Source: Chryseobacterium sp. Tr-659 (GTDB lineage: Bacteria > Bacteroidota > Bacteroidia > Flavobacteriales > Weeksellaceae). Taken from it: a DNA stretch of 64,000 nt. Shown piece after piece: positions 1 through 64,000 of this stretch. Where the stretch lies: contig NZ_VWWP01000006.1 of NCBI RefSeq assembly GCF_011752975.1, positions 62,001 to 126,000 on the forward strand, given 5' to 3'. The notes beneath the pieces were generated by a model. That model made no database searches, was not told where the DNA came from, and was given only the letters and a program-made list of their open reading frames with translations. The translations under genes and the position numbers were made by a program. The stretch's first letter is position 1, and each line of letters opens with the position of its first letter.

Positions 1-1
1 G

Positions 2-1690
2 ACTTTGAGCCCTGCATTATGTGCTTTATTTTTAAAGCATCATCATCCGGGAGCTCATGAAAAAATGAATTTCAAAGACCGTTTCTTTGCCGGATTTAAT
101 GCCAGCTTTAATAAACTGACTTTCCGCTATGGAAAAGCAGTGCTATTCCTTTTGAAAAGAAAGTGGATTGCTTTCGCTATGATTGTGGCGTTTGGAGGGT
201 TGTTCGCATGGATGTCTATGACAACACCCAAAGGATTTATTCCGGATGAAGATCAGAGTTTTATTATTGTAACAGCTAATCTGGCTCCGGGGGCGTCAAA
301 AGACAGAACATCTAAAGTAGTGTCAGACACGGAAGATCTTCTGATGAAAAATCCTGCTGTGGACAAAGTAATTTCGGTGGACGGATTAAACCTGTTCAGC
401 GGCTCTATGTCATCTTCTGCAGCTTCTATTTTCGTTAAATTAAAAAAAGGAGGAGAAAGAGGACCTGTTAACAACATCAATGACATCATAGGACAAACCC
501 AGGGAATGCTTTCTCAGGACAAAAGAGCTAATTTTCTTGTGATCAATACTCCAACGGTAGATGGTTTCGGAAACACGAGCGGAATGGAACTGGTGCTTCA
601 GGACCGTACTAACGGAGATCTTCAGAATCTGGGGAATATTTCCTACGGAATGATGGGGGCTTTGATGCAGAGGCCGGAAGTTGCGGTAGCATTTACAACA
701 TTTGATGTTACATATCCTCAGTTTGAAGTACTTGTTGATGAAGTGAAGTCTGCGCAGCTTGGAGTGAATGTTTCAGATGTGCTGGGAGTAATGCAGGGCT
801 ATTACGGAAGTATTCAGGCTTCGGATTTTAATAGGTTCGGAAAATATTACAGAGTATTGGTGCAATCCACTCCGGAGACAAGACAGGATAAAGAATCACT
901 GAACGGTATTTTCGTTAAAAATAATTTAGGGCAAATGGTTCCTGTCAACACGTTGGTAACCCTGAAGCAGGTAACAGGTGCTGAAGTGGTAGATCGTTTC
1001 AATTTATTTAATTCATCTAATTTAACCGTAATGGCAGCTCCGGGATACAGTACAGGTCAGGCTATGGCAGCAATTGAAGAGGTAAGCAAGCAGGTACTTC
1101 CTCCGGGATATACGTATGATTATAAAGGGATGAGCCGTGAAGAAGCGGGTTCCAGTTCTCAATCAGTGATGATCTTTGGATTGTGTATCGTGTTCGTATT
1201 CTTTCTTTTATCAGCACAATATGAAAGTTATATCCTTCCATTGGCCGTGCTGATTGCTATACCGGTAGGTTTGTCGGGGGTGTTTGTAGGAATCACATTT
1301 GCGGATCTTTCCAATAATATCTATGTGCAGATTGCTTTGGTAATGCTGATTGGTTTATTAGCGAAAAACGGTATTCTGATCGTGGAATTTGCCATTCAGA
1401 GACGCAGGGCAGGAAAGAGTCTTATTGCTTCTGCTGTGGAAGGTGCCAAGGCACGTTTACGTCCTATTTTGATGACCTCCCTGGCCTTTATTACAGGACT
1501 GATACCATTAATATTTGTAGTAGGTCCGTCAGCGTTGGGTAACCATTCCATCGGGTATGCTGCTATTTCAGGAATGCTGTTCGGAACGATCTTAGGGATT
1601 TTTGTGGTTCCCGTTCTTTTCGTAGTATTTCAGGCTTTGCATGAGAGAGTCAATGGAAGAGTAGTAACAGATGCTGACTGGGAATATTAA
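2..1690 (+). CDS. RND multidrug efflux transporter, C-terminal part (cut by window start)
   Basis: This is the C-terminal half of an inner-membrane, proton-driven RND pump of the AcrB/MexB (HAE1) type, which exports drugs and amphiphiles through a tripartite complex. The reading frame is open to the first base, so the start lies outside the window; about 562 of the roughly 1,050 residues usual for the family are present. One membrane segment lies near fragment residues 53-72, a porter-loop region follows, and the last 180 residues hold the five C-terminal membrane helices, with the conserved stretch around RPILMTSLAFITG. The outer-membrane partner begins 17 bases downstream, so the two are surely one operon. 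The substrate cannot be told from the sequence. Confidence 0.95.
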   Translation, partial: TLSPALCALFLKHHHPGAHEKMNFKDRFFAGFNASFNKLTFRYGKAVLFLLKRKWIAFAMIVAFGGLFAWMSMTTPKGFIPDEDQSFIIVTANLAPGASKDRTSKVVSDTEDLLMKNPAVDKVISVDGLNLFSGSMSSSAASIFVKLKKGGERGPVNNINDIIGQTQGMLSQDKRANFLVINTPTVDGFGNTSGMELVLQDRTNGDLQNLGNISYGMMGALMQRPEVAVAFTTFDVTYPQFEVLVDEVKSAQLGVNVSDVLGVMQGYYGSIQASDFNRFGKYYRVLVQSTPETRQDKESLNGIFVKNNLGQMVPVNTLVTLKQVTGAEVVDRFNLFNSSNLTVMAAPGYSTGQAMAAIEEVSKQVLPPGYTYDYKGMSREEAGSSSQSVMIFGLCIVFVFFLLSAQYESYILPLAVLIAIPVGLSGVFVGITFADLSNNIYVQIALVMLIGLLAKNGILIVEFAIQRRRAGKSLIASAVEGAKARLRPILMTSLAFITGLIPLIFVVGPSALGNHSIGYAAISGMLFGTILGIFVVPVLFVVFQALHERVNGRVVTDADWEY

Positions 1691-1707
1691 TTCAAACGAT
1701 TTTAAAA

Positions 1708-3120
1708 ATGAAAATTAGAAATATAGCATATATCGCATTCATTTCCGGGACTGCAATTTCGTGTAAGGTCCAGAAATATGAACAGCCTGAGGTGAAAATG
1801 CCGGAAGCTTTCAGAAGTGACAGTATTGTTGCAGATCATCAGGAGAATATCGCTAAGATCAGTTATAAGGATTTTTTCAAAGATCCTGTTCTGGTAAGTC
1901 TTATAGACAAAGCTATGGTACAGAATAATGATCTTCAGGCAGCTTTAAAACAAATCGAGTTTGCTTCTTTAGCTTATCATCAGAGCAAATGGGGAAATGT
2001 TCCAGTAATTAGTGCTGCAGCCAATGCAAATATCAATCGCCCATCGGATAACAGTATGAATGGAATGATGGCCGGGCAGTTCATGGGAAAACGATATATG
2101 GAAGATTATACAACCTCCATTAATATTTCGTGGGAAGCGGACATCTGGGGAAAGATCAAAGGGAGGAAAGAACAGGCTTTAGCTGAATATCTTAAAACAC
2201 AGGAAGCTGCAAAGGCTGTAAAAACCCAGCTGGTGACTGCTGTGGTTCAGGGGTATTATAATTTGCTGATGCTGGATACTCAGTTGGAAATAACAAAATC
2301 CAATTTGATTTATGCAGATAATACATTAAAATTTCTGATAAAACAACAGGAGCTGGGCTTAACAACTGCTTTAGCGGTACAACAACAGGAAATTGTAAAA
2401 GATCAGATCCTGAAATCAATTCCGGCTATTGAAAGTTCTGTTGCTACTCAGGAAAATGCGCTGAGTTTGTTAACCGGTTCCATGCCTGGTGCCATTGAAA
2501 GAAATGCAAGTTTGGATAACGTAGAATCGCCGGATCAGATAGGTGCAGGAATTCCTTCAGAGTTATTAAGTTACAGACCGGATATTAAAACAGCAGAGCT
2601 TGAAGTAAGGAAAAGTGCTGTGGCCATCCATATTGCAAAAGTTAATATGTATCCTTCTTTGAATATTACAGCACAGGGCGGAGTGAATGCTTTTCAGATC
2701 AGTAAGTGGTTCAGTGTTCCGGGATCTCTTTTCGGGATGGCGGCCGGAGCAATTGCACAGCCTATTCTGAATGGAAAACAGCTGAAAACACAGTATGAAC
2801 AATCTAAAGTATTGGCTGATCAGGCGGAGCTCAACTTTAAGCAATCTGTCTTAAAAGCTGTTGGTGAAGTTTCCGATGCTTTGGTGCAGATCCAGAAACT
2901 GGAAGAACAGCAGAAAATTGCTGAGGGGCTGGCTGTGAAATCAGGAGAAGCAGTGAAGAAGGCAGATTTGTTATTTAAGTACAATTCTGCAACTTATGTG
3001 GAAGTGATTTTGGCTCAAACCAATAAACTGCAGGCAGAACTGGAACTGGCTTCTCTGAAAGCTCAAAGACTGAACGCTATTACAGCTCTTTACCGTTCCG
3101 TAGGCGGCGGATGGCAATAA
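1708..3120 (+). CDS. TolC/NodT-family outer-membrane efflux lipoprotein
   Basis: Outer-membrane channel of the tripartite pump encoded just upstream. The signal peptide ends in a lipobox with Cys at about residue 19 (AISC), so the mature protein is lipid-anchored as in OprM/NodT members. The 470-residue length fits the family, and two copies of the long coiled-coil outer-membrane efflux domain can be followed (about residues 55-245 and 275-465), the second containing the typical SYRPDIKTAELEVRKS stretch. The gene starts 17 bases after the RND pump and ends at a terminator, so it closes the operon. The family call is safe; which compounds pass is unknown. Confidence 0.95.
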   Translation: MKIRNIAYIAFISGTAISCKVQKYEQPEVKMPEAFRSDSIVADHQENIAKISYKDFFKDPVLVSLIDKAMVQNNDLQAALKQIEFASLAYHQSKWGNVPVISAAANANINRPSDNSMNGMMAGQFMGKRYMEDYTTSINISWEADIWGKIKGRKEQALAEYLKTQEAAKAVKTQLVTAVVQGYYNLLMLDTQLEITKSNLIYADNTLKFLIKQQELGLTTALAVQQQEIVKDQILKSIPAIESSVATQENALSLLTGSMPGAIERNASLDNVESPDQIGAGIPSELLSYRPDIKTAELEVRKSAVAIHIAKVNMYPSLNITAQGGVNAFQISKWFSVPGSLFGMAAGAIAQPILNGKQLKTQYEQSKVLADQAELNFKQSVLKAVGEVSDALVQIQKLEEQQKIAEGLAVKSGEAVKKADLLFKYNSATYVEVILAQTNKLQAELELASLKAQRLNAITALYRSVGGGWQ

Positions 3121-3133
3121 AGTAAAATTGAAT

Positions 3134-3165
3134 CTGCTTCGTCTTTGATGATGAAGCAGGTTTTT
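3134..3165 (+). terminator. Rho-independent terminator after the efflux operon
   Basis: A 10-bp stem with one G-U pair (3134-3143 with 3150-3159) and a 6-base loop is followed by a G and five T. It sits 14 bases after the stop of the TolC-like gene and before the DUF2652 gene, so the latter may have its own promoter or depend on readthrough. Confidence 0.7.
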
Positions 3166-3179
3166 AATCCATTATCATT

Positions 3180-3731
3180 ATGAAGACAAATATACAAGAT
3201 GGCATCATTCTTATTCCGGATTTCAGCGGATTTACCGAATTTGTGTTCAATACAAAACTGTACACCGGAGAATATATTGTAAGACAGCTGCTGTCTACAC
3301 TGATTGATGTAAATGATCAGTATTTTGAAATTTCTGAAATTGAAGGAGATGCTATTTTATTCTATCGCTATGACGAAAATCCTTCTTACCAAAGTATCTC
3401 AAGAATGCTCTGGAAAATGAGAAGTGCCTTCAATAAAAGAATAAAAGAGCTAAGTAAGAGTCTGAGTACTACCATTGATCTGTCTCTTAAATTTATTGTT
3501 CATTACGGGTCATTTTCACAATATAATATCGGAAACTTCAGAAAGTTATACGGGAAAACCATTGTGGAAGCCCATCAGCTTTTGAAAAACGGAATGGCAG
3601 AACAGCCTTCATATGCGTTGTTCAGTAATTCTTTTCTGGAGAGCAGTAAAAATCAAGAATCTGAATTTAACAATGATAAACAAAACCTGCCGGAAGTAGG
3701 GGTTATTCATTATTTTGAAAATTTAAACTAG
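3180..3731 (+). CDS. DUF2652 family protein
   Basis: A 183-residue protein matching DUF2652, a family distantly related to class III nucleotidyl cyclase folds. The family-typical N-terminus is visible (IPDFSGFTEFV at about residues 12-22), as is the 'EIEGDAILFYRY' stretch near residue 53. The metal-binding residues needed for cyclase activity cannot be confirmed by eye, so no enzymatic role is claimed. There is no signal peptide, so it should be cytoplasmic. It follows the efflux operon behind a terminator and ends at a strong terminator of its own. A link to efflux is only positional. Confidence 0.8.
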   Translation: MKTNIQDGIILIPDFSGFTEFVFNTKLYTGEYIVRQLLSTLIDVNDQYFEISEIEGDAILFYRYDENPSYQSISRMLWKMRSAFNKRIKELSKSLSTTIDLSLKFIVHYGSFSQYNIGNFRKLYGKTIVEAHQLLKNGMAEQPSYALFSNSFLESSKNQESEFNNDKQNLPEVGVIHYFENLN

Positions 3732-3776
3732 CATATTTTTTAATTTTAATTCCTTGTAAATTTGCTATTGCTAGCG

Positions 3777-3800
3777 GCCCGGGTGAGATCCGGGCTTTTT
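3777..3800 (+). terminator. Rho-independent terminator after the DUF2652 gene
   Basis: A perfect 6-bp GC-only stem (3777-3782 with 3790-3795) with a 7-base loop is followed directly by five T. Confidence 0.85.
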
Positions 3801-4126
3801 CTATTGATAAGACTTTTTAAAATACTTCTGTGTCTTTTGTGGTTTAGTAAAAAAACGCCTTTAAAAAAAATAATGCATTCATAACATATTTTAAAATTTT
3901 TTTAAGTAAAATTCAAATTACAGATAAAAGGTGTTTTTAAGAATATTTATTATGGAGCTTATTTGTATTGTATTGTTTTATTAAAAATTTTATATCATTT
4001 TCTGCTTTATGTTTAAGTGTGTTGTCTGTATTTGACTGACAGATAGGTATTTATTTTATTTTTTTTTACTTTTTGATGTAACAAAGTTATAGAGATAGTG
4101 GTCTTATAAGAAAAACTATATTTTAC
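3801..4126. other. AT-rich intergenic region, presumed promoter of the following barrel gene
   Basis: This stretch of about 325 bases lacks any convincing ORF and is very A+T rich, with runs of T and A. A small inverted repeat (TCTGT/ACAGA) lies near 4025-4045. No exact TAnnTTTG element is present; the nearest, TACTTTTTG near 4067-4075, has one base too many. It must hold the control region of the outer-membrane gene starting at 4127, but no operator can be named. Confidence 0.4.
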
Positions 4127-6304
4127 ATGAAAATAATTTTATTTCCAATAGCAATATTAACAGGTTCTTTAGCTTTAGCCCAGACACAGGCAGCGAAAGA
4201 CACGGTAAAGACTAATGCCAAAGAAATAGAAGGAGTTACTCTTGTTGCCAGAAAGCCAACGGTGGAGTCTAAAGTGGACAGAACCGTTTTTAATGTAGCG
4301 AACAGTGCTATTTTAGCCGGAAATACAACGTGGGATGTTCTAAGAATGACTCCATTGGTAAGTATTGATAATAATGATGCGGTAAAAGCAGAAGGACAGA
4401 CGGTTACTGTATATATTAACGACAGAAAATCAATTTTTACAGGAAAAGAACTGAAAGAATATCTTAAAACAATACCTGCAGATAACCTTTTGAAAATTGA
4501 AGTGATTACCAGCCCGTCATCACGCTACGAAACCTCAGGATCCGTTATCAATATTGTACTGAAGAAAAGGGATGATGAAGGAGTGAAAGGAAGCATCTCA
4601 TTAAATAACAGACAAAGTACAAAAAATTCACAATACACAAATTTCAACCTGAATTATCATAAGAAGAAATTTACCCAGACCTTTATAGGAAGTTACAATA
4701 GCGGAAATTACGTTCAGAAAACCCAGACCTGGGATAACCGGTATGAAAATAATAAGCTTACTCAATTCAGCCTGGAAAATATCATGAGAAATGAGAGTCC
4801 TTCTCTTTCTTCCACTTCGGAATTCGCCATTGATGACAAAAATAATATCGGACTTGTATTGGAGTATTCACAGAATAGAAATTTATCTACTGCAGAATCT
4901 GAGGGATTGATTTCGTTGAACGGAGTCCCCGGAGATTCTTACCAACAGATGCAAAATATGTGGGGGTTCAGCCGTAATCTCGGAACGAATGCTTTTTACA
5001 AGTACTATGATAAAGAAAAAAACAAAATCTTAGATATCAATTTAGGAACCAATTATTCCGGTGATAATAATGATAATTTAATTGATAAGCTGATTGATAA
5101 ACAGGGAACGAACGCAGCACAGCAGTTAGGGGTAATCAGTGACAATCAGATGCGTAATTACTACCTGAAAGTAGATTATACACAGCCAATAGGAAAAACA
5201 GGGGGAACCATTGAAGTAGGGGGTAAAACTGAAATCAATAACCATTCTATTTCCAACAGTCTGTATGGTACCAGTATGAGTGATCCAGGATCCGAATTTT
5301 ATGATCTTTCCAGAGGAGACAGATTCCATTATGAGGATAATCTAAGCTCTTTGTATGCCAACTACAGCAAAACGTTTTTCAAAAAACTGGAAACAAGAAT
5401 AGGAGTTCGTTATGAATATATTGATTTTAAAGTAAGACAAGATGTTGCAGGTACTGAGAGAAGAGATTCTTATGGCAGTTTCCTCCCGAACTTATTGCTG
5501 AAATATACCTTTTCAGATAAATATGATGTAAGCCTTACCTACAACCGTAGTATCTGGAGACCTTGGTATGCAGAGTTCAATCCTTTTCTTGTTCCGGAAA
5601 TTAACGGAACCTACTCCAGAGGAAACCTGTATTTGAATCCTAACCCTAACGACCGTCTTTATCTGAAATTCGGAATTCTGAAGAAGTATTTTATCTCCGC
5701 AAGATACATGCATACGAACCAGGATTATTGGACAACTTATGTAACGGAAAATGGAAGAACTGTTTCTTTGCCGGGGAATTTCGATGGAAAAGTTGAGAAA
5801 TACTATCTTTTTGCCAATACCAATCAGAATTTCCTGAAAAATAAACTGAATGTGAATGTTGGATTTGGCTGGTACTACATTAACAACAAAGACTTTAATG
5901 AAAAGAATAAGTTAGGTGCTAAAGACTATATCAGCTATTGGGGTGGATCACTGAACGCATCTTATACAAATCTGTTCAACAAGAATATTAATATAAGTGC
6001 CTGGATGGAAATTGCCAATCAGAACAACGGAAACTCATATGCCAACAATACGAATGTCTTCCACAATATCTCTGTAACTAAAATTTTCCCTAAAACACAA
6101 ATGGAGCTGAGTATGCAGCTCATGAATATTTTCAAAAGACCTTATGGTGATAATACGACCTACGGACCGGATGGAACATTCAGAGAATACTCAAAATGGG
6201 ACTGGTACGGGGTTTCTCTTACTTTTGTAAAACGTTTCGGAAACCAGAAAGTAAAAGAAAATACCAAAACCGATGTTGAGAAAAACGGTGGTGGCGGAAA
6301 ATAA
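4127..6304 (+). CDS. TonB-receptor-like outer membrane beta-barrel protein
   Basis: A 725-residue outer-membrane protein of the 'outer membrane protein beta-barrel' family (PF14905-like), a TonB-dependent receptor relative common in Bacteroidetes. A signal peptide ends near residue 20 (ALAQ). A TonB-box-like stretch (EIEGVTLVARKP, about 33-44) and a plug domain (about 45-145) follow, the latter ending with VITSPSSRYETSGSVINIVLKKR in short motifs typical of the family. The remainder alternates aromatic-rich strands up to a C-terminal strand ending in FVKRFG. The usual N-terminal carboxypeptidase-regulatory domain is absent. It stands alone, followed by a terminator, and no SusD partner is near. 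The ligand is unknown. Confidence 0.9.
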   Translation: MKIILFPIAILTGSLALAQTQAAKDTVKTNAKEIEGVTLVARKPTVESKVDRTVFNVANSAILAGNTTWDVLRMTPLVSIDNNDAVKAEGQTVTVYINDRKSIFTGKELKEYLKTIPADNLLKIEVITSPSSRYETSGSVINIVLKKRDDEGVKGSISLNNRQSTKNSQYTNFNLNYHKKKFTQTFIGSYNSGNYVQKTQTWDNRYENNKLTQFSLENIMRNESPSLSSTSEFAIDDKNNIGLVLEYSQNRNLSTAESEGLISLNGVPGDSYQQMQNMWGFSRNLGTNAFYKYYDKEKNKILDINLGTNYSGDNNDNLIDKLIDKQGTNAAQQLGVISDNQMRNYYLKVDYTQPIGKTGGTIEVGGKTEINNHSISNSLYGTSMSDPGSEFYDLSRGDRFHYEDNLSSLYANYSKTFFKKLETRIGVRYEYIDFKVRQDVAGTERRDSYGSFLPNLLLKYTFSDKYDVSLTYNRSIWRPWYAEFNPFLVPEINGTYSRGNLYLNPNPNDRLYLKFGILKKYFISARYMHTNQDYWTTYVTENGRTVSLPGNFDGKVEKYYLFANTNQNFLKNKLNVNVGFGWYYINNKDFNEKNKLGAKDYISYWGGSLNASYTNLFNKNINISAWMEIANQNNGNSYANNTNVFHNISVTKIFPKTQMELSMQLMNIFKRPYGDNTTYGPDGTFREYSKWDWYGVSLTFVKRFGNQKVKENTKTDVEKNGGGGK

Positions 6305-6331
6305 TTCAAGATTTGTTAGATAAAATGTATA

Positions 6332-6360
6332 GCAGGTTCCTGATTAGGAATCTGCTTTTT
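6332..6360 (+). terminator. Terminator after the beta-barrel gene
   Basis: A 10-bp stem with one G-U pair (6332-6341 with 6346-6355 approximately) and a short loop is followed by TTTTT. It lies 28 bases after the stop codon. Confidence 0.8.
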
Positions 6361-6440
6361 ATTTCTCTCGCTGATCATACAGATCTTTCTTAATTATCTG
6401 CTGTATCTGGAAAATCTGCGTGAGCTTATTATCAAACAAA

Positions 6441-6470
6441 AACAGATCCCCAATCAGGAATCTGTTTTTA
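6441..6470 (-). terminator. Terminator between converging genes, mainly for bglX
   Basis: The stem ACAGAT (6442-6447) pairs with ATCTGT (6460-6465), flanked by A and T runs on both sides so that it could work in either direction. It lies about 80 bases beyond the bglX stop and resembles the 6332 hairpin in sequence. Confidence 0.6.
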
Positions 6471-6551
6471 TGTTCTATGGTTTTAAAATATTGATAGTAT
6501 GATAGGAACCTCCAGCTTCATTCTTCCATCTTCCATCCTTCAACCTTCCGT

Positions 6552-8816
6552 CTATTTCAAAGTGAATTTCACTTTTGTTTTAATAGCATCGGAAGAATTT
6601 CCTATTTGAGCTTCAAAATCTCCAGGCTCAGCTACCCAATCATGTTTCTGGGCATCAAAGAAACTTAAGGCAGACTTATCAATGGTAAATGCCACTTCTT
6701 TTTCCTCTCCAGGATTTAAGTATACCTTTTCAAAGCCTTTTAATTCCTTGGCAGGACGTGGAACAGATGATTTTAGATCACTGATATAAAGTTGGGCAAC
6801 TTCAGCGCCTGCTTTTTTACCTGTATTTTTAACCGTTACAGTGAAAGTAATTTTGCCATCCTGTGAGATTGTGGTTTGGTCTGCCTTTGCTTTTCCAAAT
6901 TCAAAAGTGGTGTAACTCAATCCGTGCCCGAAACTGAAAAGAGGTTTTATATTTTTGGTATCATGCCAGCGGTATCCTACAAAAATACCTTCGTTATAAG
7001 TGATATTGATCGGATTTTTCTGATCTTTCCCTTTTCCGGCAGCCAATTCATCTTTCTGACCCGGATATTCTCCAAGCAGATGTGCTGAATTATCCTCAAG
7101 TTTTACAGGAAATGTAAACGGAAGTTTCCCTGACGGGTTTGCGTCACCCGCTAGAATAGAAGCAATGGAATTTCCGGCTTCAGAACCCAGATACCAAGCC
7201 TGTAAAACGGTTGGAACTTCTTTGATCCAAGGCATGGCTACAGCATTTCCGGAAACTAAAACTACAGCCAGATTTTTATTGGCTTTTGCCAATGCAGCAA
7301 TTACATTATTCTGGTTATAGGGAAGTCCGTAGCTTTTTCTGTCATTCCCTTCACTGTCCTGGAAGTCAGCCTTGTTTAATCCGCCTACGAAAATAACATA
7401 ATCGGATTTTTTAGCCAATTCTACCGCTTCGTTCAGTAATTCCGTTTCAGATCTGGTGTCTTTCAGATCCTGTCCGGATTTTACCCCGTTGTATTCTCCG
7501 CCAATATCTCCAACATATCCACGGGCATACTGTACATCTGCCTGCTTTCCGAATCTGGTTTTGATTCCGTCTAAAGGAAGCGTTTCATATTTTACCTTTA
7601 AAGAAGAAGAGCCGCCGCCTACAGTCATTATTTTGATGGCATTTTCTCCAATCACTGCTATTTTCTTTGCTTTATTGATGTCAATAGGAAGAATATTTCC
7701 CTGGTTTTTTAATAAAACAATTCCTTCCTCTCCAATCTCTTTGGCTATAGCTTTATGCTCTTCGGAAGCAATATTTCCGAAAGGTTTGTTACGGTTCATG
7801 GTTGTTTTGTAAGCAAGACGCAGGAGTCTTGTTACTTTATCGTCCAGTTCTGTGGTGCCTACTTTTCCGGCTTTGATCAGGTCAAGATAAGGTTTGGCCA
7901 GATAATAATTATCGTAAGCGTTTTTGGTTCCGGCAGAAAGTCCGTTGGTCCAGGATCCGAATTCAAGATCCAGTCCGTTATGAATAGCCTGTTCAGTATT
8001 GTTGACAGCACCCCAGTCGGATACCACAACACCCTTATAATTCCATTCTTTCTTTAAAATATCATTTAAAAGATACTGATTCTGGCTGGCATACTGCCCT
8101 TTGTACATATCATAAGCTCCCATGATTGTCCAGGAATCACCTTCGGTTACCGCTGCTTTAAAAGGAGGAAGATAGATTTCATAAAGGGCTCTGTCGTCCA
8201 CATTTACATTGCTGGTATGGCGGAACATTTCCTGATTGTTCAATGCGAAATGCTTTACAGAAGTTGCTACGCCGTTAGATTGTACTCCTTTGATGTATGG
8301 GACTACCATTTTTGAAGTTAAATAAGGATCTTCCCCCATATATTCAAAATTTCTTCCGTTTAATGGAGTTCTGTAGATATTGACTCCAGGTCCCAGAAGA
8401 ATATCTTTTTTTCTGTATCGGGCTTCTTCTCCTAATGCTTTACCGTAGTTCCATGACATTTTTTTGTTCCATGTTGCAGATAAAGCCGTTAGGGCAGGAT
8501 AGGCGATAATAGAGTCATTGGTCCAGCCGGCCTGATCCCATTCATCCCACATTACTTCAGGACGAACTCCGTGAGGACCGTCTGTTGTCCAGAATTCAGG
8601 AATCCCCAATCTTGGAACACCCGGTGAGCTGAATTTCGACTGTGCGTGAAGCATAGCTACCTTTTCTTCCAGTGTCATTCGGGAAAGAGCATCCTGAATA
8701 CGCTGTTCTACAGGTTTTGATTCATCTAAATAAGCGGGTAAAGTAGAATTGTTCTGAGCCATATATGAAACAGAAATAAAGGTGAATAAACTTATAATGG
8801 TAGTTTTCTTTAACAT
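6552..8816 (-). CDS. bglX: Glycoside hydrolase family 3 beta-glucosidase
   Basis: A periplasmic or secreted exo-acting beta-glucosidase that removes terminal glucose (or a related sugar) from beta-linked oligosaccharides. The 754 residues follow the BglX layout: signal peptide to about residue 20, GH3 N-terminal barrel (about 40-350), GH3 C-terminal domain (about 390-620) and a fibronectin III-like domain (about 665-745). The nucleophile Asp lies in the VVVSDWGAV motif, at about residue 267. The substrate-pocket stretch MGEDPYLTSKM and the sequence SVKHFALNNQE are typical. It is transcribed alone from a good Bacteroidetes promoter. Xylosidase or other beta-glycosidase activity cannot be excluded. 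Confidence 0.95.
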   Translation of the reverse strand: MLKKTTIISLFTFISVSYMAQNNSTLPAYLDESKPVEQRIQDALSRMTLEEKVAMLHAQSKFSSPGVPRLGIPEFWTTDGPHGVRPEVMWDEWDQAGWTNDSIIAYPALTALSATWNKKMSWNYGKALGEEARYRKKDILLGPGVNIYRTPLNGRNFEYMGEDPYLTSKMVVPYIKGVQSNGVATSVKHFALNNQEMFRHTSNVNVDDRALYEIYLPPFKAAVTEGDSWTIMGAYDMYKGQYASQNQYLLNDILKKEWNYKGVVVSDWGAVNNTEQAIHNGLDLEFGSWTNGLSAGTKNAYDNYYLAKPYLDLIKAGKVGTTELDDKVTRLLRLAYKTTMNRNKPFGNIASEEHKAIAKEIGEEGIVLLKNQGNILPIDINKAKKIAVIGENAIKIMTVGGGSSSLKVKYETLPLDGIKTRFGKQADVQYARGYVGDIGGEYNGVKSGQDLKDTRSETELLNEAVELAKKSDYVIFVGGLNKADFQDSEGNDRKSYGLPYNQNNVIAALAKANKNLAVVLVSGNAVAMPWIKEVPTVLQAWYLGSEAGNSIASILAGDANPSGKLPFTFPVKLEDNSAHLLGEYPGQKDELAAGKGKDQKNPINITYNEGIFVGYRWHDTKNIKPLFSFGHGLSYTTFEFGKAKADQTTISQDGKITFTVTVKNTGKKAGAEVAQLYISDLKSSVPRPAKELKGFEKVYLNPGEEKEVAFTIDKSALSFFDAQKHDWVAEPGDFEAQIGNSSDAIKTKVKFTLK

Positions 8817-8841
8817 AATGCCTTTCTATTTGATTGAAACA

Positions 8842-8875
8842 CAAAAGTAAAGAAAATTTTCTTTATTATCTCAAA
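8842..8875 (-). promoter_or_regulatory. Bacteroidetes-type promoter of bglX
   Basis: On the minus strand a TTTG -33 element (8872-8875) is separated by 22 bases from a perfect TAnnTTTG -7 element, TACTTTTG (8842-8849). The start codon follows 25 bases later, giving a short untranslated leader. Confidence 0.7.
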
Positions 8876-9070
8876 TTGAGAAAATAAAAATTCAAACCTA
8901 AAAAAACTGCCCACTTATTAGCAGACAGCTGATTGATCCATATTTTTAATGATAGAAGTTCGTCAAATGAAGAAAAATTGGGAAGTTTAATAGATTAAAA
9001 AGCAGATTCATTTATTTGTAACAGTTTATCTGTTTCTTTAAGCTCTCAAACTCTCAAACGTTCTGACTTA

Positions 9071-9880
9071 TTAATCCCATCCCTTTACGGCTCCTCCTTT
9101 GAAAATTTCTTTTGCTTTCTTTTCCACTTCAGGAGATTGATAGGCTTTCACAAAGTTTTTAACCTTCTGGCTGTTTTTGTTATCCTGTCTCGCTACGACA
9201 ACATTCACGTAAGGAGAATCTTTATCTTCGATAAGAATACCTTGTTTTTCTGAATCTAAGCCGGCCTGAGCAGCAAAATTGTTATTGATGATCCCTACCA
9301 CAACATCTCTGTCATCCAGAACCCTTGGAATTTGTGCTCCTTCGATCTCCATAATCTTCAGATCTTTTGGGTTTTCAGTGATATCAGTTACTTTGGGTAG
9401 TAATCCAACACCATCTTTTAATTTCAAAAGACCACTTTTTTGCAGCAGTAATAAAGAACGTCCCCCATTAGTAGGGTCATTGGGAATAACAACTGTACTT
9501 CCATTCTGCAGCTGGCTGATGCTGCTGATCTTTTTTGAGTAAGCTACTATAGGGTACACAAAAGTATTTCCAACTACGGCAAGATTGTATCCTCTCTGCT
9601 TTGACTGTTCCGTTAAATAAGGAACATGTTGAAAAGCATTGGCATCAATATCTCCGTTGGTTAGTGCTTCATTAGGAACAACATAATCATTAAAAGGAAT
9701 AAGTTCCACTTCCAGATTATATTTGTCTTTTGCTACTTTTTTCGCTACTTCAGCAATTTCCTGTTCAGGTCCGTAAGTAATTCCTACCCGGATAAAATTC
9801 GGATCATCTTTTCTTCCGGAACATGCATTGAACAGTAATATTCCAGCAGCTAATAAACCAAAAATCTTTATTTTTTTCAT
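9071..9880 (-). CDS. metQ: Methionine ABC transporter substrate-binding lipoprotein
   Basis: Substrate-binding lipoprotein of the MetNIQ importer, which captures methionine in the periplasm. The signal peptide ends in a lipobox with Cys20 (FNAC). The 269-residue length and the NlpA/MetQ family signatures fit, including VGITYGPEQEIAEVAKKVAK near residue 31 and NGDIDANAFQHVPYL near 76. It is the last gene of the minus-strand eamA-metN-metI-metQ operon, with 160 bases separating it from metI; no terminator is visible in that gap. A weak hairpin with a T run near 8900-8925 could end the transcript. Regulation is expected through the leader at 12771-12957. Confidence 0.95.
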   Translation of the reverse strand: MKKIKIFGLLAAGILLFNACSGRKDDPNFIRVGITYGPEQEIAEVAKKVAKDKYNLEVELIPFNDYVVPNEALTNGDIDANAFQHVPYLTEQSKQRGYNLAVVGNTFVYPIVAYSKKISSISQLQNGSTVVIPNDPTNGGRSLLLLQKSGLLKLKDGVGLLPKVTDITENPKDLKIMEIEGAQIPRVLDDRDVVVGIINNNFAAQAGLDSEKQGILIEDKDSPYVNVVVARQDNKNSQKVKNFVKAYQSPEVEKKAKEIFKGGAVKGWD

Positions 9881-10040
9881 TCTATTTTTTATTTAAATGG
9901 GTTGTTAGGGTAAAGAAAACTGAGAGAGTAAGAGGCAAAAGTGTAGAAAGGTAAAATTGCTAAAAAGGACTTATTTCTACATTTTTTATTTCGAATTTCA
10001 AAACTCGCAACTCTCAAACCCTCCGAATCTCCAATCCGAA

Positions 10041-10697
10041 CTACCTGTGGTCAAAACTTTTTGATAATCTGTCTCCGGCAAACTGGATCATAAATACCAA
10101 CAGAACAAGCAGGATCAATACCGTGTTCATGATCACAATATCATAACCGATGTACCCATATTGGTATCCAACCTGACCTAATCCTCCGGCACCTACAGCT
10201 CCTCCCATTGCAGAGTATCCTACCAGAGTAATTAATGTAATGGTTGCATTATTAATCAACGAAGGAAGTGCTTCAGGAAGCAATACCTTTCTTATAATCT
10301 GTAACGGTGAAGCTCCCAATGCTCTTGCTGTTTCTATCAGTCCGTGAGGAACTTCAATAAGACTGTTTTCTACCAATCTTGCGATAAATGGTGCAGCTCC
10401 AACACTTAATGGAACCAATGCCGCGTTAACACCAATAGAAGTTCCTGCTAAAATTCTGGTAAAAGGAATCATCCATACGATAAGGATAATGAAAGGAATT
10501 GCCCGGAAAATATTAACCAAAATAGATAAAGCTCTGTGGTAAAAAGTATTTTCAAGAAGTTGTCCCTTTCTTGTTAAAAAAAGCATGATTCCTACCGGAA
10601 GTCCCAGGACAAATCCAAAAAATCCGGACATGAATGTCATATAAATTGTTTCCCAGGTTCCTTTTGCCAAAAGGGCAATTACCGTATCACTAAGCAT
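10041..10697 (-). CDS. metI: Methionine ABC transporter permease
   Basis: Inner-membrane permease of the MetNIQ methionine importer. The 218 residues hold about five membrane helices, and the binding-protein-dependent transport signature lies around ETARALGASPLQIIRKVLLP (about 141-160), the coupling helix that contacts MetN. The start codon lies inside the end of metN (8-base overlap), so the two are translationally coupled. No defect is seen. Confidence 0.96.
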   Translation of the reverse strand: MLSDTVIALLAKGTWETIYMTFMSGFFGFVLGLPVGIMLFLTRKGQLLENTFYHRALSILVNIFRAIPFIILIVWMIPFTRILAGTSIGVNAALVPLSVGAAPFIARLVENSLIEVPHGLIETARALGASPLQIIRKVLLPEALPSLINNATITLITLVGYSAMGGAVGAGGLGQVGYQYGYIGYDIVIMNTVLILLVLLVFMIQFAGDRLSKSFDHR

Positions 10698-11718
10698 ATC
10701 CTTTTACTGTGTTTTGAATTTTATTCTGGTTAAAATAATAGATTGCCTGCTGGTTTTCTTCCGCTTCTCCCTGAAGCTGCAACAGCAATTTTCCGAAATT
10801 AGAATTTCCGAAATATTCAACATCCGCTTTTAAAAGCTTATAAGGGATTTTATACTGACTATAAAGCGTTGAAAGAATTTGTTCAACACTGATGTTTTCG
10901 TTAAGTTCTATTTCGACCAGCGGGAATAAACCTTCTTTAGGCTCCTTTTGCAGTCTGTTACTGAGTTCCTGAGGCAGGGTCATGATGTCTGAATTTATAA
11001 ATTGCCGGATTACCGGGTGTTCTTTATCCGAAATAATTTCGCTTAAAGTTCCTTTTGTTAATAATTTTCCTTTGTCTATAACCGCTACATGGTTACAGAC
11101 CGCTTTAATAACTTCCATTTCGTGGGTGATCAAAAGAATAGTGATTCCCAGTCTTTGGTTGATGTCTCTTAAAAGCTGTAAGATGGATTGTGTTGTTGCA
11201 GGATCAAGTGCACTTGTGGCTTCATCACACAAAAGAAGATGAGGATCATTGGCCAGGGCTCTTGCAATGGCAACCCTTTGTTTTTGGCCTCCGGAAAGAC
11301 TTCTGGGGTAATCGTTAGCTTTATCTTCCAATCCTACGATTTTCAAAAGTTCATTAACCTTTCTGTTGATTTCGTCCTTACTGGTATGGTCCAGCTCCAA
11401 AGGAAGTGCTACATTGTCAAAAACGGTTCTTGAGGAAAGAAGGTTAAAATGCTGGAAGATCATTCCAATTTTTTTACGCTCTTCTGCCAGCTGTTTGGAG
11501 TTTAATTTTGTAAAATCCTTACCATTAATAATGATCTGGCCTTCATCCGGTCTTTCCAGCAGGTTTACAGTACGTATCAAAGTACTTTTTCCCGCACCGG
11601 AAAATCCGATTATCCCTACGATATCTCCTTTTTCTATATTGAGGCTCACCTTATCCAGGGCTTTAAAAGACTGTTTTTTCTGGTGAAATGTTTTTGATAT
11701 ATTTCTGATTTCTATCAT
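10690..11718 (-). CDS. metN: Methionine ABC transporter ATPase
   Basis: ATPase of the MetNIQ importer. The 342 residues include Walker A (GFSGAGKST, about 38-46), a Q-loop, the ABC signature LSGGQKQRVAIARAL (about 141-155), Walker B (LLLCDEATSALD) and an H-loop. The last 75 residues match the NIL domain, which binds methionine and inhibits the transporter when internal methionine is high in characterised MetN proteins. It overlaps metI by 8 bases and begins 19 bases after the stop of the eamA gene, so the DMT gene upstream belongs to the same transcript. Confidence 0.96.
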   Translation of the reverse strand: MIEIRNISKTFHQKKQSFKALDKVSLNIEKGDIVGIIGFSGAGKSTLIRTVNLLERPDEGQIIINGKDFTKLNSKQLAEERKKIGMIFQHFNLLSSRTVFDNVALPLELDHTSKDEINRKVNELLKIVGLEDKANDYPRSLSGGQKQRVAIARALANDPHLLLCDEATSALDPATTQSILQLLRDINQRLGITILLITHEMEVIKAVCNHVAVIDKGKLLTKGTLSEIISDKEHPVIRQFINSDIMTLPQELSNRLQKEPKEGLFPLVEIELNENISVEQILSTLYSQYKIPYKLLKADVEYFGNSNFGKLLLQLQGEAEENQQAIYYFNQNKIQNTVKGYA

Positions 11719-11737
11719 TCTGATGTTTTAATACTGT

Positions 11738-12736
11738 TTAAATAGGCTGATACCGCTTGCCTGCTCTGTTAAAAAATCTTCTCACTCTTCTTAATCTGAC
11801 CTTGGACCGTTTTGAAAGCTTGAAATACTTGGTGACATTCGTCAGCAATACTCCCAATAATATGACGGCTAAACCATAAAGCTGGCCTCCGTTAATGCTC
11901 TGGTTGGCAACAATCCAGCCTGCAATAACCGTTACAATAGGGTTGATGTAGGTATGGGTACTTACCAGTGCGGCAGGTTTTACAGACAGGAGCCAAATGT
12001 ACGACAAATAAGCGACTATCGATCCAAAGAATATCAAAAACAGAACACCCAGCCATGCTGATAATGGGATTGATGAAACCGAAAAATCAGTCCATTCTTT
12101 TCTGAAAAAAGCGATCAGAAAAGAAGCTAATCCTGCTACTATAAGCTGTTGTGCAATATTCATAAAAGTAGATTGAGACGCAGGATTTTTCTTTGAATAT
12201 AAAGATCCGAGAACCCATGCTACAGAACTTAATCCCAATACTGCAAATGCGGTGATCCGTAGATTTCCATTAAGTGCGGCATGGGCTGCATGCGAATTGG
12301 CACTTCCTTTTAAGAATAAAATCAATCCTGCAAAACCAATCATTAATCCGATTGGGATGAATTTATCCGAAAAATAATACTTCCAGTTCTTTCTGTCGAT
12401 TGCAATAAACCAGAACGGACCGGTAGCTATTGAGATTGCTGCTTCAGAAGCTGTCACATATTGTTCTCCCCAGGCAACTAATCCGGTTCCTCCGGTAAGA
12501 ATGAGAATACCTGTAATTGCATTTTTCTTCCAGTTGATCAACGAGTTTGCTTTTTCTCCTTTTGAAAGAAGATAACCGATCATCAGAATTCCTGCCACCA
12601 GAAATCTTAACCCGGAAAGTATGAACGGTGGAAACCCTTTCAAGCCAAATGAAATAGCTAAAAAGGTGACTCCCCATATCACATAAATATTGGTAAATGC
12701 CAACGGTACCAACCATTTGTGTTTAGAATTGCTCAT
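11738..12736 (-). CDS. EamA/DMT-family membrane transporter heading the met operon
   Basis: A 332-residue protein of the drug/metabolite transporter superfamily with ten predicted membrane helices in two EamA repeats (about 12-140 and 165-300). The ATG at 12736 was chosen; an upstream in-frame TTG at 12751 is less likely. DMT proteins move metabolites such as amino acids, sugars or nucleotides across the inner membrane. Being the first gene behind a Met-rich leader and only 19 bases from metN, it may handle methionine or a related compound such as S-adenosylmethionine, but this is inference from position; other EamA proteins export quite different solutes. Confidence 0.88.
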   Translation of the reverse strand: MSNSKHKWLVPLAFTNIYVIWGVTFLAISFGLKGFPPFILSGLRFLVAGILMIGYLLSKGEKANSLINWKKNAITGILILTGGTGLVAWGEQYVTASEAAISIATGPFWFIAIDRKNWKYYFSDKFIPIGLMIGFAGLILFLKGSANSHAAHAALNGNLRITAFAVLGLSSVAWVLGSLYSKKNPASQSTFMNIAQQLIVAGLASFLIAFFRKEWTDFSVSSIPLSAWLGVLFLIFFGSIVAYLSYIWLLSVKPAALVSTHTYINPIVTVIAGWIVANQSINGGQLYGLAVILLGVLLTNVTKYFKLSKRSKVRLRRVRRFFNRAGKRYQPI

Positions 12737-12770
12737 TTTGTATTTTTTCAATGTATTAATTATTAAAATG

Positions 12771-12799
12771 AAAAAGGCCCTACACGTGGTAGGGCCTTT
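12771..12799 (-). terminator. Leader terminator (attenuator hairpin) upstream of eamA-metNIQ
   Basis: On the minus strand an uninterrupted 11-bp stem (12789-12799 with 12773-12783) with a 5-base loop is followed by a T run, a textbook intrinsic terminator. It lies 35 bases before the first gene of the operon and 26 bases after the stop codon of a Met-rich leader ORF, the position expected for attenuation. The loop-proximal CUACCACG can instead pair with CGUGGUUAG, the last codons of the leader. Confidence 0.88.
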
Positions 12800-12824
12800 A
12801 GAAATATGTCATATAAAAGTAAGG

Positions 12825-12896
12825 CTAACCACGGGATTCTTGATGTACAGGCATACAGTTGTACATAATCATTGTTTTAATGATATGTTTATCCAT
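12825..12896 (-). CDS. Putative Met-rich leader peptide of the methionine transport operon
   Basis: A 23-codon ORF with Met at positions 1, 9, 11 and 15 and a C-terminal half reading MYNCMPVHQESRG. An AAGGA-like ribosome-binding sequence sits 7 bases before the start. An in-frame ATG 27 bases upstream (12923), itself preceded by AGGA, would add nine residues. The ORF lies between a TAnnTTTG promoter and the 12771-12799 terminator in front of a methionine transporter operon. By analogy with amino-acid leader peptides, slow translation of the Met codons would favour the antiterminator and turn the operon on. That role is inferred; only the ORF, codons and hairpin are seen directly. Confidence 0.7.
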   Translation of the reverse strand: MDKHIIKTMIMYNCMPVHQESRG

Positions 12897-12949
12897 TGTA
12901 TTATCCTTAAAATTTGGTTTCATTTTTTTTGTTTTCCTAAATTCTGCTG

Positions 12950-12957
12950 CAAATATA
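12950..12957 (-). promoter_or_regulatory. -7 element of the met operon leader promoter
   Basis: TATATTTG on the minus strand is a perfect TAnnTTTG. It places the transcript start near 12944, about 20 bases before the upstream leader ATG. No exact TTTG -33 element is visible at the usual distance. The rest of the gap (12958-13136) is AT-rich and shows nothing else. Confidence 0.6.
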
Positions 12958-13136
12958 GAATATATATTTTTATTAGTCCATTAAAATAATAGACTTTTTA
13001 ATATTTTTTTTTAACTAATGTTATAAATGTTTGTAAATAAGATTGTTGTGTTTGTTTTAAATTTTATTAATATTTAGAAATAGTAGAGATTTTAAAGATT
13101 AACATAATTTATGATTAGACATTGATGATTAGTCAT

Positions 13137-13144
13137 TAATTTTG
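13137..13144 (+). promoter_or_regulatory. Possible -7 element of the SDR-MarR operon
   Basis: TAATTTTG matches TAnnTTTG and lies 36 bases before the SDR start codon. No well-spaced -33 element is seen, so the call is tentative. The upstream ATTGATGATTAGTCATTAAT contains imperfect symmetry that could be a MarR site. Confidence 0.4.
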
Positions 13145-13179
13145 TTTGATCAAATTATATTAATTTAAAAACAATTTTT

Positions 13180-13932
13180 ATGAAACGTTTTAAAAACAAA
13201 GTAGCATTCATTACAGGAGGAAACTCCGGAATTGGTAAAGCGGTTGCTATACTGATGGCAAGAGAAGGAGCAAAAATTGTAATTGCGGATCTTAAAGAAA
13301 ATAAAGAAACACTGGAAGAAGTTTTAAAGGAGGGAACAGATGCCAGGTTCATAACATGTGATGTTTCAAAAGCAGAAGACGTTGAAAAGGCTGTATATGA
13401 AACCGTAGAAATATTCGGAAGTCTTGATATAGCTGTGAATAATGCAGGTATTGTAGATGCTTCTCCGATTCATGAGAAATCAATAGAAGAATGGCAGAGG
13501 GTGATCAATATTAACTTAAGTGGTGTGTTTTATGGAATGAAATATCAGATAGCTCAGATGAGAAAGCAGGGAACAGGAGGAGCAATAGTGAATATGGGAT
13601 CTATTATGAGCCAGGTAGCAGAATTCGGGATTGCATCGTATGCTTCTTCAAAACATGGTCTGGTAGGGCTTACAAAAGTAGCGGCTTTAGAGAATGGAAC
13701 AGATAACATTCGTGTTAATGCAATAGGTCCGGGTTACATAGAAACCCCATTATTAATGGATAATGCAGCACAAAGTGCAGAGTACAGATCTTATATGGAA
13801 TCCAAGCATGCGATGAAAAGATTAGGAAAACCGGAAGAAATTGCAAAAGCTGTCTTATTTTTGGCTTCTGAAGATGCAAGTTTCTGTACAGGAGCTTATC
13901 TGCCGGTAGATGGCGGTTATCTGATTCAGTAA
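13180..13932 (+). CDS. Short-chain dehydrogenase/reductase
   Basis: A 250-residue NAD(P)-dependent oxidoreductase of the classical SDR family. The cofactor motif GGNSGIGKA lies at about residues 12-20, NNAG near 87-90, the catalytic Ser near 141 and the YxxxK pair at Tyr154/Lys158. An acidic residue after the second strand (IADL) points to NAD(H) preference. The C-terminal GAYLPVDGGYL is standard for SDRs annotated as glucose 1-dehydrogenase-like or 3-oxoacyl reductase-like. The MarR regulator follows 14 bases downstream, so the pair is an operon and the enzyme probably acts on a small molecule sensed by that regulator. The substrate is unknown. Confidence 0.93.
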   Translation: MKRFKNKVAFITGGNSGIGKAVAILMAREGAKIVIADLKENKETLEEVLKEGTDARFITCDVSKAEDVEKAVYETVEIFGSLDIAVNNAGIVDASPIHEKSIEEWQRVININLSGVFYGMKYQIAQMRKQGTGGAIVNMGSIMSQVAEFGIASYASSKHGLVGLTKVAALENGTDNIRVNAIGPGYIETPLLMDNAAQSAEYRSYMESKHAMKRLGKPEEIAKAVLFLASEDASFCTGAYLPVDGGYLIQ

Positions 13933-13946
13933 TTAAATAATAAAGA

Positions 13947-14384
13947 ATGAAAAAAATAAAAGCGGAAGAGCTTCCACTTCGAAGACAGCTGGGCATTGCA
14001 ATGGTAGAAACCTATAACAATGTTTATGACAGATCTCAGGAGTTTTTTGCAACTTATGGGCTTACTTCCCAGCAATACAATGTACTCTCTATTCTGTATG
14101 ATGCAGGAAAGCCGTTGTCAACTTCGGCTATCCTGAAAAAAATGCTGGAGAAAAATGCCGGAGTTTCCAGATTGGTAGACCGTCTGATCATTAAAGAACT
14201 TGTTGAAAAAAATGTAAATGAAGGGGACAAACGTCTTATAGATGTAAAGCTTACTGATAAAGGGGAAACCTTATATAAAACAGTTACTGAAGATCTGTCC
14301 GGAGTAGATGATGTCTACAGAGCGCTTACAGACGAAGAAGTGGAAGTATTGATCCGCCTTTTTGAAAAGATGAGAAAAGTATAA
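13947..14384 (+). CDS. MarR-family transcriptional regulator
   Basis: A 145-residue winged-helix DNA-binding protein of the MarR family. The recognition region lies around residues 50-90 (LTSQQYNVLSILYDAG through AGVSRLVDRLIIKELVE), with the wing at NEGDKRLIDVKLTDKG. It shares a transcript with the SDR gene 14 bases upstream and ends at a terminator. MarR proteins usually repress their own operon until a phenolic or other small ligand binds; that is the expected role here, but no operator was proven. Confidence 0.93.
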   Translation: MKKIKAEELPLRRQLGIAMVETYNNVYDRSQEFFATYGLTSQQYNVLSILYDAGKPLSTSAILKKMLEKNAGVSRLVDRLIIKELVEKNVNEGDKRLIDVKLTDKGETLYKTVTEDLSGVDDVYRALTDEEVEVLIRLFEKMRKV

Positions 14385-14412
14385 GTATTACTGAAATTTT
14401 AAATCAGGATGG

Positions 14413-14443
14413 GAAGATTCAGCGGAAGTTGAGTCTTCTTTTT
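14413..14443 (+). terminator. Terminator of the SDR-MarR operon
   Basis: A 9-bp stem with one G-U pair (14413-14421 with 14430-14438) and an 8-base loop is followed by five T. Confidence 0.8.
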
Positions 14444-14480
14444 ATTATGATAGATCAATGCGGATGATTTTTGTGTTCTG

Positions 14481-14488
14481 TAATTTTG
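14481..14488 (+). promoter_or_regulatory. Possible -7 element for the M17 N-domain gene
   Basis: TAATTTTG matches TAnnTTTG and lies 36 bases before the start codon. TTTTTG occurs only 8 bases upstream, too close for a -33 element. Confidence 0.4.
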
Positions 14489-14524
14489 AGTTACCATTAT
14501 TAACCCAATAAAAACGACCATAAT

Positions 14525-15244
14525 ATGAAAAACATGTTCATTCAATCATTTGTAATAACAGCATTGATATTTTCTACATTGAATTTTGCGCAAACTACCA
14601 CTTCGCAAACTACTGCCATAGGAACTTCAAAGAACTGGGGTTCAGTAGACGGAATTTCTATGGTAGGATTGGTACAAGGGCCTTCCTCTGCGGATGCTCA
14701 GCTTCAGGTAGCCTGTGTTTTTGAATATACGGAAGGAGATATCTTTAATGCTCAGGCTTTACCCGCTAAATTGAACGGATTGGTTCATCTGGATGAAGCT
14801 TTAAAAGGAGAGCTGACTAAAATCAGAAAATCTGGGCAGTTTCAGGGGCATTCTTTGGAAACGATTTTAATCACCCCGCCTACAGGATCAATGCCTGCTA
14901 AAAAATTATTATTAATCGGACTGGGAGACCGTAACCAATTCACTCCTGATTTAATGACTTCCGTAGGAGAAGTGGCGGCCCGGGAAGCAATGAGGTTAGG
15001 GGTTACCAATTTTGCCTTTGCCAGTGACCTGAAAGATGCAGGAATAGATTCTCCAACTGCTTTAATTGCCGGAAACGTAGTAATAGGAATTGTACATGCC
15101 AACCGCTCTGAAAATTATCTGAAAGAACACAAATTATCCACCACAAAAAAATTAGAAAAAGTATATCTGCTGGCTGGACCCGCTTTCTTTGAAACTGCAG
15201 GCGGTGGAATTTCTGAAGCCATTGCAGAGGTAAAAAAGAAATAA
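14525..15244 (+). CDS. Secreted stand-alone M17 peptidase N-terminal domain protein
   Basis: A 239-residue protein with a signal peptide (cleavage near residue 22, NFAQ). The rest resembles the N-terminal regulatory domain of M17 leucyl aminopeptidases, visible as KKLLLIGLGDRNQFTPD (about 125-141) and AAREAMRLGV (about 151-160). The metal-binding catalytic domain of M17 enzymes is entirely absent, so no peptidase activity is expected. In full enzymes this domain has a macro-domain-like fold, so nucleotide or small-ligand binding is conceivable but unproven. The gene is monocistronic, between two terminators. Confidence 0.8.
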   Translation: MKNMFIQSFVITALIFSTLNFAQTTTSQTTAIGTSKNWGSVDGISMVGLVQGPSSADAQLQVACVFEYTEGDIFNAQALPAKLNGLVHLDEALKGELTKIRKSGQFQGHSLETILITPPTGSMPAKKLLLIGLGDRNQFTPDLMTSVGEVAAREAMRLGVTNFAFASDLKDAGIDSPTALIAGNVVIGIVHANRSENYLKEHKLSTTKKLEKVYLLAGPAFFETAGGGISEAIAEVKKK

Positions 15245-15275
15245 TAAATTTAGTTTTGTTACTATTGTTGATTCG

Positions 15276-15302
15276 GCCTCCTTTTTATAAGGGGGCTTTT
15301 TT
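15276..15302 (+). terminator. Terminator after the M17 N-domain gene
   Basis: An 8-bp stem with one wobble pair (15276-15283 with 15289-15296) and a T-rich loop is followed by six T. Confidence 0.75.
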
Positions 15303-15479
15303 ATGTGAAACATATAATCTGTTTTTCCTCTCACAAGATATTGAGAGCGTACAGATTTTTTCGACCGGCTCTATTTGCCCAATCTGCGAGAAGTAAAATT
15401 TCCAAGTTCAAACTATCAGCTAAATTTGAAAAGTCAAAAAAAATCCCGATTTTTGCACTCCTTCAATAAACCCGAGTTC

Positions 15480-17609
15480 ATGAAATTATGTATTGCCGAA
15501 AAACCAAGTGTTGCCAGAGATATCGCCAAAGTATTAGGTGCTACCACGCCTAAACAAGGCTATATGGAAGGGAACGGCTATTGCGTGACATGGACGTTCG
15601 GGCATCTTTGCACCTTGAAAGAACCTCACGATTACGGTCCTCAGTTCAAATCCTGGAATTTGTTTTCATTGCCAATTATTCCCAACAGTTTTGGAATCAA
15701 GCTGATCCCGAATAAAGGTGTTGAAAATCAGTTTAAAGTAATTGAAAGGTTGGTTGAAGAATGTGATGAAGTCATTAACTGCGGGGATGCCGGGCAGGAG
15801 GGAGAACTCATTCAGCGTTGGGTATTGCAGAAAGCAAAATGTAACAAACCTATCCAGCGTCTATGGATATCTTCTTTGACGGAAGATGCTATTAAAGAGG
15901 GTTTTGCGAGTTTAAAACCCGCGGAAGATTATAAAAATCTGTATCTGGCCGGAAATGCCAGAGCCATTGGAGATTGGTTGTTGGGGATCAATGCTACGAG
16001 ACTTTTTACCAAAAAATTCGGTGGAAATAAAGCCGTTCTTTCCATTGGGAGAGTACAGACTCCTACATTGGCAATGCTGGTTCAGCGCCAAAAAGAAATT
16101 GATGCATTTACCACAGAAGAATATTGGGAGCTCAAAACCAGGTATCGCGATGTTGTTTTCAATGCAGCAATTGATCGTTTAAAAACGTTGGAACGTGCCG
16201 AGAAGGGATTGGAGTATCTGAAAGTCAATCCATTTGAAATCATTTCTTTTGAAATTAAAGAGGGGAAAGAAAAAAATCCTCGTCTTTTCGATTTGACCGG
16301 GCTTCAGGTGGAAGCGAATAAAAAATACGGGTATTCAGCGGAGAATACGTTGAATTATGTTCAGAGCCTTTATGAAAAGAAACATGTAACCTATCCGCGT
16401 GTTGATACCACTTACTTATCAGATAGTTTATATCCGAAAATAGCGGGTATTCTTCAGAAAATGTATCCTTATCAGGACCTGATTGCCCCATTATTGGAGG
16501 CTCCAATTCCAAAATCAAAGGCCGTTTTCGATGATACGAAAGTAACAGACCACCATGCGATTATTCCAACGGAAATTCCACCTTCTCAGAATCTGAGCAG
16601 AGAAGAAAAATTGATCTATGACCTGATTGCAAAACGTTTTATTGCCGTATTCTATCCGGAATGTAAGATTTCCAATACATTGGTGGAAGGTAAAGTGGGA
16701 ACCATTCCTTTTAAGACCAGTGGTAGACAGATCCTGGAACCGGGATGGAGAGCCGTTTATGCTAAAGAACCTAAAGAAGAATCTGCCGATAAGGAAAAAG
16801 AAAAAGAAGAAGAACAGACTATTCCTGAATTTATTGTAGGTGAAACCGGCCCACACGATCCGATGATTCATCAGGGGAAAACAACGCCTCCAAAACCTTA
16901 CACGGAAGCAACATTGCTGCGAGCTATGGAAACCGCCGGGAAACAGGTAGAAGATGAAGAACTGCGTGAAATGCTGAAAAACAACGGTATCGGAAGACCA
17001 TCTACCCGTGCAAATATTATTGAAACCCTTTTCAAAAGGAAGTACATTGAAAAGAAAAGGAAAAACCTCATCGCGACTCAAACAGGAATTCAGCTGATTG
17101 ACACTATTGAAGACGAATTGTTAAAAAGCCCTGAACTGACAGGTGAATGGGAATCTAAACTTCGTAAAATTGAAAAAGGAGAGTATGAAGCTAATCTTTT
17201 TAAAGAAGAACTGATCCAGATGGTTACGGAGCTGACTGAAAAAGTGGTGTACGGAAAAGGGAAGGTTATTACGCTGCAGGAAGAAGAAAAAGAAGAAGTG
17301 AAGGAAAAGAAAAAAAGAGAACCTGCACAGAAAAAAGAGCTTCAGTCCTGGGAAGAAACAAAATGCCCGAAATGTAAAGAACACAATCTGATCAAAGGAA
17401 AAACAGCCGTTGGATGTTCCGATTTCAAAAACTGTGGCTTTAAAATCACCTTTGAAATTTTCGGTAAAAAATTATCTGATAAACAGCTTTTAGATCTTGT
17501 TTTAAAAGGAAAAACATCAAAGTTGAAAGGGTTTACTGCTCATCCGGCAGAACTTACGGAAGGTGTTTTAACTTTAAATGATGATTTTCAGGTGCAGCTA
17601 AGCCAGTAA
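15480..17609 (+). CDS. topB: DNA topoisomerase III
   Basis: Type IA topoisomerase that cuts and rejoins one DNA strand, mainly in decatenation. The start at 15480 was chosen because the Toprim domain begins at once (MKLCIAEKPSVARDIAKVLG), although the frame is open further upstream. The 709 residues run Toprim (about 1-145, with DAGQEGE at about 100), the four-domain type IA core with catalytic Tyr305 in TYPRVDT, and a C-terminal zinc-finger-like motif (CPKC...CSDFKNCGF). A Lys/Glu-rich insertion of about 25 residues (KEEPKEE-type, near 435-460) and another near 600 are extra to the core. A 3' tRNA fragment lies just downstream. Bacteroidetes often carry extra TopB copies on mobile elements. 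Confidence 0.95.
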   Translation: MKLCIAEKPSVARDIAKVLGATTPKQGYMEGNGYCVTWTFGHLCTLKEPHDYGPQFKSWNLFSLPIIPNSFGIKLIPNKGVENQFKVIERLVEECDEVINCGDAGQEGELIQRWVLQKAKCNKPIQRLWISSLTEDAIKEGFASLKPAEDYKNLYLAGNARAIGDWLLGINATRLFTKKFGGNKAVLSIGRVQTPTLAMLVQRQKEIDAFTTEEYWELKTRYRDVVFNAAIDRLKTLERAEKGLEYLKVNPFEIISFEIKEGKEKNPRLFDLTGLQVEANKKYGYSAENTLNYVQSLYEKKHVTYPRVDTTYLSDSLYPKIAGILQKMYPYQDLIAPLLEAPIPKSKAVFDDTKVTDHHAIIPTEIPPSQNLSREEKLIYDLIAKRFIAVFYPECKISNTLVEGKVGTIPFKTSGRQILEPGWRAVYAKEPKEESADKEKEKEEEQTIPEFIVGETGPHDPMIHQGKTTPPKPYTEATLLRAMETAGKQVEDEELREMLKNNGIGRPSTRANIIETLFKRKYIEKKRKNLIATQTGIQLIDTIEDELLKSPELTGEWESKLRKIEKGEYEANLFKEELIQMVTELTEKVVYGKGKVITLQEEEKEEVKEKKKREPAQKKELQSWEETKCPKCKEHNLIKGKTAVGCSDFKNCGFKITFEIFGKKLSDKQLLDLVLKGKTSKLKGFTAHPAELTEGVLTLNDDFQVQLSQ

Positions 17610-17650
17610 GATAATAAATTCCAAATAATGCTTTAAGTATTTTCATTTAG

Positions 17651-17700
17651 TGGAGAATACGGGATTCGAACCCTTGACCTTTTGACTGCCAGTCAAACGC
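17651..17700 (-). pseudogene. 3' fragment of a tRNA (anticodon arm to acceptor end)
   Basis: On the minus strand, about 50 bases read as the 3' part of a tRNA. There is an anticodon stem-loop with 5-bp stem TTTGA/TCAAA and loop CTGGCAG (anticodon GGC, alanine type), a 5-base variable region, a T arm with TTCGAAT loop and the acceptor 3' strand ATTCTCC plus A. The D arm and the complementary GGAGAAT acceptor strand are missing upstream, and one T-stem pair is broken. Such 3' fragments are typical of attachment-site duplications left by integrative elements, so this is probably a relic, not a working tRNA. Confidence 0.7.
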
Positions 17701-17809
17701 GCCGGCTTTTATATGACAAGATGATGTCTGAATTTTTACAGTTTTTATTCTAAGACACTGCAAACATACGGAAATAACAGGTATCAAATCGAAAATTTGG
17801 TGAAATGAT

Positions 17810-18232
17810 TTAATGAAAAAGCCTTTCGTACCATCCGCCGATATCGTTTTTAATCTCTTCATGATGTTTGCATAAAATCATAGCCAGTTCCAGTTCTGAT
17901 CTTTCAGATTTATATGGGTTTAATGTAAGAAATCCATAGAAATTTCCATTCTCATCCAGAATAGCCGGCGGATAGGATGCATAGGAACTCCATGGAGAAT
18001 AAGTACTGTAAGAACTTCCATAATTTCCGTAGGTATTCCAGATTGATTTTGAACCGAATACATTTCCGTAATCACTATACTTGTTCCATATTGAATTTTT
18101 ATCAAAAGTATCACAATTCAGGCATCCCAGATATTGATCCTGATCAGCACCACCATACAAATGAAGGGTTTGTGTATGAAAAATACACCCTGTCAGAAAG
18201 CTGAAAACAATGAGAACTTTTTTTAAATTCAT
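17810..18232 (-). CDS. Small secreted protein with Tyr/Trp/Asn-rich repeats
   Basis: A 140-residue protein of unknown function. A signal peptide (about 1-21) contains Cys16, but the lipobox is weak. Two Cys follow in LGCLNCD (about 35-41). Residues about 45-90 consist of imperfect repeats built on SIWNKYSDYGN, SIWNTYGNYGS and SPWSSYAS, then a PPAILDENGNFYGFLTLN-like segment. Proteins with this repeat-plus-'NGNFYG' pattern occur in many bacteria as uncharacterised secreted proteins. It has its own promoter and faces away from the thioesterase gene. It lies beside the tRNA fragment, so it might be cargo of a lost element; that is speculation. Confidence 0.75.
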   Translation of the reverse strand: MNLKKVLIVFSFLTGCIFHTQTLHLYGGADQDQYLGCLNCDTFDKNSIWNKYSDYGNVFGSKSIWNTYGNYGSSYSTYSPWSSYASYPPAILDENGNFYGFLTLNPYKSERSELELAMILCKHHEEIKNDIGGWYERLFH

Positions 18233-18250
18233 AGAATAATTTGTTTAATG

Positions 18251-18285
18251 CAAAGCTAGCTTTTTGCAAATAAAATGATAACAAA
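18251..18285 (-). promoter_or_regulatory. Promoter of the Tyr-rich secreted protein gene
   Basis: On the minus strand TTTG (18282-18285), a 23-base spacer and TAGCTTTG (18251-18258), a perfect TAnnTTTG. The start codon follows 18 bases later. Confidence 0.65.
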
Positions 18286-18432
18286 CGTGCAGATTAAAAA
18301 AACTATAACTTCTCAGTCTGCGAGAACTCAAAATATAGATAGACGATAAATATTTGCCGTACAGCTAATTTTTAATCATTTAATTCTTTACTCTTTAAAT
18401 CAATCTCTAAATTTACATTCAAATTAAAATCA

Positions 18433-18855
18433 ATGACCCCGGAAAAAAAGAAACTCATTACAGACAGCTTCAACCGTTCAGAAACCTTACAATTTTATAA
18501 AGCCGAATTGCTGGATGTAGAAACCGATTTTATATCGATGAAAATTCCTAAAATGGAAATGATGACCAGAAAAGCAGGAATGTTTAATGGAGCAATGATT
18601 GCTTCTTTGGTGGACGTTTCCTCTGGATATGCAGCAGTGAGCCACTATGAGGAGGACTGTTATGTGGTAACCGTAGAATTAAAAGTTAACTATCTTCGTC
18701 CTGCAATAGGTGATGCTTTGGTTTCAAAATCCTATGTAATCAAAGGAGGAGCAAAGATCAGCGTTGTAAGAACAGAGATCTATGTTCAGGATGAAAACGG
18801 AAGTTCAGAAAGCCATGTGGCGACTTCATTAGTAACGATGATGAAAATAAAATAG
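18433..18855 (+). CDS. PaaI-family hotdog thioesterase
   Basis: A 140-residue cytoplasmic hotdog-fold protein of the PaaI/YigI acyl-CoA thioesterase family. The helix with the conserved FNGAMIASLVDVSSGYAA stretch (about residues 55-72) carries the Asp expected at the active site. The strands VVTVELKVNYLRPA and GGAKISVVRTEIYV follow in the usual order. Hydrolysis of an acyl- or aryl-CoA is expected; the acyl group is unknown. No operon partner: the next gene starts 118 bases downstream. Confidence 0.9.
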   Translation: MTPEKKKLITDSFNRSETLQFYKAELLDVETDFISMKIPKMEMMTRKAGMFNGAMIASLVDVSSGYAAVSHYEEDCYVVTVELKVNYLRPAIGDALVSKSYVIKGGAKISVVRTEIYVQDENGSSESHVATSLVTMMKIK

Positions 18856-18973
18856 AAGATTTTGGAGTTGATGATTAAAAATATTCCTTAAATAAAGGAT
18901 TTTACACATTTCTTCCTACCGGAATGGAATGGCTTTTGCTCCATACCCCCCATAAACATTAAAAAATAACGAT

Positions 18974-19318
18974 ATGAACTTAATTATCCGATTATTTGTA
19001 ACGGCAATTGTAGCCTATCTTCTCACCAAAATTTTACCCGGAGTACATTTTGAAGGATTCTCTTCAGCAATTATTTTTGCCATTGTACTTGGAGTTTTAA
19101 ACATATTTGTAAAACCTATTTTGAGCCTGTTTGGTCTTCCGTTAACCATCATTACACTGGGATTCTTTGCACTGGTAATTAATGCCGCTATCATTATGAT
19201 TGCAGATTATTTTATAGACAGTATGGTTGTAGACGGCTTCTGGTGGGCATTTATCTTCAGTATATTATTGTCAATCGTAACTTCTCTGGCGAACTCAATG
19301 TTTTCGGATGGAGACTAA
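18974..19318 (+). CDS. Small four-helix membrane protein, phage-holin family 4 (YvlD-like)
   Basis: A 114-residue integral membrane protein with four hydrophobic helices, matching the 'Mycobacterial 4 TMS phage holin' family (PF04020), which includes Bacillus YvlD. Typical features are the NIFVKPILSLFGLPLTIITLG stretch (here around residues 43-62) and a short loop with Asp residues before the last helix. Despite the family name these are chromosomal housekeeping proteins without proven holin activity, and no phage genes are nearby. It ends at an unusually long perfect terminator. Confidence 0.88.
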   Translation: MNLIIRLFVTAIVAYLLTKILPGVHFEGFSSAIIFAIVLGVLNIFVKPILSLFGLPLTIITLGFFALVINAAIIMIADYFIDSMVVDGFWWAFIFSILLSIVTSLANSMFSDGD

Positions 19319-19334
19319 TGCGAATAGAATATAT

Positions 19335-19381
19335 TTAAAAAGAATCTCCGCCGGCTTTAAGCCGGCGGAGATTCTTTTTAA
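19335..19381. terminator. Long perfect bidirectional terminator hairpin
   Basis: An inverted repeat of about 20 bp per arm (about 19337-19356 with 19360-19379) with a 3-base loop, flanked by A and T runs. It closes the holin-family gene and insulates the sigma factor gene that follows. Confidence 0.85.
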
Positions 19382-19489
19382 AAGCCTTTCGGATGCCATG
19401 AGCTGAAGTTTTTTTGAAAATTAACACACCTTTAATCAAAGAAGAACTTATTATAAATATATTTGCTTCAGCTGGATACCGTATGCATA

Positions 19490-19969
19490 ATGGAGCAATT
19501 CAAAAAAATATATTCTGAATATAAACATAGAGTTTATTTCTTTGTCAGAAAATATGTCCGTCAGGAAACGGATGTTGAAGATATTGTGCAGGATATATTT
19601 GTTCATTTATGGAAACATCTGGACAAAGCAGATAGTCCTTCGGCTGTTGAAGCTATTATTTTTAAGGCGAGTAAACAGGAGATTTCCAATTTTTACCGTA
19701 GAAATAAAATATTATTTGTTTCCTCAGAAGAAAATATAATCCCGGAAAATGCAGATGATATTTCTGATGAAGTATCTGCCCAGGAACAAATGAAAAAAGT
19801 GGAAGTATTACTGGATAAACTTCCCATGAAAACCAAAGAGCTGTTGCTCCGGCATACTACCCAAAACATAAGCTATTCTAAGCTTGCAGACGAACATAAA
19901 GTCTCTAAAACAGCGATTGGCAAACAAATCAATAAAGCCCTTGATTTTCTCAAGATCAATCTTCAGTAA
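19490..19969 (+). CDS. ECF RNA polymerase sigma factor of a SusCD locus
   Basis: A 159-residue sigma-70 family ECF factor. Region 2 is at about residues 12-75 (ETDVEDIVQDIFVHLW) and region 4 at about 105-155 (LPMKTKELLLRH...SYSKLADEHKVSKTAIGKQINKAL, given in parts). ATG 19490 was chosen over an in-frame TTG at 19463 because region 2 then begins normally. It is followed by a FecR anti-sigma factor and a SusC with an STN domain, the standard trans-envelope signalling chain of Bacteroidetes: the loaded transporter signals through FecR to free this sigma, which then transcribes the locus. Confidence 0.93.
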   Translation: MEQFKKIYSEYKHRVYFFVRKYVRQETDVEDIVQDIFVHLWKHLDKADSPSAVEAIIFKASKQEISNFYRRNKILFVSSEENIIPENADDISDEVSAQEQMKKVEVLLDKLPMKTKELLLRHTTQNISYSKLADEHKVSKTAIGKQINKALDFLKINLQ

Positions 19970-20078
19970 TTTTTTATTAATATGAACTAATTGTTAAATC
20001 CCAATTGTTGAGGTTGACGATTTTCTTTTTCCGCGTATTTATTATTAAATGGCTTTTAAGTCTCTTAATACATAATAT

Positions 20079-20906
20079 ATGAGCTTAGAAAAAGAATTTG
20101 AAAAAAACTGGAAATCATTATCTGACGATCATGATACCATAGATGATATAACGGATCATAAAATATGGACAGGTATAGAAAGAAAGATAAGGAAAAAGAA
20201 TCCTGTTAAAAAAATATATTGGATAGCAGCGGTTCTGATCCCATTATTTACACTTTTAAGTATTTATGAAAGTACTCAATTTTCAAAAGAAGAAAAAAAG
20301 AGTAGTTTGGTTAACATATTTGAGACATCAGGGGCCGCAAAAACCTATACACTTCCGGACGGGAGCCAGATTGAGCTTAAGCCAAACAGCAAACTTGTGC
20401 TAAATGAAAATTTCGGTAAAAAAAGCAGGGATGTGAGTTTTACCGGACAGGGGATTTTTCGTGTGGCTAAAGACAAAGAACGACCTTTCAGGATTAATGC
20501 AGGGGAATTTAAAGTGCAGGTATTGGGTACAGAGTTTTATCTGGATCAGAAGTCTGAAGAGAAAAAAGTGGAGCTTTTTGAAGGAAAGGTAAAAATCCAG
20601 CATGGAAGTACAATTACTTATCTCCTTCCTAAGGAGGTATGGCTTCATGATAAGAACCGGGCAGATTATCACTATTATCATCCGGAAAAACAAAAAAGTT
20701 TTGAGTTTAACCGTGCGAACTATGCAGATGCGGTAACTGAACTAGAAAAAACGTATAACATTCATATCACATATCCAAAAACATTCAGAAACAAAAAAGT
20801 AAGCGGATCATTTACAGGAAATCTTAATGAAATTCTTTCTGTGATCAGCTTTCCGTTTAATCTCAAACCTCAGAAAATTAATGATAAAGAAATACAGTTA
20901 AAATAA
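20079..20906 (+). CDS. FecR-family anti-sigma factor
   Basis: A 275-residue inner-membrane regulator that holds the ECF sigma factor on the cytoplasmic side and contacts the SusC signalling domain in the periplasm. The N-terminal 44 residues are cytoplasmic, one membrane helix spans about 45-63, the FecR domain covers about 80-180 (YTLPDGSQIELKPNSKL), and a DUF4974 domain ends the protein (about 205-275). The order sigma, FecR, SusC is canonical. The gene sits 109 bases after the sigma factor; a hairpin separates it from susC. Confidence 0.93.
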   Translation: MSLEKEFEKNWKSLSDDHDTIDDITDHKIWTGIERKIRKKNPVKKIYWIAAVLIPLFTLLSIYESTQFSKEEKKSSLVNIFETSGAAKTYTLPDGSQIELKPNSKLVLNENFGKKSRDVSFTGQGIFRVAKDKERPFRINAGEFKVQVLGTEFYLDQKSEEKKVELFEGKVKIQHGSTITYLLPKEVWLHDKNRADYHYYHPEKQKSFEFNRANYADAVTELEKTYNIHITYPKTFRNKKVSGSFTGNLNEILSVISFPFNLKPQKINDKEIQLK

Positions 20907-20910
20907 AAGA

Positions 20911-20936
20911 AGCACCGATATTGGCGTATCGATGCT
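20911..20936 (+). repeat. Stem-loop between fecR and susC
   Basis: A 10-bp stem with one mismatch (20911-20920 with 20927-20936) and a 6-base loop, 5 bases after the FecR stop. It is not followed by a T run, so it is more likely an mRNA-processing or stability element that lets the transporter be made in excess over the regulator than a full terminator. Confidence 0.45.
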
Positions 20937-20990
20937 GATTAATTCAATTTAAAAACCGGTAAAAGTTTAAAAATTAATATTTGCGAATTT

Positions 20991-23900
20991 ATGAAAAAAA
21001 CAGCAATTCGCATTGCTATGCTTGGAATTTTGTGGCCAGCACAAATGACCTATGCATCAGAAATGCACCCTAATTTACATTTTTCCTCTGCAGCTGAGCT
21101 CCCAATGACAAAAGTCCTGGAGAAGCTGAGCAAAGCAACAAAGACTCAGGTCTTTTATTCCGTTTCTGATCTTGAAGATATTATGGTTGATGACCGGAAA
21201 ATCGACTATACTTCCCTCCGCAAAACTTTAGATTATCTTGAGAAAAATTATCCTGTTGAATTTAGTATTCAAAATAATGTAGTGACGGTGCGGAGAACCG
21301 CCGGAAAATCAATTTCCAAAATAGAGAATACTCAGAAAATAGCAGCTAACGATACCCTTTCTCAAAAAGAAAAAAAGCTGGATGAAGTAGTACTCATCGG
21401 ATATGGGAAGCAGAATAAAAAAGATATTTCCGGTTCCATTGTATCTATCGGGGAAAAAGATCTTAAAGGAGTGGCTTCAGGAAACTTTGGAGATATGATT
21501 GCCGGAAAAGCAACTGGGTTACAAATTTCTCAGACCAATGCCAATCCAGGAGCCTCTCCAAGTATCCGAATAAGAGGTATAGGTACTCTGACAGCAGGAG
21601 CAAACCCCCTGATTGTAGTAGACGGGTTTCCTTTAACGGAAGGAACTAATCTCAATTCTATAGATCCTAATTCCATTGCTTCTATCGATATCCTTAAAGA
21701 TGCAGCTTCAACTGCCATTTATGGTTCCAGAGGAGCTAATGGAGTAATCCTCATTCAGACCAAAGAAGGAAAAAAAGGGAAACTGGAATATACACTGGAT
21801 ACTTATTACGGAATACAGACAAGAAGTGATAACCAGAAATTTGTAGATGCCTATGATATGGCTGTTTTCATGAAGGAAGCAAGAGATAATAATTATCTTT
21901 CCAAAGGTTCAGGAAGAAGCGCTTCTGATAATAATGCGACCAGGGTTTCCAAAGGAGCAACATTGAGGGAATTAATTCCGGACTATCTGCAGCCTTATCT
22001 GAACAGACAACCGGGGCTTACCAATACAGACTGGTATAATACTGTATTGAAACCTGCTCCAATGAGTAATATTTCACTAAATATGCTGGGAGGAACCGAT
22101 AAAACAAAATACTCTTTTACCGGCAGTTATCTGAATCAGAAAGGAATACTGATAGGAACAGACTATGAAAAATATTCAGGAAATATCAACCTGGTGACTC
22201 AGGTAACAGATCAACTGAAATTTGGAGTCTCCATGATGCCTTCATTTTCTCAAGGTTCCCTTTTTGATATGGAAAAAGGAGGAAGAACTTATAATCTTCT
22301 GCAAATGGCAAGTACCATGTATCCCTTTTTCGCTCCCAGAGATACTGCCGGAAACCTTCTCATTTCCCAGCAGATCAAAGCCAATACACCCACCGATGGT
22401 GCTCTTGTAGAAAATCCTGTTGCCATTGCTGAAATGACCAAAAGAAAATATACTCTCTTTAAGACTTTTGGAAATATCTTTGGAGAATGGAGCTTTCTGA
22501 AGAATTTTAAATATAAACTTTCGGCAGGAGGTGATTATACAAGCTATGAATATAACTTTTTTGATCCTTCCACCGTAGGAAGCTACAGAACAGCAGCCCC
22601 GGATGTTACTACTGCAAGCAGAACAGAATATATTACTAAAAACTATCTTGTTGAAAATCTTCTGACTTTCGATAAAAAGATCAACGACCATTCTTTCAAT
22701 GCCATAGTGGGGCAGTCTTACCAACAGGAAGAATCTAATAAGGTGACAACCCTGGCAGCCGGGTTCCCTGATAATAGTATTACCAATATTGCAGGCGGAA
22801 CTTCATTTAAAATAGATGTTAATCAGTATAAGTGGACTCTTATTTCTTATTTTACACGATTCAGCTATGCTTATCAGGGAAAATACAGTATAATGGCTTC
22901 TTATAGACGTGACGGGTCATCCAGATTCGGAGCCAACTCCAAATGGGGAGATTTTTATGCTTTATCTTTAGCCTGGACATTGAGTAATGAGAAATTCTTT
23001 CCAAAAAATCAGTTTTTAGATCCGGTAAAACTGAGATTTAGTCTCGGAAGCAACGGGAATAATCAGATTCCAAATTTTGGAGCACTTTCATTGATGGCAC
23101 AGGAAAATTATGTTTTCGGAGGTATTCTTGCTCCCGGATACCGATCTTCAACCGCTCCCAATCCTAATATTTCATGGGAGAAATCAGAATCTAAAAACTT
23201 TGGAGCAGATATTGGGCTATTCAATAAATACCTGAATATTTCTACCGACTATTATATCCTGAACAGAGATGGTCTTTTGCTGGATGTTCCGGTACCGCAG
23301 CAGTCGGGTTACAGTACTTCTCTTCAGAATATCGGAAGACTCAGAAATACGGGTTTTGAAATACAAGTATCCTTAAGACCTGTTCATATCGGTAACGATT
23401 TTGAATATACCGGTAATATTAATTTTTCTGCCAATAAGAATAAAGTACTTGCCCTAGCAGAAGGACAAACTCAGATTGTAGCAGGAGCTAATAATTTTGC
23501 GGTTACAAAAGTAGGACAGTCCATTGCTGAGATGTATGGATACAATATTATAGGAGTTTATAAAAGCCAGCAGGAAATTGATAATTCTCCTCATATTTCG
23601 GGAACTTTAGTAGGAGACTATATCATGGAAGATATCAATAAAGACGGAAAAATTGATGCGGAAGACAAAAAGAGCTTTGGCTCCGGGATTCCCAAATATA
23701 TAGCCGGATTTTCCAATTCATTCAGGTATAAGAATTTTGAGCTGAGCTTTACATTGTACGGAGAGTTTGGAAGGAAAATATACAATGGAGATCAGGTAAG
23801 TATAGCAGAATCAGGAGAAGGTTTTGGGGTTCCTTCCCAATATTATTTTGACAACAGATATAATCCTGTCACCAATCCCAATGGTATGTTTGCTATGCCT

Positions 23901-24200
23901 AATATGAATTTCTCCAATAATAGGAAAGAAGCGAGAACCTCAAATATCTTCTTTAAAAATGGTAATTATGTACGGTTAAGAACATTAAAATTATCCTATA
24001 ATCTTCCGGAAAATCTTATTTCAGCTTTAAAAGTGAAATCTCTTCAGCTTTATTTGATTGCTAATAACCTTTTTACTTTTACTTCTTATAAAGGACAAAA
24101 CCTTGATGCGAATTCGGACAGTATCCTTACACAAGGGTATGATAACGGATACTATCCGGTTGCCAGAATCTATTCTTTCGGAATGAATATGAAATTTTAA
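20991..24200 (+). CDS. SusC/RagA-family TonB-linked outer membrane transporter with STN signalling domain
   Basis: A 1,069-residue outer-membrane importer. A signal peptide (about 1-23) is followed by an STN domain (about 27-105; MTKVLEKLSKATKTQVFYSV) for signalling to FecR, then a TonB-box-like LDEVVLIGYG (about 130), the plug (about 135-250, with PLIVVDGFPL and AIYGSRGANGVILIQTK) and the large barrel. The carboxypeptidase-regulatory domain usual between STN and plug seems absent or very short. With the SusD-like lipoprotein 22 bases downstream it forms the lidded importer, and the two secreted phosphodiesterases that follow suggest a glycerophosphodiester ligand. Confidence 0.95.
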   Translation: MKKTAIRIAMLGILWPAQMTYASEMHPNLHFSSAAELPMTKVLEKLSKATKTQVFYSVSDLEDIMVDDRKIDYTSLRKTLDYLEKNYPVEFSIQNNVVTVRRTAGKSISKIENTQKIAANDTLSQKEKKLDEVVLIGYGKQNKKDISGSIVSIGEKDLKGVASGNFGDMIAGKATGLQISQTNANPGASPSIRIRGIGTLTAGANPLIVVDGFPLTEGTNLNSIDPNSIASIDILKDAASTAIYGSRGANGVILIQTKEGKKGKLEYTLDTYYGIQTRSDNQKFVDAYDMAVFMKEARDNNYLSKGSGRSASDNNATRVSKGATLRELIPDYLQPYLNRQPGLTNTDWYNTVLKPAPMSNISLNMLGGTDKTKYSFTGSYLNQKGILIGTDYEKYSGNINLVTQVTDQLKFGVSMMPSFSQGSLFDMEKGGRTYNLLQMASTMYPFFAPRDTAGNLLISQQIKANTPTDGALVENPVAIAEMTKRKYTLFKTFGNIFGEWSFLKNFKYKLSAGGDYTSYEYNFFDPSTVGSYRTAAPDVTTASRTEYITKNYLVENLLTFDKKINDHSFNAIVGQSYQQEESNKVTTLAAGFPDNSITNIAGGTSFKIDVNQYKWTLISYFTRFSYAYQGKYSIMASYRRDGSSRFGANSKWGDFYALSLAWTLSNEKFFPKNQFLDPVKLRFSLGSNGNNQIPNFGALSLMAQENYVFGGILAPGYRSSTAPNPNISWEKSESKNFGADIGLFNKYLNISTDYYILNRDGLLLDVPVPQQSGYSTSLQNIGRLRNTGFEIQVSLRPVHIGNDFEYTGNINFSANKNKVLALAEGQTQIVAGANNFAVTKVGQSIAEMYGYNIIGVYKSQQEIDNSPHISGTLVGDYIMEDINKDGKIDAEDKKSFGSGIPKYIAGFSNSFRYKNFELSFTLYGEFGRKIYNGDQVSIAESGEGFGVPSQYYFDNRYNPVTNPNGMFAMPNMNFSNNRKEARTSNIFFKNGNYVRLRTLKLSYNLPENLISALKVKSLQLYLIANNLFTFTSYKGQNLDANSDSILTQGYDNGYYPVARIYSFGMNMKF

Positions 24201-24222
24201 TCTATCCCTAAAAATTACAACA

Positions 24223-25623
24223 ATGAAAAGATTATACATAGCATTTTTTGTATCCATTTTATTACAGTCGTGCTCCTCAGATCTCTTGAATACATCTCCT
24301 GAAAGCACTAAAGTGACAGCTAATTTTTATCAGGATCAGGAACAGCTGGAGCAAGGAGTGAACGCAGTATATGCTTCCCTTCAATATAACGGACAATACC
24401 AGCTGGCGATGCCTGCAATAGGAGAAATTCCGTCTGATAATACTTTTGATGAGGTGCCTGCTAATGATAGCTTTACCTATGGAGAATTCGACTTTTTTAC
24501 CATACAACCTAACAATTCTCTATTGGCTGAAGCCTGGAAAGACCATTATGTGGGAATACAGCAGGCTAATATTGTATTGAACAGAATTGGAGGAATATCA
24601 ATGGATCAGACGCTCAAAAATACAAGGACGGGCGAAATGAGATTTCTGCGGGCTCTGATGTATTTTGACCTCGTAAGGATATTCGGAAATGTACCGCTGG
24701 TTACAAAAGAAACAACCAACGTTAATGAATATTTCGGGCAGGGAAGAACACCGGTAGAAACAATATATGATTTCATTGAGTCTGAACTGAAAGAATCTAT
24801 TGCTCTTCTGCCGGCAGCCGCTTCTCAAAAGGGAAGAGTAACCAAAGGAGCTGCTCTGGGAATTCTCGGCAAAGTTTTGATCAGTAGAAACAAGTTCACG
24901 GAAGCGCTGCCATACCTTAAACAATTGGAAACTTTGGGATACAGTCTGTTGAGCGATCCTTCTGCCATTTTCAATCCGGCTAATAAAAATAATGCAGAAA
25001 TTATTTTTGATGTTCAGTTTACATCAGGGCTGAATGGTAATACAGAAGGAAGCCAGGCTTATCAGATGTTCAGTCCGTCAGGATTTGTTTCAGGGGCGAA
25101 AGGACACAATCTGCCTACTAAAGAAGTTTACGGGCTATTTGCCTCAAGTGATTTGAGAAGAGATGCTTTCGTAGGGCTTACCCCTAATGGCGTACCTTAT
25201 TCGAAAAAACTGGTAAAAACTTCCAATGCTGTTGCAGACGGAGGCAGTAACATTGTTGTGCTGCGGCTGGCAGATGTATATCTTCTTATGGCAGAATGCT
25301 ATGCCAAAGGAAATGATTATGTAAATGCCAACACATATCTTAACAAGATTAAAACAAGAGCAGGAATCAGTACAGTGAATATGACCAATCAACAATTATT
25401 ACTTGACGAAATCGCCCTGGAGAGAAGAAAAGAACTTGTAGGAGAAGGTCACCGCTGGTTTGATCTGGTAAGAACAGGAAAAGCAGTTTCAGTAATGACT
25501 CAATATTTTCAGAATACACCCGGATATAATACCGCTGTAATAAAAGAGTACAATCTGTTGATGCCTGTACCTCAAAGTCAGATCAATACCGATCCCGCTA
25601 TCAAACAAAATCCAGGATATTAA
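24223..25623 (+). CDS. SusD/RagB-family nutrient-binding lipoprotein
   Basis: A 466-residue surface lipoprotein forming the lid of the SusC transporter encoded 22 bases upstream. The lipobox Cys is residue 17 (LLQSC). Family signatures are present at both ends: the SusD-like domain with TPR helices (MRFLRALMYFDLVRIFGNVPLV, in parts, around 139-160), the RagB region with ERRKELVGEGHRWFDLVR near 397-414, and the standard ending INTDPAIKQNPGY. SusD proteins bind the imported ligand; here that is inferred to be a glycerophosphodiester or a larger polymer releasing one. Confidence 0.95.
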   Translation: MKRLYIAFFVSILLQSCSSDLLNTSPESTKVTANFYQDQEQLEQGVNAVYASLQYNGQYQLAMPAIGEIPSDNTFDEVPANDSFTYGEFDFFTIQPNNSLLAEAWKDHYVGIQQANIVLNRIGGISMDQTLKNTRTGEMRFLRALMYFDLVRIFGNVPLVTKETTNVNEYFGQGRTPVETIYDFIESELKESIALLPAAASQKGRVTKGAALGILGKVLISRNKFTEALPYLKQLETLGYSLLSDPSAIFNPANKNNAEIIFDVQFTSGLNGNTEGSQAYQMFSPSGFVSGAKGHNLPTKEVYGLFASSDLRRDAFVGLTPNGVPYSKKLVKTSNAVADGGSNIVVLRLADVYLLMAECYAKGNDYVNANTYLNKIKTRAGISTVNMTNQQLLLDEIALERRKELVGEGHRWFDLVRTGKAVSVMTQYFQNTPGYNTAVIKEYNLLMPVPQSQINTDPAIKQNPGY

Positions 25624-25639
25624 TAAATACCATTACAAC

Positions 25640-26569
25640 ATGAAACATTATACCTGCTTAAACTTCATATACAGTTTAATCGGAACCCTTATATTTCAAT
25701 TGGGTTTTTCACAAACAAATTATTTCAAAAAACCTGTTCCACAAGGCAAGATATTAGTTGCAGCCCATAGAGGAGACTGGAGAAATTATCCTGAAAACTC
25801 TGTTAAAGCTATCGAAAGTGCCATACAAATGGGAGTAGACATTGTAGAAATAGACCTTCAGAAAACAAAAGACGGACACCTGATTGTGATGCATGATAAA
25901 AAACTGGACCGTACCACCAATGGGAGCGGAGAGATTTCCCAAACCAATCTTGCAGACATCCGTTCCCTCATTCTTAAAAACGGAGCCGGAATGGCTACCC
26001 GGGAAAAAGTACCTACATTGGAAGAGGTCTTGAATTTCATCAAAGGAAAAAGGATTATGCTTAATCTGGATAAAGGGTGGGATTTTATCGATGAAGTCAG
26101 AGTTTTAACTGAAAAAACAGGGACTACGGAACAGATTATTCTGAAAGGAAATAAAAAAGCTTCAGAACTAAAAAAGGAAGTAGGCAATAAACTGGATCAT
26201 ATCATCTATATGCCTATGGTTTGGCCGGAAGATTACAGTATCTACAAAAGAGATGAGGTGCTGAACCCCAAGCAATATATCAAAGAGTTTGCTGCAACTT
26301 TTAATCCGCCTGCGTATGAAGTGATTATAAAAGATGATACCTCAAAAGCAGATGAACTGCTTCAGCTGATCCGTAAACATAATGCGATGATCTGGATCAA
26401 TGCACTATGGCCGGAATTATGTGCCGGACACGATGATGATAAAGCCATAGACAACCCCGAAGAACATTGGGGATGGATGATCAGGAAAGGAGCAGGTATC
26501 ATCCAAACCGACAGGCCGGCAGCACTTATCCAATACCTTAAATCTAAAAACCTGAAATATGAAAATTAA
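25640..26569 (+). CDS. Secreted glycerophosphodiester phosphodiesterase
   Basis: A 309-residue enzyme of the GDPD family (GlpQ/UgpQ fold), which hydrolyses glycerophosphodiesters to glycerol 3-phosphate and an alcohol with a divalent metal. A signal peptide ends near residue 24. The catalytic signature is complete: AAHRGDW with the first His, PENS with a Glu, VEIDLQKTKDGHLIVMHD with the second acidic pair and second His. It lies 16 bases after susD and overlaps the next GDPD gene by 11 bases. Eukaryotic-like glycerophosphoinositol or bacterial teichoic-acid fragments are also possible substrates. Confidence 0.92.
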   Translation: MKHYTCLNFIYSLIGTLIFQLGFSQTNYFKKPVPQGKILVAAHRGDWRNYPENSVKAIESAIQMGVDIVEIDLQKTKDGHLIVMHDKKLDRTTNGSGEISQTNLADIRSLILKNGAGMATREKVPTLEEVLNFIKGKRIMLNLDKGWDFIDEVRVLTEKTGTTEQIILKGNKKASELKKEVGNKLDHIIYMPMVWPEDYSIYKRDEVLNPKQYIKEFAATFNPPAYEVIIKDDTSKADELLQLIRKHNAMIWINALWPELCAGHDDDKAIDNPEEHWGWMIRKGAGIIQTDRPAALIQYLKSKNLKYEN

Positions 26570-27440
26570 CAGACTTTTTTACTGCCTGTTGTTCCTTTCG
26601 GGGCTGGTGCTCGGACAGAGAAAAATTTCCCTTACCCATTTCTCTCAAAATAAAATAATGGTAGTGGCTCACCGGGCAGATTGGAGGGAAGCCCCCGAAA
26701 ATTCTGTAATGGCAGTAAGAAAAGCAATGGAGATTGGGGTGAATATGGTTGAAATAGACCTTGCCCTCACTAAAGACAGCATACTCGTTTTAATGCATGA
26801 TGCAACAATTGACAGAACAACAACCGGGAAAGGGAAGCCTTCGGATTATACACTTGAAGAACTTAAAAAGCTAAACCTTCGTGATGGATTGGGAGTTCCT
26901 ACTCAAATGAAAGTTCCTACTCTCGAAGAGATTCTGGATCTTACAAAAGGGAAAATCTTTGTTAATCTCGATAAAGCATTCGATTACTTTAATATTGTTT
27001 ATCCGATCCTGAAAAAGAGAGAGCAGCTGGATGAAATACTATTCAAAGGTACTGCGCCCTATGAAGAGTTCGATAGAAAATATGGAAAGATCAAAAATGA
27101 AATCCACTATATGCCCATTGTGAGACTCAATAAGAATGAAGGCTGGTCTAAAATCAATGATTATCTGGAAAAAGGAAAAGTTTACGGGTTTGAGCTGACA
27201 CTTGGCCCCGATGAAAGCCATCTGATCAATTTCATGGAGCTCAGAAAAAAAGGAGCAAGGATATGGGTGAATTCACTTTGGCCTCAGCAAAGTGCCGGTC
27301 ATTATGATGATCTCGTTCTTGATGATCCGGAAGCTTATGAATGGTATGTTAAAAATAATATCAATATCATTCAGACAGATCGGCCAAAAGAGTTGATCCG
27401 TTTTCTGAAAAAGAAAAATCTTTATTCTGAGGTAAAATAA
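26559..27440 (+). CDS. Second secreted glycerophosphodiester phosphodiesterase
   Basis: A 293-residue paralogue of the preceding enzyme, with a signal peptide (about 1-20) and the same motifs: HRADW (Gly after HR replaced by Ala), PENS, VEIDLALTKDSILVLMHD and the C-terminal IIQTDRP. Both proteins share a WVNSLWPQ/WINALWPE segment followed by GH, suggesting gene duplication and then divergence, perhaps to split different head groups. It overlaps the upstream gene by 11 bases and is the last gene of the SusCD operon. Confidence 0.9.
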   Translation: MKINRLFYCLLFLSGLVLGQRKISLTHFSQNKIMVVAHRADWREAPENSVMAVRKAMEIGVNMVEIDLALTKDSILVLMHDATIDRTTTGKGKPSDYTLEELKKLNLRDGLGVPTQMKVPTLEEILDLTKGKIFVNLDKAFDYFNIVYPILKKREQLDEILFKGTAPYEEFDRKYGKIKNEIHYMPIVRLNKNEGWSKINDYLEKGKVYGFELTLGPDESHLINFMELRKKGARIWVNSLWPQQSAGHYDDLVLDDPEAYEWYVKNNINIIQTDRPKELIRFLKKKNLYSEVK

Positions 27441-27469
27441 GCTTTTTCATTTATTTTAAATACTTCGAG

Positions 27470-27530
27470 AAGAGGGGGTCTCCTGGATTTGACATTGCAA
27501 ACATAGGAGACACCTCTTTTTTTATTTTTT
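27470..27530 (+). terminator. Terminator of the SusCD-GDPD operon
   Basis: A 14-bp stem with one bulge (27470-27484 with 27505-27518 approximately) and a loop of about 20 bases, ending in a seven-T run. The T run overlaps the last codons of the converging minus-strand gene (stop at 27522). Confidence 0.75.
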
Positions 27531-28388
27531 AATGAATTTTAGTAAAACCAAGCTTCCCTGCTGGTCTTTTAGCCTTAAAAAGTAATTTCCTGAAGTAAGA
27601 TGATGAATAGAAATTTCTTTCATAAACTGATCCTTTACAACAATTTTTCCACTGGCGTCTATAATTTCAAACGTCTGGAAATTTTGGTCGGTATTTACTT
27701 TTAAAACATCGGAAACAGGATTAGGATAAACTTTGACCAAAACACTGTTGTTTTTTGGCAGTGTTTCATGAGTTGCTAAAAACAAGCATGATGGTGGAGT
27801 TGTTATTGCTCCGTCCGTAAAATCATAATAAATAGTACTTCCCATCGGAATCAGATTCGTACTGATGGTTGCAGGAATATTCTCAAAAAGAGTACAGTTG
27901 TTAAAACGTACATTGGCGCTTTCAAAATTTCGGGTAGTCTTATACCATGATTCGCATCCTGCAGGCTGCATGATAACTCCCGGCCAGAATGTATCTATTG
28001 CAAACCCGTCAATTGAATTGGGATTCACCATATCGACCATTACACAGCCTCCGTTAGTCCATGTAGATGGAATCTTAAAATAAATAGTAGCTTCAGGAAT
28101 ACTCCCTGTATAATACTTTTTACTGATTACAGCTGAGGAATTTCCCTGTCCGTTCACAAGAAATGCCTTAATTTCTTTATTCTGATCAATAGGAATCTGT
28201 ATATTGTTGATTGCCGAACTCGAACTCAGTGTTGGAGTGCTTCCGTCAGTAGTATAATAAATGGTTCCGTTTCCTGAAATAGTAGCCTGGTAAGGATTAT
28301 TATAATGAGTGGCAACAGGTATGATTGTTAGCTGGGAGAAAAAAAATGATGACACAAAAAATGAAGAAAAAAGTACAAGTTTTTTCAT
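27522..28388 (-). CDS. T9SS cargo protein with carbohydrate-binding-like domains
   Basis: A 288-residue secreted protein. A signal peptide (about 1-18) is followed by a chitobiase/hexosaminidase C-terminal-type beta domain (IYYTTDGSTPTLSSSS, about 45-60) and a segment resembling starch-binding CBM26 modules (TIYFKIPSTW near 101, FWPGVIMQPAG near 138). The last 75 residues are a type A T9SS sorting domain (KVYPNPVSDVLKV to the C-terminal lysines), so it is exported through the type IX system and anchored or released at the cell surface. No catalytic domain is present; binding of a glucan-like polymer is inferred. Confidence 0.85.
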   Translation of the reverse strand: MKKLVLFSSFFVSSFFFSQLTIIPVATHYNNPYQATISGNGTIYYTTDGSTPTLSSSSAINNIQIPIDQNKEIKAFLVNGQGNSSAVISKKYYTGSIPEATIYFKIPSTWTNGGCVMVDMVNPNSIDGFAIDTFWPGVIMQPAGCESWYKTTRNFESANVRFNNCTLFENIPATISTNLIPMGSTIYYDFTDGAITTPPSCLFLATHETLPKNNSVLVKVYPNPVSDVLKVNTDQNFQTFEIIDASGKIVVKDQFMKEISIHHLTSGNYFLRLKDQQGSLVLLKFIKK

Positions 28389-28510
28389 GTAAAATGGATA
28401 TTAGTTAGTTTTTTATAAAATTAATAAAATTTCCCTGCAAATAAATGACTTATTTTTTAATTTTAGAAAACTTAAATGTTAATTCTTTCGTCCATTTTTA
28501 TTTTAAATAT

Positions 28511-28518
28511 TAACTTTG
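28511..28518 (+). promoter_or_regulatory. -7 element of the S9 peptidase gene
   Basis: TAACTTTG matches TAnnTTTG and lies 78 bases before the start codon. No clear -33 element is seen. Confidence 0.45.
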
Positions 28519-28596
28519 GCAATCTTTGAATTTAACAAAAAGGCTGTATGAAATGAACAGAATTCCGTACATCCGTTAAAAAATGAATATCAATAT

Positions 28597-30591
28597 ATGA
28601 AACTTAAGTACAGTCTGCTGGCTTTGGCAGCTCCGCTTTTAATGAATGCACAACAAGTAATGACGCCTGAAATTCTTTGGACTTTGAAAAAAGTTGGAGT
28701 ACAGGCAGTTTCGCCGGATCAGGCTTCCCTTATCTATAAAGTAGGACAGGTTGATCTGAAAACAGAGAAAACAAAAAATGAGAACTATTTTCTGAATGTT
28801 CTTAATAATCAGTCTTCCAAAATTGATTTCGGTAAAAAAGCCCTTATTCAATGGGATAAAAACGGAATTTATGCTCAGGAAGGTGATAAAATCTATCTTT
28901 CTAAAGATGCCGGAAAAACCTGGACAGAATTCTATACTATTGGGGAAGCTGATAATATTGTAATTTCTCCGGACGGGAAAAAAATTGCTTTCAGTAAGCA
29001 GGTGTTGGTAGAAAAGGTAATGGGGAAAGATAAATTCAATGATACTCCTAAAACGACTGCTCAGGTATATACCGATCTGAACCACAGACACTGGGATTAT
29101 TTCAACGAAGGAAAATACAACCATGTATTTGTAGTGAATACTTCTGATAAAGCAGAATCTGCAAAAGATCTGCTGGAAGGAAAAACATGGGACTCGCCTC
29201 AGAGGCCTTTCGGAGGTGCTGAAGACTTTATCTGGAGTCCGGATTCTGCACAGCTTTTATATGTTACGAAGCCTAAAAGCGGTAAAGAATATGCAACAAG
29301 TACCAATACGGATATTTTTGCCTATGATTTAGCATCAGGAACTACAAAAAACCTTACAGAGTCCAATAAAGGATATGATGTTAACCCTAAATTCAGCCCG
29401 GACGGAAAATCCTTGGTTTGGCAGAGTATGGCCAGAGACGGATATGAGGCCGATAAAAATGATGTGAAAATCATGGACTGGAAAACCGGTAAGACGACTA
29501 ATCTTACAGCAGGTTGGGATGAAAGCGTTTCCGGAGATGTACTTTGGGGAGCAGATTCAAAAACAATCTACTTTACAGCCGCATTCAGAGGAACAAAACA
29601 GCTTTTCTCTCTGGATTCAAAATCAGCGAAAGTACAGCAGATTACCAAAGGAGATTTTGATGTAAACGAAATCTTTACAGATAATAAAACTTCACTTTTA
29701 GTAGGACGAACAGACGTAAATCATGCCACGGAATTGTTCTCTGTAAACGTTAAAAACGGAGAGATGAAGCAGGTAACTGAAGCGAACAAAGATGCTTATG
29801 CTAAGTTAGCTCAGGGGAAATCTGAACTTAAAATGGTTAAAACTTCTGACGGTAAAGAAATGGGCGTATGGTTCCACTATCCGCCAAACTTTGACCCGAA
29901 TAAAAAATACCCTACTTTGGTTTACTGCCAGGGAGGTCCACAATCAGCATTAACACAGTACTTCAGTGTAAGATGGAACTTTGCATTAATGACCGCCAAC
30001 GGTTATATTGTTGTGGCTCCAAACAGAAGAGGTATGCCGGGCTGGGGAACAAAATGGAATGAAGAAATTTCAAGAGACTGGGGAGGACAGCCAATGAGAG
30101 ATTATCTGGCTGCAACCGATTATGCAAAAACATTGACTTACGTAGATGGTGAAAGAGTGGCTGCAGTAGGAGCAAGTTATGGAGGATACAGCGTATTTAT
30201 GCTGGCTGGAATTCACGATAACAGATTCAAAACATTCATTGCGCATGATGGATTGTTCGATATGAAATCATGGTATCTTACTACCGAAGAACTTTGGTTT
30301 GCCAACTGGGATATCGGTTCTCCATGGGAAAAACCGCAGCCGAAAGCTTATACGGAATTTAACCCAAGCAACTTTGTGGAAAAATGGAATAAACCTATTA
30401 TGATCGTTCAGGGAGGAATAGACTTCCGTGTACCTTACGAGCAAGGCCAGGAAGCGTTCCAGGCTGCAAAATTAAGAGGTTTAAAATCCAAACTGGTCTA
30501 TTTCCCGAATGAAAATCACTGGGTACTTCATCCGCAAAACGGACTGGTATGGCAGAGAGAATTCTTTGACTGGCTGAAGGAAACTTTATAA
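28597..30591 (+). CDS. S9-family serine peptidase (DPP IV/acylaminoacyl-peptidase-like)
   Basis: A 664-residue exported peptidase that releases di- or tripeptides or acylated residues from peptides. After a signal peptide (about 1-18) come beta-propeller WD40-like repeats (about 120-400, with FSPDGKSLVWQS) and a C-terminal alpha/beta hydrolase domain. The triad is visible: Ser527 in GASYGGYS, Asp609 in GGIDFRVPYEQ and His641 in NENHWVLHP. The length fits the S9 family, which in Bacteroidetes often serves dipeptide production for energy. The gene is monocistronic between a TAnnTTTG promoter and a terminator. Confidence 0.93.
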   Translation: MKLKYSLLALAAPLLMNAQQVMTPEILWTLKKVGVQAVSPDQASLIYKVGQVDLKTEKTKNENYFLNVLNNQSSKIDFGKKALIQWDKNGIYAQEGDKIYLSKDAGKTWTEFYTIGEADNIVISPDGKKIAFSKQVLVEKVMGKDKFNDTPKTTAQVYTDLNHRHWDYFNEGKYNHVFVVNTSDKAESAKDLLEGKTWDSPQRPFGGAEDFIWSPDSAQLLYVTKPKSGKEYATSTNTDIFAYDLASGTTKNLTESNKGYDVNPKFSPDGKSLVWQSMARDGYEADKNDVKIMDWKTGKTTNLTAGWDESVSGDVLWGADSKTIYFTAAFRGTKQLFSLDSKSAKVQQITKGDFDVNEIFTDNKTSLLVGRTDVNHATELFSVNVKNGEMKQVTEANKDAYAKLAQGKSELKMVKTSDGKEMGVWFHYPPNFDPNKKYPTLVYCQGGPQSALTQYFSVRWNFALMTANGYIVVAPNRRGMPGWGTKWNEEISRDWGGQPMRDYLAATDYAKTLTYVDGERVAAVGASYGGYSVFMLAGIHDNRFKTFIAHDGLFDMKSWYLTTEELWFANWDIGSPWEKPQPKAYTEFNPSNFVEKWNKPIMIVQGGIDFRVPYEQGQEAFQAAKLRGLKSKLVYFPNENHWVLHPQNGLVWQREFFDWLKETL

Positions 30592-30618
30592 GATCAATAA
30601 AAATAATTATCAATAGAA

Positions 30619-30641
30619 GCGGGCTTTAGCCCGCTTTTTTA
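30619..30641 (+). terminator. Terminator of the S9 peptidase gene
   Basis: A perfect 8-bp stem (30619-30626 with 30629-30636) is followed by a T run. The nominal loop is 2 bases, so the end of the stem must open. Confidence 0.8.
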
Positions 30642-30766
30642 ATGGTTAAAACGACCCATGGCTTTAGCCAAAATCTGAATAAGGAATATGACTTTCAATC
30701 TGCATAATCAGTATAATCTGCGGGAAATAAAAATCAGGAAGAAGAATGAGCCTTAGCCAAAATTTA

Positions 30767-30774
30767 TATATTTG
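30767..30774 (+). promoter_or_regulatory. -7 element directly abutting the glycosylase start codon
   Basis: TATATTTG is a perfect TAnnTTTG and ends only 3 bases before ATG at 30778. Transcription would begin at or near the A of the start codon, implying a leaderless mRNA. Confidence 0.6.
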
Positions 30775-30777
30775 ACT

Positions 30778-31269
30778 ATGCAAAACCGTATTTCTTCATT
30801 TCCACCACTTATTGATGCTCAATCTGAAATAATCATTTTAGGTTCCATTCCGGGAGTAAAATCATTAGAGAAAAAACAGTATTATGCACATCCTCAAAAC
30901 AAATTCTGGAAAATTATCTATGAATTACTGAATGAAGAGTTTACTGAAGATTATATTCAAAGAATTGAAACTATAAAAAGAAATCATATTGCCCTTTGGG
31001 ATGTCATTGATTCCTGTGAAAGAAAAGGAAGCCTGGATTCGGAGATCAGAAATGAAGAAGCGAATCAGATTGCAGAACTACTGGAAGAACATCCCAATGT
31101 GAAAGCTATTTTCTGTAATGGCGGTAAGTCCTACAAAAACTTACAGAAACTGTTGGGAAAGAACTACAGACTTCCCATCATTTTATTGCCTTCAACAAGT
31201 CCGCTTCACACCGTTTCTTTTGATAAAAAGCTGGAAGAATGGAAGAAAATTCTGGAGTTTTTGGTTTAG
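30778..31269 (+). CDS. Hypoxanthine/uracil-type DNA glycosylase
   Basis: A 163-residue DNA repair enzyme of the uracil-DNA glycosylase superfamily, closest to the DNA-deoxyinosine glycosylase group that removes hypoxanthine. Motif 1 is LGSIPGVKSLEKKQYYAHPQNKFWKI (given in parts, about residues 22-47), and the second motif is LPSTSPLH near 138-145. The C-terminal KLEEWKKIL is common. ATG 30778 was chosen because it follows a promoter element at leaderless distance; upstream TTG at 30772 would lie inside that element. Uracil activity cannot be excluded. Confidence 0.88.
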   Translation: MQNRISSFPPLIDAQSEIIILGSIPGVKSLEKKQYYAHPQNKFWKIIYELLNEEFTEDYIQRIETIKRNHIALWDVIDSCERKGSLDSEIRNEEANQIAELLEEHPNVKAIFCNGGKSYKNLQKLLGKNYRLPIILLPSTSPLHTVSFDKKLEEWKKILEFLV

Positions 31270-31393
31270 AGTGAGTTTAAAAGCAGGAAGGTTTGAGTTG
31301 TAAAAGCATAGATTCCTACGGAATGACAAACAGAATGCTTTATCTCTCTGTATACTGTATCACTCCGCAGAAGCATAATTTAATTTATTATTC

Positions 31394-32439
31394 TTAAACA
31401 CTCAGACACTCAAGCCCACCCGCTCCCAAATACGCTCTCAATCCTTTCAACAGCTCCAGTTGGTTTTTCGTTCGGTCTAAATTATGCTCAGGATATTTCG
31501 TTGAATAATAAGTACTTCCATTCAGATAATCGGTTAAAAAACGAAGCTCCTGAATATAAATAGCGACTTGTGCAGCATAATCAAGACTATCACACTCTTC
31601 TGGTGTCAACTTTTCCTGTAAATAGAATAAGAATCCTTTTTTTACGGCTTTATACATTTCAGGATTAAAATTGTTTCTTGCCTTACCATCATCCTCATTT
31701 GTTGTGTTGGTATAGGACTGGATCATCGTTCCAAAATCATATAAAATAGTAGAAATCATTATGGTATCCAGGTCAATTACTGCCAGCGGATGGTACTGCT
31801 GATCGAATAAGATATTGCTGATTTTTACATCTGCATGAATGATTCTTTTAGGGATGTGATTGCTTTTCTCCATTTCGATCCATTGATCAGGTAAAGAAAG
31901 AAACCGGTTGGTGATCTCTATTTCAGCCTTTGCATTTTCTTTTAAATGGGGGGCTGCATCTCTGAGTGCGTTTTTATAATCTTCAATCCTTTTCTCAAAG
32001 TTGAGGAAATTAGGAAGAGGATCTTCAATAGCAGGAAGTTTTTCAGTGTTTATCGTGGCAAGAAAATAGCTGAAGGTTTTAGCGGCTTCAAAAGCCGTCT
32101 GTAAAGATGGAGCGGTAAGAAAGGTAACGCTGTTTTCTACAAAACTTAACAAGCGCCAAGGCTGGCCATCTGTATCTTTTACCAGAAGGTTATTGGTAAG
32201 AGAAGGAATAGGTTCTATAATTTGAAATTGATAATTATTCGACCTGAGAAGATCATTAATGAGTAAATGATTATTGATGATAACCTCCGGTTCTTTAAAA
32301 ACATGATTGTTGATTTTTTGGAGGATAAACTTCCTGCCCTGACTTTTATCTTCCAGAAGGTAAGTGGTATTGATCAACCCGTCATTAATTGGAGTGAGAT
32401 CATAATAATCTGTATCAATAAACTGAATAACAATGTCTT

Positions 32440-32449
<10 letters not shown>
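31394..32449 (-). CDS. APH-fold sugar kinase, NahK-like
   Basis: A 351-residue kinase of the aminoglycoside phosphotransferase fold. The catalytic loop is HADVKISNILFD (about residues 205-216) and the metal-binding motif is VIDLDTIM, which resembles N-acetylhexosamine 1-kinase (NahK) more than antibiotic kinases. It is the last gene of a three-gene operon and overlaps the nucleotidyltransferase gene by 10 bases. Phosphorylation of GlcNAc/GalNAc at C1, to feed the nucleotidyltransferase, is the likely job; another hexose is possible. No resistance role is suggested. Confidence 0.85.
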
Positions 32450-34741
<2,292 letters not shown>

Positions 34742-34915
34742 CTATTTTTTTCTTAAATATATTAAAACTTTTGTAAATCACCGTTGAGGGGGAACAGATA
34801 ATAGAATGTTGAGTAAAATGATGTAACAATTTGAAGGAATCAGAGTATGGAAGTAAAAAAGATTAACCTTTTTACTCTTTAACTCCTTTTATCTTTTTGC
34901 TATTTGTGAAAAAAA

Positions 34916-36451
34916 TTATTGATTGATCCAGGCTTTTCTTAAAGCTAATTGTTTTGAATCCGGATTAGGCAAAAGAGTTATCTTCCTGGTGGTTTCATCA
35001 TAGTTGAAGCCAGCTTTTTCCAGGTATTCTTTCAAGGGAATAGGTTGGCTGCCTTCCACAAAATCTTTGAAAAATACACGTATTTCAGGATAAGTCATTT
35101 TTGTAATTTCATCAAAAAGATCATCATCATTAAAGGAGTTGCCTTCTCCGTATTTTTTCATAAGCATCTGCATCAGGTCCTGAGTTCCCATTTTTCCGTT
35201 AGAGAGTTCCCTTAGTCTTATATCAAGACATGCACCAATTAATGCCCCTTTCTGATAGAAATTCATATACTGATCCTGTCTTTCCATGGAGTTTTTGCTC
35301 ATTTCAGTCAAGGATAGCTTATTGTCAAATTCTTTCATGCCCTGTATTTTTTCTTCCAGACTTTTTTCAAAATCTTCCAAGCTGATCATTTTTTGTTTTA
35401 TGGGCATGTGTATGGTAGCATATTCTGTCATACCCTCATATAGCCACAAATGTTTGGACATGACGGGGTTGAGAAAATCATAATGCTGAATTTCCCCTGA
35501 ATGGATATTGAGAGGCGTAACAATATGGAAAAACTCATGAGAAGCCACTCTGTTTAAAGCATTCGGGAGAAACTTCATACTTCCTGAACGGTACAGGCAC
35601 ACTGTAGAATGTGAATGTTCCAAGCCATCTCCCAGATAACCATTCTCGTTGGAAGACTCATAATAGATCAGAAAAGCATATTTATTTACGGGCAATCTTC
35701 CCCCCAGATAAGCCTGCTGATTTTTCAGAATATTTTCTATTTCACGAGCAATTGTTTTTGAATAATGCCGCTCTTTATTGTTGTAGAATGATACAAGCAC
35801 TTCGGTGTGGCCTATTTTCAGCCATGTGGTATCAGGAACGCAGTACAAAACAGGGGAGTCTACCAATTGCCGGTAATCTTTAGCCCAGACTATATCGGTA
35901 TTTTTATTTTTCTGTTGATAATCTAAAGCAGAAGAAGCATAAAAATCCTTATTTTTCGTAATGTTAATCTGATAGGGAAAATCTTTCATTTCTTCAAAAT
36001 ACCCCACCAAAGAATTATAATTGATCACAAAAACGCTGTCTTTTTTAAACATCGTACCTGGAGACTTGGCTTCCTGAGTGTTCTTATCCAGAGAATCCCA
36101 TCCATCAGCTACCTGATAAGATATCTTCTTTACATTCTTAAGGTCATGAACCAGCCAGCTGTTTGTATCCAGACGTTCAGTTATGATTTTTTTCCCGTTT
36201 TTATCTGTGGCTGTGAAGTTCGAAACGTATTGTCCAAAATTCATAGCCTGATAAAATCCGGGAACCAGTTTGGGAATAATAAACTTACCCTGTTTAAAAT
36301 TATTCTTTGGAGGAGAAAAAGAAACCCGGACTTCATCATTGGATATGTGAAGCAGATCTATATTGTATTCGTAATTTTTCTTTGTTCTTTGAGCAATCAT
36401 AATATTGGGAAATATAATGATCACGAAAAATAGCTTTATAAGGGTATTCAT
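34916..36451 (-). CDS. M61-family metallopeptidase lacking the PDZ domain
   Basis: A 511-residue exported zinc peptidase of the glycyl-aminopeptidase family M61. A signal peptide ends near residue 20, the N-terminal beta domain follows, and the zinc motif HEFFH is at His305-His309 with the third ligand in LYEGMTEY about 40 residues later. Family members usually continue with a PDZ domain, reaching 570-620 residues; here the chain stops soon after the helical domain. The stop is in a clean frame, so this is either a natural short form or an old truncation. It is transcribed alone, away from the AIM24 gene side. Confidence 0.85.
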   Translation of the reverse strand: MNTLIKLFFVIIIFPNIMIAQRTKKNYEYNIDLLHISNDEVRVSFSPPKNNFKQGKFIIPKLVPGFYQAMNFGQYVSNFTATDKNGKKIITERLDTNSWLVHDLKNVKKISYQVADGWDSLDKNTQEAKSPGTMFKKDSVFVINYNSLVGYFEEMKDFPYQINITKNKDFYASSALDYQQKNKNTDIVWAKDYRQLVDSPVLYCVPDTTWLKIGHTEVLVSFYNNKERHYSKTIAREIENILKNQQAYLGGRLPVNKYAFLIYYESSNENGYLGDGLEHSHSTVCLYRSGSMKFLPNALNRVASHEFFHIVTPLNIHSGEIQHYDFLNPVMSKHLWLYEGMTEYATIHMPIKQKMISLEDFEKSLEEKIQGMKEFDNKLSLTEMSKNSMERQDQYMNFYQKGALIGACLDIRLRELSNGKMGTQDLMQMLMKKYGEGNSFNDDDLFDEITKMTYPEIRVFFKDFVEGSQPIPLKEYLEKAGFNYDETTRKITLLPNPDSKQLALRKAWINQ

Positions 36452-36501
36452 AGGCTGGATATTTATTACGAAAATTCTAAATCACTTCTAAGGTGTATAT
36501 T

Positions 36502-37194
36502 CTATTTTTCCATATAGTATACCTCTTCGTAAGGTTGAATCAGCACCCATCCGTGTCCTGAAAACTTCATCTGGAATTCCTCACCGCTTCCTCTTCCGAT
36601 CAGACTTTTAAAAGAGACATTGGTTTTCAGTTCAGGGCTTAAGTTTCCGGACCATGCAACTGTTGCATTAGGATCTGTGAATACAGGCGTATCCGGAGTT
36701 ACCACTAAAGTCAGCGGGTCTCCATGAGTTGTAATCGCAATATGTCCCGTTCCGGAAAGCTTCACCTGGAAAAGACCGCCAGACATCATTCCTGCGATGC
36801 TTTTTAACATGGTAATATCACTCTTTACACTTTGTTCGTGGGCAAGAACATCATTTCCGTTAACACAGACTGATTCATTATTCAGATAAAGAATACGCAC
36901 CTTTTTCCCGGAATCTGCTACATATAATTTTCCTGTTCCTTCCGCTTTCATCAGTTTACTTCCTTCTCCGCTGATGGCTTTCTTAAGAAGGTTTCCAATT
37001 CCGCCGGACAGCATTCCCTGCCTTTCAAAATTGATATTACCCACGTAGCTTACCATGCTTCCTCTTTTTGTCCATACAGTCTGATTATTCAGATTGATTT
37101 CCAGAAGGTGCTTCGTTTCCAGCTCAAAATAATCTCTCTGTTGCGGGTTTTCTTTTGTTTCGTTGATAAATGCTTCTATTGAATATTTACTCAT
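36502..37194 (-). CDS. AIM24 family protein
   Basis: A 230-residue cytoplasmic protein of the AIM24/TIGR00266 family, a beta-sandwich distantly related to tubby and scramblase folds, with no settled bacterial function. Family features include VWTKRGSMVSYVGNI (about 40-54), GEGSKLMKAEGTGKLYVAD and the C-terminal GSGEEFQMKFSGHGWVLIQP. It has no membrane segments. The frameshifted small gene upstream (37230-37581) is in the same direction 35 bases away and may be co-transcribed. Confidence 0.9.
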   Translation of the reverse strand: MSKYSIEAFINETKENPQQRDYFELETKHLLEINLNNQTVWTKRGSMVSYVGNINFERQGMLSGGIGNLLKKAISGEGSKLMKAEGTGKLYVADSGKKVRILYLNNESVCVNGNDVLAHEQSVKSDITMLKSIAGMMSGGLFQVKLSGTGHIAITTHGDPLTLVVTPDTPVFTDPNATVAWSGNLSPELKTNVSFKSLIGRGSGEEFQMKFSGHGWVLIQPYEEVYYMEK

Positions 37195-37229
37195 GATTAT
37201 AATTTTTTTTAAGTATCGTTTTTAGTATT

Positions 37230-37581
37230 TTATTGTTTTAGTTTGTCGAGCTTATACTCCCTTTTGTTACTTTTGGGATTCAGATCTACAAATTCATACG
37301 CATCAAAATTCAGTTTTTCCCCGTGGTTTGTCAATTCTGATCCCTCTCTGCCCACCCTAATAAGTAGATAATAAAGTACAGGTATGATAATTTCTCCATA
37401 CGATTTTGGAGTCCCAATCAGATAGATCTTCATCATTGGTGTAATAATTTTCAGTTTTTAAGTGAAAATCAAGCCAGACCGATTCGTCCTCATCAATTCG
37501 CCCATACCAGTTGAATGTAACAGTTTTATGATCGTTAGGATACGGATTATGAAGGAAATATATTTTATTTTCGGTTTCCAT
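37230..37581 (-). pseudogene. Frameshifted small hypothetical gene
   Basis: Two overlapping minus-strand frames read as one protein of about 115 residues split by a single frameshift. The first frame ends ...TNDEDLSDWDSK; the second continues SYGEIIIPVLYYL through EKLNFDAYEFVDLNP. Joining them needs one base less in the run of four A on the coding strand (T run 37404-37407). Start ATG 37581 was chosen over TTG 37602. The family is not recognised. A true mutation, a sequencing error or slippage at the homopolymer are all possible. Confidence 0.6.
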
Positions 37582-37670
37582 ATTGAATTTGGATTTCTCC
37601 AAAAATAGTCTTTTTTAAGCCTTGAAAATTCCCGTAAAATCACGGTTTTTAATTTGAATGTAAATAATAC

Positions 37671-37702
37671 TTGACAAAGGGGTATCCAATGTCGTATATT
37701 TG
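37671..37702 (+). promoter_or_regulatory. Promoter of queA
   Basis: TTG (37671-37673), a 21-base spacer and TATATTTG (37695-37702), a perfect TAnnTTTG. The start codon is 56 bases downstream. Confidence 0.7.
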
Positions 37703-37758
37703 CACTCCGAAAATTACACCTTGTAATTCTAAATAATTTTTAAACCGTAATTTAAAAA

Positions 37759-38808
37759 ATGAAAACATCAGATTTTAATTTTGATCTTCCTGCGGAACTA
37801 TTAGCAGAGCACCCATCAGAACACAGAGACGAAGCAAGATTAATGGTTCTTGATAGAAAAACAGAAACTATCGAGCACAAATTATTCAAAGATGTAGTGG
37901 ACTATTTTGATGAGGATGATTTGTTTATCTTCAACAATACGAAAGTTTTCCCTGCACGTCTTTATGGAAATAAGGAAAAAACCGGAGCTAAAATTGAAGT
38001 TTTCTTGTTAAGAGAGCTTGATAAAGAAACCAGAGTTTGGGATGTGTTGGTAGATCCGGCAAGAAAAATCAGAATTGGTAACAAATTATTCTTCACTGAA
38101 GATGAATCTTTGGTAGCGGAAGTTATCGATAATACCACTTCAAGAGGAAGAACATTGAGATTCTTATTCGATGGTTCTTACGACGAATTCAGAGCGAAAT
38201 TAAAAGAATTAGGAGAAACTCCGCTTCCAAAATATATCAAAAGAGCTGTAGAGCCGGAAGATGCAGAAAGATACCAGACTATCTATGCAAAAATAGAAGG
38301 AGCAGTAGCTGCGCCTACGGCTGGTCTTCACTTCTCTAAGCATTTGATGAAGAGATTAGAGATCAAAGGGATCAATTTTGCTGAAGTTACCCTTCACGTA
38401 GGATTGGGAACATTCAACCCGATTGAAGTAGAAGATCTTTCTAAACATAAAATGGAGTCTGAAGAGATCATCATCGATGAGAAGAATGCTGCTATCATCA
38501 ATAAAGCAGTAGATGCTCACAGAAGAGTTTGTGCGGTAGGTACTACAACAATGAGAGCGCTGGAAACTTCTGTTTCTTCAAACAAAAAGATTTCTGCTTT
38601 CAACGGATGGACTAATAAATTCATCTATCCGCCTCACGATTTCGGAGTTGCAAACTCAATGATCACTAACTTCCACACGCCGAAGTCTACATTGATCATG
38701 ATGATTGCTGCATTTGCCGGAAGAGATTTCGTAATGCATGCTTATGAAGAAGCCGTAAAAGAAAAGTATAAATTCTATTCTTACGGTGACGCAATGTTAA
38801 TTCTTTAA
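37759..38808 (+). CDS. queA: S-adenosylmethionine:tRNA ribosyltransferase-isomerase
   Basis: Moves the ribose of S-adenosylmethionine onto preQ1-modified tRNA to give epoxyqueuosine. The 349-residue length and motifs match Que[14 protein letters not shown] (about 57-69), the central [10 protein letters not shown] and [24 protein letters not shown] and the C-terminal [19 protein letters not shown] (in parts). The next gene, rlmN, also modifies RNA but is separated by a hairpin. No defects are seen. Confidence 0.97.
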
Positions 38809-38825
38809 TTAAGATATAAGGTAAA

Positions 38826-38854
38826 AGGTTGCAGGTAATAACTACCTGCAACCT
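38826..38854 (+). repeat. Perfect stem-loop between queA and rlmN
   Basis: A perfect 12-bp inverted repeat (38826-38837 with 38843-38854) and a 5-base loop without a T run, so it is not a standard terminator. The right arm is followed by a second copy of the CTGCAACCT word, giving a short tandem. It could be a processing site between the two RNA-modification genes. Confidence 0.6.
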
Positions 38855-38879
38855 GCAACCTAAAATCTACAACCTTACA

Positions 38880-39914
38880 ATGAAAGATATCCGTACATTA
38901 TCACTAGACCAGCTTAAAGACTACTTTGTATCTTTAGGAGAAAAGCCGTTTCGTGCGAAACAGGTCTATGATTGGCTGTGGAGTAAAAATCTCCATTCAA
39001 TTGATGAAATGACGAATCTTTCGAAGCCGCTTCGGGAGAGAATTTCTGAAGAATATACCATTAACCCTGTTTCCGTAGACCTTCTTCAGAAAAGTTCAGA
39101 CGGAACCATTAAAAATGGAGTGAAACTTCATGACGGGCTGATGGTGGAATCTGTTCTTATTCCTACAGAAACAAGAACTACCGCCTGCGTATCTTCACAG
39201 GTTGGCTGCTCATTAAACTGCGAATTCTGCGCGACAGCAAAACTGAAAAGGATGAGAAACCTTGAAGTGGCTGAAATCGTGGATCAGGTAGCCCTTATTG
39301 ACAGCCAGAGCAAAATGTATTTCGACAGACCGCTTTCCAATATCGTATTTATGGGGATGGGAGAGCCTATGATGAATTACAAAAATGTAGTGGAAGCAAT
39401 TAAAAAAATCACCCAGCCGGAAGGATTGGGAATGTCTCCAAGAAGAATTACCGTTTCCACATCCGGTATTCCTAAAATGATCAAAATGCTTGCAGATGAT
39501 GAACTGCGTGTGAAGCTGGCATTGTCTCTTCACTCAGCTATTGAATCCAAGCGTAATGAAATCATGCCTTTTTCAGATAAATTTCCGTTAACGGATATTA
39601 TGGAATCTCTTCAATATTGGTACCAGAAAACAGGTTCTGTTATTACCTTTGAATATTGTGTTTGGAAAGGAATTAATGATGGAGATGAAGATATCAAAGC
39701 TTTGATCAAATACTGTAAACAGGTTCCTTCAAAAGTAAACCTGATTCAATACAATCCTATCGGAGACGGAAAATATGACCAGTGTAACAAACAGGCGGAA
39801 GAAAATTATATCCGTCAGCTTGAAAATGCAGGAATTACTGTAATGGTTAGAAGAAGCCGTGGAGGAGATATTGATGCTGCCTGCGGACAGCTGGCCAACA
39901 AAACAACGGATTAA
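38880..39914 (+). CDS. rlmN: 23S rRNA/tRNA dual-specificity adenine-C2 methyltransferase
   Basis: Radical-SAM methyltransferase that methylates C2 of A2503 in 23S rRNA and A37 of some tRNAs. The 344 residues carry the [4Fe-4S] motif with Cys110, Cys114 and Cys117 (CSLNCEFC), the GMGEPMMNY segment and the C-terminal motif with the catalytic Cys in DIDAACGQL. Start 38880 was selected because the conserved N-terminus begins MKDIRTLSLDQLKDYF; the open frame upstream runs through repeat sequence. RlmN, not Cfr, is indicated by context and length. Confidence 0.96.
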   Translation: MKDIRTLSLDQLKDYFVSLGEKPFRAKQVYDWLWSKNLHSIDEMTNLSKPLRERISEEYTINPVSVDLLQKSSDGTIKNGVKLHDGLMVESVLIPTETRTTACVSSQVGCSLNCEFCATAKLKRMRNLEVAEIVDQVALIDSQSKMYFDRPLSNIVFMGMGEPMMNYKNVVEAIKKITQPEGLGMSPRRITVSTSGIPKMIKMLADDELRVKLALSLHSAIESKRNEIMPFSDKFPLTDIMESLQYWYQKTGSVITFEYCVWKGINDGDEDIKALIKYCKQVPSKVNLIQYNPIGDGKYDQCNKQAEENYIRQLENAGITVMVRRSRGGDIDAACGQLANKTTD

Positions 39915-39964
39915 AATTTCCTTAAAAAAACCTTAAAATTCTCTTAACCCCTCTTATAAAACCC

Positions 39965-39972
39965 TACCTTTG
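39965..39972 (+). promoter_or_regulatory. -7 element of the sterol-desaturase-like gene
   Basis: TACCTTTG is a perfect TAnnTTTG, 16 bases before the first ATG, so the mRNA would have a leader of about 10 bases. No TTG -33 element is present. Confidence 0.5.
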
Positions 39973-39988
39973 CGAAAATTATTTTGTG

Positions 39989-40936
39989 ATGATGGATTTT
40001 CTTATGAGTGAGGACGGGTTAGAAAATGTTTATGCATGGGCTATTCCGTTGCATGCTACTGTTATTTTAGCTGAAATGATTTACAGCCACGTTTCGGAGG
40101 CTAAACTATATAGCGGAAAAGATCTTGCTACCAACATTTATCTTGCATTGATGAACTTTGGCCTTGACCTTATCATGAAGGCATTTGCCATGGGAGTAAT
40201 GTTTTTCTTTTATCATCACAGGCTTTTCTCATGGGATCTTAGTATCTGGTACTTACTGGCTTGTTTTATCATCACAGATTTTGCTTACTATGTCCTGCAT
40301 TATGTAGATCACCGTTCCAGAGCATTCTGGGCAGTTCATATTACGCACCATAGTTCAGAATATTTTAATCTCACCACGGGGTTCAGAAGTCCTGTATTAC
40401 AGCCGCTTTACAGATATTTGTATTTCTCACCGTTGGCTTTTTTAGGATTTAATCCCTGGCATATTATGGTGGCGTATGCTATCGGGCAAGTGTACGGAAC
40501 ATGGGTCCATACACAGACGGTAAAAAGTATGGGATTTTTGGAATACATTCTTGTAACTCCTTCCCACCATCGTGTACATCACGCATGTAACGTTAAATAT
40601 CTGGATAAAAATATGGGAATGTGTCTGATTATCTGGGATAAGATCTTCGGAACTTTTCAGAAAGAAGATCCGAATGTTCCTGTAAAATACGGGATTTATC
40701 CAAAAATGCCGGACAATAGACCAGACACGGTTCTGTTTTATGAATGGAGGAAGATCTGGAAAGACCTTAAGCAGCCCGGACTTAAATTTACAGACAGAAT
40801 CAATTATATTTTCAATTCACCGGGATGGAGACATGACGGAACCGGAAAAACAGTAAGACAATATCAGAGAGAATATTTTGCAAGACAGGCTAAAAAGAAA
40901 GAAGAACAAAATCAGAAAGAACAAAAAATTGCATAA
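39989..40936 (+). CDS. Sterol desaturase/fatty acid hydroxylase family membrane protein
   Basis: A 315-residue membrane di-iron oxygenase. The eight-His metal site is visible as HYVDHRSR, HITHHSSEYFN and HRVHHACN, set among four to five hydrophobic helices. Family members hydroxylate or desaturate lipids; in Flavobacteriia the substrate could be a carotenoid, hopanoid or fatty acyl chain. Two adjacent ATG codons (39989 and 39992) follow a GTG; the first ATG was taken. The C-terminus is rich in Lys, Glu and Gln. The gene is monocistronic with its own terminator. Confidence 0.88.
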   Translation: MMDFLMSEDGLENVYAWAIPLHATVILAEMIYSHVSEAKLYSGKDLATNIYLALMNFGLDLIMKAFAMGVMFFFYHHRLFSWDLSIWYLLACFIITDFAYYVLHYVDHRSRAFWAVHITHHSSEYFNLTTGFRSPVLQPLYRYLYFSPLAFLGFNPWHIMVAYAIGQVYGTWVHTQTVKSMGFLEYILVTPSHHRVHHACNVKYLDKNMGMCLIIWDKIFGTFQKEDPNVPVKYGIYPKMPDNRPDTVLFYEWRKIWKDLKQPGLKFTDRINYIFNSPGWRHDGTGKTVRQYQREYFARQAKKKEEQNQKEQKIA

Positions 40937-40970
40937 TTTAAGTTTTTTACATCAATAAAAATCTATAAGG

Positions 40971-41000
40971 AAAAACGGGCTGAAAAGCCCGTTTTTCTAT
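40971..41000 (+). terminator. Terminator after the sterol-desaturase-like gene
   Basis: A perfect 11-bp stem including flanking A/T pairs (40971-40981 with 40986-40996) and a GAAA tetraloop, ending in a T run. Confidence 0.88.
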
Positions 41001-41090
41001 TTTAAAAGAATGAAAAAAGGTGAGTTTGTTAAAAGTAAAGTGTTTCAGCCACTATAAAAGATCTTCACAGGTAATATAAAAAGCCTTGTA

Positions 41091-41123
41091 TTGTTCACTT
41101 CCAGCTCTTAAACTGTATTTTTG
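41091..41123 (+). promoter_or_regulatory. Promoter at leaderless distance from the 41128 gene
   Basis: TTG (41091-41093), a 22-base spacer and TATTTTTG (41116-41123). Only four bases separate the -7 element from ATG 41128, so transcription should begin at or close to the start codon. Confidence 0.6.
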
Positions 41124-41127
41124 TACT

Positions 41128-42006
41128 ATGAAAAAAATATTTCTGATCATTAGTATCATCATCACCCAATCTGCATTTTCACAGCAGACCGATTTTCTGA
41201 AAATCAGAAAATACAGGATTAGTCATTTGGATAATAAAATTCAGGAAACTTCCGGACTAAGCCTGCTGAACGGGAAATTATATACATTCAATGATAGTGG
41301 AAATGATCCCGAGTTGTTTGAGATCAGCAAGACATCGGGAGAAATTGTAAATACCTTGAAAGTTGAGGCTAAAAATAAGGACTGGGAAGCTCTGACGAAT
41401 GACGGAACTCATTTTTATATAGGAGATTTTGGAAATAATGGCGGGAAAAGAAGAGATCTCGAGATTTATAAAATTCTTTTCGAAAATGACAGCCTGCAGA
41501 ATAATCAGATCAAAAAGATTTCATTTCAGTATCCTGAACAAGATGATTATGCTTCCGGTTATCTGAAAACAGATTTTGATGCAGAAGCCATGATTTATCT
41601 TAACGGAAAAATTCACCTTTTTACAAAAGAATGGACCTCAAAAGCTACCACTCATTATACCATTGATCCTGAAAATTATGAGAAGCAGGATGCGATAAAG
41701 ATAGAGTCTTATAAAACCAATTTTGTAGTTACAGATGCAGCTTATTTTGATAAAAAGCTGTATCTGGTAGGGTATACTAAAAAAACAGAAGTTTTTCTGG
41801 ATATTTTTACAGAAACGGAGCCCGGAATATTTTTTAAACAGATCCCTAAACATTATTATCTCGGAAGTTCTCTTTCCATAAGCCAGATTGAAGGTATCAC
41901 TGTAGATGAAACGGGAATTTATATTTCCGGAGAAAAGTTCAGATCTCCGTTGGGAAGTACAAAACCGTCACTTTATTTTATTCCAAAAGATCAACTCAAA
42001 GATTAA
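41128..42006 (+). CDS. Exported hypothetical protein, probably beta-propeller
   Basis: A 292-residue protein with a clear signal peptide (MKKIFLIISI... cut near SAFSQQ). The mature part has repeated segments such as GKLYTFNDSGNDPELFEIS, GTHFYIGDFGNNGGKRRDLEIYK and QIEGITVDETGIYISGEK, spaced like blades of a beta-propeller of the SdiA-regulated/NHL or phytase-like kind. No catalytic signature or sorting tail is seen, so the function is unknown and the location is probably periplasmic. An upstream in-frame TTG (41086) was rejected because it would precede the promoter's -7 element and bury the signal peptide. Confidence 0.8.
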   Translation: MKKIFLIISIIITQSAFSQQTDFLKIRKYRISHLDNKIQETSGLSLLNGKLYTFNDSGNDPELFEISKTSGEIVNTLKVEAKNKDWEALTNDGTHFYIGDFGNNGGKRRDLEIYKILFENDSLQNNQIKKISFQYPEQDDYASGYLKTDFDAEAMIYLNGKIHLFTKEWTSKATTHYTIDPENYEKQDAIKIESYKTNFVVTDAAYFDKKLYLVGYTKKTEVFLDIFTETEPGIFFKQIPKHYYLGSSLSISQIEGITVDETGIYISGEKFRSPLGSTKPSLYFIPKDQLKD

Positions 42007-42034
42007 TTTTCTCTTAAAATTGAACTAAAAAAAT

Positions 42035-42042
42035 TATCTTTG
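42035..42042 (+). promoter_or_regulatory. -7 element of the polyprenyl synthetase gene
   Basis: TATCTTTG matches TAnnTTTG, 37 bases before the GTG start. A TTG 12 bases upstream is too close to count as a -33 element. Confidence 0.5.
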
Positions 42043-42079
42043 TGAGAATTAATAATTATTCACCCAGCATTCGCAGATT

Positions 42080-43057
42080 GTGGCAAATACAGTAGAAGAG
42101 ATTAAACGACCGATCAATGAGGAAATGAAGCTTTTTGAACAGAAGTTTTATGAATCAATGCAGAGTAAAGTACCTTTATTAGATAAAGTAACCCGTTTTA
42201 TTGTTACTACCAAAGGAAAGCAGATGCGTCCTATGTTTGTCTTTCTTTGTGCTAAGCTGGTGGGAAATGTTACGGAAAAAACATATCGAGGGGCTTCTAT
42301 GATCGAGCTGATCCATACTGCAACTCTGGTACATGATGATGTGGTGGATGAAAGTTTCAAACGCCGCAATTTCTTTTCCATTAATGCTTTGTGGAAGAAT
42401 AAAATTGCAGTTTTGGTGGGAGACTACCTTTTGTCAAAATCAGTTTTATTATCTACCGATCATAAAGATTATGACCTGCTTGGGGTTATTTCCAGAACAA
42501 TCCGTGAAATGTCTGAAGGAGAACTTCTTCAGCTGGAAAAAGCCAGAAAACTGGATATTACGGAAGATGTTTATTATGAAATTATCCGTCAGAAAACAGC
42601 CACTCTCATTGCTGCCTGCTGTGAAATTGGAGTTCTTTCCAACAGCTCAGATGAAGTTCTTGCGAAAAAGATGATGGATTTCGGAACCTATACGGGAATG
42701 GCATTTCAGATTAAAGATGACCTTTTCGATTATTTGAGCTCGAACGTCATTGGTAAACCGGTGGGAATAGATATTAAAGAACAGAAAATGACACTGCCAT
42801 TGATCCATACCCTGAAAATGGCCAACGAAAAGGACAGAAAATACTATTTCGATACAATAAAGCGTTATAATAACAACCCGAAAAGGGTAAAAGAACTTAT
42901 CGAATTTGTTAAAAACTCAGGAGGATTAGAGTATGCCATAACTGTAATGAAAGATTTTCAGCAGAAAGCCAAGGATATTCTGAATGAATTTCCGGATTCT
43001 GAAGCGAGAAAATCCTTACACATCATGTTAGACTATGTAATTGAAAGAAAATTTTAA
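42080..43057 (+). CDS. Polyprenyl diphosphate synthase (trans-isoprenyl diphosphate synthase)
   Basis: A 325-residue all-alpha prenyltransferase that condenses isopentenyl diphosphate units onto an allylic primer, probably making the octaprenyl-type side chain of menaquinone. The first Asp-rich motif is HDDVVDE (about residue 86-92) and the second is KDDLFDYL (about 213-220); GKQMRPMF near 50-57 is the substrate-binding Lys/Arg region. The start is GTG 42080; no ATG is available before the first conserved region. The chain length of the product cannot be read reliably. Confidence 0.93.
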   Translation: MANTVEEIKRPINEEMKLFEQKFYESMQSKVPLLDKVTRFIVTTKGKQMRPMFVFLCAKLVGNVTEKTYRGASMIELIHTATLVHDDVVDESFKRRNFFSINALWKNKIAVLVGDYLLSKSVLLSTDHKDYDLLGVISRTIREMSEGELLQLEKARKLDITEDVYYEIIRQKTATLIAACCEIGVLSNSSDEVLAKKMMDFGTYTGMAFQIKDDLFDYLSSNVIGKPVGIDIKEQKMTLPLIHTLKMANEKDRKYYFDTIKRYNNNPKRVKELIEFVKNSGGLEYAITVMKDFQQKAKDILNEFPDSEARKSLHIMLDYVIERKF

Positions 43058-43058
43058 A

Positions 43059-43352
43059 TTAAATTATTTTTAGGGTTACAATAATAACGGCTAGAACTAT
43101 ACAAAATAAAGCGATTAAAAATAAATAATCCGCAATAGTCTCAAACGTATATTCACGCTTTCCATGTCTCGTTCTTATTGCCAGAAACGAAAAGAAGCAG
43201 CTACAGGCAAAAAGAATACAGGCAAAACCCGCAAATTCGTCCAGATACGTGCTCTGACTTATTTTAGCGATTTTCAAAGACGTAATTATAATCAATGAAA
43301 ATCCTAAAAGATTGCTCGATGCATTTAAAATATGAGGTGACTTTTTTTCCAT
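43059..43352 (-). CDS. Small three-helix membrane protein of unknown function
   Basis: A 97-residue hydrophobic protein with three predicted membrane helices (about 12-30, 40-60 and 74-95) and a short basic loop RTRHGKREYTFET between the second and third. The sequence is like uncharacterised Flavobacteriia membrane proteins; the family is not recognised. It converges tail-to-tail with the polyprenyl synthetase gene with one base between the stops, and its start faces the E1 gene, giving a divergent control region at 43353-43489. Confidence 0.7.
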   Translation of the reverse strand: MEKKSPHILNASSNLLGFSLIIITSLKIAKISQSTYLDEFAGFACILFACSCFFSFLAIRTRHGKREYTFETIADYLFLIALFCIVLAVIIVTLKII

Positions 43353-43489
43353 CTATACAATTTTTATCAAAATAAAGCACAATTTTTATTATTATCAAAT
43401 TTTTAAAAAAGATTAATAAAAATTAAAATTAATTTAAAAAGTGTATATTAGCAGAATACTTGAAGAATAAAAAACTTTTTTACTTAGCT

Positions 43490-45922
43490 ATGCAAACAAC
43501 CTATATTGAAACACAGCAAATATCCTTTCAAGATTTTAAAAATCAAATACTTGATGACTACAGGTTAGGAAGGATCTCCCGTGAAATGTCTTATCTTGGA
43601 AGAAGAGAAGTCCTTACCGGGAAAGCTAAATTCGGAATTTTTGGGGATGGTAAAGAGCTTCCTCAGCTGGCCATGGCGAAAGTTTTCAGAAATGGAGACT
43701 TCCGTTCAGGATATTACAGAGACCAGACTTTTGCATTGGCCATAGATGCCTTAACAGTAGAAAGTTTCTTTGCACAAATGTATGCAGATACAAACGTAGA
43801 AAGAGAACCTGCATCTGCGGGAAGACAAATGAACGGGCATTTTGCAACAAGAAGTTTAAATGAAGACGGAAGCTGGAAAGATCTGACGGCACAAAGAAAT
43901 ATTTCTTCAGATATTTCTCCTACTGCTGGCCAGATGCCTAGATTATTAGGACTTGCCCAGGCTTCTACAATCTATAAAAGTGTAAAATTTGAAGGTTCTG
44001 AAAAATTCTCCAGAGAAGGTAACGAAATAGCTTTCGGAACTATTGGAGATGCGTCTACAGCAGAAGGACACTTCTGGGAAACGTTGAATGCTGCATGTGC
44101 ACTTCAGGTTCCTATGATTGTTTCAATCTGGGATGACGGATACGGAATCTCAGTTCCTACAAAAAATCAGAGAGCCAAAGGTGATATCAGTGAGATGTTA
44201 AGCGGTTTCCAGAGAAAAGATGGTGAAAACCAGGGATGCGAGATTATTCAGGTAAGAGCATGGGATTATCCTGCATTACTGGATGCGTATGCTAAAGCAG
44301 AGCATTTTGCAAGAACGGAAAGCGTTCCGGTAGTTGTTCATGTGGTAGATGTTACCCAGCCTCAGGGGCATTCTACATCCGGTTCTCATGAAAGATATAA
44401 AAGTGAAGAGCGTCTTGCATGGGAAGCAGAGTATGACGGATTGGCAAAATTCAAAGAATGGATCTTGAATTATTCGATCGAAATTGACGGAAAAGAAGAA
44501 GTAATTGCTACAGCTGAAGAACTGGATGCGATTGATGATGAAGCGAAAAGGAAAGCAAAAGCCGGGCAAAAAACAGCTTGGGATAACTATCAGAGAGCTA
44601 TTACAGAATTAATTCAGTCTATTTTACCTTTAGTAGAAAACCTTAAAGGTCAGAGTACTGAAGTTGAAAACTATATTACTAACTTCAACAAGCTGGTAAC
44701 AAAAGCTAAAAAAGATATTTTCCATTTGGTAAGAAAAACTTTATTGGCAACAAGAGGAGCAAACTCTTCAGAAAGAAACCAGTTGATGCAGAAATACAAT
44801 GAAGTGGCTGCCACTGAAAAAGACAACTATTCTTCTCACTTATACTCTCATTCTGAGTGGAAGGCTGAAAACATTGAGGAAATCAAACCGGTTTATTCCG
44901 ACAGTTCTGAAGATGTAGACGGAAGAGTAGTCATCAGAAATAACTTTGATAAAATTTTTGAAAAATACCCTGAAACTTTAATCTTTGGAGAAGATACCGG
45001 AAACATTGGTGACGTAAACCAGGGGTTGGAAGGAATGCAGGAAAAATACGGAGCACTTCGTATCGCAGATACAGGAATCCGTGAAGCGACTATCCTTGGG
45101 CAGGGAATTGGTATGGCAATGAGAGGGTTGAGACCTATCGCTGAGATCCAGTATTTAGACTATGTTCTTTACTGTTTACAAGGAATGAGTGACGATCTTG
45201 CAACAGTACACTACAGAACCAAAGGAGGTCAGAAAGCTCCGTTGATCATCAGAACAAGAGGGCACAGATTAGAAGGAATCTGGCATTCAGGTTCTCCGAT
45301 GGCAGGAATTTTAAACCTTTCAAAAGGTATTTTAGTATTGGTGCCAAGAAACCTTACGAAAGCTGCAGGATTCTATAATACAATGCTTCAGGCTGACGAA
45401 CCTGCAATCATTGTAGAATGCCTTAACGGATACAGATTAAAAGAAAAACAACCTGATAATTTAGGGGAATTCACCGTTCCTGTAGGTAAAATTGAAGTAA
45501 CCAAAGAAGGAAAAGATGTTACCCTTGTTACTTACGGATCTACATGGAGAATCGTTACGGAGGCCGCTAATGAATTGGAAAAATTAGGAATCTCTGCTGA
45601 AGTGATTGATATCCAGTCATTGATTCCTTTCGATTTATCCCATGAAATAGCTGAAAGTGTTAAGAAAACAAACAGGTTGGTTGTGATTGACGAAGATGTG
45701 GAAGGAGGAACTACAGGATTTATCTTACAGCAGATCCTTGAAAAACAAAAAGCATTCAGATATCTGGATTCAGATCCGTTAACGATTTCTGCAAATGATC
45801 ACAGACCTGCCTATGCAAGTGATGGTGATTACTTCAGCAAACCGTCTGCAGATGATATGGTAGAAAAGATCTATGCTATGTTCAACGAAACAAATCCTCA
45901 GAAATATCCGGCTATATTCTAA
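43490..45922 (+). CDS. Fused E1 alpha/beta subunit of a branched-chain-type 2-oxoacid dehydrogenase
   Basis: An 810-residue thiamine-diphosphate enzyme that decarboxylates a 2-oxoacid and passes the acyl group to a lipoyl E2. The alpha half (about 1-360) has the ThDP motif from GDASTAEG to WDDGYGISVPT; a charged linker (about 360-470) joins the beta half (about 480-810), with FGEDTGNIGDVNQGLEG and VIDEDVEGGTTGFIL. Such alpha-beta fusions, annotated as 2-oxoisovalerate dehydrogenase, are usual in Bacteroidetes and supply branched-chain starters for iso fatty acids. ATG 43490 was chosen over upstream TTG 43460. E2 and E3 are not in the window. Confidence 0.93.
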   Translation: MQTTYIETQQISFQDFKNQILDDYRLGRISREMSYLGRREVLTGKAKFGIFGDGKELPQLAMAKVFRNGDFRSGYYRDQTFALAIDALTVESFFAQMYADTNVEREPASAGRQMNGHFATRSLNEDGSWKDLTAQRNISSDISPTAGQMPRLLGLAQASTIYKSVKFEGSEKFSREGNEIAFGTIGDASTAEGHFWETLNAACALQVPMIVSIWDDGYGISVPTKNQRAKGDISEMLSGFQRKDGENQGCEIIQVRAWDYPALLDAYAKAEHFARTESVPVVVHVVDVTQPQGHSTSGSHERYKSEERLAWEAEYDGLAKFKEWILNYSIEIDGKEEVIATAEELDAIDDEAKRKAKAGQKTAWDNYQRAITELIQSILPLVENLKGQSTEVENYITNFNKLVTKAKKDIFHLVRKTLLATRGANSSERNQLMQKYNEVAATEKDNYSSHLYSHSEWKAENIEEIKPVYSDSSEDVDGRVVIRNNFDKIFEKYPETLIFGEDTGNIGDVNQGLEGMQEKYGALRIADTGIREATILGQGIGMAMRGLRPIAEIQYLDYVLYCLQGMSDDLATVHYRTKGGQKAPLIIRTRGHRLEGIWHSGSPMAGILNLSKGILVLVPRNLTKAAGFYNTMLQADEPAIIVECLNGYRLKEKQPDNLGEFTVPVGKIEVTKEGKDVTLVTYGSTWRIVTEAANELEKLGISAEVIDIQSLIPFDLSHEIAESVKKTNRLVVIDEDVEGGTTGFILQQILEKQKAFRYLDSDPLTISANDHRPAYASDGDYFSKPSADDMVEKIYAMFNETNPQKYPAIF

Positions 45923-45939
45923 TTGAGATTTTAAATAAT

Positions 45940-45982
45940 AAAACTGCGGGCTTTCAGATTTCTGAAAGCCCGCAGTTTTTTA
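45940..45982. terminator. Terminator after the fused E1 gene
   Basis: A perfect 18-bp inverted repeat (45941-45958 with 45961-45978) is followed by TTTTTT. The inner part (CTTTCAGA/TCTGAAAG) recurs in the 54905 terminator. Confidence 0.88.
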
Positions 45983-46014
45983 TATTAAGAACTAGAATAG
46001 AGATTTAGTTTTAA

Positions 46015-46244
46015 TTAATATCCTTCATTCAATATAATCCTCAGTTTACTCAAAGTATTCATCAGCGTAGTACTTGCCATAAGCTCTATAATTTCTGTTT
46101 CTGTGAAATGCTCTGTCAGTTTTATTTTGGTGTTTTGCTTGAAAGTATTTTAATAATGTTATTAAATAATTCTATTCTATCCTGAGGGCTGAAATTTAGC
46201 AAATGAGTATATGTACGCAAAAAGACATTTAATGTATTTTGTCT
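46015..46244 (-). pseudogene. Degraded gene remnant
   Basis: This is the main content of the 400-base gap between the E1 gene and the A+T-rich cluster. On the minus strand two adjoining frames look protein-coding: one reads LNVFLRTYTHLLNFSPQDR and onward to LSSKTPK then stop; the other, one base shifted, reads KIKLTEHFTETEIIELMAST to the ending LRIILNEGY. Joining them needs one extra A in the run near 46128-46138. The tail loosely resembles the end of carboxymuconolactone-decarboxylase or DUF2059 proteins, but no family is claimed. There is no credible start, so it is a relic. The rest of the gap (46245-46325) is AT-rich leader of the next gene. Confidence 0.4.
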
Positions 46245-46325
46245 TTATTTAAGCTATTTTGAGTTTGCTCTCTCGTCTTTTTCTATCAAAATTTGTAGAA
46301 TAATTTATAATTCAACGGATTTCAA

Positions 46326-47534
46326 ATGAAAAAGAAAGCATTTCTTCTGTCGACTATTTTTTCTGCTATTTTTGTATATGCACAGGTGGGAATAAATACA
46401 ATTACTCCTAAAGCTACGCTTGATATAGAAGGCAACCCTTCTGATATTTCAAAAATAGATGGGCTTATTGTTCCTAGATTAACACGAGCAGAACTTACTA
46501 CAAAAGGAGACTCTTTATATGGTAACCCTCAAAACGGATCCCTTATTTATATTACTAATGTTTCTGGTGGAAATAATTTATCTCAAAGAGTGAATATTAC
46601 TGCTACTGGATATTATTATTTTGACAGCAATATAAATCAATGGAAAAATATAACAGGTGGACCGTGGAATATGGTAACCTCTATCATACCTGCTTCGGCT
46701 AATAATCAAGACATTTATCAAATGGGCAAAGTGGGTATAGGAGACTTCTCTATAGAAAGCCCAACGGCAGATTTAGATGTTAAAGGAAGTGTATTTACTC
46801 GTACAGATTCAGGTATAAGAAATATGCTTTACTTTAATTCCACTGCTACGGCCACACCAGATGTTCTTATGAAAAGAACTTCAGCAAATAATCTGCAGAC
46901 AGAGGCTGTATTTACTGTTAGAAATAATGGATCTTCAGGAACTGTGAACGTGCAATCTTTTGATGCTGTTGCAGATTCTTTTCCCTCATTTGCAATCAAT
47001 AAAGATGGAGTGATCGTTTTAGGAAGCGGGGATGCAGCTACAGATGTAAGACTATCCAGAGGAGGAGCTAATTTATTCAGAGCACAAAATACGACGTTTG
47101 CAGTTTCTCGTACAGGTCCTATAGATACAACTCCTGCAATCAGAGTATCTACGAATGACTTAAATAGTGTATCAAATCCTAATCCTATGTTTGAAGTAAT
47201 GATAAATGGAAAGCTAAGATGGGGAGCAGGAACTGTAAATATTCCTGATATTAACTTAGAAAGAGATGCAACTACATCAAAATTAAAACTCACAGGTGTT
47301 GCATATAGTGGAAGTGCGGGAAACAGATACTTACTTATAGATCCATCTACAGGGTTGATATCGATGTCTACCGGATCTGCATCAAGCGTAGCTAGAAGTA
47401 GTAATGCTTTTTCTAATATTGCGAACTATGATGTTGTCATTGAAGATTTAAAATCGCAAATCAAAAGTCAAAATGAAAAAATAACCCAGTTGGAAATTAT
47501 TTTGAATAAGCTATCTTCTCAAATACCTAATTAA
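46326..47534 (+). CDS. Secreted protein with N-terminal GINT module and C-terminal coiled coil
   Basis: A 402-residue protein, function unknown. The signal peptide ends near residue 19 (YAQ). The first mature residues VGINTITPKATLDIEG form a module widespread at the start of Bacteroidetes surface proteins. The middle is low in Cys and rich in Ser, Asn and Thr, with beta-type repeats. The last 30 residues (VIEDLKSQIKSQNEKITQLE) form a heptad coiled coil, as in many tail-fibre-like or trimeric surface proteins. The stop overlaps the start of the next gene by one base. The base composition is clearly more A+T rich than the flanks, which fits recent acquisition. Confidence 0.75.
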   Translation: MKKKAFLLSTIFSAIFVYAQVGINTITPKATLDIEGNPSDISKIDGLIVPRLTRAELTTKGDSLYGNPQNGSLIYITNVSGGNNLSQRVNITATGYYYFDSNINQWKNITGGPWNMVTSIIPASANNQDIYQMGKVGIGDFSIESPTADLDVKGSVFTRTDSGIRNMLYFNSTATATPDVLMKRTSANNLQTEAVFTVRNNGSSGTVNVQSFDAVADSFPSFAINKDGVIVLGSGDAATDVRLSRGGANLFRAQNTTFAVSRTGPIDTTPAIRVSTNDLNSVSNPNPMFEVMINGKLRWGAGTVNIPDINLERDATTSKLKLTGVAYSGSAGNRYLLIDPSTGLISMSTGSASSVARSSNAFSNIANYDVVIEDLKSQIKSQNEKITQLEIILNKLSSQIPN

Positions 47535-48427
47535 TGAAATCTTTTTATTTTTTTTTTCTTTTTTACTTTTCCTTTGGGTTTTCTCAAATTCAGGGGTTAG
47601 GTATCAATACTCATATACCAAAAGGAGTTTTAGACTTATCTACTTTTGATGGGAGTAATTCTACAATGGGTTTAGTTTTACCAAGGGTTGATAGTATAAA
47701 AAGTGTTACTTATATAAGAGATAATCATATAGCCCATGGAACTGTAGTATATGATCTGGAAAATAATTGTCCCAGAGTATACTTACATCATTTACAAAAT
47801 TGGACTCAATGTTTTGGTGGCAAAAATACGGTTGTCTCTACTTCCGAGTCTGCCAAAGAAAATGATTGTTTTATATTTAATAATGTTAATTATTGTCTGT
47901 TAAAATCGAGTACTGGAAAACTGTGGCTAAATAAAGATTTAGAGGATTCAGCTTATTACCAATGGGGAAGAGGAAGTGATGGTCATCAATCTCCTGTTTC
48001 TTCTGTAATAAATTTAAATCCCAAGCCTATACCTTTTATAAGTAATAACTTTACTGAATTTATTATCAATTATAATACTGATAAAAATTGGATTGATCCA
48101 AGTTTCACCAATCATTCTAGTCTTTGGGATTCTAATACAATATCTTCCTATAATCCTTGTCCGAGTGGCTGGAAAGTTCCAACAGAAGAAGACTTCTCCA
48201 GTTTAAGTATAGGCGATATTAATAAACTTTTTGGGTTTATAGCAAATACTCGTGGTATTAGACAAGGAGATAAGGAAGGAACATTTAGTAATAATGGATA
48301 TTTTCTTTGGACGAATACTATTGATCAGGCAGATATGAGTAAAGCTGTTAAAGTTTCAAGTGGCAGTATTTTAATTTTACCTCAAAGAAGAGACTCTGGT
48401 TTAAGGGTGAGATGTTTAAAAAAATAA
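47534..48427 (+). CDS. Secreted protein with GINT module and FISUMP-type domain (first copy)
   Basis: A 297-residue exported protein, with signal peptide to about residue 18 (GFSQ) and the shared module GLGINTHIPKGVLDLSTFDG, then GLVLPRVDS. The C-terminal half matches the Fibrobacter succinogenes major paralogous (FISUMP) domain: KLWLNKDLE, NPCPSGWKVPTEEDF and the ending DSGLRVRCLKK. FISUMP domains are surface domains of unknown, possibly lectin-like, function. It starts on the last base of the preceding stop and lies 10 bases before the next gene, so the four are one operon. Confidence 0.78.
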   Translation: MKSFYFFFLFYFSFGFSQIQGLGINTHIPKGVLDLSTFDGSNSTMGLVLPRVDSIKSVTYIRDNHIAHGTVVYDLENNCPRVYLHHLQNWTQCFGGKNTVVSTSESAKENDCFIFNNVNYCLLKSSTGKLWLNKDLEDSAYYQWGRGSDGHQSPVSSVINLNPKPIPFISNNFTEFIINYNTDKNWIDPSFTNHSSLWDSNTISSYNPCPSGWKVPTEEDFSSLSIGDINKLFGFIANTRGIRQGDKEGTFSNNGYFLWTNTIDQADMSKAVKVSSGSILILPQRRDSGLRVRCLKK

Positions 48428-48437
48428 CTGTAATAAT

Positions 48438-49319
48438 ATGACTAATATATCTAAACTTACTTTTTTTATACTTTCATTTCTTTTAAATATTCATTATGGA
48501 CAAGTGGGAATTGGTAATTCTCACCCTAATGGTTTACTAGATTTAAACAAGAATGATGGGAAAAACAATTTAGGTCTGGTTTTACCAAAAGGAGAACTAG
48601 CATCTTTTCAAAATGCATATAAAGGAACGGTAGTATATGATTTAACTGATGAGTGTGTTAAAATAAAAGGTACATCATCCTGGGGAGATTGTATAGTTGC
48701 GACTAAAGAGATGCAAGTAGCAGGAAATTGCTTTTATAATAAAGGTATTAAGTATTGTGTAGAGAATATAAATGATTTTTTTTGGTTAGATAGAAATCTT
48801 GGCTCAACCACTACGGACGGACAAAATTCTTGGTATTTTCAATATGGCAGAATAGATGATAATCACCAAAAAAACAATTCTCCTAGCATAAACTATAATA
48901 CAATATCTAATAAATCAATTAGTGTATTTGAAATGAATCCAGAATATGAAGGAAAGTTTATAATGAATCCTGATAATCCATATTGGATGTTTCCAGATAT
49001 AGAAATGAAATATTCCTGGGATAATCAACGTGCACATTTGGCAAACAATCCATGTCCGAAAGGATATGCTGTTCCTACTTCTCAACAATTTATGTATTAT
49101 CTGCAAATAAAGGGATTAACAAATATTCCTAAAAATGGATTCAGATCCAAATCAACAGGAGTAATAACGGACAACAATGTTGGATATTATTGGACCTCCA
49201 GCTTATCTTTAAAAAGACATGTCCATATTGCAATAAAGATACTAAACAATACTTCTTATGAATTGGTAGAGATGTCAGCGGCAAATGGACTAAACGTCAA
49301 ATGTATTAAAACAAATTAA
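48438..49319 (+). CDS. Secreted protein with GINT module and FISUMP-type domain (second copy)
   Basis: A 293-residue paralogue of the preceding protein: signal peptide (about 1-20), VGIGNSHPNGLLDLNKNDGK, GLVLPKGEL, and a FISUMP-like C-terminus with DFFWLDRNLGSTT, NPCPKGYAVPTSQQF and the ending GLNVKCIKTN. Cys positions agree with the first copy, pointing to tandem duplication followed by much divergence. The PL8 lyase gene starts one base after its stop. Function unknown; a surface or substrate-binding role alongside the lyase is inferred from position. Confidence 0.78.
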   Translation: MTNISKLTFFILSFLLNIHYGQVGIGNSHPNGLLDLNKNDGKNNLGLVLPKGELASFQNAYKGTVVYDLTDECVKIKGTSSWGDCIVATKEMQVAGNCFYNKGIKYCVENINDFFWLDRNLGSTTTDGQNSWYFQYGRIDDNHQKNNSPSINYNTISNKSISVFEMNPEYEGKFIMNPDNPYWMFPDIEMKYSWDNQRAHLANNPCPKGYAVPTSQQFMYYLQIKGLTNIPKNGFRSKSTGVITDNNVGYYWTSSLSLKRHVHIAIKILNNTSYELVEMSAANGLNVKCIKTN

Positions 49320-49320
49320 C

Positions 49321-52300
49321 ATGAAATTTTTATTAAAAATAAATATATGCTTCCTTTTCTTAATACCTATATGTATTTCTTCTCAAATCGGAATACATAC
49401 TGAAAATCCAAATGGAGTTTTAGATGTAAATAATCTCCCCGGATCAAATAAATACGGTGTTGTTTTGCCTAATACTAATGATAGTACAACGATTCAAAAT
49501 CCAACTAACCAAGCGATAGTAAGTGGAACCGTTTTTTTTAATAGCGAGATGGATCAAGCACAATTCAGAAACCATAAAAATAAATGGGTAAGTATGAACG
49601 GTATAACTGATAACCTCTCTAATGGAGCTTATCTTTATATAAATAAACATTTTGTTGAGGTTCCTAAAGGAACATTCTACGTTCAACTTCCTCAATTTCA
49701 AAAAGAAGTATCTTCAGGAAATTATATTTTTATAAGTAATGCTGAAATAACGTTGCCAAATGGTTCCATAATGGATATTCCTTCAGGAGCTAAGCTGCTT
49801 ACAACGGAATATATAGCCTTAAACCCGGCCTTATTATCAAATAAATCTATATTTCATGGAGATATATGGAGTTTTTATAATTCTAGTTCCAGAATTAAAG
49901 TTACAAGTTTAGCCAGAATAAAATTTCTGGGAAATAATAATATTGAATTAATATCCAACAGATCTGTTACATCTCCTTCGAAAATAAAAATTGACCTTAG
50001 TAATATTAATTCTATTAAATACTATTTTGAGAGTAGCTCTTCATACTTTACTCTTAATAAAAAATTTACTTTAAATCTTACTAAAAATGACTTATTAATT
50101 GACATAGATGATGACTTGAATGAAAAAACAAAAAGTTTTTATAAACTTAGAAATAATAATATTGAATTTCAGTCAGCAGGAATATACAATGATATTGTTC
50201 AAAATAAAAAATCGATTTTTGCTACCACCAGTAATTTTAATTACTCTAATAATTATGGGGGTAGAATTTTTAAGATTGATTCTCTGGCTCGCCTGCATTT
50301 TTTAAGTGAAAATATCAGCTTAAAAAATACAGCTTCCTTACAGCAAGAGATTCTTTTTAATAATACTATTTTTACTCCTTCCATTGAAATAGAGGCAAAA
50401 AGTGTTTATAATATCTGTAAAATAAGCGGAGAATCTAATGGTACTATATTTCCTAATAATGTATTAGAATCAAATAAAATTTTCTTAATTGGTTATAGCC
50501 CGGCTTTAATTTCAGACATAGAAAATCTTCAATCTGCAACAGATCCTAATGATGTAAGTTCCGGAGGAGTTGAAGGTGTATCCGATATAAATACCAGTGA
50601 TATTGATGGTTTGGCACAGAGTGTATATTCTTCTTTAAATAAAGCAGCAAATAGAACATTTTTATGGCCCGATTTAGCAAATGCTTCTAATCCACAGCAT
50701 ATGAGAGATTCTTTCTTGAGAATAGAATATATATTAAAATCTGTGGTTGTTCCTAATAGCATATATTATAATGACAGTACAGTAGTAGATATATTAAATA
50801 ATGCCTTGGATTGGTTGTATAATAATAGGTATAATCATTTAACGAATGCTTATGTGGGTAATTGGTGGTTTTGGGAAATAGGAGTAGGAGTACGTATTGC
50901 AAATATTGTTACTTTAGGAAAAGGATTATTAAATAGTAATTTGTTAAATAAATTAGTAGATGAATCAATTTATTATTCTCCTGATGATGATACAATAAGA
51001 CTTCATGATCCGCTAGTAGCGGGGCAGCCCCAAAATCAAGTGGCTAAAGATGCAAATAAATCTAACTTAACATATATAAGTACTATTAGAAATGCTTTTA
51101 AAAATAATACAGCTAATTTTACCAATAATTATTTGTCGTATAAGTCTCAAATGATTCTTTCAACCGGATTAAATGACGGGCCTTTGGAAACAGGTGATTT
51201 TATGCATTTTGGATTTGCTTATAACGGAGGCTATGGAAGAGTATTTTGGCAAGATGCTGTAAGATTATATGTATTATTTAAATCAGCAGGAATACTTATA
51301 GACACTGACGTTGAAAACTTTCTGCTTAATATTTTTAAGAAAAACTTTTCTCCATTTACTTATAAAGGAAATGGGCTCCAAGCGTTCATAGGAAGAGGGG
51401 TGTCTAGAAAATCAGAAGACTTTTATGCAGGAAAAGAAATATATAATCAAGGGTTATTATTAGCAAAATGTATTGATAAACCTGGATTTTCAAACGAAAT
51501 ACAAAAAATAGCTAAGCATCAAATAAATAATTTTGGATTAGATTTGTGGAAGAAAAGAGCTTATAATGCTTATATAAGTTCTCTTATTGATGAATTACAG
51601 AATAATAACAATATAATTTCTGAATATCCTTTTTTAGGACCTAGTGTTTATCCGATCTCTGATAGAGCAGTTTTCCGGGATTCAAAAAATACCTCAACTA
51701 TTTCTGTATACTCAAAAAGAACTAAAAATTATGAGTCCATTAATGGTGAAAACTTTTTGGGACATTATGAAGGATACGGCCTTATGTTAAATCATCCAGA
51801 CCACACCAATACTTTTCATGATTTCTATTGGCCTACTGCAGAATATAAAAAACTTCCCGGAACAACAACGACTGATATGCCTCTGGAAACATCTATCTCA
51901 CCTACTAATTTTGTTGTCGGTAAAAATGCCGGATTAAATGGAATTAATGATTTTTCTAATTCAATTAAACTAGATAATTTCTCCTTTACATCAAATCACT
52001 TAATTGGCTTACAAAATAATGATATAAGTGCATATAAATCTTGGATGATGACTGATGGAGTAATTGTTCATACTGTCTCAAATATTATTAGTAATAATAA
52101 TTATTCTACAAAAACTGTTATAGATTACAGAAAAACAACTACTGGTGGAGGATCAAAAGTTTCTTTCAATAATAATTCAAGTACTAAGCTCATAAAGAAT
52201 ATTGCTCCTTCTGATTATACATCTAATATTTCTTCTATTTTTATTGATGGAGTAGAAGATACCTCCAGAGGAACAGGTTATATTTTTCCTTCTTTTTTAG

Positions 52301-52932
52301 GTACAAATACATCTGGGAATAATTCGGTAGATGGTGCTTTTAATATAAAATTTACCCAAAACTCAGGAAAATATCAAAATATTAATAGTACAGGAGACAC
52401 GCTTTCTGTTAGAAGATCTTATTATTATATTGAAAGATATCATGGAGTTAATCCCACTGGAACAAATTCTAACTTTCAGTATATTATTTTACCATCTACT
52501 ACCAAAGCGGATTTACTCAATTTTACAACAAATAATCCTGTAAATATCTTGCAGAATAATAACCAGCATTTAGTGAGTTATAAAATAAATAATAATGAAA
52601 CTTTATATGGTTTAGCTAATTTTAACCAGGCTAATCCATCAAACTTACTACTAAATAGCTATGAAGATTTTAAAGAAATTATTGTATCCAAAGCCTCTAT
52701 ATTTTTGATGAGAATTGACAAAAATTCAAAGAAAATAAAACTTGCTTTTGCAGATCCCGATTTTAACCAAAATCAAATTTATATTAAACTTAAAGGTGTT
52801 TTAATGAATAATTTAACAGGAGACATCAGTAATGTGATTTCTAACAATTTTACTAATGGCTATACCGAGCTATTATTGGATGTATCTTCAAGTCTGGGAA
52901 AAACCTATTTGATAGAATTTAACTACCAATAG
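49321..52932 (+). CDS. Polysaccharide lyase family 8 protein with a long N-terminal extension
   Basis: A 1,203-residue secreted lyase that should cleave a uronic-acid polysaccharide (hyaluronan, chondroitin or xanthan type) by beta-elimination. A signal peptide (about 1-22) is followed by the shared module IGIHTENPNGVLDVNN and about 400 residues of Asn/Ser/Ile-rich beta sequence of unknown fold. The PL8 barrel starts near 425: aromatic patch NWWFWE (514-519), catalytic Asn579, His629 and Tyr638, Arg692 and Arg696, all at the spacings known in hyaluronate lyase. The beta-sandwich domains reach the C-terminus. No T9SS sorting tail is seen. Usual PL8 enzymes are 700-1,000 residues without this front part. 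Confidence 0.88.
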   Translation: MKFLLKINICFLFLIPICISSQIGIHTENPNGVLDVNNLPGSNKYGVVLPNTNDSTTIQNPTNQAIVSGTVFFNSEMDQAQFRNHKNKWVSMNGITDNLSNGAYLYINKHFVEVPKGTFYVQLPQFQKEVSSGNYIFISNAEITLPNGSIMDIPSGAKLLTTEYIALNPALLSNKSIFHGDIWSFYNSSSRIKVTSLARIKFLGNNNIELISNRSVTSPSKIKIDLSNINSIKYYFESSSSYFTLNKKFTLNLTKNDLLIDIDDDLNEKTKSFYKLRNNNIEFQSAGIYNDIVQNKKSIFATTSNFNYSNNYGGRIFKIDSLARLHFLSENISLKNTASLQQEILFNNTIFTPSIEIEAKSVYNICKISGESNGTIFPNNVLESNKIFLIGYSPALISDIENLQSATDPNDVSSGGVEGVSDINTSDIDGLAQSVYSSLNKAANRTFLWPDLANASNPQHMRDSFLRIEYILKSVVVPNSIYYNDSTVVDILNNALDWLYNNRYNHLTNAYVGNWWFWEIGVGVRIANIVTLGKGLLNSNLLNKLVDESIYYSPDDDTIRLHDPLVAGQPQNQVAKDANKSNLTYISTIRNAFKNNTANFTNNYLSYKSQMILSTGLNDGPLETGDFMHFGFAYNGGYGRVFWQDAVRLYVLFKSAGILIDTDVENFLLNIFKKNFSPFTYKGNGLQAFIGRGVSRKSEDFYAGKEIYNQGLLLAKCIDKPGFSNEIQKIAKHQINNFGLDLWKKRAYNAYISSLIDELQNNNNIISEYPFLGPSVYPISDRAVFRDSKNTSTISVYSKRTKNYESINGENFLGHYEGYGLMLNHPDHTNTFHDFYWPTAEYKKLPGTTTTDMPLETSISPTNFVVGKNAGLNGINDFSNSIKLDNFSFTSNHLIGLQNNDISAYKSWMMTDGVIVHTVSNIISNNNYSTKTVIDYRKTTTGGGSKVSFNNNSSTKLIKNIAPSDYTSNISSIFIDGVEDTSRGTGYIFPSFLGTNTSGNNSVDGAFNIKFTQNSGKYQNINSTGDTLSVRRSYYYIERYHGVNPTGTNSNFQYIILPSTTKADLLNFTTNNPVNILQNNNQHLVSYKINNNETLYGLANFNQANPSNLLLNSYEDFKEIIVSKASIFLMRIDKNSKKIKLAFADPDFNQNQIYIKLKGVLMNNLTGDISNVISNNFTNGYTELLLDVSSSLGKTYLIEFNYQ

Positions 52933-53151
52933 AAGATAAACAATACAGTTAATTGTATTAAGTGCTTTTTAAGTTGATCTTCTCTCCTCCATAATATTTA
53001 TTAAAATTAGAGATTTTTAGAGAAGGTCAAGAAAAATCTAAGATGGAGATCCTGGGATTAATATTAATGAAAAGATATGTTTCCCAGGAATTCATTTTAT
53101 TTGAATGATAGCTGCTTATTTTAGAGCGGGAACATTTTATAGAATATGTTA

Positions 53152-53544
53152 TCAAACATTGGCGGCCTTTTTCATCTTCTTCTCTTCTAAAAGAGTTTTA
53201 CAATCCTCTGCTTTATTAGGGTCATAAACATGATATTTCGTTTCCCATTCTTCCAATTGATACAAAATCGGAAGCAAAGCCAATCCTTTTTCCGTAAGAG
53301 AATATTCTACTCTTGGAGGAAGTTCCTTAAACTCTTCACGAATAACAAGACCGTCTGTTTCCATCTCTCGAAGCTGATCAGTAAGTACCTTTCTGGAAAT
53401 AACATTAATACGTACAGCAAGCTCACCAAAACGTAACTTCCTGTCTTTAATAACGAGAACAATAATTGGCTTCCATTTGCTTCCCAAAGCGGCCATTGCC
53501 TTGCCCAGAGGACAGCTGTATTGCATTAATTCATTCTTTTTCAT
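53152..53544 (-). CDS. HxlR-family transcriptional regulator
   Basis: A 130-residue winged-helix regulator. The HxlR signature is clear: Cys11 in YSCPLGKAM, LGSKWKPIIVLVI, FGELAVRINVISRKVLTDQLREME (in parts) and the wing with PPRVEYSLTEKG. In related regulators the N-terminal Cys senses electrophiles or quinones. It is divergent from an old yellow enzyme gene 167 bases away, and the region between contains repeated GTTAC motifs, so it very likely controls that gene and itself. Confidence 0.93.
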   Translation of the reverse strand: MKKNELMQYSCPLGKAMAALGSKWKPIIVLVIKDRKLRFGELAVRINVISRKVLTDQLREMETDGLVIREEFKELPPRVEYSLTEKGLALLPILYQLEEWETKYHVYDPNKAEDCKTLLEEKKMKKAANV

Positions 53545-53590
53545 AGAGAAATATTGATTTTAAATACCATGTGAAACCGCAGTTTCATAC

Positions 53591-53630
53591 GTTACTTTGA
53601 TGTTACTAATGTAAGTTACTGCGAAGTTAC
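53591..53630. promoter_or_regulatory. Array of four GTTAC repeats, probable HxlR operators
   Basis: GTTAC occurs at 53591, 53602, 53615 and 53626, spaced 11, 13 and 11 bases, about one helical turn each, so all face the same side of DNA. The array lies 47-86 bases upstream of the hxlR start, in the position to overlap its promoter. Confidence 0.5.
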
Positions 53631-53672
53631 CACTATTTTTTCAATGAAGGATACAAAAGTGAACTATTATTA

Positions 53673-53687
53673 GTTACTTTGTGTAAC
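53673..53687. promoter_or_regulatory. GTTAC-N5-GTAAC palindrome, probable HxlR operator at the OYE promoter
   Basis: A perfect 5-bp inverted repeat with a 5-base centre. The overlapping TTACTTTG resembles a -7 element with one base missing, 31 bases before the OYE start codon, so a bound regulator would block transcription. The half-site equals the GTTAC word of the 53591-53630 array. Confidence 0.55.
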
Positions 53688-53710
53688 AATTATAAAATAT
53701 AAATTTAAAT

Positions 53711-54772
53711 ATGAGCACAATGTCATTATTTAAACCGTTTCAATACAAGAATTTACAGCTTAAAAATAGAATTGTAATGGCTCCTATGACCAGAGCACAG
53801 TCTGACAATGGAGTTCCAACACAAAATATCGCAGACTACTACGGAAGAAGAGCCGCTTCAGAAGTTGGATTAATCCTTTCCGAAGGAACCGTTATCAACA
53901 GGCCTGCATCCAAGAACTTACAGAACATTCCTGATTTTTATGGAACAGAAGCTTTAAAAGGCTGGAAAAATGTAATCGATACCGTACACCAAAACGGTGG
54001 TAAAATGGGACCTCAGATCTGGCATGTAGGAGATACGAGAATGTCAGAAGAATATCCGTTAACAGCTATGGAAAAGGCTTCAACAATGACGATTGAAGAT
54101 ATTCAGGATACTATTGCTCAATTTGCTGCTTCTGCAAAATCAGCAAAAGACCTTGGGTTTGACTGCCTTGAAATTCACGGCGCCCATGGCTATCTTATCG
54201 ATCAGTTTTTCTGGGAAGTAACCAATACAAGAACAGACGAATACGGCGGTAAAACATTAAAAGAAAGAAGCCGATTTGCGGTAGAGGTAGTAAAAGCAAT
54301 CCGAGCAGCAGTAGGAGAGGACTTTACCATTATCATCCGTCTTTCGCAATGGAAACAGCAGGACTACAAAAGTAAACTTGCCCTTACTCCCAATGAAATG
54401 GAAGATTGGCTATTACCGCTAAAAGAAGCAGGAGTAGATATTTTCCATTGTTCGCAGCGTCGCTTTTGGGAACCGGAATTTGATGGTTCAGATTTAAATT
54501 TTGCAGGCTGGGCTAAAAAAATCACTGGACAGCCAACCATTACCGTAGGTTCCGTTGGGCTAAATGGAGATTTTCTGAATGCTTTTGCAGGTCAGGGAAC
54601 AGAAAAAACAGATCTTACAGAACTGATCAGAAGACTCGATAATGAAGAATTTGATCTGGTGGCAGTAGGAAGAGCAATTTTACAGGACCCTCATTGGGTG
54701 CAGAAGATCAAAGAAGGCAATAATGAAGCTCTTCTGGATTTTTCAGCAGAAAGTATGGGCGTATTATTTTAA
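53711..54772 (+). CDS. Old yellow enzyme family flavin oxidoreductase (alkene reductase)
   Basis: A 353-residue FMN-dependent reductase using NAD(P)H to reduce activated C=C bonds, nitro-esters or quinone-like electrophiles. The OYE barrel motifs are present: MAPMTRAQS (about 23-31), GPQIWHVGDT, the HGAHGYLIDQFFW stretch with substrate-binding His, ERSRFAVEVVKAIR and the FMN phosphate site VAVGRAILQDP. The divergent HxlR regulator with its GTTAC operators suggests induction by electrophiles, as with NemR/NemA elsewhere. It is monocistronic and ends before a bidirectional terminator. Confidence 0.95.
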   Translation: MSTMSLFKPFQYKNLQLKNRIVMAPMTRAQSDNGVPTQNIADYYGRRAASEVGLILSEGTVINRPASKNLQNIPDFYGTEALKGWKNVIDTVHQNGGKMGPQIWHVGDTRMSEEYPLTAMEKASTMTIEDIQDTIAQFAASAKSAKDLGFDCLEIHGAHGYLIDQFFWEVTNTRTDEYGGKTLKERSRFAVEVVKAIRAAVGEDFTIIIRLSQWKQQDYKSKLALTPNEMEDWLLPLKEAGVDIFHCSQRRFWEPEFDGSDLNFAGWAKKITGQPTITVGSVGLNGDFLNAFAGQGTEKTDLTELIRRLDNEEFDLVAVGRAILQDPHWVQKIKEGNNEALLDFSAESMGVLF

Positions 54773-54904
54773 TGTCAATGGTCATAGCAAATTTATTTCA
54801 CGGTTAATTTTTTACAGCATATTTTATTTTCCGATGAATGAGAATTAGCTATCCATCAACATAATTCACTTTATTTTATATTTAATTTTCACCTATTTAT
54901 TAAG

Positions 54905-54938
54905 AAACCTGCTTTCAGAATTTCTGAAAGCAGGTTTT
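54905..54938. terminator. Bidirectional terminator between the OYE gene and the double-glycine peptide gene
   Basis: An almost perfect inverted repeat of 15-16 bp per arm (about 54905-54920 with 54922-54937), flanked by A and T runs so that it can serve both converging genes. Confidence 0.82.
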
Positions 54939-54951
54939 ATTTTTTCAATTT

Positions 54952-55110
54952 CTAAGGACAATCTATAGTATCAGGCAGACATCTCCAGCGGGGAGGCGCT
55001 CCGTTATTACCTGGGATATAGCAAGCGGTTGTTCCGGTTGGACATTCCGGAGCGTTACCTCCATTAATTTTCTTTAATTCTGATTTTGCTAATTTTTTTA
55101 CATTTTTCAT
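54952..55110 (-). CDS. Bacteriocin-like peptide precursor with double-glycine leader
   Basis: A 52-codon gene encoding MKNVKKLAKSELKKINGG followed by a 34-residue core starting NAPECPTG and ending DTIDCP. The leader has the LSxxELKxIxGG pattern of precursors processed by peptidase-containing ABC transporters (PCAT). The core has four Cys, enough for two disulfides or thioether chemistry, and several Pro and Gly. Chryseobacterium genomes carry many such genes annotated 'bacteriocin-like'. A terminator follows and a TAnnTTTG element precedes it. No transporter or modifying enzyme is nearby, so it must use one encoded elsewhere. Activity is unknown. Confidence 0.8.
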   Translation of the reverse strand: MKNVKKLAKSELKKINGGNAPECPTGTTACYIPGNNGAPPRWRCLPDTIDCP

Positions 55111-55133
55111 AAGTAATAATTTGTTGATAAAAA

Positions 55134-55141
55134 CAAAAATA
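55134..55141 (-). promoter_or_regulatory. -7 element of the double-glycine peptide gene
   Basis: On the minus strand TATTTTTG matches TAnnTTTG and lies 23 bases before the start codon. No -33 element is obvious. On the other strand TAATTTTG at 55175-55182 could serve the ASCH gene. Confidence 0.5.
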
Positions 55142-55210
55142 ATATTTTTTATAAACGATATAGTATTTTGTATGTAATTTTGAAATATACATTATTTAAT
55201 TATCTAATTC

Positions 55211-55678
55211 ATGTCTCAAATAACACTATACTGGGAAAAGTTTGCAAAGAGTTTAAAAAATGATTCCTCCAGGCTGCCGGAACTGGCCGGATCTTTTCAT
55301 TTTGGAGGAAAAGAAGATGCTACCTCTATTTCAAAACTGGTCATATCCGGTACCAAGAAAGCGACAGCATCTTTATTGTGGGTTTATGAAGAAGAAAATA
55401 GTCCCATTCCTCAAATTGGAGAATATAATGTGATTACAGATTCTGATGGAAACCCGGTTTGTATTATTCAGACAACTCATATATCCGTTATTCCGTTTAA
55501 TGAAGTGGATCATAAGTTTGCATTTGATTGCGGAGAAGGAGATCAGACACTGAAAAGCTGGCGTGAAATGTATCAGGAATATATACAGTCAGAATGTGAG
55601 CGTATCGGAAGAATTCCTACGTCAGAAATACCACTCGTTTGCGAATATTTTAAAGTAGTATTTACTGAATCTCTGTAA
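55211..55678 (+). CDS. ASCH domain protein
   Basis: A 155-residue cytoplasmic protein of the ASCH family (PUA-like fold), whose members bind or process RNA or modified nucleosides; some small ones hydrolyse N4-acetylcytidine. Visible features are the GTKKATASL helix (about 47-55), GEYNVITDSDGNPVCIIQTT with strands of the barrel, and the conserved DCGEGDQTLKSWREMYQEY region (in parts, about 117-135). The length fits the longer YqfB-unlike type. Its biological role is not settled. Confidence 0.88.
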   Translation: MSQITLYWEKFAKSLKNDSSRLPELAGSFHFGGKEDATSISKLVISGTKKATASLLWVYEEENSPIPQIGEYNVITDSDGNPVCIIQTTHISVIPFNEVDHKFAFDCGEGDQTLKSWREMYQEYIQSECERIGRIPTSEIPLVCEYFKVVFTESL

Positions 55679-55697
55679 ACGTATATTGAAATAAAAC

Positions 55698-55732
55698 AAA
55701 TCCGCTCCCATATATGATGAGAGCGGATTTTT
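55698..55732. terminator. Bidirectional terminator between the ASCH and C1 peptidase genes
   Basis: A perfect 10-bp stem (55698-55707 with 55721-55730) with a 13-base loop, A run before and T run after. Confidence 0.8.
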
Positions 55733-55784
55733 AACAGATTTAAATATCTAAAACTGCCATAATGAAATGACAGGAGTGATGTTC

Positions 55785-56987
55785 TTATAAACCAATATTT
55801 TTAGTAGGTTTCAACTGCTTAAGGATGCTTTTCGGGATCGCATTTTTGTGAACAAGGATCGCTGTTGATTTGTATTCAACATAAGGTCTTGTTACATAAA
55901 GATATCCTGCGAAATCATTCGTTACTCCCCAGGAGTTTTTCACCATATAATATTCTTTGCCGGTCTGGTCTTTTGCCAAACCTACGATATGCATACCGTG
56001 GTCATCCGTGGTAGAAAGATTGTTAAGGGCTTTCTGACGCATGTCTTCAGTAATTGTTTTATCTTTTTTAGGCTCTGTGAACAAAGTCTGCTTGTTGTCT
56101 GCATTAATCTGGTCAAGATCCATATCCGGAACATACGCAACTCCGTTTTTATAAGAGAAATAAGGCTCGGAAACGTCAGTTGCCCAACCTACAGAATATC
56201 CTTTGCCAACAGCATTATCAATAATTGCTGTAAGATCATTCATCGGAACATTCCAGTCAGAATCATGGCTCCAGTTATCAGGAATCGGAACTACAAATTT
56301 CTGATAATATGGATAATCCTTATAAGAAGACAATTCCACATAATCTTCAGGGTTAATTCCCACTACTTCTTTAGCAAATGTTTTTGGAGTATAGTTTTTC
56401 CCTTCATAAGTAAAGTTAGCAGGTACTTTTCCTAAATATTCATCAAGAATTGCATCCACAGAATCCATCCAGTTGTCCGTAAGTTTTCCTTTGGAAGAAG
56501 CCTGAACCAGGCTGTCAAGAACTGGCTTCAGCTTTCCTTGCATTTCCTTGAAGTTGTTTGTAGTCTGCCCGGCTTTTAATCCCGTATAAACATCCTGAGG
56601 AACGGCCCCATACTTTTTGTACATGTTGATTACATCATGAAGTTCACCTCCGTCACCCCAGCTGATGGCTCCATTATTTAAAACATATAATTTCGCTTTA
56701 TCATGATAAGAGTTTCTGGCCGTGAAAATTTCAGCAAGATCTACAGGCTTTTTACCCATCCTCTGCATTTCAGATTCAAGGAAAGAGTTTCCTGAATAAC
56801 TCCAGCAAGTTCCCGAAGAACCCTGATTTTTTACCGAAGTAGCACCAACATCTTTTAACGTTGTGAACTGGAAATTAGCATTTTGTGAGTGGTTGTTTTT
56901 TAACTTGTTGATTAAGTCATCTTGGGCAAACATCATACTTCCTGCAGACAAAACAAAAAGTAATGATGCAATTTTCGCATTTTTCAT
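55785..56987 (-). CDS. Exported C1-family cysteine peptidase (PepC/bleomycin-hydrolase-like)
   Basis: A 400-residue papain-like peptidase with a signal peptide (about 1-22, MMFAQ). The catalytic Cys61 lies in NQGSSGTCWSYSG with its oxyanion Gln a few residues before; His is in DDHGMHIVG and Asn in VKNSWG near the C-terminus. The insertion between Cys and His resembles aminopeptidase C/bleomycin hydrolase. ATG 56987 was chosen because it starts the signal peptide; the open frame upstream passes through intergenic sequence. It is divergent from the ECF sigma gene at 57196. Confidence 0.92.
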   Translation of the reverse strand: MKNAKIASLLFVLSAGSMMFAQDDLINKLKNNHSQNANFQFTTLKDVGATSVKNQGSSGTCWSYSGNSFLESEMQRMGKKPVDLAEIFTARNSYHDKAKLYVLNNGAISWGDGGELHDVINMYKKYGAVPQDVYTGLKAGQTTNNFKEMQGKLKPVLDSLVQASSKGKLTDNWMDSVDAILDEYLGKVPANFTYEGKNYTPKTFAKEVVGINPEDYVELSSYKDYPYYQKFVVPIPDNWSHDSDWNVPMNDLTAIIDNAVGKGYSVGWATDVSEPYFSYKNGVAYVPDMDLDQINADNKQTLFTEPKKDKTITEDMRQKALNNLSTTDDHGMHIVGLAKDQTGKEYYMVKNSWGVTNDFAGYLYVTRPYVEYKSTAILVHKNAIPKSILKQLKPTKNIGL

Positions 56988-57195
56988 TACTATAAAAAGA
57001 TTATTTATATTAATAGTCGTTAATACTAGAGATTTGTTACAAGGGGAAAAGTTAAATTTGAAACGAAAAAAAATTGTTAAAAGTTTAAAAATAGCTAAAA
57101 GACTGATTTGCAAATTTGCTTTTTTATCAAAAAAGTTGATCATGTTTCCAACCCACAGAGAAATTTCCGCATCTATCATAATATAACTCCTGACT

Positions 57196-57717
57196 ATGGA
57201 AAGAGAATTATTATTAGAATGCCAGCGTAGCAACCGCAATGCACAGCGGAAAGTTTACGAGAAAATGGCCAGCAGACTATACTCTGTCTGTAAGCGCTAT
57301 CTGAAAAACGATGAAGATATAGAAGAAGTATTGGCCGATACATTCTATAAAATCTTCACGAAGATCAGCCAGCTTCAGAATCCCGATACCTTTGAAGCCT
57401 GGGCTAAAAAAATTGCAGTGAATGAATGCCTTCAGAAATTAAGAACAAGTAAAGCCTTGTTTATTTCCCTGGAAGAAAACAGCCTGATCAATCCTTCAGA
57501 AGGAAGTACGGAACATATATCTTTTGAAAAAGATATTCTAAACCTTCTGAACTTTCTGCCCGAGGGCTGCAGGGCGATCTTTAATCTTTTCGCGATTGAA
57601 GGATATCCTCATAAAGAGATTGCTACGATGCTTTCTATTAGTGAAGGGACATCAAAATCCCAGCTCAATTTTGCTCGGAAAAAACTACAGGAACTTTTAG
57701 TGAATCAAAACATTTAA
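57196..57717 (+). CDS. ECF RNA polymerase sigma factor of the vWA-plug locus
   Basis: A 173-residue ECF sigma factor. Region 2 is visible at about 22-85 (DIEEVLADTFYKIFTKISQL) and region 4 at about 115-165 (LPEGCRAIFNLFAIEGYPHKEIA, in parts, then SISEGTSKSQLNFARKKL). It lies 12 bases before the vWA fusion gene, whose N-terminus looks like a membrane-anchored anti-sigma region, so that protein is the likely partner. No FecR homologue is adjacent. Confidence 0.93.
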   Translation: MERELLLECQRSNRNAQRKVYEKMASRLYSVCKRYLKNDEDIEEVLADTFYKIFTKISQLQNPDTFEAWAKKIAVNECLQKLRTSKALFISLEENSLINPSEGSTEHISFEKDILNLLNFLPEGCRAIFNLFAIEGYPHKEIATMLSISEGTSKSQLNFARKKLQELLVNQNI

Positions 57718-57729
57718 ACTTTTACAACA

Positions 57730-60195
57730 ATGGAAAATAATCATATAGATCAACAATTCAATGAAGCTTCTAAGCTTTCAGAAGAGCCAGCTGTTTTTCA
57801 TGGTTTTGAAAAAGTATGGGGAAAAATTGAAGAAAAATTAGATCAAAAGCAAGAGAAAAAGAGAACAATCCCTCTTTGGCTGCCTTATGGGATTGCGGCA
57901 AGTCTCGTCATTGGTTTGGGAGCTTTTTATTTTATGAATAAAAATGAAACGGCACAGCCTTTAAAGCCTGTAATCGTTGAGAATACAACTACAAGAGGTC
58001 CGGTTACCCGATCAGAGATTGCAGAAATAGACAGCTTAACGAAAAAAAATATTCAGAAAGAGAAAAAAATTGATAAACCAGTAGAAAACCTTGCCATCCA
58101 TAAAGTTCCTGCACCTGTTGTATATTCTACTGTGGTTCCGTCTCCACTTCATACCTCAGCATCTGATGATGTAATGCCGGATCAGAAACGTCAGACAACA
58201 ATAACGGGGAATATGAATGACACTTTTACTGAAAAAAGATTTTCAGGTCAGCGTAAAGATACCAATACCGTTAAAAATATTGAAGAAGTTGTAGTAACTG
58301 CCTTAGGATATAAAAGAAAAGAGATTTCTGTTACAGGGTCATCAACAGTGGTAAGCTCACAGAATATTGCACCACAGACTACCGGTTATTCTGCATTGCA
58401 AGGGACTGCGGCTGGAATACAGATTTCATCAGATAAGAGAAGAAAAAGAGAAATTAAAAAGACATTTGATAATATAAACCCTGGCTATCTAAGCAATAAT
58501 CAGATCATGATCAGAGGAGCCGCTACTGTTAACCCGGGGAACCAGCCATTATACGTCATTAACGGGGAAGTACGAAATGGAGAGTACCTCAGTGCTTTAG
58601 ATCCCAACAAGATTGAAAGTATCAATGTCTTAAAAGGTACATCTGCTGCTGCAATTTTCGGAAGCAGAGCAATGAATGGCGTAGTTGTAGTGATGACGAA
58701 AGACCTTTCAAGAAAAGAAAGAAAAAGATTGGAAAAACTTGAGAAAGAGATTGGTAAAGAGAAACAGATTTCAGCAGTACCTAATAATGAAAGCTATGAT
58801 GATTTTGTTGAAAATCCGTTTGAATTAACAAGAAGCCAGCCTTTGTCTACATTTTCAATCGATGTGGATAATGCTTCCTATTCCAATGTCAGAAGAATGA
58901 TCAATAACGGACAGGTGGTTGATAAAAATGCAGTAAGAATTGAAGAAATGGTTAATTATTTTAAGTATGATTATCCGCAGCCTAAAAATGGAGAACCATT
59001 CTCAATCAGTACGGAATACAATGATGCCCCATGGAATCCGAACCATAAACTGCTTAAAATAGGACTTCAGGGAAAAAATATTCCTGTAGATCAATTACCC
59101 GCATCCAACCTCATCTTCCTTATCGATGTTTCAGGCTCAATGAATGAAGAAAATAAATTACCATTGTTGAAATCTTCCTTTAAAGTTTTACTGGATCAGC
59201 TAAGATCAAAAGATAAAGTAGGAATTGTTGTATATGCCGGAAGTGCCGGAATGGTATTGCCCCCAACTTCAGCAGGGGAAAAAGATAAGATAATAGAAGC
59301 GCTGGATCGTTTGCAGGCAGGAGGAAGTACAGCAGGAGGTGCTGGCATTGAACTGGCCTATAAACTGGCACAGGAAAATTTTGTGAAAGATGGAAATAAC
59401 CGTGTCATTATTGCAACAGACGGGGATTTCAATGTAGGAATGTCTTCAACCTCAGATCTTAAAACCTTAATTGAAGATAAAAGAAAATCCGGGGTTTTCT
59501 TAACCTGCTTAGGTTTCGGAATGGGAAATTATAAAGACAATACGCTGGAAACCCTTGCTGATAAAGGAAACGGGAATTATGCTTATATCGATAATATGCA
59601 GGAGGCGAATAAGTTTTTGGGGAAAGAATTTGCAGGAAGTATGTATGCGATTGCCAAAGATGTAAAGATTCAGATCGAGTTTAACCCTGAATATGTAAAA
59701 TCTTACCGACTGATTGGTTATGAAAACAGAAAACTTAAAAATGAAGACTTTGCAAATGATAAAATAGATGCCGGAGAATTAGGAAGCGGACATACTGTTA
59801 CTGCATTGTACGAGATTATTCCGGCCAATGTAAAATCAGAATTTCTTCCGAAAGACAGTGATCTGAAATATACACAGAATACCACTTCAAAAGAATTTGG
59901 AGATGAACTGGCAACCATAAAATTCAGATACAAAAAACCGGATGGACATAAAAGCCGTGAGATGAGTCAGACTGTGAAAAATGTTGATAACAGAATCACT
60001 TCAGCAAGTCCTGATTTTAAATTTGCCTCTTCAGTTGCATGGTTCGGGTTGGTTGTAAGAAACTCGGAACTGATTAAGAAAAAAGATCTTTCTGATGTTG
60101 AAAATCTTTCCAGACAAGGTAAAAGCAAGGATGAAGAAGGATACCGTTCAGAATTTATCAGACTGATAGAGACCTACAAAACAATTCAAAAGTAA
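57730..60195 (+). CDS. Fusion of membrane anchor, TonB-receptor-like plug and von Willebrand A domain
   Basis: An 821-residue protein with four parts. Residues 1-45 are charged and cytoplasmic with an anti-sigma-like FEKVWGKIEEKL; a membrane helix spans about 50-70; a Thr/Pro/Lys linker follows. Residues about 186-325 match a SusC/TonB-receptor plug (EEVVVTALGYKRKEIS, LQGTAAGIQISS, QPLYVINGEVRNG, IFGSRAMNGVVVVMTK). From about 350 it is YfbK-like: an N-terminal vWA-associated domain, a vWA domain with MIDAS DVSGSMNEE at Asp466, and a DUF3520-like tail. It should face the periplasm. It follows its sigma factor by 12 bases and ends at a terminator. The plug inside a vWA protein is the odd feature. 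Confidence 0.88.
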   Translation: MENNHIDQQFNEASKLSEEPAVFHGFEKVWGKIEEKLDQKQEKKRTIPLWLPYGIAASLVIGLGAFYFMNKNETAQPLKPVIVENTTTRGPVTRSEIAEIDSLTKKNIQKEKKIDKPVENLAIHKVPAPVVYSTVVPSPLHTSASDDVMPDQKRQTTITGNMNDTFTEKRFSGQRKDTNTVKNIEEVVVTALGYKRKEISVTGSSTVVSSQNIAPQTTGYSALQGTAAGIQISSDKRRKREIKKTFDNINPGYLSNNQIMIRGAATVNPGNQPLYVINGEVRNGEYLSALDPNKIESINVLKGTSAAAIFGSRAMNGVVVVMTKDLSRKERKRLEKLEKEIGKEKQISAVPNNESYDDFVENPFELTRSQPLSTFSIDVDNASYSNVRRMINNGQVVDKNAVRIEEMVNYFKYDYPQPKNGEPFSISTEYNDAPWNPNHKLLKIGLQGKNIPVDQLPASNLIFLIDVSGSMNEENKLPLLKSSFKVLLDQLRSKDKVGIVVYAGSAGMVLPPTSAGEKDKIIEALDRLQAGGSTAGGAGIELAYKLAQENFVKDGNNRVIIATDGDFNVGMSSTSDLKTLIEDKRKSGVFLTCLGFGMGNYKDNTLETLADKGNGNYAYIDNMQEANKFLGKEFAGSMYAIAKDVKIQIEFNPEYVKSYRLIGYENRKLKNEDFANDKIDAGELGSGHTVTALYEIIPANVKSEFLPKDSDLKYTQNTTSKEFGDELATIKFRYKKPDGHKSREMSQTVKNVDNRITSASPDFKFASSVAWFGLVVRNSELIKKKDLSDVENLSRQGKSKDEEGYRSEFIRLIETYKTIQK

Positions 60196-60200
60196 ATTTT

Positions 60201-60234
60201 AAAAAAAGAAATTTCCCCGGAAATTTCTTTTTTT
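60201..60234 (+). terminator. Terminator between the vWA fusion gene and the barrel gene
   Basis: A perfect 12-bp stem (60205-60216 with 60219-60230) is followed by a run of T to 60234. Only 26 bases separate it from the next start codon, leaving no room for a full promoter. Confidence 0.82.
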
Positions 60235-60260
60235 ATATTTTTAAAGCATACTAATCACCG

Positions 60261-63029
60261 ATGAGAAAGAATTATTTGCTGTTGCTGCCGTTTACCATCA
60301 CCTTATTAAAGGCACAAAATTCAAAATTATATTATTCCGGAACATTTTTAACACCTAAAAATAAACCTCAGAACTTTTTAAAAATTTATAATAAAAGCAG
60401 TGGTATTTATGAACTTACTGATGAAAAAGGATTTGCCATTATTGCTGCTCAGCCTTACGATACTCTGACGTGGAATAACGGGAAGAATATTGAAATAGTT
60501 GCTTCTTTTCAATTGAAAGAACTCAAGACCATATTGGAAAGCCAGACAGAAAAAAAAGAAGTTAAAAATATCTACAGTAAAACTTATGACAGCCTGGTTG
60601 CAAAAGAGACAAAAGATGAATTCAGTATTGAAAAATCTAAAACCGTTTTAAGTGAAGGCTACGACATTAACTTCAATGAAGTAAGGAAGCTGAAACAAAG
60701 AAATGAGAATACTTATAAGCTAAAAAGCCTCAATCAGATCACATTATTGCTGAACGGAAGTTTTACAACTTCTTTTGATGTGAAAAGCCGAAATTCTATT
60801 CCGGAAACTCAAAGTAAATATGTACAGGGAAGATCAGAAAACGGAAACCTTTTCTGGAAAGGGCCTGAAACAAACGAAATGTTCAGTTTCGGACCGGATA
60901 TTTCCACATTGGGATTTACCGGTATCCCTTATGAATATGATCAGAATGGAAAATTAATACCGTGGGTTAATGGGCTTCAACGGGCACAACCATATAATAA
61001 CAACCTTTTTAAAACCACCGTTGGATATAATAATCAGCTCAATGTAAATGCATTTATTAAAGAAGGTTACCAGGAAAGAATCCGCCTATCATTAGATCTG
61101 GGACAACAGAAGAACCAGATGTATTTTATAGATCAGTTTGATATAGCCAATACTTTTAAGACAAGGCTAAATACAAATTTCGGAGGATATTCCGTAAACC
61201 TTGCATTTAATTATGAAGAAGATAAAGCTACCAATACCAACAGGGCAGGGCTTTTCAACAGAGTTTATCAGAATTCCCTGCTGACTCCGGTTTCCTTTTC
61301 CAATGAACAGCAGATATTCCTGAGTAATGGTTCACAGAGAAGTTACAGCCAATATGCAGATAATCCTTCTTTCCTTTTTATGCAGGATGATAAATACCGG
61401 TATCAAAGAAATCAAAGGCAGTTTAGCCTTAGCGCATCTAAAACATGGAGGAAATTTAAGCTGGATATCAACCAATCCTATGAAAATGACAGAATTCGGA
61501 ATGTAGACAGCTATAAACCCTCTACCTATGGCTTCAGCAGCGGAATATTGAATGAAAGAACCCAGACCAACAGTTTGTATCACTCCAATATATTGGGAAT
61601 TTATACATTGGGAGACTATAATTTTAAAAATGCTTTCAGTCTTAATTTTATTTTAAACGACAGGAAATCGGATGTTTATAATAGTTTGACCCATCGTCAA
61701 TACCTTTATCAGAGAACATCTCAGGATCATATTTTTAATTATAATATGGAAATTCGTGATTATGATTTTGAGGCCGGGTTCAATCTCGGAAACTCGTTTT
61801 ATATTTCCAATACGTCTCGTCTGAACAATTATTGGCTTCCGAAAGCGAATGCCTATTTGAAATTCAATGATATCTTTAACTGGATAAATTACAATTTTAA
61901 ATTAGTGGGAAGTTATACTCAGTTAAGCTCTGAACCCGAGATTACAAGATCATACGCTTCATATGCCGCTACATTGCTAAATGCTGAAAATTACAATCAA
62001 TATTTTCCCGTACAGGAAGCTGAAAGTTTCAGAAATCTTCTCAATATCAACACCAGGGAATGGAAAGTGGGCGGTAAATTAAGTTTCAGCTATGATATCA
62101 GTGTAGAAGGAGAGTATTTCAACAAAAAAATTACAGATGATCTATTTCCTGTGTTTGAAAATAATGAGTTGAGGCTAAAGAATATGGCAGATCATACCTA
62201 CAGCGGCTATGAGTTTACCTTTATCTATGACAGAGTCCGGCTTGGATATGATTTCTATATGAACAACAGGATTTCATTTTTTAAATACAGAGATCTGGTG
62301 GATAGGGTTGCTCCGGGATATCAGAACCAGGCGATTGCAGGGTTTAAAGATATTCATAAAACACTGGCTGAAGGGCAGGTTCTTGGAGTCATAACCGGAA
62401 GCTATTTTGAAAGAAATACAGAGGGACAATTGATTATTGATGAATTCGGATTCCCTAAAAAAGCAGCGGGAAAGAAGATTATTGCAGATCCTACACCGGA
62501 TTTTGTGATGAAATTCAATCACAATTTTGTATATAAAAACCTTTCCTTAGACATCAACTGGGAATGGAAAAAAGGAGGCCAGCTCTGGAACGGAACACAA
62601 GCCGTTCTCGATTATTATGGCCGTTCTTATGACTCAGGAGAAGAAAGAAATATCCGGAATTATGTTTTTCAGGGAGTGCAGGCTAATGGAAATGTCAATC
62701 AGATTCCCGTAGATTTCTATGATCCTAACCGGAATGTTCTTGAAAACAGATGGGCGAGATATGGTTTTGCCGGCGTAGCTGAAAATTATGTCCAGAAATC
62801 AGATTATGTGAGGATTAATAATATCGCATTGTCTGCTAACTTTCCTGTCAACTATGGCAAGCAGAGAATAAAACTTACTTTTTATGTGAATAATATTCTG
62901 CTTTGGCAGGCCAGTAAGGGAGCAGATCCCAATCAGAATTTTTATGATATGGATAATGGAAGAGGTCTTGATTTTTTCAATCTTCCATCCTTTAAAACAT
63001 TCGGCTGCATTGTTTCATTCAAATTTTAA
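60261..63029 (+). CDS. SusC/RagA-like outer membrane barrel lacking a recognisable plug
   Basis: A 922-residue outer-membrane protein. The signal peptide ends near residue 19 (LLKAQ). Residues about 20-95 look like a carboxypeptidase-regulatory beta-sandwich, and about 95-150 are a charged linker. The barrel then begins (NQITLLLNGSFTTSFDV) with the SusC-like entry SKYVQGRSENG and FSFGPDISTLGFTGIPYEYD, and ends with a typical strand and FKTFGCIVSFKF. The VDG-type plug motifs expected between linker and barrel are missing. A plug-like domain is instead found in the gene upstream. No SusD follows. A stand-alone channel without plug is the alternative. Confidence 0.82.
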   Translation: MRKNYLLLLPFTITLLKAQNSKLYYSGTFLTPKNKPQNFLKIYNKSSGIYELTDEKGFAIIAAQPYDTLTWNNGKNIEIVASFQLKELKTILESQTEKKEVKNIYSKTYDSLVAKETKDEFSIEKSKTVLSEGYDINFNEVRKLKQRNENTYKLKSLNQITLLLNGSFTTSFDVKSRNSIPETQSKYVQGRSENGNLFWKGPETNEMFSFGPDISTLGFTGIPYEYDQNGKLIPWVNGLQRAQPYNNNLFKTTVGYNNQLNVNAFIKEGYQERIRLSLDLGQQKNQMYFIDQFDIANTFKTRLNTNFGGYSVNLAFNYEEDKATNTNRAGLFNRVYQNSLLTPVSFSNEQQIFLSNGSQRSYSQYADNPSFLFMQDDKYRYQRNQRQFSLSASKTWRKFKLDINQSYENDRIRNVDSYKPSTYGFSSGILNERTQTNSLYHSNILGIYTLGDYNFKNAFSLNFILNDRKSDVYNSLTHRQYLYQRTSQDHIFNYNMEIRDYDFEAGFNLGNSFYISNTSRLNNYWLPKANAYLKFNDIFNWINYNFKLVGSYTQLSSEPEITRSYASYAATLLNAENYNQYFPVQEAESFRNLLNINTREWKVGGKLSFSYDISVEGEYFNKKITDDLFPVFENNELRLKNMADHTYSGYEFTFIYDRVRLGYDFYMNNRISFFKYRDLVDRVAPGYQNQAIAGFKDIHKTLAEGQVLGVITGSYFERNTEGQLIIDEFGFPKKAAGKKIIADPTPDFVMKFNHNFVYKNLSLDINWEWKKGGQLWNGTQAVLDYYGRSYDSGEERNIRNYVFQGVQANGNVNQIPVDFYDPNRNVLENRWARYGFAGVAENYVQKSDYVRINNIALSANFPVNYGKQRIKLTFYVNNILLWQASKGADPNQNFYDMDNGRGLDFFNLPSFKTFGCIVSFKF

Positions 63030-63032
63030 CCT

Positions 63033-64000
63033 ATGAATCTCAGATTTAAATTATATATCTTCCTGCTAAGCTTAGTGCTTTCAACTGTTTTGATGAAAGC
63101 ACAACATTCATTTCAGAATTTCGAAAAAGAAAAAACATACATTCAGACCAACCATGTTTTCTATAAACCGGGCGAAGAAATGTATTTTAAAATATACGTG
63201 ATAAAAGGCAGGGATAACCTTCCGGCAGAGGACAGCAGAGTTGTTAATTTTGAAATCACAGATCCAAGCGGAAGTGTTTTAATAAAATCAAAATATGAAG
63301 TTATTAATGGATATGCCATCGGAAGTTTCCATTTTGGAGAAGATATGAAAGGGGGAATTTATAAGATCAGGGCCTTTACCAACTGGATGCAGAACGAAGA
63401 GGGAAAGAATGTTTTTGAAAAAGAAATTACGCTGCAGAAAATTGTATCACCAAGAATTTTAATGAAGCTCGATTTTCCTAAAAAAGGGTACGGCCCCGGA
63501 GATGAGGTGACCGCAGAATTTTCAATGCGAAGCCTGAGCAGCCTGCCTATTCCTTTTTATGAAGGAGATTATACAACCATGAACAATGGAGAAACATTTT
63601 CAGAAGGAAAGCTGACCACAGATAAGGAAGGAAAAGCACTTTTGAAATTTAAACTTCCGCAAACACTCAAATCTTCTGATGCCCTTTTAAATATAAAGGT
63701 CAGCTTTGATGGATTTACAGAATCTGTCTCAAGGAATATTCCGGTTGTTCTGAATAATCTTGATGTTAAATTGATGCCTGAAGGAGGAACTTTTATTAAT
63801 GATACAGAACAGAATATTGCTTTTAAAATTCTGGATGAATTTGAAAGACCGGTTGATGCCGTTCTGGGAATTTACAATCAGAATCACCAGAAAATAAAAG
63901 AAGTTTCCGCTTTTAATTTTGGAATGGGAAGCTTTGTCTTTACCCCAAAAAGTGGAGAAAATTATTATGCAAAAGTTTTGAAACCTGAGAATATCACTCA
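63033..64000 (+). CDS. Macroglobulin (MG2)-domain protein, N-terminal part (cut by window end)
   Basis: The frame is open from ATG 63033, three bases after the barrel gene stop, to the window end: 322 residues without a stop. A signal peptide ends near residue 24 (LMKAQ). IQTNHVFYKPGEEMYFKIYV and KGGIYKIRAFTNWM are typical of the MG2 domain of alpha-2-macroglobulin-like proteins, and a second macroglobulin-like beta domain starts around 145 (LDFPKKGYGPGDEVTAEF, in parts). In Bacteroidetes, such proteins can continue into a TonB-receptor-like plug domain; whether this one does lies outside the window. It shares the transcript with the barrel gene. Confidence 0.85.
   Translation, partial: MNLRFKLYIFLLSLVLSTVLMKAQHSFQNFEKEKTYIQTNHVFYKPGEEMYFKIYVIKGRDNLPAEDSRVVNFEITDPSGSVLIKSKYEVINGYAIGSFHFGEDMKGGIYKIRAFTNWMQNEEGKNVFEKEITLQKIVSPRILMKLDFPKKGYGPGDEVTAEFSMRSLSSLPIPFYEGDYTTMNNGETFSEGKLTTDKEGKALLKFKLPQTLKSSDALLNIKVSFDGFTESVSRNIPVVLNNLDVKLMPEGGTFINDTEQNIAFKILDEFERPVDAVLGIYNQNHQKIKEVSAFNFGMGSFVFTPKSGENYYAKVLKPENIT

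Follow-up and report, generated by a model that had tools for sequence, protein, structure and literature searches.

The analysed window is a 64,000-nucleotide stretch of the genome of Chryseobacterium sp. Tr-659 (assembly GCF_011752975.1, contig NZ_VWWP01000006.1, positions 62,001 to 126,000), and it carried on the minus strand a methionine-import operon preceded by a leader of about 175 nt, most of which was taken up by a short ORF. A promoter dyad, the -7 box TATATTTG, a short A-rich 5′ leader, the ORF, a conserved linker, an intrinsic terminator, eamA, metN, metI, and metQ followed one another in that order. The preliminary description of the locus had placed a promoter, a short Met-containing ORF, a terminator, and eamA–metN–metI–metQ in series, and direct reading of the strand gave the same order, including the TAnnTTTG promoter it had named (TATATTTG at 12957-12950) and its perfect 11-bp terminator (12799-12773). 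The features were as follows (the 104 unique leaders are defined below):

12975..12995 (C32:74975-74995), minus strand: promoter dyad AGTCTATTATTTTAATGGACT, consensus AGTCTAC-N7-GTRGACT, a putative operator near -33
12950..12957, minus strand: Bacteroidota-type -7 promoter box TATATTTG, with TAnnT[TC]TG at that distance in 104/104 leaders
12825..12923, minus strand: leader peptide ORF of 32 codons plus TAG, MKPNFKDNTMDKHIIKTMIMYNCMPVHQESRG (direct reading, profile search, and in-frame constraint)
12849..12872, minus strand: control block, codons 18-25, M I M Y N C M P, consensus MMMxxCMP (3-5 Met codons in 104/104 motif-selected leaders)
12821..12833, minus strand: antiterminator 5′ arm CGUGGUUAGCCUU, comprising the last two codons, the stop, and 4 nt (duplex energies and folds)
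12800..12820, minus strand: conserved linker ACTTTTATATGACATATTTCT (leader sequences and consensus)
12785..12798, minus strand: antiterminator 3′ arm AAGGCCCUACCACG, equal to the terminator 5′ arm plus loop (duplex energies)
12773..12799, minus strand: intrinsic terminator with 11-bp stem, 5-nt loop, and T-rich tail (-17.4 kcal/mol)
11738..12727, minus strand: eamA, EamA-family transporter (Pfam EamA; a generic transporter)
10690..11718, minus strand: metN, methionine ABC transporter ATPase (NCBIfam best hit, below cut-off)
10041..10697, minus strand: metI, permease (NCBIfam)
9071..9880, minus strand: metQ, substrate-binding lipoprotein (NCBIfam)

MetI and MetQ scored above their NCBIfam cut-offs, and MetN had its best NCBIfam hit at a score of 447.5, below the cut-off of 499.7. 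The plasmid records searched with the site gave no match.

The leader ORF started with ATG at 12923 and stopped with TAG at 12827-12825, giving the peptide MKPNFKDNTMDKHIIKTMIMYNCMPVHQESRG* with Met at codons 1, 10, 18, 20, and 24 in the 32-codon numbering. A short Met-rich ORF had been recognised before, and it does exist, but the start then assigned to it was the internal Met10, and the true ATG lay 27 nt upstream: the Met1 position was ATG in 104/104 unique leaders, and the position of Met10 was Met in just 34/104. A chance scan for ORFs of 12-45 aa with at least three Met in eight codons and ending near a strong terminator gave one match in the window, the metNIQ leader itself; the same scan in 20 block-shuffled windows gave none, a control that flatters the scan because the shuffled windows averaged 2.15 hairpins against 20 in the real one.

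A profile of the leader peptide was searched against 320 genomes of the family, 173 of them from the same genus. Matches at E <= 1 were obtained in 227/320 genomes, the strong ones lying in Chryseobacterium; among the matches listed, at least about 150, each from the same genus, ran down to E 9.2e-7, and outside the genus the profile found nothing convincing (best E 0.0187). The leader was present in 118/119 Chryseobacterium loci read, 110 by motif and eight as variants by eye, and the match at the remaining locus (L028) was attributed to chance and dropped. Five places were taken twice among the 119 loci, and removal of six repeats from the 110 motif fits left 104 unique leaders, to which all statistics on block, fold, dyad, and codon usage refer, the eight variants standing outside them. 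The gene downstream of the leader was read in 29 loci, being eamA in 21 and metN directly in 8 (eamA was shortened in L003, and metN lay outside the fetched stretch in L023). Twelve same-genus genomes gave either no leader match (4) or only one at E > 0.02 (8), and these were checked for metN: 8/12 had no metN at E <= 1e-90, and the remaining four had both metN and leader, the latter degenerate in one (G181). In that genome, the leader (L229, near a contig end) looked degenerate, with few Met codons and a broken T run (GGGCCATTTTTG), and metN was intact. Scanning named genomes for the pattern gave 78 stretches, of which 68 came from Chryseobacterium, 2 from 'Weeksellaceae bacterium', and 8 from other groups; these last eight (Omnitrophota 3, Doudnabacteria, Stercoripulliclostridium, Ruminococcus, Firmicutes, and Gammaproteobacteria) were taken as chance matches.

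The 104 ORFs were 31-34 aa long, and their 8-codon block (-6 to +1 around Cys) held 3-5 Met codons in every one of these motif-selected leaders, compared to a Met share of 2.2% in window genes. Relative to Cys, Met occupied -5, -4, -3, and +1 in 98, 103, 70, and 103 of 104; the motif itself required Met within five residues ahead of C-[MVI]-P, and the fixity of the block is thus partly due to selection of the leaders. Cys, Met, and Pro of CMP were nearly fixed, and the residues next to the stop were variable; from P to the stop there were seven codons in 101/104 leaders and eight in 3/104. Departures from CMP occurred in otherwise intact leaders (CWMP, CMH, CSMP, CTP, CVS, CAR, CSMS, and CMS), with the Met run retained each time. 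A second Cys stood immediately ahead of the CMP Cys in 49/104, Cys making up 0.48% of residues in window genes. Raw pN/pS, computed from 85 equal-length ORFs in pairs no more than 25% divergent, was 0.51 in frame versus 1.11 and 0.88 out of frame (these two from stop-free columns only), which points to a modest in-frame constraint on the ORF in the correct frame. Codon choice in the block was tighter than in window genes: (i) Pro was CCT in 103/104 versus 47%; (ii) the CMP Cys was TGT in 99/104 versus 64%; (iii) the Cys preceding it was TGC in 47/49 versus 36%; and (iv) Ile at -8 was ATC in 87/96 versus 28%. Classical attenuation offers no account of this fixed codon choice; the fixed codons and the conserved linker may together mark a further RNA-level element, and shared ancestry may explain part of their constancy.

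Between ORF and genes, terminator hairpins of -9.2 to -18.3 kcal/mol were found in 104/104 leaders. The hairpin of the window, with its perfect 11-bp stem, was the longest of eight terminator-like sites in 9000-14000 (3.8 +/- 1.8 in shuffles), and the leader folded more stably than its shuffles (z -2.89). The preliminary description had proposed that the end of the ORF pairs with the terminator over 8 bp; the pairing is real, but that length was too short, the helix consisting of 11 pairs (CGUGGU..GCCUU with AAGGC..ACCACG, -16.3 kcal/mol). Consensus methods gave little here: RNAalifold on the whole leader alignment returned the terminator only, the consensus fold without the terminator 3′ arm contained a single GCCU:AGGC helix, and column-wise mutual information ranked the terminator pair first and then many non-structural pairs. 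Consensus folding misses the antiterminator, we think, as a result of register shifts between species. Since these two approaches were uninformative, duplex energies with shuffled partners were used instead. Native antiterminator duplexes averaged -11.71 kcal/mol versus -10.86 kcal/mol for shuffled partners (sd 0.13), and 0/5000 shuffles were as good as the native set (64 unique pairs, in a test that takes no account of kinship). Many native pairs ranked mid-range because the helix hardly varies; several, including L024, L047, L100, L101, and L112, fell slightly short of the median partner in strength, and the pair of L097 ranked last (33 of 33) because the arm definition truncated it.

Paired changes that kept the helix were clearest in L107 (GGAGU/ACUCC), L142 (UGCGGA/UCUGCA), L145 (UGUAGA/UCUACA), and L115 (CAUGGU/ACCAUG), and the leaders ending GD* (L109, L117, L123, and L135) had GUGGU one codon earlier with the helix retained. 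When the terminator 3′ arm was removed, 82/104 minimum-energy folds contained the antiterminator, and in 19/104 the ORF body occupied the terminator arm instead. The consensus fold contained no conserved protector or pause hairpin (1:2), small hairpins over the Met codons appearing in some single folds; an untranslated leader might therefore read through by default. An alternative helix, GUAUGCCU:AGGCyyUAC, which had energies of -6.6 and -7.4 kcal/mol in two examples, was rejected: no covariation was noticed in it, and visual inspection of the sister-genus leaders showed no obvious counterpart.

In that sister genus (g28), metN was found in 4/6 genomes (about 78% identical), and all four carried a leader, located through metN and not through the Chryseobacterium leader profile. 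The peptides were MNKTIIRYNNKSTMIMCLCMAMPCPVVSGD, or MGRNIIRKSNCKSKKVTIIMCYQMAMPFSIVSGD and near copies, with a block of IIMC or MIMC..MAMP that contained one or two Cys codons and was followed by seven codons to the stop. Three of their antiterminators were folded at -13.7 to -14.8 kcal/mol with sequences unlike those of Chryseobacterium; those of L235 and L231 differed by an A-U/G-C exchange, and swapped partners were weaker (-13.0 and -11.8). The alignment of the leader across relatives that the preliminary description had proposed thus showed the ORF frame and Met codons kept, and the alternative pairing kept with compensating changes, in the genus and in its sister genus. Among 22 sampled genomes of other genera, four (including G223 of g28) had a metN match at E <= 1e-90, and no recognisable Met leader was found in the 420 nt upstream of metN in the three genomes of g30 and g22 (51-57% identity). 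Upstream of metN in g30, L232 and L233 contained a terminator-like hairpin and short ORFs (MAVKFCFVTIDFSKAI and MLEFVCCIRLI, the second by eye) in which Cys codons took the place of Met codons; these are possibly leaders of a cysteine type.

In 104/104 leaders, the promoter dyad lay 16-17 nt ahead of the -7 box, with a 7-nt spacer and a score of 10 or more out of 14, and a score of 10 was reached in 8/104 shuffled regions. Such a conserved promoter element probably means that a DNA-binding protein adds control of initiation. Genome-wide, the relaxed pattern had four exact places and three with one mismatch, the metNIQ copy being among the latter; at two or fewer mismatches, there were 39 forward places versus 97 for the reversed-pattern control, and the first pattern used gave 5 and 4 versus 4 and 4 for its reversed control. 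A dyad regulon deduced from counts was accordingly rejected, the numbers not exceeding the control, and only the places with no or one mismatch (four and three), together with their positions, support such a regulon. Exact copies preceded TonB-receptor genes at L071 and L072 (profile-tested) and L068 (by eye), and the exact copy L069 adjoined a peroxiredoxin gene. An Rrf2-family gene (L084, G000:C31, 2682-3134) lay beside a 2-mismatch dyad copy and a TauE/SafE-like gene; we infer from this placement that its product is a candidate reader of the dyad, and the dyad-binding protein is possibly a member of the Rrf2 family.

SAM-I riboswitches (RF00162), which sense SAM through an aptamer, control methionine-related genes in other bacteria. 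The preliminary description had expected SAM riboswitches in this group and had seen none at the site. Indeed, a search of the whole window against Rfam gave nothing above a family cut-off; at the site, the five weak matches were to unrelated RNAs and fell far below their cut-offs, no aptamer model of the SAM riboswitch classes of Rfam 15 matched the metNIQ leader, and no match to the Rfam T-box model was listed there. Three other loci of the genome did have SAM-I riboswitches. At L146 (G000:C29:15616), SAM-I was followed on the same strand by frames resembling MetX and aspartokinase/homoserine dehydrogenase (fragmentary, and below NCBIfam cut-offs); at L147 (C35:85065), it stood before a TonB-receptor gene as judged by eye; and at L148, it stood before a TonB-receptor gene tested as L071. 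The L148/L071 locus (G000:C29:178720-178871, minus strand) contained in series a dyad copy AGTCTAC-N7-GTAGACT, the riboswitch, and a SusC-like TonB receptor.

These parts are best read as a methionine-keyed transcription attenuator that works through the ribosome in the manner of the trp/his/leu attenuators, a reading we consider very probably correct on the comparative evidence; the methionine dependence, translation, stalling, and direction of response are what we infer from the observed parts and their conservation. Transcription would start near 12943, judged from the -7 box, and a ribosome would translate the leader ORF on the nascent RNA. When Met is plentiful, the leading ribosome would arrive at the stop and mask the antiterminator arm that straddles it; with the arm masked, the terminator would fold, and transcription would end ahead of eamA–metNIQ. 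Under a shortage of charged Met-tRNA, the ribosome would stall in the MMM..CM block and leave the arm free to pair with the terminator arm, so that RNA polymerase would read into the importer genes. In the window, the antiterminator arm began 21 nt past the first base of the last Met codon, which falls beyond the usual footprint of a stalled ribosome; by geometry alone, the arm would therefore be free during a stall.

The Cys codons of the block may add a response to cysteine. The attenuator would then be a sulphur-amino-acid sensor with Met and Cys as control codons, import opening upon shortage of either charged tRNA. The doubled Cys ahead of CMP in nearly half of the leaders, against the rarity of Cys in window genes, and the Cys codons of the sister-genus block argue for this, as does the CMCRRMCAF ending of the Streptomyces metL leader, as given in the accessible part of PMC8079986; but the fixity of the CMP Cys in the 104 leaders follows from a motif that required it, this Cys is replaced by S or W in L087, L090, L115, L131, and L250 though the neighbouring Cys stays, codon fixity hints at selection on RNA rather than tRNA, and the downstream genes serve Met import only. 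We regard this extension of the attenuator as possible yet doubtful. A nascent-peptide arrest resembling TnaC or SecM, in which the MMMxxCMP peptide would stall its own ribosome in response to a small molecule, for example SAM or methionine, with the place of the stall deciding between terminator and antiterminator, would fit the striking conservation of Cys, Met, and Pro and the constant distance from P to the stop, which recurs as MP plus seven codons in the sister genus. Yet CMP is not strictly required, given the departures listed above in which the Met run stays, the last seven residues vary freely, unlike those of a stop-codon arrest peptide, and if a ligand stalled the ribosome at the Pro codon, the antiterminator would remain free and import would be turned on under plentiful ligand; such an arrest is quite unlikely.

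Were the terminator constitutive and the peptide a small protein with a function of its own, control would lie with the promoter dyad only; the dyad does occur in all 104 promoters, and small proteins can have functions, but compensating changes maintain the alternative helix, the peptide varies outside the Met/Cys block, and terminator and Met leader reappear with diverged sequence in the sister genus, which together make this reading very unlikely. That a SAM riboswitch, a T-box, or another ligand-binding RNA drives the terminator, the ORF being incidental, is scarcely credible: the genome does use SAM-I riboswitches at three other loci, but the Rfam search left nothing over cut-off in the window and only unrelated weak matches at the site, and a leader of this length, mostly ORF, conserves codons and two competing helices. 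Returning to the methionine attenuator, a wider construction may be offered tentatively: a two-layer sulphur-amino-acid switch in Chryseobacterium and its sister genus, in which the dyad might be read by an Rrf2/CymR-like regulator and the attenuator might then sense charged Met- and Cys-tRNA; on present evidence, this composite is possible but less likely than not.

The most familiar regulators of methionine genes are SAM riboswitches, T-boxes, and repressors. The trp/his/leu attenuators of Proteobacteria combine control codons, a stop-proximal antiterminator arm, and an intrinsic terminator, all of which the metNIQ leader shares; it differs from them in its Met codons, in having no clear 1:2 protector hairpin, and in its Bacteroidota promoter with the conserved dyad. 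The Campylobacter jejuni MetL leader ahead of metBA, for which tRNA-charging attenuation was proposed, likewise has a short ORF with three Met codons before methionine genes, its RNA ending just past the stop, but metBA serves biosynthesis, whereas the operon here serves import, and the phylum is another; the likeness drawn here is one of description, and the accessible part of that source mentions orthologues of MetL in no species other than C. jejuni, C. coli, and C. doylei (PMC3847290). Met and Cys codons are interleaved in the metL leader of Streptomyces lividans (CMCRRMCAF), which likewise precedes the transporter operon metNIQ; unlike the leader here, it has a leaderless start and no typical terminator in what the accessible part reports, and the likeness rests on reading of the peptide (PMC8079986). 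In Flavobacterium psychrophilum, leader-peptide attenuation was proposed before amino-acid biosynthesis operons; these are related bacteria and the same general mechanism, and the word methionine is absent from the main text, Table S7 aside (PMC9723704, as far as accessible). Possible leader sORFs were described in Bacteroides thetaiotaomicron (accessible part of PMC7366714). The main text of a broad attenuator survey contains no occurrence of Bacteroidetes, Flavobacteri-, or metN (PMC2965389), the accessible part of an Actinobacteria survey reports no conserved RNA structures ahead of methionine operons (PMC1262725), and those of PMC3890552 and PMC4833913 added no Met leader.

Within the literature covered, which included few subscription papers and no supplementary tables, no report describing either a metNIQ attenuator in Chryseobacterium or a Met leader in any member of the Bacteroidota was recognised. 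The preliminary description had considered leader attenuation by methionine undescribed for Flavobacteriia; none was found there, but as far as the sources were accessible, Met leaders had been proposed in other phyla (PMC3847290 and PMC8079986) and attenuation in general in a flavobacterium (PMC9723704). Met leader peptides are thus an already proposed kind of element, to which the Chryseobacterium metNIQ leader adds a new and well supported case. In their accessible parts, the reports of the earlier Met leaders proposed them from position and codons without comparative support for both competing structures (PMC3847290 and PMC8079986). In the present case, conservation throughout a large genus extends to the codons, the terminator, and the antiterminator, all of which recur in its sister genus built from different sequence, and the mechanism is therefore testable by ordinary reporters. 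The two-layer switch, if true, would operate alongside SAM-I riboswitches at other loci of the genome. A division of labour within one cell is suggested, with SAM-I before methionine-synthesis genes (MetX-like and aspartokinase-like) and translation sensing for import; methionine shortage at the ribosome is probably the signal on which the cell turns its import on.
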